Below, piece after piece: positions 1-32,461 of a DNA stretch of 32,461 bases. The position numbers were made by a program, and so were the translations under genes. The notes beneath the pieces are model-generated. The model was not told where the DNA came from, ran no database searches, and saw only the letters and a program-made list of their open reading frames with translations. The stretch is from NCBI RefSeq assembly GCF_016756745.1, contig NZ_JAESIH010000035.1, forward strand, positions 1 through 32,461, read 5' to 3'. Source of the DNA: Aminivibrio sp. (GTDB lineage: Bacteria; Synergistota; Synergistia; Synergistales; Aminobacteriaceae). Within the stretch, counting starts at the first letter, position 1; every line of letters begins with the position of its first letter.

Positions 1-1349
<1,349 letters not shown>

Positions 1350-1350
<1 letters not shown>

Positions 1351-1556
1351 TAGCGATCTCCTTTTGAACCGGGCTCGTTATTGTCGGCTTTGTTGGACTT
1401 CACCCACTCGTCCACTTCTTTCTTGTTGAACTTCCAAAGCCGACCGATCTTGTGGCCCGGCATCTGCCGCTCACTAATCCACTTGTAGACCGTATCCCGC
1501 TTGATGCCGAGATAGGCTGAAATCTCATCTACGGAGAGCCATCGGTCTTCCATCAT
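1350..1556 (-). CDS. Small excisionase-type helix-turn-helix DNA-binding protein, first gene of the BREX operon
   Basis: A 68-residue protein with a MerR/excisionase-type winged helix: WLSVDEISAYLGIKRDTVYKW forms the helix-turn-helix in two parts, followed by KIGRLWKFNKKEVDEW, the usual wing and last helix of this family. The tail is lysine/asparagine rich. It is the promoter-proximal gene of the BREX operon and overlaps brxF by one base. A role as autoregulator of the defence operon is inferred from position. Two consecutive ATG codons (1556 and 1553) are possible; a GGAG is better spaced (7 bases) from the second, which would give 67 residues. Confidence 0.85.
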
Positions 1557-1657
1557 TCGGCTCCAGTCACGTTTGGCCTCATCGGTTGCCCCCCAGCGGC
1601 ATCTCTCTTGGTTGGTCGGTGTCCAATGTTCCTGCCTTCAGTGTTTACATCCCAATA

Positions 1658-1760
1658 AACCGGTACAAACATGGTTGCAATATATCAGTCAGAGGCCCAA
1701 TGTCAAGCGGTTTGTCCGGTATGTCCGGTTATTTTTGTATTTGACCGTGTGTAACCGGTT
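1658..1760. repeat. CCGGT motif cluster around the BREX promoter (operator candidate)
   Basis: Copies of CCGGT occur as AACCGGTA at 1658-1665 downstream of the promoter, as a tandem 9-base repeat (TGTCCGGTA, TGTCCGGTT) at 1713-1730 just upstream of the -35, and as GTAACCGGTT at 1751-1760. ACCGGT is itself palindromic. The arrangement around the -35 and in the leader suggests binding sites for a regulator, perhaps the operon's own helix-turn-helix protein. This is inference. Confidence 0.4.
1679..1706 (-). promoter_or_regulatory. Sigma-70-like promoter for the BREX operon
   Basis: On the minus strand a perfect -35 TTGACA (1701-1706) is followed after 16 bases by -10 TATATT (1679-1684). It faces the helix-turn-helix gene and leaves a 5' leader of about 115 bases. 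Repeated CCGGT motifs flank it on both sides. Confidence 0.7.
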
Positions 1761-1852
1761 CACGGCTTCCGGGACCACCTTACCCTTGCCGGGATATATT
1801 CCGCTCGTCCGACAATACCCGTGGGGAGGCTGTTCCTGCCCCCTCAATCGCA

Positions 1853-1882
1853 TTAAAAAGCTCCTCCCTGACAGGGAGGAGC
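1853..1882 (-). terminator. Rho-independent terminator of the 54-residue gene
   Basis: On the minus strand a perfect 10-bp GC-rich stem with a 3-base (or tighter) loop, GCTCCTCCCTG paired with AGGGAGGAGC, is followed directly by TTTTTAA. It sits 32 bases after the stop of the small gene and insulates the BREX promoter from upstream transcription. Confidence 0.85.
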
Positions 1883-1914
1883 TTGCACTTTCGCGACGGC
1901 GAAAGGGAAATTTC

Positions 1915-2079
1915 TTAATTTCCCTGTTCGCTGGTGATTTCGCCGTTCCACCGGTCGTTCGACCCGCGGAAAAGCACCGGGTCGACAATCCTGCCGTTCT
2001 TCTGTTCCACGGCATGGAAGTCGCCCTCCGGAAGAAGCCAGAAGGGCTTTCCGGACATATACACAAGTTTCTTGAACAT
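1915..2079 (-). CDS. Small hypothetical protein (54 residues)
   Basis: I recognise no family. The protein starts MFKKLVYMSGKPFWLLPEG and ends EITSEQGN. It is mixed charged/aromatic, with no signal peptide or membrane segment, and contains a short F/W-rich N-terminal part. The start is chosen from a good ribosome-binding site, AGAGGT, 6 bases before the ATG at 2079; an in-frame upstream start at 2127 lacks this support. A strong terminator follows the stop, so it looks like a complete monocistronic gene. It lies between the tRNA array and the BREX operon, so it could be island cargo or a chromosomal resident. The frame is real in my view because site, length and terminator agree. Confidence 0.65.
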   Translation of the reverse strand: MFKKLVYMSGKPFWLLPEGDFHAVEQKNGRIVDPVLFRGSNDRWNGEITSEQGN

Positions 2080-2184
2080 GGTTGTACCTCTTTCTCTTTC
2101 TGATTTCCGAAAAAAACGACGCCTCAAAGGGGATGTCTCGGTTCCAGCCGCTTCAGGTTGTATGGGCGCCGCAAAACATAATAT

Positions 2185-2219
2185 CAGGCCATTCCGGATA
2201 TATTCTCCAGAATGGCCTG
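2185..2219 (-). terminator. Hairpin downstream of the tRNA array (probable terminator)
   Basis: A perfect 10-bp inverted repeat (CAGGCCATTC with GAATGGCCTG, 15-base loop) lies 10 bases after the 3' end of tRNA-Asn. The following minus-strand bases, ATATTATGTTTT, are only moderately T-rich, so termination may be partial. Confidence 0.5.
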
Positions 2220-2228
2220 GAAACTATC

Positions 2229-2304
2229 TGGCTCCTCGGCGAGGACTCGAACCTCGAACCTAGTGGTTAACAGCCACCCGCTCTGCCGATTGAGCTACCG
2301 AGGA
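2229..2304 (-). tRNA. tRNA-Asn (anticodon GTT)
   Basis: A full cloverleaf of 76 bases with encoded CCA. The acceptor TCCTCGG pairs with CCGAGGA, the anticodon loop is CTGTTAA, and the T loop is TTCGAGT. It is the last gene of the six-tRNA array and its 3' end faces the BREX island, so it is a conceivable integration site. Confidence 0.95.
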
Positions 2305-2321
2305 ATGATCTTCGGCTGAAT

Positions 2322-2395
2322 TGGAGGCGGCACCCAGATTCGAACTGGGGATAAAGGATTTGCAGTCCTCTGCCTTACCACTTGGCTATGCCGCC
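2322..2395 (-). tRNA. tRNA-Cys (anticodon GCA)
   Basis: A cloverleaf of 74 bases with encoded CCA. The acceptor GGCGGCA pairs with TGCCGCC, the anticodon loop is CTGCAAA, and the T loop is TTCGAAT. Confidence 0.95.
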
Positions 2396-2405
2396 GTACA
2401 ACAAA

Positions 2406-2480
2406 TGGAGCGGAAGACGGGATTTGAACCCGCGACCCCAACCTTGGCAAGGTTGTGCTCTACCCCTGAGCTACTTCCGC
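2406..2480 (-). tRNA. tRNA-Gly (anticodon GCC)
   Basis: A cloverleaf of 75 bases with encoded CCA. The acceptor GCGGAAG pairs with CTTCCGC, the anticodon loop is TTGCCAA, and the T loop is TTCAAAT. Confidence 0.95.
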
Positions 2481-2503
2481 ATCCCTTTTCAAAAGTGCGA
2501 AGA

Positions 2504-2579
<76 letters not shown>

Positions 2580-2595
2580 TCACTTGGAGTTTAAA

Positions 2596-2672
2596 TGGCG
2601 GGGCCGACGAGACTCGAACTCGCGACCTTCGGCGTGACAGGCCGACGCTCTAACCGACTGAGCTACGACCCC
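2596..2672 (-). tRNA. tRNA-Asp (anticodon GTC)
   Basis: A cloverleaf of 77 bases with encoded CCA. The acceptor GGGGTCG pairs with CGGCCCC through one G-U pair, the anticodon loop is CTGTCAC, and the discriminator base is G, as expected for tRNA-Asp. Confidence 0.95.
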
Positions 2673-2691
2673 GCATTCTCCAATGAAGCCT

Positions 2692-2766
2692 TGGTGGGCG
2701 AAACAGGGTTCGAACCTGTGACCCCCTGCGTGTAAGGCAGGTGTTCTACCGCTGAACTATCCGCCC
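2692..2766 (-). tRNA. tRNA-Val (anticodon TAC)
   Basis: A cloverleaf of 75 bases with encoded CCA. The acceptor GGGCGGA pairs with TTCGCCC, the anticodon loop is CTTACAC, and the T loop is TTCGAAC. It is the first tRNA after the array promoter. Confidence 0.95.
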
Positions 2767-2792
2767 TTGGGTGTTCCTGCAACGCGAGGGAT

Positions 2793-2821
2793 AGTATATA
2801 AGGAATTCCGCTGATGGTCAA
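2793..2821 (-). promoter_or_regulatory. Promoter of the six-tRNA operon
   Basis: On the minus strand -35 TTGACC (2816-2821) and -10 TATACT (2793-2798) are separated by exactly 17 bases and lie 27 bases before tRNA-Val. The discriminator after the -10 is GC-rich (CCCTCGCG), a feature of stable-RNA promoters under stringent/growth-rate control. Confidence 0.85.
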
Positions 2822-2824
2822 CAC

Positions 2825-3038
2825 TCTCCATCAAAGAAAGAATATTCAGTGTTATGCAGACAAACAGTCGCCCGTCTCTTTACCTGTGGAGAATCCTCTT
2901 GTGCGGACAACCGCATACGCCGCTGCTGATCCGACAGATTATCTCACTTCCGGCATAACTGACGCTGACATGCCGATCTCCATGAAATGTGTCCCCGGAG
3001 GAATCCCGTCGCAGGAAGCGTGTTTTCCCGCAGCAGTC
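2825..3038. other. Intergenic region with no recognised feature
   Basis: Apart from the tRNA promoter at its left end I see no gene, RNA or convincing repeat here. Short frames on both strands lack ribosome-binding sites and family resemblance. It may be decayed sequence continuous with the pseudogene that follows. Confidence 0.5.
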
Positions 3039-3270
3039 TCAGGCAAGGGCAAGGTCCACAGCCGCGGAAAGCGCCAGAGTGGAATCGAAAACGGGGATTG
3101 CCCCGTATTCCCGTATTATTATCGGCAAGGGACTCTCCGTACAATGCAGCACGTTCCCGTAAAAAAGACTCCTCCGCGGTGAAACTGGCGCCCGAAAGAT
3201 CCATTATTCTTCATTTCCTTTATTGTCTTCATTATGAACTGCCCCTTCTTCTGACGGAGCATCCGGATAA
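3039..3270 (-). pseudogene. C-terminal remnant of an Asp/Glu/hydantoin racemase-family gene
   Basis: One minus-strand frame ending at TGA 3041-3039 reads GNVLHCTESPLPII followed by REYGAIPVFDSTLALSA. This matches the racemase superfamily C-terminus: the second catalytic cysteine motif (usually LGCTE) followed by a stretch resembling PVFD/PVID. About 60 bases upstream, in another frame, lies MKTIKEMKNNGSFG, resembling the helix that precedes the cysteine motif in this family. No frame joins the two parts or continues to an N-terminus, and no start is visible. I read it as a frameshifted, 5'-truncated gene. The left limit is firm; the right limit is approximate. Distant resemblance by chance is the main alternative. 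Confidence 0.5.
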
Positions 3271-3350
3271 TCATACCCGGGATGGGCCTTTTTGCCCGGC
3301 ATCCGTGGCTCATCAACCTTTTTTCGGTAAAAGGATCCTCCCTCCGGGTG

Positions 3351-4586
3351 TCAGCTCCCGGGGGACTGGGAAATCCGCGCGGTTTCCCCGGTATTCGGAC
3401 TTTCCACGGCTGCCGCGGCCATGTTTTCGAGAAGAATCAGGATGTGGAGAAGGTAGAGGAGAACTCCGCCGTCGGCTGCAAGGATCATACCCGTCAGAAT
3501 GGGCGGCAGCAGTCCGGGAAAGAGCATGGAGGTCCCGAACATGATGGAGAGAAGGTGCAGAACAGCCTGGGAGATGTTCAGCCGTACCAGGAGAGGCGGG
3601 ACAGGGTTTCCTCCCCGTTTACGGAGCCCCGAGAAGGTTCTCCGGAGTCCGTTGACCCCGCCGAAGATGTTCAGCACGCCGATGAGAACGGTCAGAAGGG
3701 GAACGAGAATTCCCGGGATAATACAGGAAATGATGCCGAGGGCAGAGAAAAGGATGCCGCAGAATATCACAAGCCGGGTTCGGCGGAAGGGACCGATGGG
3801 GGTATTTCCGGTGGAAAGCATCTGGAAGGCCATGATCACCATGAGCAGGCCGAGCTGGGCGCTTGCGGCGAAAGGAAGCATGCCGAGGCTCACAGGAACG
3901 AGGAGGATGCCGAGAAGGATCATAAAGATGCCCGTGAGAAGAATGATGGAATGGTCTGATGAAAGGGTTCGGTTCCCGCTTTCTTTTTCTTCCGGAAGGG
4001 GGTGAGCCCTGTAAATTCTTTTCATCACCATAGCCAGGAAAAGAACGGCCGCACCGAAGGCCAGAACGGCGAAAGCCGTTTCATCGCCGCCGAGCAGGCC
4101 CTGGTTCAGCACGAGCACGCCCATCAGCATGGAAAGGAGGTAGACAGCGGCACAGCCTATCCACAGAAGGTGGAATATGCCTCCCAAGCGGGCCCAGGCG
4201 CGAAACCTGTCGGGGGCGAGGAAAAGATGAGCCAAAAGGGCTGCACCCCCGGGAGTGAAACAGAGAAAGAGCACTATGGCGGGGAAGAGGCTGAAGATGT
4301 CGGGAATGAAGCAGGTCACTATCCCGGCTGATGCGACGGCGAGACCGGCGAAAAGAACGGGGTTCGACCGTTTCATGTCCCCGAAGGGGGTGTTTCCCAG
4401 GAGAATGATCTGCAGGGCAAACAGGAAGAGCACCAGGCCGTAGACCCCGTTTTCATAGTAGGGAACGGCCCCTCTCGTGACAGGGAAAAGCAGTATGCCG
4501 GTCATGACCATCATCAGGCCTGCAATGAGAAGAATCACCACGTCCAGCGTGAGGTCCGTTTCTTCAAGGAAAAAGTCCCTGTTCAT
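3351..4586 (-). CDS. Polytopic membrane protein with internal duplication
   Basis: A 411-residue integral membrane protein with about ten to twelve hydrophobic segments and no recognised enzymatic motif. Two halves are related: GNTPFG near residue 64 and GNTPIG near residue 260 are each followed by a basic patch and a similar helix pair ending FIPDI and IIPGI. This points to ancient duplication with a period of about 196 residues. A charged loop (PLPEEKESGNRTLSS) links the halves. The layout is loosely reminiscent of HdeD/DUF308-type proteins, but I would not name it. The start is the ATG at 4586, with AAAGGAG 8 bases upstream; the TTG directly before it is not preferred. It is divergent from the operon at 4864. 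Confidence 0.8.
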   Translation of the reverse strand: MNRDFFLEETDLTLDVVILLIAGLMMVMTGILLFPVTRGAVPYYENGVYGLVLFLFALQIILLGNTPFGDMKRSNPVLFAGLAVASAGIVTCFIPDIFSLFPAIVLFLCFTPGGAALLAHLFLAPDRFRAWARLGGIFHLLWIGCAAVYLLSMLMGVLVLNQGLLGGDETAFAVLAFGAAVLFLAMVMKRIYRAHPLPEEKESGNRTLSSDHSIILLTGIFMILLGILLVPVSLGMLPFAASAQLGLLMVIMAFQMLSTGNTPIGPFRRTRLVIFCGILFSALGIISCIIPGILVPLLTVLIGVLNIFGGVNGLRRTFSGLRKRGGNPVPPLLVRLNISQAVLHLLSIMFGTSMLFPGLLPPILTGMILAADGGVLLYLLHILILLENMAAAAVESPNTGETARISQSPGS

Positions 4587-4795
4587 CAAACCCGCTCCTT
4601 TCTTTCGTCCTGACCTCGTCGTTCCTGAAGGGAGTTTTTAGGACGAGTGAGAAAATTTTCTTTATTTTACGCCCTATTCCTCTTTTTTTCACCTCTCTGC
4701 CGGGAAATATAAATCCGCAGGCAGCGGAGAGTATCACCGGAGCCCGTGGGTTTAGGAGGAAAGATTTCTGTCTGCCGCTCAAGCCGCGGGAAAAA

Positions 4796-4804
4796 TGATA
4801 CAAT
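4796..4804 (+). promoter_or_regulatory. Extended -10 promoter candidate for the CPBP operon
   Basis: TGATACAAT at 4796-4804 is an extended -10 element (TGn plus TACAAT) about 60 bases before the first start codon. No good -35 is present at the expected distance, which extended -10 promoters can tolerate. Confidence 0.4.
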
Positions 4805-4863
4805 GGCGAAAAGAAGGCCTGTTCCGGCCCGACGTTGACGGTTGCCGAGTAAAGGAGATACTT

Positions 4864-5124
4864 ATGAACCTGGATACCATAGCCGATTTTTCCTTTGTGC
4901 GGCCTCTTGCTCCCCTGCTGCTTCTGCTGCTGATTCTTGCGGCCGCCCTTCCTTTTCTGCGCCGTTCCGGGAAGGAACGAATTTTTTTTGCCGCCATCGC
5001 ACTTTTCTTTTGCGGCGCGGCCGGTGTTTTTTTCCTGCTTGGACAGCCTCTTGCCGCCTTTTCCGTGTTTTTTGTTCCGGCCCTTCTCTGCGGAATTTTA
5101 CGGAATGCGGGACGAAAAAAATGA
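4864..5124 (+). CDS. Small membrane protein (86 residues)
   Basis: No family is recognised. The protein has two to three strongly hydrophobic segments (around residues 14-32, 41-60 and 63-80) separated by short basic loops (RRSGKER) and a basic tail (RNAGRKK). The start at 4864 is set by AAAGGAG 6 bases upstream; in-frame upstream starts lack one. Its stop overlaps the start of the CPBP protease gene in an ATGA, so the two products are probably made in a fixed ratio and may form a membrane pair. Function is unknown. Confidence 0.75.
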   Translation: MNLDTIADFSFVRPLAPLLLLLLILAAALPFLRRSGKERIFFAAIALFFCGAAGVFFLLGQPLAAFSVFFVPALLCGILRNAGRKK

Positions 5125-5633
5125 AGGACGTGCTGCTCTTCGCTTTTTTTCTCTATTTCCCTTACGGCTGGTGTGCACTGTCCGGGAAACCCAGGGAATC
5201 CTTCGGGCTGATCTGGACTGTGGATCGGCATGTCCTTCGAGACGTTGCGGCAGTTTCTCTTCTGACCCTGCTGCCCCTGACGGCCGTCTCCCTTTTCTTT
5301 TTCGGGGACCGTCTTTTCCCTCCGGCCCTGCGGTCGGTTCCCGCAGCCGTCCTCTCCGGGCTTGCGGCAGCCGTGGCTGAAGAAACCTTCTTCAGGGGAT
5401 GGGTTCAGACCATGCTTGGATACCGTTTTCCCAGGGGATGGAGCATTGTCCTGGCATCTGCCCTTTTCGGGCTTGCCCACCTGGCCGCACCCCACGCTCC
5501 CTTCGCGACGCTCGCTTTCTTTCCGGGGCTGGCCATGGGCTACCTCCGGGACCGTCACGGATCGGTATTTTCGGCGATTCTCTACCACTGGATCGGCAAT
5601 ATATGGTCCATCTGGCTGTATCCTCGTTTCTGA
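5121..5633 (+). CDS. CPBP-family glutamic intramembrane protease (CAAX protease-like)
   Basis: A 170-residue multispanning protein with the three conserved CPBP motifs: EETFFRG (residues 87-93, catalytic glutamates and arginine), FGLAH (116-120) and HWIGN (156-160). Such enzymes cleave within membranes. Bacterial members take part in prenyl-protein-like processing, bacteriocin immunity, or removal of C-terminal sorting signals. It is shorter than many family members (200-300 residues), with only a brief N-terminal extension, like proteases dedicated to a sorting-signal system. It is translationally coupled to the small membrane protein upstream and followed 26 bases later by a secreted protein. 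Its substrate is not visible. Confidence 0.88.
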   Translation: MKDVLLFAFFLYFPYGWCALSGKPRESFGLIWTVDRHVLRDVAAVSLLTLLPLTAVSLFFFGDRLFPPALRSVPAAVLSGLAAAVAEETFFRGWVQTMLGYRFPRGWSIVLASALFGLAHLAAPHAPFATLAFFPGLAMGYLRDRHGSVFSAILYHWIGNIWSIWLYPRF

Positions 5634-5659
5634 GAAATACGTAGAAAGGAGTTTTTTCT

Positions 5660-6733
5660 ATGAAATACCTTCGTTCCATGTCCATGATCATTCCGGCTGT
5701 TGTGTCCGTCGTCGCGGCCTTGTGCTTTTCGTCTCCCGCCTATGCGGGGCCCGTCTACAGAATCGTGGTGCCCCTCGTCCGGGGAGAGGAGGCACGGGCG
5801 GAGCTTCCCGACGGGCGCGTTTTCCTCCTGGGAAAAGTGACGGGTCTGCCCACGGCAACCCGCTGGCCGGGGTACACCGCTTCGAAATGGGCCGCACCGG
5901 GTACTGTGGCAGCCTCGGCGGTAAATGCCGTTCATCTCACTCTTTCGGTTGAAAAGGACGCCGGAAGAACCATGAGCATCCTGCCGCTCCACACGGTGGC
6001 TCCCGCAGCCGGTGAAAAGGCCTTCATCACCCTTGACGTTCCGGCGGGCACAGGTTTCTTCGGAGGCTGGGCTCCTCCTGTGGGGACCAGGGTACTGGTG
6101 AGGAAGCCCGATGGCGGGATGATCCCCCTGGAGGTCAGCGGCCTTCCCTCTCCTGGTGACGAACTGGTTTTTGACGTTGAGGAAAAAGAGCGTCCCTATA
6201 TTATTGACGTGGAGAACCGCCCCGGAGGGCGGGTTCTGGGCTGGTATACGGCGGGCCCGAAAGTCCTGGCCCGGGTTATCCGCCCGGTGAGAGGGGTCGG
6301 AAGGTTCGGAGGGACGGAGTTTCAGAGCCGGGGAAGGATCAGGGCGAACCATTCAGGGGTCATCGACGTGAGCACCACAGGCAGGGGCGTGACCGGAGGA
6401 TTCCAGGTGCTTCCCTTCCTCCACTCAAAGTCAAAAGAGATGGCAGGAGCTTGGCAGGCCACCCAGTGGCTCATCATCGCGTCCGAAACGGATCGGCCGT
6501 TGCCGGGAACGGCGCCCCTTTTCCTTGGGAACCTCGTTCCCGGAAGCCAACTTTCCGATGTTCTCTGGGATATCTGGTCCACCTACGGCAGGAAACCCCT
6601 GGTCCTCTGCCGCATGGACGGCGGCCCGTGGGAAAAGCTGCCTGAAGAGGGGGGCAAGCAGGATTTCGCCCTGGAACGGGTGACCCACATCCGGATTTAC
6701 AGCCCCTTCACCGAGGAGCCCCAGAAACGGTGA
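5660..6733 (+). CDS. Secreted protein of unknown function (357 residues)
   Basis: A clear signal peptide, with basic MKYLR, a hydrophobic core and the cleavage site AYA-GP near residue 29, sends this protein across the membrane. The mature part is rich in Gly, Pro and beta-forming residues, with short strands such as RVLVRKPDGG and RVLGWYTAGP suggesting beta domains. I recognise no catalytic motif, no cysteine pattern and no C-terminal sorting signal or anchor. AAAGGAG lies 9 bases before the ATG. It is the last gene of the small plus-strand operon and ends at a bidirectional terminator, so it may be handled by or functionally linked to the CPBP protease; that link is only positional. Confidence 0.8.
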   Translation: MKYLRSMSMIIPAVVSVVAALCFSSPAYAGPVYRIVVPLVRGEEARAELPDGRVFLLGKVTGLPTATRWPGYTASKWAAPGTVAASAVNAVHLTLSVEKDAGRTMSILPLHTVAPAAGEKAFITLDVPAGTGFFGGWAPPVGTRVLVRKPDGGMIPLEVSGLPSPGDELVFDVEEKERPYIIDVENRPGGRVLGWYTAGPKVLARVIRPVRGVGRFGGTEFQSRGRIRANHSGVIDVSTTGRGVTGGFQVLPFLHSKSKEMAGAWQATQWLIIASETDRPLPGTAPLFLGNLVPGSQLSDVLWDIWSTYGRKPLVLCRMDGGPWEKLPEEGGKQDFALERVTHIRIYSPFTEEPQKR

Positions 6734-6750
6734 TATCGGGGGGCGCCGAT

Positions 6751-6794
6751 AAGTAAAGGGCACGGGTATTTCTCCCGCGCCCTTTACTTTTATT
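6751..6794. terminator. Bidirectional terminator between the secreted protein gene and glmS
   Basis: A long hairpin, AAGTAAAGGGC paired with GCCCTTTACTT plus an inner CGGG/CCCG, ends in CTTTTATT on the plus strand. On the minus strand it overlaps the glmS stop and ends in a weaker T run (TTTACTTAT). It serves two convergent operons. Confidence 0.8.
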
Positions 6795-8628
6795 CTACCG
6801 TGACGCTCTTTGCGAGGTTCCGCGGCTGGTCGATGTGACAGCCCAGGAACCTGGCGAAGAAGTAGGAGAAGAGCTGCAGGGGAACCACAGTGAGGAACGG
6901 GGTGAACTGGTCCAGGGTCTCAGGGACGAAGAAAATGTGGTCAACGACCCCGTCCAGGGAATCATCACCTTCGGTGGCGATGGCAATGACCGGAGATTTC
7001 CTCGCCTTGGCCTCCAGGATATTGGAGAAGGTCTTTTCGTGAAGCCCGTCCTTCGGAGTGATGACCACCACCGGGACCCTGGGGTCCAGAAGGGCTATGG
7101 GGCCGTGTTTCATTTCCCCGGCCGCGTAGGCCTCGGCGTGGACGTAGGAAATCTCTTTGAGCTTCAGGGCTCCTTCGAGGGCCACCGGGTAGGAGATGCC
7201 TCTCCCGAGGAAGAGAAAATCCCGAGCGTCGTTGTAGAGCATGGCCGTCTCCTGGAGGCTCTCTTGCCGCTGGAGCACGGACTCGAGCTTGTAGGGAAGC
7301 ACTGTGAGCTCATCGCAGTATTTTTTTTCCTGTTCGGGAGTCAGCTTACCCTGCATCTTCGCCAGGTGGATGGCCAGGAGGTAGAGGACGGCCATCTGGC
7401 CCATAAATGTCTTGGTCGCCGCAACCCCGATTTCTGGCCCTGCCTTGAGCTGCAGAATGTCGTGGACCTCCCTGGCGATGGTGGAGCCCACCACATTGGT
7501 AACGGCAAGGCAGCGGGCTCCCTTCTCCCGGGCGATCCGTTCCGCCGCGAGAGTGTCTGCCGTCTCTCCCGACTGGGAGACGAACAACGCGAGGGTGTCA
7601 GGACCCAGGGGAATGTTTCTGTAGCGGTATTCGGACGCCACGTCCACCCTAATGTCGAAGTCGGTGATGGTTTCGAGAAAACGCTCCGCCACGAGGGCGG
7701 CGTAATAGGAGGTTCCGCAGGCGACGATATGGAGCCTCTTCCAGGAGGCCACGTCCTCCTTCGTCCAGGGAAGCTCGGCAGAGAGATCCACCGTTCCTTC
7801 CGTCAGCCTTTTGGCCATGGAGTTTCGGAGGACCGCCCCCTGCTCGTTTATCTCCTTGAGCATGAAATGGGGGTACCCTCCCTTGTCGACCATTGTGACG
7901 TCCCAGTCGATATGGGTCGGGGTTTTTTCCTGCTTCTCACCCTTTGCGTTCCAGAAGAGAATGCCTTCGGCCGAAAGCACGGCGATATCACCGTCGTCAA
8001 GGTAGACCACGTCCTGGGTGTAGGGAAGGATGGCCGGAACATCGGATGCGCAGAAAGTTTCACCTTTCCGGGAAGACCCGACGACGAGGGGAGATCCTTT
8101 TCTGAGGCAGTAAATTTTTCCCGGGGCTTCCCTGGCCATGATCACGAGGGCAAAGGACCCGCGCAGCCGGGCATAGAGTTCCACGAGGGCCTCAACCATG
8201 CAGCCCTTGGCGCTGTAGAGCCTCGAAAGCAGCTCGGCCACCACTTCGGTGTCCGTCTCGGACTTGTAGTCGCCGCAGGCTTCCTCATCCAGTTCCCTGC
8301 GGATCTCACGGTAGTTTTCCACTATTCCGTTATGGACGAGCACGAGGCTCGAGGAGAGGTCAGAATGGGGATGGGCGTTTACTTCCGTTACTCCGCCGTG
8401 GGTGGCCCACCGGGTGTGCCCGATGCCCTGACTTCCGCTAACGGGGTGGTCCTCCAGAATTTTCTCGAGGTCTGCGACCTTCCCAACACCTTTGACGATG
8501 TAAAGCTCCGGGGCATCCATGAGGGCGACCCCCGCCGAGTCGTACCCTCTGTATTCAAGACTCCGCATCCCATGTATCAGAACGTCCTTGACGTTCCTTC
8601 CGCCGATATACCCTACTATACCGCACAT
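6790..8628 (-). CDS. glmS: Glutamine-fructose-6-phosphate aminotransferase (isomerising)
   Basis: GlmS makes glucosamine-6-phosphate from fructose-6-phosphate and glutamine, the first committed step to UDP-GlcNAc for the cell wall. The protein has 612 residues, normal for the family. The start is fixed at MCGIVGYIGG because Cys2 is the glutaminase nucleophile, exposed after Met removal; the in-frame upstream extension covers ribozyme sequence and is not coding. The N-terminal class II glutaminase domain is followed by two SIS sugar-isomerase domains (for example VACGTSYYA and FVSQSGETADTL), and the C-terminus KSVTVE is canonical. It ends the cdaA-cdaR-glmM-galU-glmS run and is preceded by a glmS ribozyme, which should repress it when glucosamine-6-phosphate accumulates. 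Confidence 0.98.
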   Translation of the reverse strand: MCGIVGYIGGRNVKDVLIHGMRSLEYRGYDSAGVALMDAPELYIVKGVGKVADLEKILEDHPVSGSQGIGHTRWATHGGVTEVNAHPHSDLSSSLVLVHNGIVENYREIRRELDEEACGDYKSETDTEVVAELLSRLYSAKGCMVEALVELYARLRGSFALVIMAREAPGKIYCLRKGSPLVVGSSRKGETFCASDVPAILPYTQDVVYLDDGDIAVLSAEGILFWNAKGEKQEKTPTHIDWDVTMVDKGGYPHFMLKEINEQGAVLRNSMAKRLTEGTVDLSAELPWTKEDVASWKRLHIVACGTSYYAALVAERFLETITDFDIRVDVASEYRYRNIPLGPDTLALFVSQSGETADTLAAERIAREKGARCLAVTNVVGSTIAREVHDILQLKAGPEIGVAATKTFMGQMAVLYLLAIHLAKMQGKLTPEQEKKYCDELTVLPYKLESVLQRQESLQETAMLYNDARDFLFLGRGISYPVALEGALKLKEISYVHAEAYAAGEMKHGPIALLDPRVPVVVITPKDGLHEKTFSNILEAKARKSPVIAIATEGDDSLDGVVDHIFFVPETLDQFTPFLTVVPLQLFSYFFARFLGCHIDQPRNLAKSVTVE

Positions 8629-8639
8629 ATTCCATACAC

Positions 8640-8806
8640 CGCCTTTATCCGCTAAACGAAAACTGCCTTCACTTTTGTGGCGGAAATTGCTTCCCGCTTT
8701 TGTATGAAGACTTTGCGGGCCGGTTTTCACGGCCCCGGAGGCATCCGCCGAATCTTCGATACTCCTCCGTCCTCGTCAGCCGGGATGTTTTCCGGCGCAG
8801 GCGCTT
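8640..8806 (-). ncRNA. glmS ribozyme: glmS ribozyme (glucosamine-6-phosphate-activated self-cleaving riboswitch)
   Basis: The leader of glmS contains the glmS ribozyme core. The cleavage-site sequence AA|GCGCC has G+1 at 8804. It is followed by a short P1 (GCCGG/CCGGC), the invariant GACGAGG, then GGAGTATCGAAGATTCGGCG and GATGCCTCC, which are the conserved P2/P2.1 core. A P3 hairpin (GGGCCG/CGGCCC) comes next. The 3' end (P4 region) is less clear, so the right-hand limit near the start codon is approximate. When glucosamine-6-phosphate binds, the RNA cleaves itself just after galU, and the exposed 5'-OH end marks glmS mRNA for degradation. The upstream genes should be spared. Confidence 0.92.
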
Positions 8807-8821
8807 CACCGGGTGCGCTTT

Positions 8822-9694
8822 TTACATCTGCTCCATTTGCGCTACAGCCCTGAGCACCACCTCCCTCAGATCCGGATTGATCATGGCAAACTGGATGTTG
8901 GCCGACAGCCACCCCGGCTGGGTGCCGCAGTCAAACCGCCTGCCGCGATAAACTACGCCCCAGACGGGTTCCCTGGAAAGTAGGGTTCGTATGGCGTCGG
9001 TGAGCTGTATCTCTCCCCCCGCCCCTGCCTGCTGACCGGTCAGGATGGGAAAAATCGACGGCGAGAGAACGTACCGGCCCATGACGGCAAGGTTGCTCGG
9101 AGCCGTTCCGGGAGCCGGCTTCTCCACCATATCCCGGACGGCGAAAATTCCGGGAGCCGCTTCTTCCGCTCTGACCACCCCGTACCGGGACGTTTCTTCA
9201 GCAGAGACTTCCTCCAGGGCGACGACGTTGCCTCCCCGCTCCTCATGAACGGCGATGAGCTGGGCGAGAACCGAGGGGCACGCGATCATGACATCATCGG
9301 GAAGAATGACGCCGAAATACTCGTTCCGGCACACAGGCTCGCCGCAGAGAACCGCGTGGCCGAGGCCCAGGGGGCGGTGCTGCCTGAGGTAAATGAAATC
9401 CGCCAACTCCGAGAGAGAGATCACCTCGTCGTAGAGGGTTCTCTTGTTTCTGGCCTTGAGCATTTCCTCGAGCTCGAAAGAGCGGTCAAAATAGTCTTCT
9501 ATTGACTTTTTGGACCTGCCGGTGATCATGACCATCTCGCGGCACCCTGCCGCGATAGCCTCCTCAACGCCATAGGCGATGATGGGCCGGTCCACCAGGG
9601 GGAGCATTTCCTTGGCAATTTCCTTGGTTGCCGGCAGAAAGCGGGTTCCCAGGCCGGCCACGGGAAAGAGGCATTTTTTAATGGATGAGGGCAT
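8822..9694 (-). CDS. galU: UTP-glucose-1-phosphate uridylyltransferase
   Basis: This enzyme makes UDP-glucose from UTP and glucose-1-phosphate for cell-surface glycans. The protein has about 290 residues, normal for bacterial GalU. It shows the nucleotidyltransferase signature GLGTRFLPATKE near the N-terminus, then HRPLGLGHAVLC, the metal-binding segment VILPDDV, and GGEIQLTDAI near the C-terminus. The start at 9694 has AAGGTG 9 bases upstream; an ATG at 9703 is possible but sits almost on top of the ribosome-binding site. It lies between glmM and the glmS ribozyme, in a run of sugar-phosphate genes. A dTDP-glucose pyrophosphorylase is less likely given these motifs. Confidence 0.95.
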   Translation of the reverse strand: MPSSIKKCLFPVAGLGTRFLPATKEIAKEMLPLVDRPIIAYGVEEAIAAGCREMVMITGRSKKSIEDYFDRSFELEEMLKARNKRTLYDEVISLSELADFIYLRQHRPLGLGHAVLCGEPVCRNEYFGVILPDDVMIACPSVLAQLIAVHEERGGNVVALEEVSAEETSRYGVVRAEEAAPGIFAVRDMVEKPAPGTAPSNLAVMGRYVLSPSIFPILTGQQAGAGGEIQLTDAIRTLLSREPVWGVVYRGRRFDCGTQPGWLSANIQFAMINPDLREVVLRAVAQMEQM

Positions 9695-9724
9695 GATATC
9701 CATCACCTTTCCTGATACAAAGTT

Positions 9725-11089
9725 TTATCTGCATTTCTCACGAATAGCGTTCACGAGCATGTCCGCAACTTCTTCCATGAGTTTTCTGTCCCTGGCTTCC
9801 ACGAGAATTCTCATGAGGGGCTCAGTGCCGGACGGCCGGATGAGAATGCGACCGGCTCCTCCCAGCAGGGACTCCATGTCGGAAGAAAGTTCCTTTATGA
9901 AATCGCCGTTCACTTGTTTCTCCCTCGAAATCTCAACGTTCCTGAGAATCTGGGGGTAGGGAGAAAATCTGTCGGCTAGGGTGTCGATATCCTCGCCCAG
10001 GGAGAGGCATGCCTTGAGGAAATAGAGCCCCGTACAGATGCCGTCCCCGGTGTTGACAACCGAGGAGATGATCACGTGGCCTGACTGTTCTCCTCCCAGG
10101 CGGGATCCCGTGGCATTCATGGTCTCCATGACGTACCTGTCCCCCACCCGGCACCGGTGGACCTTCAGGTTCTCCCTTCCGAGGTGTTCCTCCAGGGCCA
10201 TGTTGCTCATCAACGTCGCCACGACTCCCGAGCCGAGGCATCCCGCCGAGGCGAGCCACCGGCCGAGAATCCACAGTATGATGTCACCGTCAAGGAGCCG
10301 TCCCCTGCTGTCCGACAGGAGGACCCGGTCGGCGTCTCCGTCGTAGGCTATTCCCACGGGGAGCCCTTTCTCCTTAACGAGGCCGCATATATGGGACATC
10401 TTCATCACGCCCACGCCCTCGTTGATGTTCAGCCCGTCAGGCTCGTTTCCCACCACGGTCCACCTGCCGCCGAGTTTCTCCAGGAGGGAGGGGGCAACGA
10501 AGGATGCGGCGCCGTGGGCGCAGTCCACCGCGCCTTCCGCCGGAAAAGGCAGCTCGCGGCCCCAGAGGGAGGCGAGCCAGTCACCGTATTCTCCGACAAG
10601 TTCGGGAGTGTGCCTCATTACGCCCACCGATGCGCCGGTGGGGCGCCAATCGTCGGTAAGGTTGTCTCCCATATATTCCTCGATGGCCGCCTCCATTTCA
10701 TCGGAGAGCTTGTAGCCTTCACCGTCGAGAAATTTGATTCCGTTATACTCCGCAGGATTGTGGGATGCGCTGATTACCGCGCCGCCGTGCATACCCGTTT
10801 TTTTGACGGCAAAGCTGACGCCGGGGGTCGGTATCACTCCGAGGAGGAACACTTCCGCCCCTGCGGAGGTCATGCCGGCGGCAAGGGCGGCCTCCAGCAT
10901 CTGCCCCGACCGCCTCGTATCCCTTCCAACGGCAATCCGGGGCCTCGGAACACCCCTTTCAGTGAGGAAGAGAATGTAGGAACGCCCGAGACGCAGGGCC
11001 ATTTCCGGAGTCATGTCTCCCCTGTTGGCGACATCCCGGACGCCGTCGGTTCCGAAAAGGCAGCGCACTCTTTCGGGGTTGCTCGTCAT
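9725..11089 (-). CDS. glmM: Phosphoglucosamine mutase
   Basis: This enzyme converts glucosamine-6-phosphate to glucosamine-1-phosphate on the way to UDP-GlcNAc. The 454-residue protein has all phosphohexomutase landmarks: LFGTDGVRD at the N-terminus, the phosphoserine loop ISASHNP (active Ser about residue 109), the metal loop YDGDADRV, the sugar-specificity loop GGEQSGH and the phosphate-binding loop RPSGTEPLMR. The ATG at 11089 follows GTGAGG. It lies just downstream of cdaR; in Firmicutes the CdaA-CdaR-GlmM proteins interact, and GlmM inhibits the cyclase CdaA. Confidence 0.97.
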   Translation of the reverse strand: MTSNPERVRCLFGTDGVRDVANRGDMTPEMALRLGRSYILFLTERGVPRPRIAVGRDTRRSGQMLEAALAAGMTSAGAEVFLLGVIPTPGVSFAVKKTGMHGGAVISASHNPAEYNGIKFLDGEGYKLSDEMEAAIEEYMGDNLTDDWRPTGASVGVMRHTPELVGEYGDWLASLWGRELPFPAEGAVDCAHGAASFVAPSLLEKLGGRWTVVGNEPDGLNINEGVGVMKMSHICGLVKEKGLPVGIAYDGDADRVLLSDSRGRLLDGDIILWILGRWLASAGCLGSGVVATLMSNMALEEHLGRENLKVHRCRVGDRYVMETMNATGSRLGGEQSGHVIISSVVNTGDGICTGLYFLKACLSLGEDIDTLADRFSPYPQILRNVEISREKQVNGDFIKELSSDMESLLGGAGRILIRPSGTEPLMRILVEARDRKLMEEVADMLVNAIREKCR

Positions 11090-11120
11090 GTTGCCTCACC
11101 TTCCCAGCGGGTAAAAATAA

Positions 11121-12347
11121 TCACGGTACGTCTGCAATGACCGTAACATTCGAAGGTTCGACCCTGAGGACCTTCAGCTTCCCTTCGGTCCTGTTCCGGA
11201 CCCGCACGGGAACGGTCAAACGACGGGAAACGACGTTGGTCACGTTGACAAAGGGCTGAATGAGGAGTTCCTTTTCATCCAGGGAATTGACTTCCGAAGG
11301 GACTCCTTCCACGGTGATGTCCACCGAGGCAGGCTCAACTTTCCACTTGGGATAGACGCTCTTTCCCTCCACTTCCACGGTCACCCGGGACAGAAGACGG
11401 GTCACGGTAAAGGGCGTCAAAAGAACATTCACCCTCACGGAAGTGGCCCCGACGATCTTCACCAGCGGGTCTTCCGGCTCCCTGAGAGGGATGACCATGT
11501 TCTGTTCTTTTGCGATGTCGGTGAGGTCAATGGTTTCGGTATCCACCTTCGTCACCCGGTCAAGCTTCGCCAGGGGGCCTTCCACGGTGACCACTGCGGG
11601 CTCCACAACAACGGCCTTGAGACGGAAGTCTTCCATGGGTTTGCCGATGATCCGGGCATTCACAGGAACGTTCTTCTTCGGCACGCCTTCCGCAAGGACG
11701 GCGCTGAATTTCACCCGCTTCGGCTCAAAGGTCACTTCGTCCTCGAATTCTTCGGATTTGACTATTTCCACGGGCAAAGAAAGCTCCCCTCCCGCCTTGA
11801 GGTCCTCGAGAGAGGGAGTGATCCTGGCGGAACCGATCTTCGCAAGATCCTTCTCGCTCCCTTTCACGCTTATATCCTTGGGAACGATCTCCACCATGTC
11901 GAGATAGAGTCCGGGGGGCAGACCTTTGTCAACGACAACTTCCACGGGGATGAGTCTGTCAATGTACCGGAGAAGTTCAATATCGACATGGGTCGGAACC
12001 ACGTCCACCAGTTTCACGTCCTTGGGGGCGATGGCCCGCACTGCCAGCCTGTATTTTCCCACACCGAGCCCCCTGGCGTCCACCTCGCAGACCACCGCTT
12101 CCGGCGTCAGGGACGAGAGTACGCCCGGAGAACCGGAAAGAACCACCTCTACCTCTTTCACAGGCCCCTTCAGGGTTGTCTGGGGGGGGACGTTGAGGTA
12201 TTCGAGAGGGACGGACAGACTTCTCGTCGTTTCGGTAGTTCTGCTTCCCGAAGCGTAAAACCAGAAAGCCAGAGCAATGAGCACGGCCATTACACGAAGG
12301 AACATGGGAGAGGATATTATATCATCTGTTTTCGGTGTTTCGGCCAT
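11121..12347 (-). CDS. cdaR: YbbR-domain protein CdaR, regulator of the CdaA diadenylate cyclase
   Basis: A 408-residue protein with one N-terminal membrane anchor (FLRVMAVLIALAFWFYASG) and an extracytoplasmic part made of repeated YbbR beta domains, seen as recurring P-V-(E)-V strands such as IPVEVVV, LSLPVEIV and LTVPVRV. CdaR modulates the c-di-AMP synthase CdaA across the membrane. The order cdaA-cdaR-glmM is a conserved cluster, which makes the call firm. The start ATG at 12347 has GAGGAGG upstream. The gene is 38 bases after cdaA and 31 bases before glmM, in one probable operon. Confidence 0.93.
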   Translation of the reverse strand: MAETPKTDDIISSPMFLRVMAVLIALAFWFYASGSRTTETTRSLSVPLEYLNVPPQTTLKGPVKEVEVVLSGSPGVLSSLTPEAVVCEVDARGLGVGKYRLAVRAIAPKDVKLVDVVPTHVDIELLRYIDRLIPVEVVVDKGLPPGLYLDMVEIVPKDISVKGSEKDLAKIGSARITPSLEDLKAGGELSLPVEIVKSEEFEDEVTFEPKRVKFSAVLAEGVPKKNVPVNARIIGKPMEDFRLKAVVVEPAVVTVEGPLAKLDRVTKVDTETIDLTDIAKEQNMVIPLREPEDPLVKIVGATSVRVNVLLTPFTVTRLLSRVTVEVEGKSVYPKWKVEPASVDITVEGVPSEVNSLDEKELLIQPFVNVTNVVSRRLTVPVRVRNRTEGKLKVLRVEPSNVTVIADVP

Positions 12348-12385
12348 GTTGAACGCAGCCTCCTCAGTGAGTGGAAAGGAAAAAC

Positions 12386-13198
12386 TCAGGTCCAGAGGGT
12401 CCTGATGTCCTCCTGCAGCCTGTCGAGCAGCGATTTGTTCTCCTCGTCCTCGCCGCCGAAATAATGGAGCAGCAGTTTCTGCACCTGGGCCTCCTTGAGG
12501 TTTTTGGAAAGATGGCCGTTAATGGCCAGGGATACTTCCCCTCTTTCCTCGGACACCACCAGGGCGATGGCATCGGAAACCTCGGTGACTCCGAGAGCGG
12601 CCCTGTGACGGGTACCTATCCACCGTGAAAGGTCTGAATTCTCGGTGAGGGGCAGGTAGCAGCTTGCAGCGACGATGATGTCCCTGTCAATGATGACGGC
12701 CCCGTCGTGGAGAGGGTTCCCCTCCCAGAATATGGAGATCAGGAGTTCCTGGGTGACATCGGCGTTCAGCTTGATGGCCGTTCTCCAGAAATCCTTCAGG
12801 CCTGTGTTTCGTTCAAGGACGATGAGGGCTCCGATTTTCTGCCCCTTGAGATAGCTGATGGCCCTGGCGACTTCATGACTCAAGAGTTCTGCTTTTTTTC
12901 CGGTTTTTTTCCTCTGCCACAGTCTTCCGCCCCTTCCCAGCTCCTCGAGCATTTTCCGCAGCTCGGGCTGGAAGACAATGGGAATGGCGATGACCAGCAC
13001 CCCCAGAACCTTCCCAAGAAACCACGAGAGGGTTCGAAGGTCGAATATCCGAGCAGCCTCAGCAAGGGCCCCCATGATGAGAAGCCCTTTCACCAGCTGC
13101 ATCGCCCTTGTGCCTACGATCAGCAGAAGCAGTCTGTGGACGATTATGGAAATGAGTACAATGTCGATGGCGTCCTGCCACCGGAAAAAATCAAGCAT
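12386..13198 (-). CDS. cdaA: Diadenylate cyclase CdaA (c-di-AMP synthase)
   Basis: This enzyme makes cyclic di-AMP from two ATP; c-di-AMP controls potassium and osmolyte balance and cell-wall homeostasis. The 270-residue protein has three N-terminal membrane helices (about residues 10-80) and a cytoplasmic DAC domain. Both catalytic motifs are intact: DGA within NPLHDGAVII and RHR within GTRHRAALG. The tail is acidic and probably helical. Length and layout match CdaA (DacA) of Firmicutes. It heads the cdaA-cdaR-glmM-galU-glmS set. Confidence 0.97.
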   Translation of the reverse strand: MLDFFRWQDAIDIVLISIIVHRLLLLIVGTRAMQLVKGLLIMGALAEAARIFDLRTLSWFLGKVLGVLVIAIPIVFQPELRKMLEELGRGGRLWQRKKTGKKAELLSHEVARAISYLKGQKIGALIVLERNTGLKDFWRTAIKLNADVTQELLISIFWEGNPLHDGAVIIDRDIIVAASCYLPLTENSDLSRWIGTRHRAALGVTEVSDAIALVVSEERGEVSLAINGHLSKNLKEAQVQKLLLHYFGGEDEENKSLLDRLQEDIRTLWT

Positions 13199-13240
13199 GG
13201 GTTCGCTCCGGATTGTGATATGGAACCATTCCGTACAATA

Positions 13241-14317
13241 CTATACCACTACTTCAAAAGGAACATAGGGGGAAGTCGCCAGGGCGAGCATGGCCCCGTA
13301 ATCGGGAAAAAACTTCAGCTTGTCTCCCTGGACGAGGGGCTCTGCGACGTCTTCTACGTCAAGGATCAGGTGGTCGCTGGACGCACCAAGGATGGAAACT
13401 CCCTCAAGCTCGGGAACAAGCCCTTCAATCCTGACATCCTGCCTTCCCACGGCTGCGATGGCCCGCATGCGGGTTCCCCGGTCATCGAAAACCGGTTTGC
13501 CCCCGAAGGCATCGGCCCCAAATGGTCCCACGGGAACCGACGGTTTCTTCCGCACCTCCACCAGTTCGGCCTCGAGCCACATGGTCCTCCGGCGGAGCCA
13601 GGGAATTGACCTCATGGACGTCACATCCTCGCCGAGAAGAATGCCCTCTCCGATCCTCAGGCTGTTTATGCCCGGGGGCATTTCTCCCCGCTCCAGGAGC
13701 AGGAGGGAGGATGTGGACCCTCCGGAGAAGACGGAAAGGGGGTATCCGATCTCCCGTCCAAGCTCCTTTCCTATGCGCATCAGCTGCCGAAGCTTTTCCG
13801 GGGTCGGCAGAGTGCCTCCGTAGCATCCGAAATTGACGCCCACCCCCCTGCAGCGGATTCTTCGGGACCGCTTCAGGGCTTCCGCGATTCTGCCCGTATC
13901 GTCCATCCACACCCCTTCCCTCAGGTCTCCCAGGTCGATCATGACGATCACTTCGTGGCTCAGCCCCGAAGCGGCGCAGGCTTTCTCCAGCCCATCCACC
14001 GTTTCGGCGGTGCTGACAAGGGAACAGTCGGCCCGGGAGACGACCAGGGACAGTTCGCTGAGCATGGGGATTCGGAGGAGGAGAAGGGGCAAGCCGGTGT
14101 TCATGGCCTTCAGAGTTGCCAGGTTGCCCACCCGGCTGTCGGCAAGCTCGGAACACCCTCCCGCCACCATGGCCCGGGCGACGTCCTCGTTGGCGCACAT
14201 TCCCTTGGTGACTCCGGAGACGGATATTCCCGCCCCGGCGCATTTCTGCACGACCCTGCGGGCGTTTTCTTCTATCGCCTTCGCGTTTACGACGAGACGG
14301 GGCCAAAGTGCGGTCAT
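13241..14317 (-). CDS. Alanine/ornithine racemase-family PLP enzyme
   Basis: A 358-residue fold-type III PLP enzyme with an alanine-racemase N-terminal barrel. The cofactor lysine is Lys38 in SGVTKGMCAN. DLREGVWMDD and SGGSTSSLL also match the ornithine racemase (Orr) type found in amino-acid-fermenting anaerobes. Orr interconverts L- and D-ornithine for fermentation via ornithine aminomutase; alanine or another substrate is possible and the sequence alone does not settle it. The start ATG lies one base after the nfo stop (TAATATG), with AGAGG upstream, so expression is coupled to nfo. No ornithine aminomutase genes are in the window. Confidence 0.85.
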   Translation of the reverse strand: MTALWPRLVVNAKAIEENARRVVQKCAGAGISVSGVTKGMCANEDVARAMVAGGCSELADSRVGNLATLKAMNTGLPLLLLRIPMLSELSLVVSRADCSLVSTAETVDGLEKACAASGLSHEVIVMIDLGDLREGVWMDDTGRIAEALKRSRRIRCRGVGVNFGCYGGTLPTPEKLRQLMRIGKELGREIGYPLSVFSGGSTSSLLLLERGEMPPGINSLRIGEGILLGEDVTSMRSIPWLRRRTMWLEAELVEVRKKPSVPVGPFGADAFGGKPVFDDRGTRMRAIAAVGRQDVRIEGLVPELEGVSILGASSDHLILDVEDVAEPLVQGDKLKFFPDYGAMLALATSPYVPFEVVV

Positions 14318-14318
14318 A

Positions 14319-15161
14319 TTATCTTCCTCTCAGTTTTCGCAGAAGGGTAATGTCCCCACCGTACCCTGCGCCGGTCTGGGGAGTTTCAAGAATGCAGGGG
14401 ACCTGTTCCCACAGGGGGTCCCCGAGAATCACGGAAAAAGGGGTATATCCCAGTTCACCTTCTCCGATGTGGGCATGGCGGTCAAGCCTTCTGCCAAGGG
14501 GATGGACGCTGTCGTTGAAATGCCAGCAGCGGACTCTTTCCACTCCCACCGCCGAATCGATCTGCCCTATCAGCCGGCGGTAGGCGGGCTCGGTCCTGAA
14601 ATCATGGCCTGCGGCGAACATGTGACAGGTGTCGAGACAAAGACCAAGTCTGGGATCCCAGTCAAGCGCCTCGAATATCCGGCGGAAGTCCCGGAAATCG
14701 GCTCCGAGATGGTTTCCCTGGCCCGACATGGTTTCCAGCAGGATGTTCACTCTCTTGTGGGATGTCCTGCCGAGAACCGTTCCCAGTCGCCTGGCCACAA
14801 GGTCGAGCGATTCCTCCGGCAGGTTGCCCCTGGAGGATCCGGGGTGGACCACCAGGTCTTCGATACCGAGAATGTCGCACCGCTCTATTTCGTCCTCCAG
14901 GGCGACGGCGCTTTTCTCGCCCGTAGCGTCGGTGGCTGCCAGATTTATGAGATAGGAGGCATGGACTACCACGTCCCTGACCGAACTGCCGCTCCACGCC
15001 CTGAGAAAACGCTCGGCCCTCCCCTGGGAGATTGGGGCGCTCCTCCACTGGAGCTGGTTCTTTGTGAAAATCTGTATGACCTCGCAGGAGAGATCCTCCC
15101 CCCTGGTAAAGGCCTGCTCAAGCCCTCCGGCGATGGAAACATGGGCTCCGATGGGGGGCAT
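14319..15161 (-). CDS. nfo: Endonuclease IV (apurinic/apyrimidinic endonuclease)
   Basis: This enzyme cleaves DNA 5' to abasic sites in base-excision repair. The 280-residue protein is normal for the family. Metal-binding motifs are present in order: GAHVSIAGG at the N-terminus, VVHPGS, LETMSGQGNHLG, CLDTCHMFAAGHD, HFNDS, DRHAHIGEGELG and ILETP. The ATG overlaps the upstream Nudix stop by one base (TGATG), so the two are translationally coupled. Confidence 0.97.
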   Translation of the reverse strand: MPPIGAHVSIAGGLEQAFTRGEDLSCEVIQIFTKNQLQWRSAPISQGRAERFLRAWSGSSVRDVVVHASYLINLAATDATGEKSAVALEDEIERCDILGIEDLVVHPGSSRGNLPEESLDLVARRLGTVLGRTSHKRVNILLETMSGQGNHLGADFRDFRRIFEALDWDPRLGLCLDTCHMFAAGHDFRTEPAYRRLIGQIDSAVGVERVRCWHFNDSVHPLGRRLDRHAHIGEGELGYTPFSVILGDPLWEQVPCILETPQTGAGYGGDITLLRKLRGR

Positions 15162-15769
15162 CAGGACATTCCGCCTTTCAGGCTTTCGAGAATGCGGCGG
15201 AGGATCCGGGCGGTGACCCCCCAGATAATCCAGCCGTTGTCGAGGCGGTATTCCGGGTATTCGTGCAGTATTCCCCGGATTTCAACAAACTTCGTCAGGG
15301 GGGCTTCCGGAAAGGCGTCAAGAAGTGCGAAGCAGGCTCCTTCGGTCTCCCCGGAGGAGAGGTCGAGATCCTCCGGTTTGAACCGGGATACCAGGCCCAC
15401 CACGGGCACCACGGCCACACCGGAAGCAACGGTGTATTCGGGGGCCAGGATGCCAAGGGTTTCCACACAATCAGGCTGAATACCCGTTTCCTCGGCCGTT
15501 TCCCTGAGAGCCGTGGAGACAGGACCGAAATCCCCCTGCTCCCTCATCCCCCCGGGGAAACAGATCTCTCCGGCATGGTGCCGCAGTTTGGCCGAGCGGC
15601 GGAGAAAGAGGAGCACCGGCCCCCGGGGGCTGGCAAAAAAGGGAACGAGCACGGCGCTCTTTCCGGGACTTTCGGTGATCACGTCCTCCCACGGGGGATC
15701 CGCAGGAGGGGAGAAAACCCCGGCGATGCGGTCTTTCCACTCCCCGGCATCGTTCCACGAAGCCTTCAT
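15161..15769 (-). CDS. Nudix hydrolase, probable coenzyme A pyrophosphatase
   Basis: A 202-residue Nudix protein. The Nudix box spans GGMREQGDFG to RETAEETGI. It is preceded by LLFLRRSAKLRHHAGEICFP, which matches the extra signature of CoA pyrophosphatases (NudL/NUDT7-type), enzymes that split CoA into 3',5'-ADP and phosphopantetheine. The substrate is inferred from this motif only. The gene overlaps pyk by four bases (ATGA) and nfo by one, so it sits in a tightly coupled trio. Confidence 0.88.
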   Translation of the reverse strand: MKASWNDAGEWKDRIAGVFSPPADPPWEDVITESPGKSAVLVPFFASPRGPVLLFLRRSAKLRHHAGEICFPGGMREQGDFGPVSTALRETAEETGIQPDCVETLGILAPEYTVASGVAVVPVVGLVSRFKPEDLDLSSGETEGACFALLDAFPEAPLTKFVEIRGILHEYPEYRLDNGWIIWGVTARILRRILESLKGGMS

Positions 15770-17517
15770 ACGGTCAGCTTCACCCGGCCGTGGTAGATCA
15801 TCCCCCGGTAGCCGTCCACAGTAACGATCATACCGTCAGAAAGGAGCGACAGGGCGTTTTCTGCGTTCACCACGCAGGGTATGCCGAGCTCCAGCGAAAC
15901 GATGGCGGCGTGGGACGTGAGCCCTCCCTCCTCCGCCACGATGGCCGAGGCCAGTTTCATGGCCGGAACATACTCTCTGTCCGTCGACCCGACAACGAGA
16001 ACGGCGCCCTTGGTCATTTTTTCATTGGCCTCGGCGGCGCTCCGGGCAATGCACACCGCCCCCCTGGCCTCGTGTTTCAGGAGAGAAAGTCCCTTGAGGA
16101 GGATTTTTCCCGCTACATGCACCTGGAGCATGTTCGTGGTCCCCGCTGTGCCCAGGGGAACGCCTGCGGTCACTACCACCAGGTCGCCTTCCCTGATGAG
16201 TCCGGCGCTGATGCAGGACGCGATGGCCGAATCCACGGCCGTATTCTGGTCGGTCATTTCTTCTTTCATGAGAGGGATGACGCCCCAGTACAGGGCGAGC
16301 TCCCGCCATGTCCGGACGGATGGTGTCGCCCCGAGGATAGGGCACGGGGGCCTGTGTTTGCTCACCATCTGGGCGGTGCTGCCGCTCTGTGTCATGGAGA
16401 TGATGGCGGCGACCTTCATCTGGCGGGCCACCTGAACGGAGGCGCTGCTCACGGCGTCGGGAACGCCCATGGTTTTTGAGACGCTGTGCAGCGGTCTCTC
16501 CCAGAGCTCGATCTCGCTTTCCGTCCTGGACACGATGCGATTCATGGTCTCCACCGACCGGAGGGGATAGGCTCCCTTTGCCGTCTCGCCGGAAAGCATG
16601 ACGGCGTCGGCCCCGTCGAGAACCGCATTCGCCACATCACTTGCCTCGGCTCGCGTGGGACGGGGATTGCGGATCATGGAATCCAGCATCTGGGTGGCCA
16701 CGATGACGGCCTTGCCCTTCACCCGACAGATGTCGATGATGCGCTTCTGCTGGAGGGGAACTTCTTCGGTGGGAATCTCCACGCCGAGATCGCCCCGGGC
16801 GATCATCACACCGTCCACCACGTCGGTGATCTCCTCGATGTTCAAAACGGCTTGCCTGGTTTCGATCTTGGCGATGACCTTCATGGAACTGCCGAACTCT
16901 TCCATGACCCTGCGAACTTCCATGATGTCCCGCCTGTTTTTCACGAAGGAAACGGCGATGTACTCCATCTGATGCTCAAGGCCCCAGCGGATGTCCTCCA
17001 CGTCCTTTTCGGAGAGGGCCGGGAGGGATATTTCCGCCCCGGGGATGTTGATGCCCTTCGTGTCTCCCAAGAGGCCGCCGACGATGACCCTGCACACCAC
17101 GTCCGTGTCTGAGATTTCCTCCACCTTCAGATGAAGGGTTCCGTCGTCGATGAAAATCTCCTGACCGGGCGCCACTTCCCTCGGCAGGGCCTCATAGTGC
17201 ACCGTAACCATGGAGGCATTCCCGAGGATCGGTCGGGTGGTCAGGGTCAGGGTACTGCCCTGCTCGAGGCTCACCGTTCCTCCCTCCACCTTCCCTGTCC
17301 GGATTTCCGGGCCCTTGGTATCGAGAAGACAGGCGATGGGCATTTTCAGGTCCCGTTCCACCGTCCGCACAATATTCAGCATCTCGAGATGCCCTTCATA
17401 GTCTCCGTGGCTGAAATTGAACCTGGCCACGTTCATTCCCGCCTTCGCCATGCTCACCAGGGTTTCGTACTTCGAACAGGCGGGGCCGATAGTGCAGACA
17501 ATCTTCACTTTGGTCAT
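15766..17517 (-). CDS. pyk: Pyruvate kinase with C-terminal phosphohistidine-type domain
   Basis: This glycolytic enzyme transfers phosphate from phosphoenolpyruvate to ADP. The protein has 583 residues, longer than the 470-residue E. coli type. The core shows KIVCTIGPA, NVARFNFSHG, AVSFVKNR and MIARGDLGVEI. From about residue 480 it carries an extra swivelling domain with GGLTSHAAIVSLELGIPCVV, as in Bacillus pyruvate kinases. That domain resembles the phosphohistidine domain of PEP-utilising enzymes, and its histidine is kept. The start ATG follows AAGGGGG and TTAAGGA. pyk leads the nudix-nfo-racemase group. Confidence 0.97.
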   Translation of the reverse strand: MTKVKIVCTIGPACSKYETLVSMAKAGMNVARFNFSHGDYEGHLEMLNIVRTVERDLKMPIACLLDTKGPEIRTGKVEGGTVSLEQGSTLTLTTRPILGNASMVTVHYEALPREVAPGQEIFIDDGTLHLKVEEISDTDVVCRVIVGGLLGDTKGINIPGAEISLPALSEKDVEDIRWGLEHQMEYIAVSFVKNRRDIMEVRRVMEEFGSSMKVIAKIETRQAVLNIEEITDVVDGVMIARGDLGVEIPTEEVPLQQKRIIDICRVKGKAVIVATQMLDSMIRNPRPTRAEASDVANAVLDGADAVMLSGETAKGAYPLRSVETMNRIVSRTESEIELWERPLHSVSKTMGVPDAVSSASVQVARQMKVAAIISMTQSGSTAQMVSKHRPPCPILGATPSVRTWRELALYWGVIPLMKEEMTDQNTAVDSAIASCISAGLIREGDLVVVTAGVPLGTAGTTNMLQVHVAGKILLKGLSLLKHEARGAVCIARSAAEANEKMTKGAVLVVGSTDREYVPAMKLASAIVAEEGGLTSHAAIVSLELGIPCVVNAENALSLLSDGMIVTVDGYRGMIYHGRVKLTV

Positions 17518-17591
17518 TTCCTTAACCCCCTTTCTCTCCTTTTCTCTCTCTATGCTTCCGACGGAGCGGCCTTCTGCCCCCAGGTACGATT

Positions 17592-20500
17592 TTACTCTAT
17601 CCGGAACATTTCTTCCGGAAGGACTTCCTGGACGGCCGAGGCTATGGGAGCCCCAGGATCGACCCGGACATCCTGGAGAAGTATGGTTACTGAACAGGCA
17701 TCATTCCTGATCTCAAATAGCACAGGAGATTTTCCCGGGTAGGTCTTGAGGGTCCGGAAAAGGTCCTTTACGGAAACGTTCCTCAGCGAATCCGCAAAGA
17801 CCGTAACCCGGACGTAGGGAGGGCTCCCTCGCTCTCCCGCTTCTTCCGCTGAGAATACCGACCTCGCTATGACGCTTGTTTCTCCCCGTTCCTCCGGAAA
17901 TCCCGAAATGAAACACACCTGCCCGGTGGAGAATTTCCCCCGGAGGGAAGCCCATGTCTTCGGAAAACAGACCGCCTCCATCCGGGAGTCTCCATCCTCT
18001 ATTTCGATTATCCCCATGGGATCCCCGTTTTTCGTCGTTCGTTCCCTGACCGAAAGGACCATTCCGCCCACGAGGGGAGGATTCTTTTTTCCTTTCCACT
18101 TTTTCAGGTCGGAAATGGAGCAGTTGCTGAAGGAACGGACCTTCGCCTCATGCTGCTCGAAAGGGTGCCCGGAGATATAAAGGCCCGTGGCCTCCTTTTC
18201 CAGCTCAAGCCGTTCGTAAAGTAAAAAATCCTCCACATCGGGGAGGTCAGGCCCTCCTTCGTCTGTTTCCTCGGGTATCAGCTCGAAGAGAGAGCACTGG
18301 TTTCCGTCGGCGCATTTCTTTGATGCCGCTGAAACGAGATCAGGCAATCCCTCCAGGAGCTGCCTTCGGTTATCGTTGAGGCTGTCGAAGGCTCCAGCCC
18401 GTATCAGGTTTTCCACCACGGATTTGTTCACCACCCGGAGGTCCACCCTGCAGAGAAAGTCCCAGAGGGACACGAAGGGGCCTCCCTCGTTCCGCGCCGC
18501 CAGGATGGCCTCCACCGCCGTATGCCCGGACTTGGAGACAGCGCCGAGACCGAAGCGGATCACGTCGCCGACGGCAGTGAAGCTGGCCATGGAGGTGTTT
18601 ACGTCGGGAGGAAGCACCTTAATTCCCGAGTTCCGGACTTCCCGGACATAGGCAGCAAGATCCTCTTTCTTGGATCCGATCTGGCTCGACAAGTAGGCGG
18701 CCATGAACTCCGGCCTGTAGTTGGCCTTCAGCCAGGCAGTCTGGTAGGTGATCAGGGCGTAGGCTGCGCTGTGGGACTTGTTGAAGCCGTATCCTGCAAA
18801 CTCCTGGATGATGTTGAAGATGTTCTCCGCCGTTTTCTCGTCTATGCCCCGTCCTTTCGCTCCCTCGACGAACTTGGCCCGCTGCTGCTCCATGACGTCG
18901 GCTTTTTTTTTGCCCATGGCCCGCCGGAGGAGGTCAGCCTCCCCCAGGGAGTATCCCGCCAGAATGGCGGCGCACTGCATGACCTGCTCCTGGTAGAGCA
19001 CCACCCCGTAGGTTTCCTTCAGGACATCCTCGAGAAGGGGATGGATGTACTCCACCTTCGCCCTCCCGTGCTTGCACCGGATGTACTGGTCTACCATGCC
19101 GCTGCCGAGGGGGCCCGGGCGGTACATGGCCAGGACGGCGATGAGATCCTCGAAACAGTCAACCCTGAGTTTCTTGAGCAGCTGTCTCATTCCCGACGAT
19201 TCAAGCTGGAACACACCGAGGGTGTCCGCCTTCTGGAGCATTTCGTATGAGGCCTGATCGTCCAGGGGGATGTGTTCCATGTCGGGAACGGGTTTACCGC
19301 TGAGCGAAATGTTCTGCAGCGCCTCCTCGATCACGGAAAGGGTTCTGAGGCCGAGAAAGTCCATCTTGACAAGGCCGAGTTTTTCTATGGGCTCCATGGG
19401 GTACTGGGTGACGATCTGCCCGTCGCCGATCTTCCTCACCGGCACGAGGTCCGTCACCGGCATGGGGGTGATGACCACCCCGGCGGCGTGCTGGGAGCAG
19501 TGCCGGGCAAGGCCCTCGATGTTGGAGGCGATATCGAGAACCCTGGCCACCACGGGATTGTTTTTTTTCATATCGGCAAGTTCGGGAACCTGTTCCACGG
19601 CTTCGCCGATGGAATGAACCCCCATGGGGGGAATGAGCCGGGTGATAGCGTTCACATCCCGGACCGCCATTCCCAGGACTCTTCCCACATCCGTCACGGC
19701 GGCCCGGCTTTTCATCCGGCCGAAGGTAACGATCTGGGAAACCCTGTCGTGGCCGTAATGCTCCGAAATATAGCGGAGCAGTTCATCCCGTCCCTTGTCC
19801 GACACGTCGGTATCGATATCGGGCATGCTGATCCTCTCGGGGTTCAGGAAGCGTTCGAAAAGAAGATTGTAGCGAATGGGGTCCAGTTCAGTGATCTTCA
19901 GGCTCCACGCCACGAGGGACCCTGCCGCCGATCCTCTGCCCGGACCGATACGTATCCCCAATTTCTTCGCGGCGCCGATGATGTCGGCCACGATGAGGAA
20001 GTAGCCGGCAAAGCCCATGGAGTTGATGACGCCGAGTTCGTATTCAAGCCGCTTAGCGTACTCTTCAGGGACATTGTCTTTCATGCGCTCCGAAAGACCC
20101 TGCCTGGCCTCCTTTTCGAGGTTGCTCTCCAGGGTTTCCCCTTCGGGAAGCCGGAGGTTCGGGAGCTTGTAATCTCTCTCCCCGAGGGGAAGACGGACGT
20201 TGCACCGTTCGGCGATGGCCACCGTGTTATCCAGCGCGTCGGGCAGCTCTGTCCCGAAGAGCATGTCCATCTCCTCCGGCGAGCGAAAGTAGAAATCATT
20301 GCTCGAGAAGGACATCCGGTTTTCATCCTCGAGGCTGCTCTTCGTCTGGACGCAGAGGAGGATTTCATGCCAGTCGTAATCGTCCTTCAAGAGATAGTGG
20401 GCGTCATTTGTGGCAATGAGGGGGAACCCGTGCTCCCTGGCCATGCGGACGATTGCCCTGTTCACAACGGCCTGTTCGGGAATGGCGTTGTACATGATCT

Positions 20501-21017
20501 CGAGGTAGAAATTCTCCTTCCCCATGATGTCTCTGTAGAGCACCGCCCGGTCGAGGGCCTCCTTCTCCTTCCCCTCGAGAATGAGGGAGGGGATCTCGCC
20601 TGCGAGGCAGGCAGAGGAAGCGATAAGCCCCGATTTGTACCTGGACAGGAGGGAATGGTCTATCCTGGGTTTTCCGTAGAAGCCGTCGGTATTTGCGATT
20701 GACGTAAGCTTCACCAGGTTGTGATACCCCTCGTCGTTCTCGGCGAGGAGGATGAGATGGTGGTTCCTGTTTCTCTTGTTCCTGGTAGTGTGCCCTTCGG
20801 GATCCACGTAGACTTCGCAGCCGATGATAGGCTTGATACCTGCGGTCATGCATTTATCGTAAAATTCCACGGCGCCGTACATGGCTCCGTGGTCGGTCAT
20901 GGCGACAGCCGGCATTCCGTACTCAACGGACTTTGCAGCGAGCCGGTCGCACCGTATGGCGCCGTCGAGGAGGCTGTATTCAGTATGGACGTGAAGGTGG
21001 ACAAATTGTCGGGCCAT
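17592..21017 (-). CDS. dnaE: DNA polymerase III alpha subunit
   Basis: The replicative polymerase, 1,141 residues, of the DnaE1-like type. The N-terminal PHP domain starts FVHLHVHTEYSLLDG (residues 5-19). The polymerase core carries GPGRGSAAGS (358-367) and the catalytic aspartates of PDIDTDV (399-405; the family usually has PDIDxDF). A helix-hairpin-helix region and an OB fold (LVGGMVLSVRERTTKNG) follow. The start is chosen at 21017 because AAGGAG lies 8 bases upstream and the PHP motif begins there; an in-frame ATG 33 bases earlier lacks such support. dnaX lies 63 bases upstream, so two replisome subunits are expressed together. Confidence 0.98.
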   Translation of the reverse strand: MARQFVHLHVHTEYSLLDGAIRCDRLAAKSVEYGMPAVAMTDHGAMYGAVEFYDKCMTAGIKPIIGCEVYVDPEGHTTRNKRNRNHHLILLAENDEGYHNLVKLTSIANTDGFYGKPRIDHSLLSRYKSGLIASSACLAGEIPSLILEGKEKEALDRAVLYRDIMGKENFYLEIMYNAIPEQAVVNRAIVRMAREHGFPLIATNDAHYLLKDDYDWHEILLCVQTKSSLEDENRMSFSSNDFYFRSPEEMDMLFGTELPDALDNTVAIAERCNVRLPLGERDYKLPNLRLPEGETLESNLEKEARQGLSERMKDNVPEEYAKRLEYELGVINSMGFAGYFLIVADIIGAAKKLGIRIGPGRGSAAGSLVAWSLKITELDPIRYNLLFERFLNPERISMPDIDTDVSDKGRDELLRYISEHYGHDRVSQIVTFGRMKSRAAVTDVGRVLGMAVRDVNAITRLIPPMGVHSIGEAVEQVPELADMKKNNPVVARVLDIASNIEGLARHCSQHAAGVVITPMPVTDLVPVRKIGDGQIVTQYPMEPIEKLGLVKMDFLGLRTLSVIEEALQNISLSGKPVPDMEHIPLDDQASYEMLQKADTLGVFQLESSGMRQLLKKLRVDCFEDLIAVLAMYRPGPLGSGMVDQYIRCKHGRAKVEYIHPLLEDVLKETYGVVLYQEQVMQCAAILAGYSLGEADLLRRAMGKKKADVMEQQRAKFVEGAKGRGIDEKTAENIFNIIQEFAGYGFNKSHSAAYALITYQTAWLKANYRPEFMAAYLSSQIGSKKEDLAAYVREVRNSGIKVLPPDVNTSMASFTAVGDVIRFGLGAVSKSGHTAVEAILAARNEGGPFVSLWDFLCRVDLRVVNKSVVENLIRAGAFDSLNDNRRQLLEGLPDLVSAASKKCADGNQCSLFELIPEETDEGGPDLPDVEDFLLYERLELEKEATGLYISGHPFEQHEAKVRSFSNCSISDLKKWKGKKNPPLVGGMVLSVRERTTKNGDPMGIIEIEDGDSRMEAVCFPKTWASLRGKFSTGQVCFISGFPEERGETSVIARSVFSAEEAGERGSPPYVRVTVFADSLRNVSVKDLFRTLKTYPGKSPVLFEIRNDACSVTILLQDVRVDPGAPIASAVQEVLPEEMFRIE

Positions 21018-21080
21018 TGTGGACGCTCCTTGTGGAATGGTCGATAACAATGCCGGGAACGACTGTTGCCTTTGGAATGA

Positions 21081-22958
21081 TTACTCCCCCGGCGGAACGA
21101 TTTCTTCGGGAATGTCCCCTTCTCTGTCATCTCTCTTCACGAGGACAACTTCCCCCCCGCCCCATTTGAGGACTTCGTTCACCAGCCCTTCAAAGGGAAT
21201 TTCTCCTTCCTCCGGTTCACTCCCCGGAGAAACCGGAGGAAGGGATCTGCCGGGCGCCGGCGCCGGCGCTTTTTCGCTCTCGTCTCCTGGGGAGTCATCT
21301 TCGTCCCTGGGGATTCGAAAAAGGGGGATGGTCGGGCCTGGATTCTGCCATTCAACCCCGTCACCGGCGCCGTTTCCTCCTCCCGCACATATTTTCTCAC
21401 GGTCGCCCAGCTTGAGGACGACGGAAACATCCTCGCCGAAGTATTCGGCCACCCTCGAAGCGAGGGAATAGGCGTTGCGTTCTATGGAGAGCACCTCGAA
21501 GCAGTAGGCGGACTCCCCGGGGAAAATGACGGCAATTGTGCGGTCTTCCATGGAAACGGACGTACCGGCAAGGGCCGAGTACAACAGCAAATCTCTGCCG
21601 AAGAGCATTTTTTCGAAGCCGGACCAGTTTTCCGGAAGCAGAGGAACCGGTTCACCCGATCCGGCTGCCGTCCCGGCGGCGGTGTTCTCCTTTTCCGCAG
21701 GTGGTTCCGGATCCTTTCTTCGAAACCTTTCGGACGGGGAGGCACCGGAGGAACTACTTCCGGCAGGTGTCGAAGGGACGGGAACAAACTGTTTCGGCGG
21801 CTCCTGACCACGGGGACGGGGCTCTCCGCCCTCCCGGGAAGGGGCCGCCCTTTCTTCAGGCGGAAGGGTCCTCCGGGACTCGAGAATCCTGGCTGCGAGC
21901 AGACCGGAGAGAACATCCGACCGGAGGCCGGCCCTGACCTGCGGGATAAGCCTGGAGCAGAAGAGCATCATGCCGGAGAGCTCGTCGGTGGTCCACTTCG
22001 GCCCTTCCGCTTCCAGGAAGGCGGTTTCTCCGGCCGAAAGGGCCAGGGAAGCAAGGACATCCTTTCCCCATTTCCGGAAAACCCACAGGTTGCGGAACAG
22101 AATGAAGAGTCCTTCCACGACTCTCAGGGGAGAGGCTCCCCTGAGGAACATCTCCTCCAGCAGGAGAAAGGGCCGCACCGAGTCTTCCCCCGCTGAGGCG
22201 ACCCACTGTTCAAGGTCGGACATGGTGCCTCCTCCGAGGAGCCTGTCCACCGCCACGGCGGAAAGCTCTCCGCCTCCGAGCGAAAGGGCCTGCTCCATCA
22301 TGGAGAGGGCGTCCCGGAGCGCTCCGTCCGACTGACGGGCGATCTCCCGAACGGCATCCTCTTCCCAGGGCACGTTCTCCCTTTCTGCAACCTCCACGAG
22401 CCGGGCACGGATGTCCTGGGGGGTGATCCTCCGGAAGGGGATGTGCTGGCACCGCGAACGGATGGTCACAGGGACTTTCGAAGGCTCCGTGGTTGCCAGA
22501 ATGAAGGCCACGAAGGAAGGTGGCTCCTCCAGGGTCTTGAGCAGGGCGTTGAAGGCGGAAATCGAGAGCATGTGAACTTCGTCGATGATGTACACCTTCC
22601 ATCTGGAGGAAAAAGGCGAAAGGGAGACGTGAGATTTCAGCTCCCTGATTTCCTCCACGCCGTTGTTCGAGGCACCGTCGATCTCCACCACGTCAAGACT
22701 TTCTCCCGCCGTAATGGAAAGGCAGCTCCCGCATTCGCCGCAGGGCTCGTAGCCGTCCTTCAGATTTTCACAGTTCAGAGCCTTGGCGAGGAGCCTCGCC
22801 AGGGAGGTTTTGCCGCATCCCCTGGGACCGGAAAAGAGATAGGCATGCCCCACCTGGTCTCTCTGCAGGGCCTTTTTCAGGACATCCACGGCCATGTCCT
22901 GCCCGGCGACCTCGTCAAAGGTCCGGGGCCTGTACCGTCTGTAGAGCGATATCGTCAT
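21081..22958 (-). CDS. dnaX: DNA polymerase III subunits gamma/tau
   Basis: The clamp-loader ATPase, 625 residues. Walker A is GPRGCGKTS (44-52), zinc-binding cysteines lie at 63, 73, 76 and 79, and Walker B is IIDEVHML (124-131); the sensor segment ATTEPSKVP follows. The N-terminal 370 residues are conserved. The region from about 370 to 480 is Pro/Glu/Arg-rich and disordered, and the C-terminal tau part probably contacts DnaE. I saw no convincing slippery heptamer for a shorter gamma form. GGAGGG lies 6 bases before the ATG. A 118-base gap upstream probably contains a promoter, though I could not define one with confidence. Confidence 0.97.
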   Translation of the reverse strand: MTISLYRRYRPRTFDEVAGQDMAVDVLKKALQRDQVGHAYLFSGPRGCGKTSLARLLAKALNCENLKDGYEPCGECGSCLSITAGESLDVVEIDGASNNGVEEIRELKSHVSLSPFSSRWKVYIIDEVHMLSISAFNALLKTLEEPPSFVAFILATTEPSKVPVTIRSRCQHIPFRRITPQDIRARLVEVAERENVPWEEDAVREIARQSDGALRDALSMMEQALSLGGGELSAVAVDRLLGGGTMSDLEQWVASAGEDSVRPFLLLEEMFLRGASPLRVVEGLFILFRNLWVFRKWGKDVLASLALSAGETAFLEAEGPKWTTDELSGMMLFCSRLIPQVRAGLRSDVLSGLLAARILESRRTLPPEERAAPSREGGEPRPRGQEPPKQFVPVPSTPAGSSSSGASPSERFRRKDPEPPAEKENTAAGTAAGSGEPVPLLPENWSGFEKMLFGRDLLLYSALAGTSVSMEDRTIAVIFPGESAYCFEVLSIERNAYSLASRVAEYFGEDVSVVLKLGDREKICAGGGNGAGDGVEWQNPGPTIPLFRIPRDEDDSPGDESEKAPAPAPGRSLPPVSPGSEPEEGEIPFEGLVNEVLKWGGGEVVLVKRDDREGDIPEEIVPPGE

Positions 22959-23076
22959 AGGGCGCCCTCCTCTATCCGGAAAAAATCATGCGGCTGCCGC
23001 CGAAGCAGAAACATTGCCGACCGGGAACACTACCACACCGGGCGGCTATAGGATACCATGTTATTCTACATCAAAA

Positions 23077-24162
23077 TCAGTGGAGATATTTCGCGCCGGG
23101 GTGTTTGTTGTGGGCATTCCCGAGAGCCCTCACAAGGGACTCCCGGAACGCTTCCAGAGATTCGGCTCCTCGGGGCAGCGGCTCCCGGGCGACGATGGAC
23201 GGGCCGACACGGAGGGCGTTCTTTCCATCGAGGGAGATGATCTGAATTTCATAGGGAGCTGTTTCCATCTGGAGCAGGTCGTCAATTTTTTCTGCGGCCG
23301 CTGCGGCTATATCCCGGCTTTCGCTGCTTTCGGGGAGAGACCAGACAGGCTCGCCGTCGAGAAGCAGCACGGTTTTGCCCTCTCCCGATTCCACCGAGGG
23401 GCGCAGAAGGTTCAGGGCTTTTTTTCTCCGAATGGGAACATTCGCCTCCTTGGCCGTCTGGAGAATGTAGGCCACCCGCTCGGAAAGCTCGGGATGGGTC
23501 ATGAAAACGCCGGGATCCACGTAAGGCCGCTTCATCTGGTCGTAAATCATGGCTTCGAGAGAGGTAACCATTGCCGCAGGGGGAAAACCGGCCTCCAAGA
23601 GGATACGGAATCCTTCTTTGTCGGCCTCCCTTTCGAGATCCCTGCTGTAGGAATTTGTCACTGCTATCTGGGCAAGGTTGGTGAGAATCATGGGGCCCGC
23701 GCTTCCCTGGGAAGCAATCATGAGGGCGAGAGCAGCGAGATTGATCTTCGATGCCCGCGCGGTCTGGATCATGACATGCCGCTTGTCGGCATGGATAAGC
23801 TCGTGGGCGAGAATGGCGGCCACCTCGGCATCGGTACGGAGAAAGTCCAGCATGCCCGTGGTGAAGTAGACTATGCCCCCGGGAAGGCTGAAGGCGTTAA
23901 CCATCTTCTCCCTGACGATCCTGACTTCGTAGGGAAGGGGGCGCGAAAGGTAGGGAAGGAAACGGACGAGAAGCATGGAAAGCCTTGCGCTCAGAGCAGG
24001 ATCGGCAACCCGTTCCCACTGCTTTTCGACATCGGCGGCTACCTTCTCGCCGAGGGCGATTTCCTTCCCCATGTCGTCGGATGATGAAGCCGGTAGGGAG
24101 AGTGCGGTCAGAAAGAGAGTGCAAAAAAGCAGTACGACGGTGATTCTCCTGCAAAATTTCAT
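23077..24162 (-). CDS. Secreted M48-family zinc metalloprotease (BepA/Loi-like)
   Basis: A 361-residue exported protease. A signal peptide (KFCRRITVVLLFCTLFLTA) with probable cleavage near residue 26 is followed by the catalytic domain with HELIH (120-124) and the third zinc ligand in EREAD (177-181). The upstream motif MVNAFSLPGGIVYFTTG is typical of M48 peptidases such as BepA, which police outer-membrane protein assembly in diderms. The C-terminal 130 residues carry no TPR repeats that I can recognise. It lies between flgN and dnaX, 10 bases after the flgN stop, so it is probably cotranscribed with the flagellar chaperones; any functional link is unknown. Confidence 0.93.
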   Translation of the reverse strand: MKFCRRITVVLLFCTLFLTALSLPASSSDDMGKEIALGEKVAADVEKQWERVADPALSARLSMLLVRFLPYLSRPLPYEVRIVREKMVNAFSLPGGIVYFTTGMLDFLRTDAEVAAILAHELIHADKRHVMIQTARASKINLAALALMIASQGSAGPMILTNLAQIAVTNSYSRDLEREADKEGFRILLEAGFPPAAMVTSLEAMIYDQMKRPYVDPGVFMTHPELSERVAYILQTAKEANVPIRRKKALNLLRPSVESGEGKTVLLLDGEPVWSLPESSESRDIAAAAAEKIDDLLQMETAPYEIQIISLDGKNALRVGPSIVAREPLPRGAESLEAFRESLVRALGNAHNKHPGAKYLH

Positions 24163-24172
24163 GACAATGCCT

Positions 24173-24634
24173 CTAGAACGACCCTCCGGACTTATAGTAG
24201 CCGTGAACGGCCTTCTTTCCTTGGTTCAGCCTGAGCATTTCCTTTCTCAGGTCTGCCACGTGCTCCTCGAGAAGATTCTGAACTTTCTGCTCCTCTTCGA
24301 GCACACTGCCCGCGACATCACGGATGACCGCAAGGGAGGCCTTCAGGTCGTCCGTTCCGTCGGGTCCGAGGAGAGCAGCGACTTTTTCCCAGAAAACAGG
24401 CCCGTCCCTCCCCTCAGATAGGCCAAAGCCGGCACGGATAGTGTTCCACCCCTCCTGCACCAGTTCCTGCCTGGAGATCACGTCCTGTTTTTCGACGAGA
24501 ATGGAAAGCAGGCAGTCAATATCTCCCGACCTGACACACTCGCCCTCTTTTTGAACAAGGAGGGCGAGTTCGTTGTACAGGGCGAGTTCTGTGGATGCCA
24601 GGCTCGAAAGGTTCTCCCAGAAATCATCCGGCAA
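24173..24634 (-). CDS. flgN: FlgN-like flagellar export chaperone
   Basis: A 153-residue, mostly helical protein with heptad-like repeats (ELALLVQKEG, LLSILVEKQDVI, LEEEQKVQNLLEEHV) and the tail RLNQGKKAVHGYY, typical of FlgN, which escorts the hook-filament junction proteins FlgK and FlgL to the export gate. The start is a TTG at 24634 that overlaps the fliS stop by 11 bases; no in-frame ATG exists before residue 130, and GGGGGG lies about 8 bases upstream. The call combines this protein pattern with the coupling to fliS; alone it would be weak. Confidence 0.7.
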   Translation of the reverse strand: MPDDFWENLSSLASTELALYNELALLVQKEGECVRSGDIDCLLSILVEKQDVISRQELVQEGWNTIRAGFGLSEGRDGPVFWEKVAALLGPDGTDDLKASLAVIRDVAGSVLEEEQKVQNLLEEHVADLRKEMLRLNQGKKAVHGYYKSGGSF

Positions 24635-25097
24635 TGTTCAACCCCCCCGCGGGCACTTCCTGGCGCTCACTGGAAGCACCGGGCACCGGGGCAGAATGTC
24701 CCTGCTGCTCCGCAGCCAGCTTGATGACCGCTTCCTCCCATGTTCCCTTAAGTTCCTCGAGCATCCCCTGGACGATGGAAATTTTTTCCGGCTCCTTGCG
24801 GACATTGGCCTCCACGAGGAGAAGGTACATGAAGTCGTACAGCTTCATGAGCCCTTCCGCCACCTCTCCGCCGGCTTCCACGTCCAGGGTGACCATGAGC
24901 TCCCGGAGAACGTCCTGGGCTTTCTGTATATTTCTGTTCGCCTCCTCGGCGCTGCCGGAGGCAAGGGCGGAGGAAGCGTTCCTGCAGGCCTTCACGCCTA
25001 TCTCGTATGTTATAAGAAGAAGCTGTTCTCTCGAAGCGGTATTCACTCTGGTAGCAAGGTATACTGCCTGAGCGTTCTGGGCATTCCTGGAGTCCAT
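24624..25097 (-). CDS. fliS: Flagellin export chaperone FliS
   Basis: A 157-residue helical protein. QAVYLATRVNTASREQLLLI near the N-terminus matches the FliS start, including the conserved tyrosine and the VxTAxxxxLxxMxY-type segment, and KLYDFMYLLLVEAN matches the last conserved helix. FliS binds the flagellin C-terminus, preventing early polymerisation in the cytoplasm. The tail of about 30 residues is Gly/Pro/Gln-rich and longer than in Bacillus FliS. GGAAGGAGG precedes the ATG. No flagellin or fliD lies nearby, so it is detached from a main flagellar cluster. Confidence 0.9.
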   Translation of the reverse strand: MDSRNAQNAQAVYLATRVNTASREQLLLITYEIGVKACRNASSALASGSAEEANRNIQKAQDVLRELMVTLDVEAGGEVAEGLMKLYDFMYLLLVEANVRKEPEKISIVQGMLEELKGTWEEAVIKLAAEQQGHSAPVPGASSERQEVPAGGLNIAG

Positions 25098-25173
25098 GAA
25101 AAATTCCTCCTTCCTCTCCCTCTGTTTCGGCCGAAGCAGGCGAAAACATTACACCGCCCGCTGAAAAGAGGCT

Positions 25174-26106
25174 TCAGGAGAGGTGTTCCAATTCCACAAG
25201 GGGTATGAATTCCTCCACCGCTTTTCTGTTCTGTATTCCCTTCCCTACATGGGCCGCACACTCCCAGGCGGAGGCCATGGCAAAACGGATCGTATCCTCC
25301 GTTGACATCTGTTCTTCCCTTCCAACCACCAGTCCCGCGAGAAGGGCGTCGCTGGCCGAAAAGATGGACCGGACGCTTTTCCTGTCCGCCAGGGCGAGGT
25401 AAATACCGTCGGGGGAGAAAAACACGTTGCCGTAGGTCCGGTAGGAGACGACAGCCCATTCCACCCCTTTCTCGTGGAAGCCGGAGACCACGTCGATGAG
25501 ATTATCCAGGGAGGTGAGAGACCGGCCCATGACCTTCGACATGAAGCGGTGGTCAGCCTTCACCACTGTGGGGCCGGCGTCGAGAGCCGCCATGAGAGGC
25601 GGACCGGCGGCATCCACTACTGTGGGTATTCCCTTTTCCCTGGCGAGGAACACAAGTTCGGCGAAGATATCCTCAGGAGCCCCTGGCGGAAGAGATCCTC
25701 CCAGAATGACCATCCTCGTCCGCTGAAGAATCCTCCTGTAGACCTTCCGCAGGCGATCCATGGCTTCAGGGCTCACGGAGGGGCCTGCTTCGGAAATTCC
25801 GGTTTCCACGTGTCCCGTGTCGTCGATGATATACACGTTGGTGCGGGTTTCGCCGGGAATGTGGACGAAATTCGTGGTGATGCGGAACGTCCGGAGGGCA
25901 TGGCGGATATACTCTCCGTTGAATCCCGCGAGAAATCCCATTGCCGTGGAGGAATAGCCGAACTGGGCCAGAAGGGTGGAAACATTGATGCCCTTGCCGC
26001 CAGGGGACCGGCTGCTTTTTGTGGCCCGTATCCAACCTCCGGGGCGGAACTCGGGAACCACGTATTCTTCGTCCACAGCAGGATTGAGGGTGACCGTCAA
26101 TATCAT
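25174..26106 (-). CDS. PfkB-family sugar kinase, 1-phosphofructokinase-like but with altered active-site motif
   Basis: A 310-residue ribokinase-superfamily protein closest to 1-phosphofructokinase/tagatose-6-phosphate kinase. It has MILTVTLNPAVDEEY, the sugar-binding GGKGINVS (36-43) and LGGSLPPGAP (135-144). The second PfkB signature, normally GAGD with the catalytic aspartate, reads SIFSASDALLAG (247-258): the aspartate (253) is kept but the two anion-hole glycines are Ser. The KPN segment of phosphofructokinases is also changed (VVKADHRF). It may have a different substrate or weak activity. GGAGGAG lies 7 bases before the ATG. It stands between fliS and trxB without sugar-transport genes, so the usual fru context is missing. 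Confidence 0.85.
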   Translation of the reverse strand: MILTVTLNPAVDEEYVVPEFRPGGWIRATKSSRSPGGKGINVSTLLAQFGYSSTAMGFLAGFNGEYIRHALRTFRITTNFVHIPGETRTNVYIIDDTGHVETGISEAGPSVSPEAMDRLRKVYRRILQRTRMVILGGSLPPGAPEDIFAELVFLAREKGIPTVVDAAGPPLMAALDAGPTVVKADHRFMSKVMGRSLTSLDNLIDVVSGFHEKGVEWAVVSYRTYGNVFFSPDGIYLALADRKSVRSIFSASDALLAGLVVGREEQMSTEDTIRFAMASAWECAAHVGKGIQNRKAVEEFIPLVELEHLS

Positions 26107-26173
26107 GACCTGCTCCTCCCGGGCACGGGGCCGTTCCTGTTGCGATCCTGGAACGCCCTGCGGGATTTTTGAT

Positions 26174-27364
26174 CTACTTCTTCAGAAATTCTCCGGCCGA
26201 CGATGCGTCGGTGACGGGAGTCATTTTCACCGTTTTCCCCGAGGCTAGCTCCACCATGGCGGGAAGGGAGGGGAGTCCGAGCTTCTCCACCATGCGGGCG
26301 TTCTTGTAGCCGTCCACGAGCGCGATCTTTATCCCGGCGTCCCTGGCCAAGGCCTCCACTTCGTCGGAGAGCTTCACTTGCTCCCTGTCGATGCTGGAAT
26401 AGAACAGGGCGGTCACGTGCTCAGGGTCGAGAAGAACGGAACGGAGGTGAACCTGCTCGTTGATGTAGGCGGAAGCGCTCATGGCGGCAATCGCTCCGTC
26501 GGACGCGGCGGTGACCACCTGGCGCAGCCTCTTGTCACGGACGTCCCCCGCAGCGAAAATGCCCTCCACGGAAGTTTCCATGGCATCGTTGGTCTTGATC
26601 CAGCCGCCCTTGGCGGCTGCGACGAGTCCCCTCACGGGCTCGTCGTGGGGGGATTGGCCCACGAACATGAAGACGCCGGCAACAGGAAGATTCGACACCT
26701 CGCCGGTCTTTATATTCTTCAGTACGAGGTTCTCCACCATACCGTCCCCTTCGATCTTCTCCACCACCGTGTTCCAGACGGGAACGATTTTCGGGTTGGA
26801 GAGAGCCCGTTCCACGGCGGCGCGGTCGGCCCGGAACTCATCCCTCCGGTGGATGATGTAGACTTTCGACGCAAAGGTGGTGAGATATTCGCCTTCCTCC
26901 ACGGCTGTATTGCCGCCGCCGACGACAGCGATCTCCTCGCCTTCGAAAAAGGCGCCGTCGCACACGGCGCAGTAGCTCACGCCCTGGCCTATATGCTCGG
27001 CCTCACCTTCGCACCCCAGTCGGCGGAAATAGGCTCCCGTGGCTATGATGACCGCTTCGGCCTCGATCTCGCCTTTATTGGTCACGACGACTTTCGCTTC
27101 GTCGCGAACTTCCACGGCGGACACGTCGGCATCGCGGAATTCCGTCTTGAACTTTTCCGCATGGCTCCGGAACATGGCGGCAAGCTCGGGACCGGTGGCA
27201 TGTTCCACTCCCGGCCAGTTTTCAATTTCCTCGGTTATGTTGATCTGTCCGCCGGGAACACCCTTTTCGAGAAGCAACACATCAAGGCCGGCTCTTCTGC
27301 CGTAAATCGCCGCCGCAAGGCCGGCGGGCCCTGCGCCTATGATCACAAGCTCTCTTTTTTCCAT
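26174..27364 (-). CDS. trxB: Thioredoxin reductase with extra C-terminal thioredoxin-fold-like domain
   Basis: A flavoprotein that passes electrons from NADPH to thioredoxin. The core (residues 1-305) has the FAD motif GAGPAGLAAA, the redox pair C132-A-V-C135 in YCAVCDG, GGGNTAVEEG and HRRDEFRAD for NADPH, and FAAGDVRD near the end. Standard TrxB is about 310 residues; this one has 396. The extra 90 residues run beta-alpha-beta with VTALFYSS, KIALVDGY and GLPSLPAMVEL, like a thioredoxin fold, but there is no CxxC. The start at 27364 (MEKRELVIIG) is preferred over an in-frame upstream start because GGAGGGG precedes it. It is 44 bases after prmC. Confidence 0.93.
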   Translation of the reverse strand: MEKRELVIIGAGPAGLAAAIYGRRAGLDVLLLEKGVPGGQINITEEIENWPGVEHATGPELAAMFRSHAEKFKTEFRDADVSAVEVRDEAKVVVTNKGEIEAEAVIIATGAYFRRLGCEGEAEHIGQGVSYCAVCDGAFFEGEEIAVVGGGNTAVEEGEYLTTFASKVYIIHRRDEFRADRAAVERALSNPKIVPVWNTVVEKIEGDGMVENLVLKNIKTGEVSNLPVAGVFMFVGQSPHDEPVRGLVAAAKGGWIKTNDAMETSVEGIFAAGDVRDKRLRQVVTAASDGAIAAMSASAYINEQVHLRSVLLDPEHVTALFYSSIDREQVKLSDEVEALARDAGIKIALVDGYKNARMVEKLGLPSLPAMVELASGKTVKMTPVTDASSAGEFLKK

Positions 27365-27408
27365 GAGAAACCACCCCTCCAGATGAAAAACAATAACAAC
27401 CACCGGGA

Positions 27409-28251
27409 TTATACACGAAGCCACGAGACCGCGCGAGGTTTGCGCGACAGATCATGGAATATTCCCTCAAATTGCAGGCTTCTGGGAGCAATTTGTACCA
27501 GTTGTTCGCCCTGTTCCCCGACACCTATCTCGAAGAGCAGCCTCCCCCCCTTCCTGAGCTTTGCCGGCGCCCAGCCGAACAGAGCCATGTACCACCGGAG
27601 ACCGTCCTCCCCTCCGTCGAGGGCGGAGAGAGGCTCCTTCCTGACCTCCCTCGGGAGGCCGCAAATTTCGGAGGAACGAATATAAGGGGGGTTGCTGACC
27701 ACCAGGTCGAACTCTCCGTCACTGGCGGGGATGTCCTCCGGGCTCCTGGAATGCCAGAGGAAGCAGCGGGAAAGAACGCCGTGCTTTTTCAGGTTCCTCC
27801 ATGCAAGGCTGAGAGCCGGGGGATCGGCGTCGACAGCCACGGCGGAAAGGTCCGGACGTTCCGCCAGGAGGGCCAGGGTGATGCACCCGGAGCCTGTTCC
27901 CCAATCCAGAAACCGTCCCGCAGGCGGAAGGAAGGAAAGGGCCTGTTCAACGAGGGTTTCAGTATCCGAGCGGGGAATGAGCACTCCCGGGACAACCTCG
28001 AGAGACCTGCCGTAGAAATCCCAGGACCCGAGGATGTACTGCAGGGGCTCCCCGGTACATCGCCGCTCGGTCATACCCCAGAGCCTCCGGGCGGCGTCGT
28101 CTTGCAGCGGAAGGGAAGGGTGCGCTGCATAAAAGGAGCGGGAAATTCCGGCTGCGCCGACAAGAAGGAGTTCCGCTTCCCTCTCGGGAAATTCGACGCC
28201 AAAGACGCGCAGCCTTTCGGCAGCCAGCCTCCGTGCCTCGGACAGGTTCAT
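27409..28251 (-). CDS. prmC: Release-factor glutamine N5-methyltransferase
   Basis: This enzyme methylates the glutamine of the GGQ motif in release factors, raising termination efficiency. The 280-residue protein has an N-terminal helical domain and a SAM-binding domain with LDWGTGSGC (116-123) and the catalytic NPPY (187-190). GEPLQYILGSWDFYG is also typical of PrmC. The ATG overlaps the prfA stop by one base (TGATG); this prfA-prmC pairing, enzyme next to substrate, is widespread. Confidence 0.97.
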   Translation of the reverse strand: MNLSEARRLAAERLRVFGVEFPEREAELLLVGAAGISRSFYAAHPSLPLQDDAARRLWGMTERRCTGEPLQYILGSWDFYGRSLEVVPGVLIPRSDTETLVEQALSFLPPAGRFLDWGTGSGCITLALLAERPDLSAVAVDADPPALSLAWRNLKKHGVLSRCFLWHSRSPEDIPASDGEFDLVVSNPPYIRSSEICGLPREVRKEPLSALDGGEDGLRWYMALFGWAPAKLRKGGRLLFEIGVGEQGEQLVQIAPRSLQFEGIFHDLSRKPRAVSWLRV

Positions 28252-29327
28252 CAGCCCGCCTCTATGGAATGCAGCCTTTCGGTCTGGTCGGCCAAGGTCA
28301 TGGCCTCGATGAGGTCGTAGATATCGCCGTCAAGATACTGATCGAGCTTGTAGAGGGTCACACCGATCCTGTGATCGGTGATCCTGTTCTGTGAAAAATT
28401 GTAGGTCCGTATCCGCTCGGAACGGTCTCCTGTGCCGATCTGCCCCCGGCGCTCGGATGCGAGTTCCTCGTTCTGCTTCCGGAGCTCGGCATCATAGAGC
28501 TTCGCCCTGAGGTAGGCCATGGCCTTGACCCTGTTCTTGAGCTGGGACCGCTCATCCTGGCAGGTCACCACAATACCGGTAGGGATGTGGGTTATCCGCA
28601 CGGCGGAGTCGGTCATGTTCACGTACTGTCCGCCCGCACCGCTGGAACGGTAGGTGTCGATCTTCAGGTCTTCCGTGTTGATTTCCACGTCCACATCTTC
28701 GGCCTCGGGAAGAACGGCGACCGTGGCGGTGGAAGTATGGACCCTGCCTCCGGCCTCCGTGGCCGGCACCCTCTGGACCCTGTGAACTCCACTCTCGAAC
28801 TTGAGCTTGCTGTACACGCCGTTTCCGTCGATCCGGAAAATGATTTCCTTGTACCCGCCGATTCCCGTTTCGTTATAGTCGAGAACCTCGGTCTTCCAGC
28901 CTTCCCGTTCCGCGAAGCGGGTGTACATGCGGAAAAGATCGGCGGCGAAGAGAGCGGCTTCCTCTCCTCCAGCACCTCCGCGGATTTCCATGATGACGCT
29001 TTTCTCATCGTTAGGATCCTTCGGCAGAAGGAGGAGCCTGATCTCCCGCTCCAGTTTTTCGAGAAGGGGTTCCTTCTCCGACAGTTCCTCCCTCGCCAGC
29101 TCGGCCATATCGGGGTCGGCACCATATACCAGGCTTTTCGCCTCCTCGATGTCCCCGGCTATCTTCCGGTATTGCCGGTATTTCACCACCACGGGTTCAA
29201 GCTGGGAGTGCCTTCTGGCGAGGGCCTGCAGTTCCTTCAGGTTACCGTGGGTGGACGGATCCGCCATTTTGGCTTCGATGGCCTCAAAATCCTTTTCAAG
29301 AGCCTCAAGTTTCCCAAGGTAGTTCAT
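28251..29327 (-). CDS. prfA: Peptide chain release factor 1
   Basis: RF1 reads the stop codons UAA and UAG and triggers release of the finished protein. The 358-residue protein has the codon-reading tripeptide P188-A-T190 in [15 protein letters not shown], which marks RF1 rather than RF2 (SPF), and the catalytic GGQ at 232-234 in [10 protein letters not shown]. It overlaps the upstream DUF1385 gene by ATGA and prmC by one base, so the three are coupled. Confidence 0.98.
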
Positions 29328-30256
29328 GCAGATTCCTCCGCAAGCGTGTTCAGTTTTCTTCCAAGGGCAGTCTCCAGGGATGTGAGGGCCACCTCGACCT
29401 GTCGTTCGTCAGGTTCCCTGGTGGTGAGGTATTGAAAGGACAGGGCGGGGGCCATGAGAATCCTGCCTGCCGGTCCGGCGCAGGACGCTCCCTTGATGAT
29501 TTCGTAGGAAATGCCCATAACCAGAGGCAGAAGGACGATCCTGCTACCGATGCGCCAGAGGATGGAACCCGATCCGGCGAGGGAAAACACCACGATGCTC
29601 ACCGCAACGACGATGAGGAGAAAGGAAGTCCCGCATCTCGGGTGAATCCTAGAAAAGCCCATGATGTTTTCCGGCGTCATCACCGCTCCCGATTCGTAGG
29701 CATTGATTGTTTTGTGCTCGGCGCCGTGGTACCGGAACACCTGCCGTATTTCACCCCACAGGCCGATACCGGCGACATAGGCGATGAACACGACGCCACG
29801 GAGGCAACCTTCAAGCACGTTCTTGCCCAGGGAAGTGAGCCCCCAGCCCTTTACCGCCAGGTCGGAGAGCCACAGGGGAAGAGCTATGAAAAGCCCTGCT
29901 ACGGCAAATATGGCCACGACGACGGTAATGAACATCTCTTTCGCGGTGATCTTTTCCTCCTCGCCCACGGCAATCTGGGCCGATTTATCCAGGGCGCGGA
30001 AACCCACGGTCATCATCTCGATCATGGTAACCACCCCGCGGATAACCGGGAACTTCCAGGGCATGGAGGACGTCCAGGAACGGCTGTTCCAGCTTTCACT
30101 CTCAATCTTGCCGTCAGGCTTCCTCACGGAAAGCCCCCACCGCGCGGGTCCCTTCATCAGGACTCCTTCGATCACAGCCTGACCGCCTACGGGAATCCTT
30201 CGGTCCCCGGAGTCTTCAGCAAGCAACAGCAACAGAAAAGCAAGCAGTCTTTTCAT
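29324..30256 (-). CDS. DUF1385 family membrane protein (YqhQ-like)
   Basis: A protein of 310 residues with about four membrane helices in the middle (for example [20 protein letters not shown] and [16 protein letters not shown]). It carries the DUF1385 signatures [15 protein letters not shown] and [13 protein letters not shown]. The family has no established function; it is often encoded next to prfA, as here. The start is taken as the ATG at 30256, with GAGG 5 bases upstream; the GTG at 30262 sits inside that site. It begins 7 bases after the thyX stop and overlaps prfA by four. Confidence 0.92.
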
Positions 30257-30263
30257 TTTCACC

Positions 30264-30968
30264 TCAGGAATTTTCTTCGTCTAATAAAAGCATCTCAAGG
30301 GAATCGTACGGCTTCCCGCAGGGATTCATCTCCCCGCATTCTCCGGAAATGACGCACGACGGCCCCGCCTTCTCGAAAAGCAGGGGGGCGGCCCGCCTCG
30401 CCAGCCGGAGCATTTTCCTCGCCAGGTTCCGGATTTCCCACTGGGCCCTCCTGCACAGCCTGAGGGTAAAGAAATGGTGAAGTTCCCTGGCGTTCATGGT
30501 CATAACGAGCCGGGTACTCCACCCGTGGGGGAGAATGAAGCGGGCGTCCTCCCTGGGAATGCCTGCCCCCACCATCTCGGCATAGAAGCGGTGCGCCTCT
30601 TCCGCCATCGTCCGGAACCGTTCAGAAAAGGCCGTGCTCGAGGCGACGGAAGGAGGGAGGATGACATCGGGCTCGTCCATTTCCACGTATCTCTGGCTCT
30701 GTTGGCTGAAGGAAGCGATCCTGTGCCTTACGAGCTGATGGGATGCCACCCTGCTGAGCCCGTCCATGGCAAATGTGAAGGAGGCATGTTCAAAGGGGGA
30801 ATAATGACCGCTTTCCCAGAGGTGGCGCAGGAGTTTCGCGCTTCTTTCAGGCGACTCGGCCTCAAGAAGGTCGGCGGCGGAGGCGTCGCTGTAGCATATT
30901 CTTGCCGCAGCGGCAACCACGGCGTCCGGAGACGGCGTCGATGCAATCAACAGGACACGGCATGCCAT
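30264..30968 (-). CDS. thyX: FAD-dependent thymidylate synthase
   Basis: This enzyme makes dTMP from dUMP with methylene-tetrahydrofolate and reduced FAD. The 234-residue protein carries the diagnostic ThyX motif RHRIASFSQQSQRY (81-94), matching RHRxxSxxxxSxR. The start MACRVLL at 30968 is chosen for GGGAG 9 bases upstream rather than the in-frame upstream start at 31004, which would read into leader sequence. It is the first gene after the two terminator hairpins and leads the DUF1385-prfA-prmC run. No separate promoter is obvious in the 55 bases before it. Confidence 0.97.
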   Translation of the reverse strand: MACRVLLIASTPSPDAVVAAAARICYSDASAADLLEAESPERSAKLLRHLWESGHYSPFEHASFTFAMDGLSRVASHQLVRHRIASFSQQSQRYVEMDEPDVILPPSVASSTAFSERFRTMAEEAHRFYAEMVGAGIPREDARFILPHGWSTRLVMTMNARELHHFFTLRLCRRAQWEIRNLARKMLRLARRAAPLLFEKAGPSCVISGECGEMNPCGKPYDSLEMLLLDEENS

Positions 30969-31023
30969 GGAATAGTTCTCCCCTTTCCCTTTCGGATTCC
31001 CCAAGCGAGGCGGACCCGAAACG

Positions 31024-31063
31024 AAAAAACAGCCAGCGTCGCATCACAATGCGGCTCCGGCTG
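31024..31063 (-). terminator. Second tandem hairpin in the rpmE-thyX gap
   Basis: On the minus strand a 15-bp stem with two mismatches and a TGTG loop (arms 31049-31063 and 31030-31044) is followed by six T residues (31029-31024). It looks like a full rho-independent terminator, lying 56 bases before the thyX start and after another terminator. Confidence 0.75.
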
Positions 31064-31074
31064 AAAACAGGCTC

Positions 31075-31105
31075 TCAAAAAAGGGGACCCCTGGTCCCCT
31101 TTTCC
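31075..31105 (-). terminator. Rho-independent terminator of rpmE
   Basis: Directly after the rpmE stop, AAAAGGGGACC pairs with GGTCCCCTTTT around a three-base loop, followed by further T residues. The symmetrical A and T runs would allow function on either strand. Confidence 0.85.
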
Positions 31106-31342
31106 CTACTGGTCGGAAGTCTCTCTCTGGCCGTAGTTGATGCCCTGATACTTCCTCTGGAACTTCTCGAGCCGGCCCGCTTCCGTAAGAACGCGGCTGC
31201 CCTTCTTCCCGGTGTAGAAAGGATGACAGGAGGAGCATACACTGACCCTCAGCTCCTTGTCGGTGGAACGGGTTTCAAACGTGTTGCCGCAGGCGCACGT
31301 CACCGTGCATTTCTCGTAGCGAGGGTGAATATCCTTTTTCAT
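31106..31342 (-). CDS. rpmE: Ribosomal protein bL31, zinc-binding type
   Basis: A large-subunit ribosomal protein of 78 residues. It starts [11 protein letters not shown] and has four cysteines in CTVTCACG and [11 protein letters not shown], marking the zinc-containing form rather than the zinc-free paralogue induced by Zur. AGGTG lies upstream of the ATG. It has its own promoter and terminator and appears monocistronic. Confidence 0.97.
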
Positions 31343-31399
31343 CTATGAGACACCTCCGAAGAAAATCGTGACCAGTAAATTGTCACTAAACAAACAGAA

Positions 31400-31428
31400 A
31401 CTCTATCACAGGACGCTTTCCCGTGCAA
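31400..31428 (-). promoter_or_regulatory. Promoter of rpmE
   Basis: On the minus strand -35 TTGCAC (31423-31428) and extended -10 TGATAGAGT (TAGAGT at 31400-31405) are 17 bases apart. The roughly 50-base leader contains the inverted repeat GTGAC/GTCAC, a possible operator or small RNA hairpin. Confidence 0.7.
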
Positions 31429-31470
31429 GAGCCATTTTTCGTCCGGAAATTACGCTGAAAAGGGCCTGGG

Positions 31471-32100
31471 TCAGATATGCATAACCCCGAGGCCGCATCG
31501 TTCGTGATGTGCCACGGCGTGATAGGCTGTATCCCCCATGACGGCCACGGAGATCCACTTGCTGTTCCTGACGATGGCGATTTTCGCTCCCACGCTGGCT
31601 TCGAGCATTCCCACCACCAGGAAGCCGTCAAGGGCCTCCAGGGCAGCGTGCATGAGAGCATGCATTTCGTTCCGTTTCTTCTCCACTACCCCAGCGTTGA
31701 GCGAAGCCCCGACAAGCGCCCTGGTTATTTTCTGCGGGAGATCTCCCGCAAGCCCCCCCACTTCGGTGGCGACAGATCTCCAGCCGATGGACGAAAGCTC
31801 TTTCTTGAAAACGCACTCTGTCTCGTTGCTCGTCGTCGCCGCCAGAAGAAGGGCCGCCCTCCCCACCTGGCTCTCGTCTTCGATCCGAATCCTGAGGTTC
31901 AGGTCAATGCCCGGCTGCTCGCTCTCCACTCCCCTGGAGTTGATGTCCAACGACAGCGGCTCCTTTTCCCGGCCGTGAGACTGCGGGGAAGGCCGGGGAG
32001 TCCCTTCTTCAGGACATTCCGCTCCCGCTTCCATTTCCACAGATTCGTCCTCCAGCTCTTCCTGAGGGGCGTTGAAAATTTTCTTCCAGATCACGAACAT
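31471..32100 (-). CDS. hutP: HutP-family RNA-binding regulator with N-terminal extension
   Basis: A 209-residue protein whose C-terminal 135 residues match HutP, the hexameric antiterminator that binds mRNA when loaded with L-histidine and a divalent metal. The motif MHALMHAALEALDG carries His147 and His151, and the end ERCGLGVMHI carries His208; these correspond to the three metal-binding histidines of Bacillus HutP. HutP is normally about 150 residues; the first 65 here are acidic, Pro/Ser-rich and probably disordered. GAGGAG lies 4 bases before the ATG. There are no histidine-utilisation genes in the window, so its target is unknown. The symbol is by family, not proven orthology. Confidence 0.85.
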   Translation of the reverse strand: MFVIWKKIFNAPQEELEDESVEMEAGAECPEEGTPRPSPQSHGREKEPLSLDINSRGVESEQPGIDLNLRIRIEDESQVGRAALLLAATTSNETECVFKKELSSIGWRSVATEVGGLAGDLPQKITRALVGASLNAGVVEKKRNEMHALMHAALEALDGFLVVGMLEASVGAKIAIVRNSKWISVAVMGDTAYHAVAHHERCGLGVMHI

Positions 32101-32130
32101 ACAGCTCCTCTCTGGTGTATTCTAGTACGC

Positions 32131-32159
32131 ATTATAAAGGAATCGGGGAAAAGAATCAC
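32131..32159 (-). promoter_or_regulatory. Promoter candidate for the HutP-family gene
   Basis: A perfect minus-strand -10 TATAAT (32131-32136) lies 30 bases before the start codon. The -35 at 17-base spacing is weak (GTGATT), so an activator may be needed or the match may be partly fortuitous. Confidence 0.5.
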
Positions 32160-32227
32160 TTCCCGGCTGTTTTTCTCATCGATGGAGGAAAACCGGCAGG
32201 CAGAATTGCTGAAGGGAACGATGGATC

Positions 32228-32348
32228 TAAATCCGCAAATCTTTCCCGCAGAGGGAGTGTCGCCGGGCATACGGTGAATTCGCCCTCCCCTGGGGCGAAG
32301 AGATTATCCCCTGAAAAATTAGCGGATTTAGGTGAGGCCTAAATCCGC
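32228..32348. repeat. TAAATCCGC repeats with a perfect hairpin
   Basis: TAAATCCGC occurs at 32228-32236 and 32340-32348, and inverted at 32322-32330. The last two form a perfect 11-bp stem (32322-32332 with 32338-32348) with a five-base loop. On the minus strand the hairpin is followed by TAATTTTT, so it can act as a terminator there. A second hairpin, TTCGCCC/GGGCGAA, sits at about 32279-32299. No gene is supported between 32110 and 32445. Confidence 0.6.
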
Positions 32349-32366
32349 ACCCTAAAAAATAAAAAA

Positions 32367-32435
32367 CCTCTCTGGACTGTTCGGAGAACAGTGGTAAGGT
32401 AGTGTTTACGAAGGCACAACCCTTCACCAGAGAGG
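32367..32435 (+). promoter_or_regulatory. Inverted repeat enclosing the ribosome-binding site of the right-edge gene
   Basis: A perfect 9-bp inverted repeat, CCTCTCTGG (32367-32375) with CCAGAGAGG (32427-32435), encloses a small hairpin (CTGTTC-GGA-GAACAG at 32377-32391). The right arm contains GAGAGG, the ribosome-binding site of the ATG at 32446, so a transcript starting upstream would hide the site. Confidence 0.55.
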
Positions 32436-32445
32436 TGCAATCATT

Positions 32446-32461
32446 ATGACTGAAAAGGCGA
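32446..32461 (+). CDS. Start of a gene cut by the window edge, possibly an insertion-sequence transposase
   Basis: Only MTEKA is visible. GAGAGG lies 10 bases before the ATG, so the start is credible. The preceding GGTAAGGTAGTGTTTACG and the masked ribosome-binding site resemble the left end of an IS256-like element, and many IS256-type transposases begin in a similar way. With five codons this is a suggestion only. Confidence 0.4.

Follow-up and report, generated by a model that had tools for sequence, protein, structure and literature searches.

In Bacillus subtilis, the glmS ribozyme is located before glmS in a cdaA-cdaR-glmM-glmS operon (PMC6171935, PMC8537086). When glucosamine-6-phosphate (GlcN6P) is in excess, it acts as a cofactor with which the RNA cleaves itself, and the 5′-OH product is destroyed by RNase J1 (PMC7125110, PMC3997798, PMC11780869). 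The ribozyme consists of a core, formed by P2, P2.1, P2.2, and the cofactor pocket, and a periphery comprising P3/P3.1 and the L4 tetraloop on P1 (PMC7125110, PMC11602151). In S. aureus, the arrangement is cdaA-cdaR-glmM-(mtl, fmtB)-glmS, where mannitol and cell-wall genes separate glmM from the ribozyme-glmS unit (PMC8537086).

The locus considered here is part of a 32,461-nt stretch of Aminivibrio sp. DNA, referred to below as the window. On its minus strand, the genes follow in the order nfo-orr-cdaA-cdaR-glmM-galU-[ribozyme]-glmS, with GlmS, GalU, GlmM, and CdaA assigned by NCBIfam scores above curated cutoffs and CdaR by the Pfam YbbR domain:

6790..8628, minus strand: glmS, glutamine--fructose-6-phosphate aminotransferase (TIGR01135, 761.9 bits; ATG at 8628)
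8637..8646, minus strand: Shine-Dalgarno (SD)-like AAAGGCGGTG of glmS, read from the sequence
8822..9706, minus strand: galU (TIGR01099, 344.6 bits; stop codon at 8824-8822)
9725..11089, minus strand: glmM (TIGR01455, 471.5 bits)
11121..12347, minus strand: cdaR, YbbR domain (PF07949, 74.9 bits)
12386..13198, minus strand: cdaA, diadenylate cyclase (TIGR00159, 231 bits; PF02457)

The window resembles B. subtilis in that an RNA of the same family stands directly before glmS and that cdaA-cdaR-glmM lie upstream in both. It differs in having galU between glmM and the ribozyme, a cut 17 nt past the upstream stop codon, and, 11 nt ahead of that cut, a GCG triplet. Relative to the B. subtilis layout, galU is the insertion. 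Genes are likewise inserted at this place in S. aureus, but there they are mannitol and cell-wall genes. An earlier note on this DNA had proposed that the placement after galU would let GlcN6P lower glmS alone and so separate c-di-AMP control from hexosamine feedback; since B. subtilis shares the layout, such an uncoupling would not be special to the window.

When the window was searched with covariance models, as the earlier note had proposed, RF00234 (glmS ribozyme) matched at 8816..8655 on the minus strand with 97.2 bits (E value of 1e-21; cmscan), compared to a gathering score of 37 bits, and the match covered the complete model (positions 1-167). The element is a genuine glmS ribozyme of the known class, not a novel RNA, and both the identity and the conserved core that had been read from the letters are thereby confirmed. 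It is the single copy found by an Rfam scan of the whole 2.94-Mb genome. The interval first proposed, 8640-8806, includes the catalytic part of the ribozyme but misses 10 nt of the modelled 5′ flank. Alignment to the Rfam consensus places the cleavage between A8805 and G8804, in agreement with the 5′ end expected at G8804, and the ribozyme does lie directly after galU, whose stop codon precedes the cut by 17 nt. The parts of the ribozyme, defined with an alignment of 36 Synergistota ribozymes, are as follows:

8655..8816, minus strand: glmS ribozyme, full RF00234 model (cmscan)
8804..8805, minus strand: predicted cleavage site A8805|G8804 (Rfam consensus alignment; A-1, G+1, and GCGCC invariant in 36 relatives)
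8778..8797, minus strand: P1 hairpin (double-sided changes at 6 of 7 pairs among relatives)
8737..8768, minus strand: P2/P2a, including the conserved core strand UCGGCGG (alignment and covariation)
8717..8735, minus strand: P3 hairpin, whose loop (8728-8723, GAAAAC) pairs with 8663-8658 (GUUUUC) to form P3.1 (pairing-swap test)
8665..8711, minus strand: P4, with a GNRA (GCAA) loop capping the upper stem 8697-8680 (double-sided changes at all 14 pairs of helices 5 and 6)
8816..8818, minus strand: conserved GCG triplet of Synergistota ribozymes, here 11 nt 5′ of the cut

Across the 36 aligned ribozymes, 90.6% of cells in P1, P2, P2a, P3, P4, and the upper P4 stem were paired, compared to 72.6% in shuffled and 34 to 56% in slid alignments, and 220 double-sided changes were counted in the helices against 64 in shuffles. 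The P3.1 pseudoknot scored 15.9 with native partners and 12.3 ± 0.34 when loops and tails were swapped across genomes; in one relative (G043), its strands read GAGAGAC and GUCUCUC. Complementary strands of the P2.1/P2.2 double pseudoknot are present, and they are invariant in the 36-row alignment, so their covariation cannot be scored. The window ribozyme retains all 34 phylum-invariant columns of this alignment, which include the GNRA loop and the core strands; the latter, A|GCGCC, GACGAGG, and UCGGCGG, do not vary among the window and its 36 Synergistota relatives.

The distance from the cut to the glmS ATG at 8628 is 176 nt, and the ribozyme is thus located in the 5′ leader of glmS. We consider this ATG, behind the SD-like AAAGGCGGTG, to be the most likely start codon; it was preferred to a 646-amino acid open reading frame that begins at 8730, inside the ribozyme, and is purely mechanical. 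Spacings within the cdaA-cdaR-glmM-galU-cut run, calculated from open reading frame coordinates, are 17 to 38 nt. A consensus scan, applied here to a phylum with little promoter data, revealed neither a sigma-70-like promoter nor a terminator-like site in the galU-ribozyme interval on the minus strand. Because the gaps are short and no such site is listed, the simplest reading of glmS is as the last gene of a polycistronic message. A promoter of its own for glmS was also considered; the same scan gave none on the minus strand, which is weak evidence, promoters inside galU being possible.

Together, the full-length match, the intact core, and the covarying helices make it very likely that the element is a functional ribozyme-riboswitch, in which GlcN6P-triggered cleavage lowers glmS while the upstream frames remain complete. 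We infer the cleavage, the ligand, and the degradation step from the family to which the RNA belongs. Transcription of the nfo-orr-cdaA-cdaR-glmM-galU-glmS strand would pass through the ribozyme. Once abundant, GlcN6P, the product of GlmS, would bind as a cofactor, and the RNA would cut itself at A8805|G8804. The glmS fragment, now carrying a 5′-OH end, would then be degraded, most likely by RNase J, and less GlmS would be made. A protein of the RNase J family, with a predicted 5′-exonuclease activity, is encoded in the genome (G000:C63:11868-13496; TIGR00649, 535 bits compared to a cutoff of 400), so a decay route of the B. subtilis type may operate here. The galU-side fragment would retain the whole galU, glmM, cdaR, and cdaA frames; it is plausible that glmM, cdaA, and cdaR stay on after cleavage.

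The principal alternative is that cleavage reduces expression of the upstream genes as well. The unprotected 2′,3′-cyclic phosphate left near or inside galU could admit 3′→5′ decay or, where the stop codon is lost, ribosomes could undergo non-stop rescue, cutting the supply of GalU and perhaps of GlmM. If so, GlcN6P would brake the entire UDP-sugar supply and not just glmS. The geometry lends this idea some weight, as the stop-to-cut distance is short (a median of 31 nt in 46 galU-linked Synergistota ribozymes and 17 nt in the window) and no terminator-like hairpin is listed at 8800-8830 on the minus strand. According to covariance-model coordinates and in-frame translation of the relatives, the galU frame runs 18 nt past the cut in two close species (G021 and G022; loci L026 and L025), and the cut splits the galU stop codon as UA|G in G179 (L089), so that in these genomes a galU message without a stop codon would result. 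This is not the case in the window, where galU is complete and ends before the cut, and the stop codon is affected in just 3 of 46 relatives, two of which are closely related. On balance, we regard a lowering of the upstream genes as unlikely. With the ribozyme abutting galU, what becomes of the upstream cleavage product can be tested directly.

A further reading concerns the GCG triplet. In the window and in 49 of 61 Synergistota ribozymes (L008-L036, L084-L101, L106, and L148-L160), GCG (followed by B, H, and H) is found 9 to 15 nt upstream of the cut, compared to a local background of 15%. It was present in 31 of 40 non-redundant Synergistota ribozymes and in 1 of 31 from Bacillota. Since it occurs whichever gene is upstream, be it galU, glmM, or another, the triplet appears to belong with the ribozyme. 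A search for its pairing partner by the pairing-swap test in nine segments yielded none in which native pairs were clearly above swapped ones. A hairpin of GCG with CGC at +2..+4 was rejected, its energies being no better than those of shuffled flanks (mean z of −0.07). The triplet and the cuts that hit the galU stop codon or frame look like new, if modest, features of this lineage. Given how close the ribozyme lies to galU, whose stop codon it overlaps in some species, one could imagine a Synergistota variant in which GCG modulates folding or processing and the cut acts also on the galU message, making a two-sided switch; we think this improbable.

Very improbable is a decayed ribozyme that has kept its fold but lost cleavage, with glmS simply expressed from the operon: P1 of the window is short and imperfect (2 of 7 modelled pairs are non-standard), but all invariant core positions are intact, same-genus relatives retain the core and all helices, and 97 bits over the full length is a usual score for the phylum.

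A functional ribozyme that lowers glmS thus remains the preferred reading, and the same element is found in many relatives. The earlier note had suggested that the window might extend a class best known from Firmicutes. This did not hold: a glmS ribozyme scored above the cutoff in 63 of 188 Synergistota genomes (45 of 116 genomes of good quality; 26 of 63 genera), and the window ribozyme is therefore no outlier. Among 119 genomes sampled evenly across the phylum of Rossellomorea, by comparison, 78 have the ribozyme. A GlmS homologue is present in 168 of the 188 Synergistota genomes. Those with the ribozyme belong to 11 families, ten of them family codes in the window's order and one outside it. 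The closest named GlmS records come from Synergistaceae metagenome-assembled genomes, the best being 95% identical, which places the host in a Synergistaceae lineage and bears out the tentative Synergistota assignment of the earlier note. A full-text literature search, which the main surveys of the class lay beyond, found no published report of a glmS ribozyme in Synergistota; this does not imply absence from the wider literature or from Rfam. Presumably, routine Rfam annotation already marks these sites.

In most other Synergistota with the ribozyme, the gene order is nfo-orr-cdaA-cdaR-glmM-galU-glmS and the structure of the RNA is the same as in the window. They differ from it where galU is missing, in part of family f6, and where the ribozyme-glmS unit lies elsewhere, in family f3. 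When 40 ribozyme loci were sampled, glmS directly followed galU (or glmM, in part of f6) within the cda-glmM run in 37; the others were f3 loci, with ribozyme and glmS elsewhere, and one contig that begins at the ribozyme. In two f3 genomes (G011 and G015), cdaA is on the same contig ~370 kb from the ribozyme, and so ribozyme and glmS form a unit apart from the cda run. At ribozyme-free loci, glmS was without a cda-glmM-galU neighbor in 39 of 40 cases, the exception being G002, from another order, where galU ends 52 nt before glmS and leaves no space for a ribozyme. Most ribozyme-free genomes examined have glmM (17 of 18), mostly preceded by cdaR and in 11 followed by galU, with glmS not there.

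When mapped on a 92-row GlmS tree, presence or absence of the ribozyme required 3 changes, compared to a shuffled mean of ~30, although this tree comes from a quick search and has several long branches, and its details near the root are unsure. Within the window's order, the distribution fits one loss, in a 29-member GlmS clade outside the operon in which two families are mixed; a second change is the replacement, in part of family f1, of GlmS by a distant one that groups with Bacillota. Judged from this tree, the ribozyme looks ancestral in the order. The mixing of families within the out-of-operon GlmS clade suggests that ribozyme-free glmS may have spread horizontally. Seen in this way, a classic Firmicute riboswitch would be an old and widespread Synergistota trait tied to the c-di-AMP/hexosamine operon. 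The distribution also provides a natural experiment, with the ribozyme retained where glmS is still in the operon or lies elsewhere alongside it and missing from the GlmS clade outside the operon.

The ribozyme-free loci L107-L146 comprise the out-of-operon GlmS clade and the second, distant GlmS of f1, a composition that suggests horizontal gene replacement. Many Bacillota glmS ribozymes (L161-L192) have an SD-like AAGGAGGTGA ~25 to 45 nt upstream of the cut. The same SD-like motif is found upstream of the cut in Synergistota family f6, where a short upstream frame may end at the cut (L155).

Other parts of the window contain features of separate interest. Downstream of glmS, three successive open reading frames of 412, 269, and 256 amino acids (3351-6352, minus strand) are candidate genes with no Pfam or NCBIfam match. 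On the same strand, at 2229-2766, six tRNA genes are clustered (Val, Asp, Phe, Gly, Cys, and Asn). A HutP family protein (PF09021, 133 bits) is encoded at 31471-32100 on the minus strand, where a thyX-like gene and a DUF1385 gene lie close by; HutP is an antiterminator of the RNA-binding type, familiar from Bacillus.
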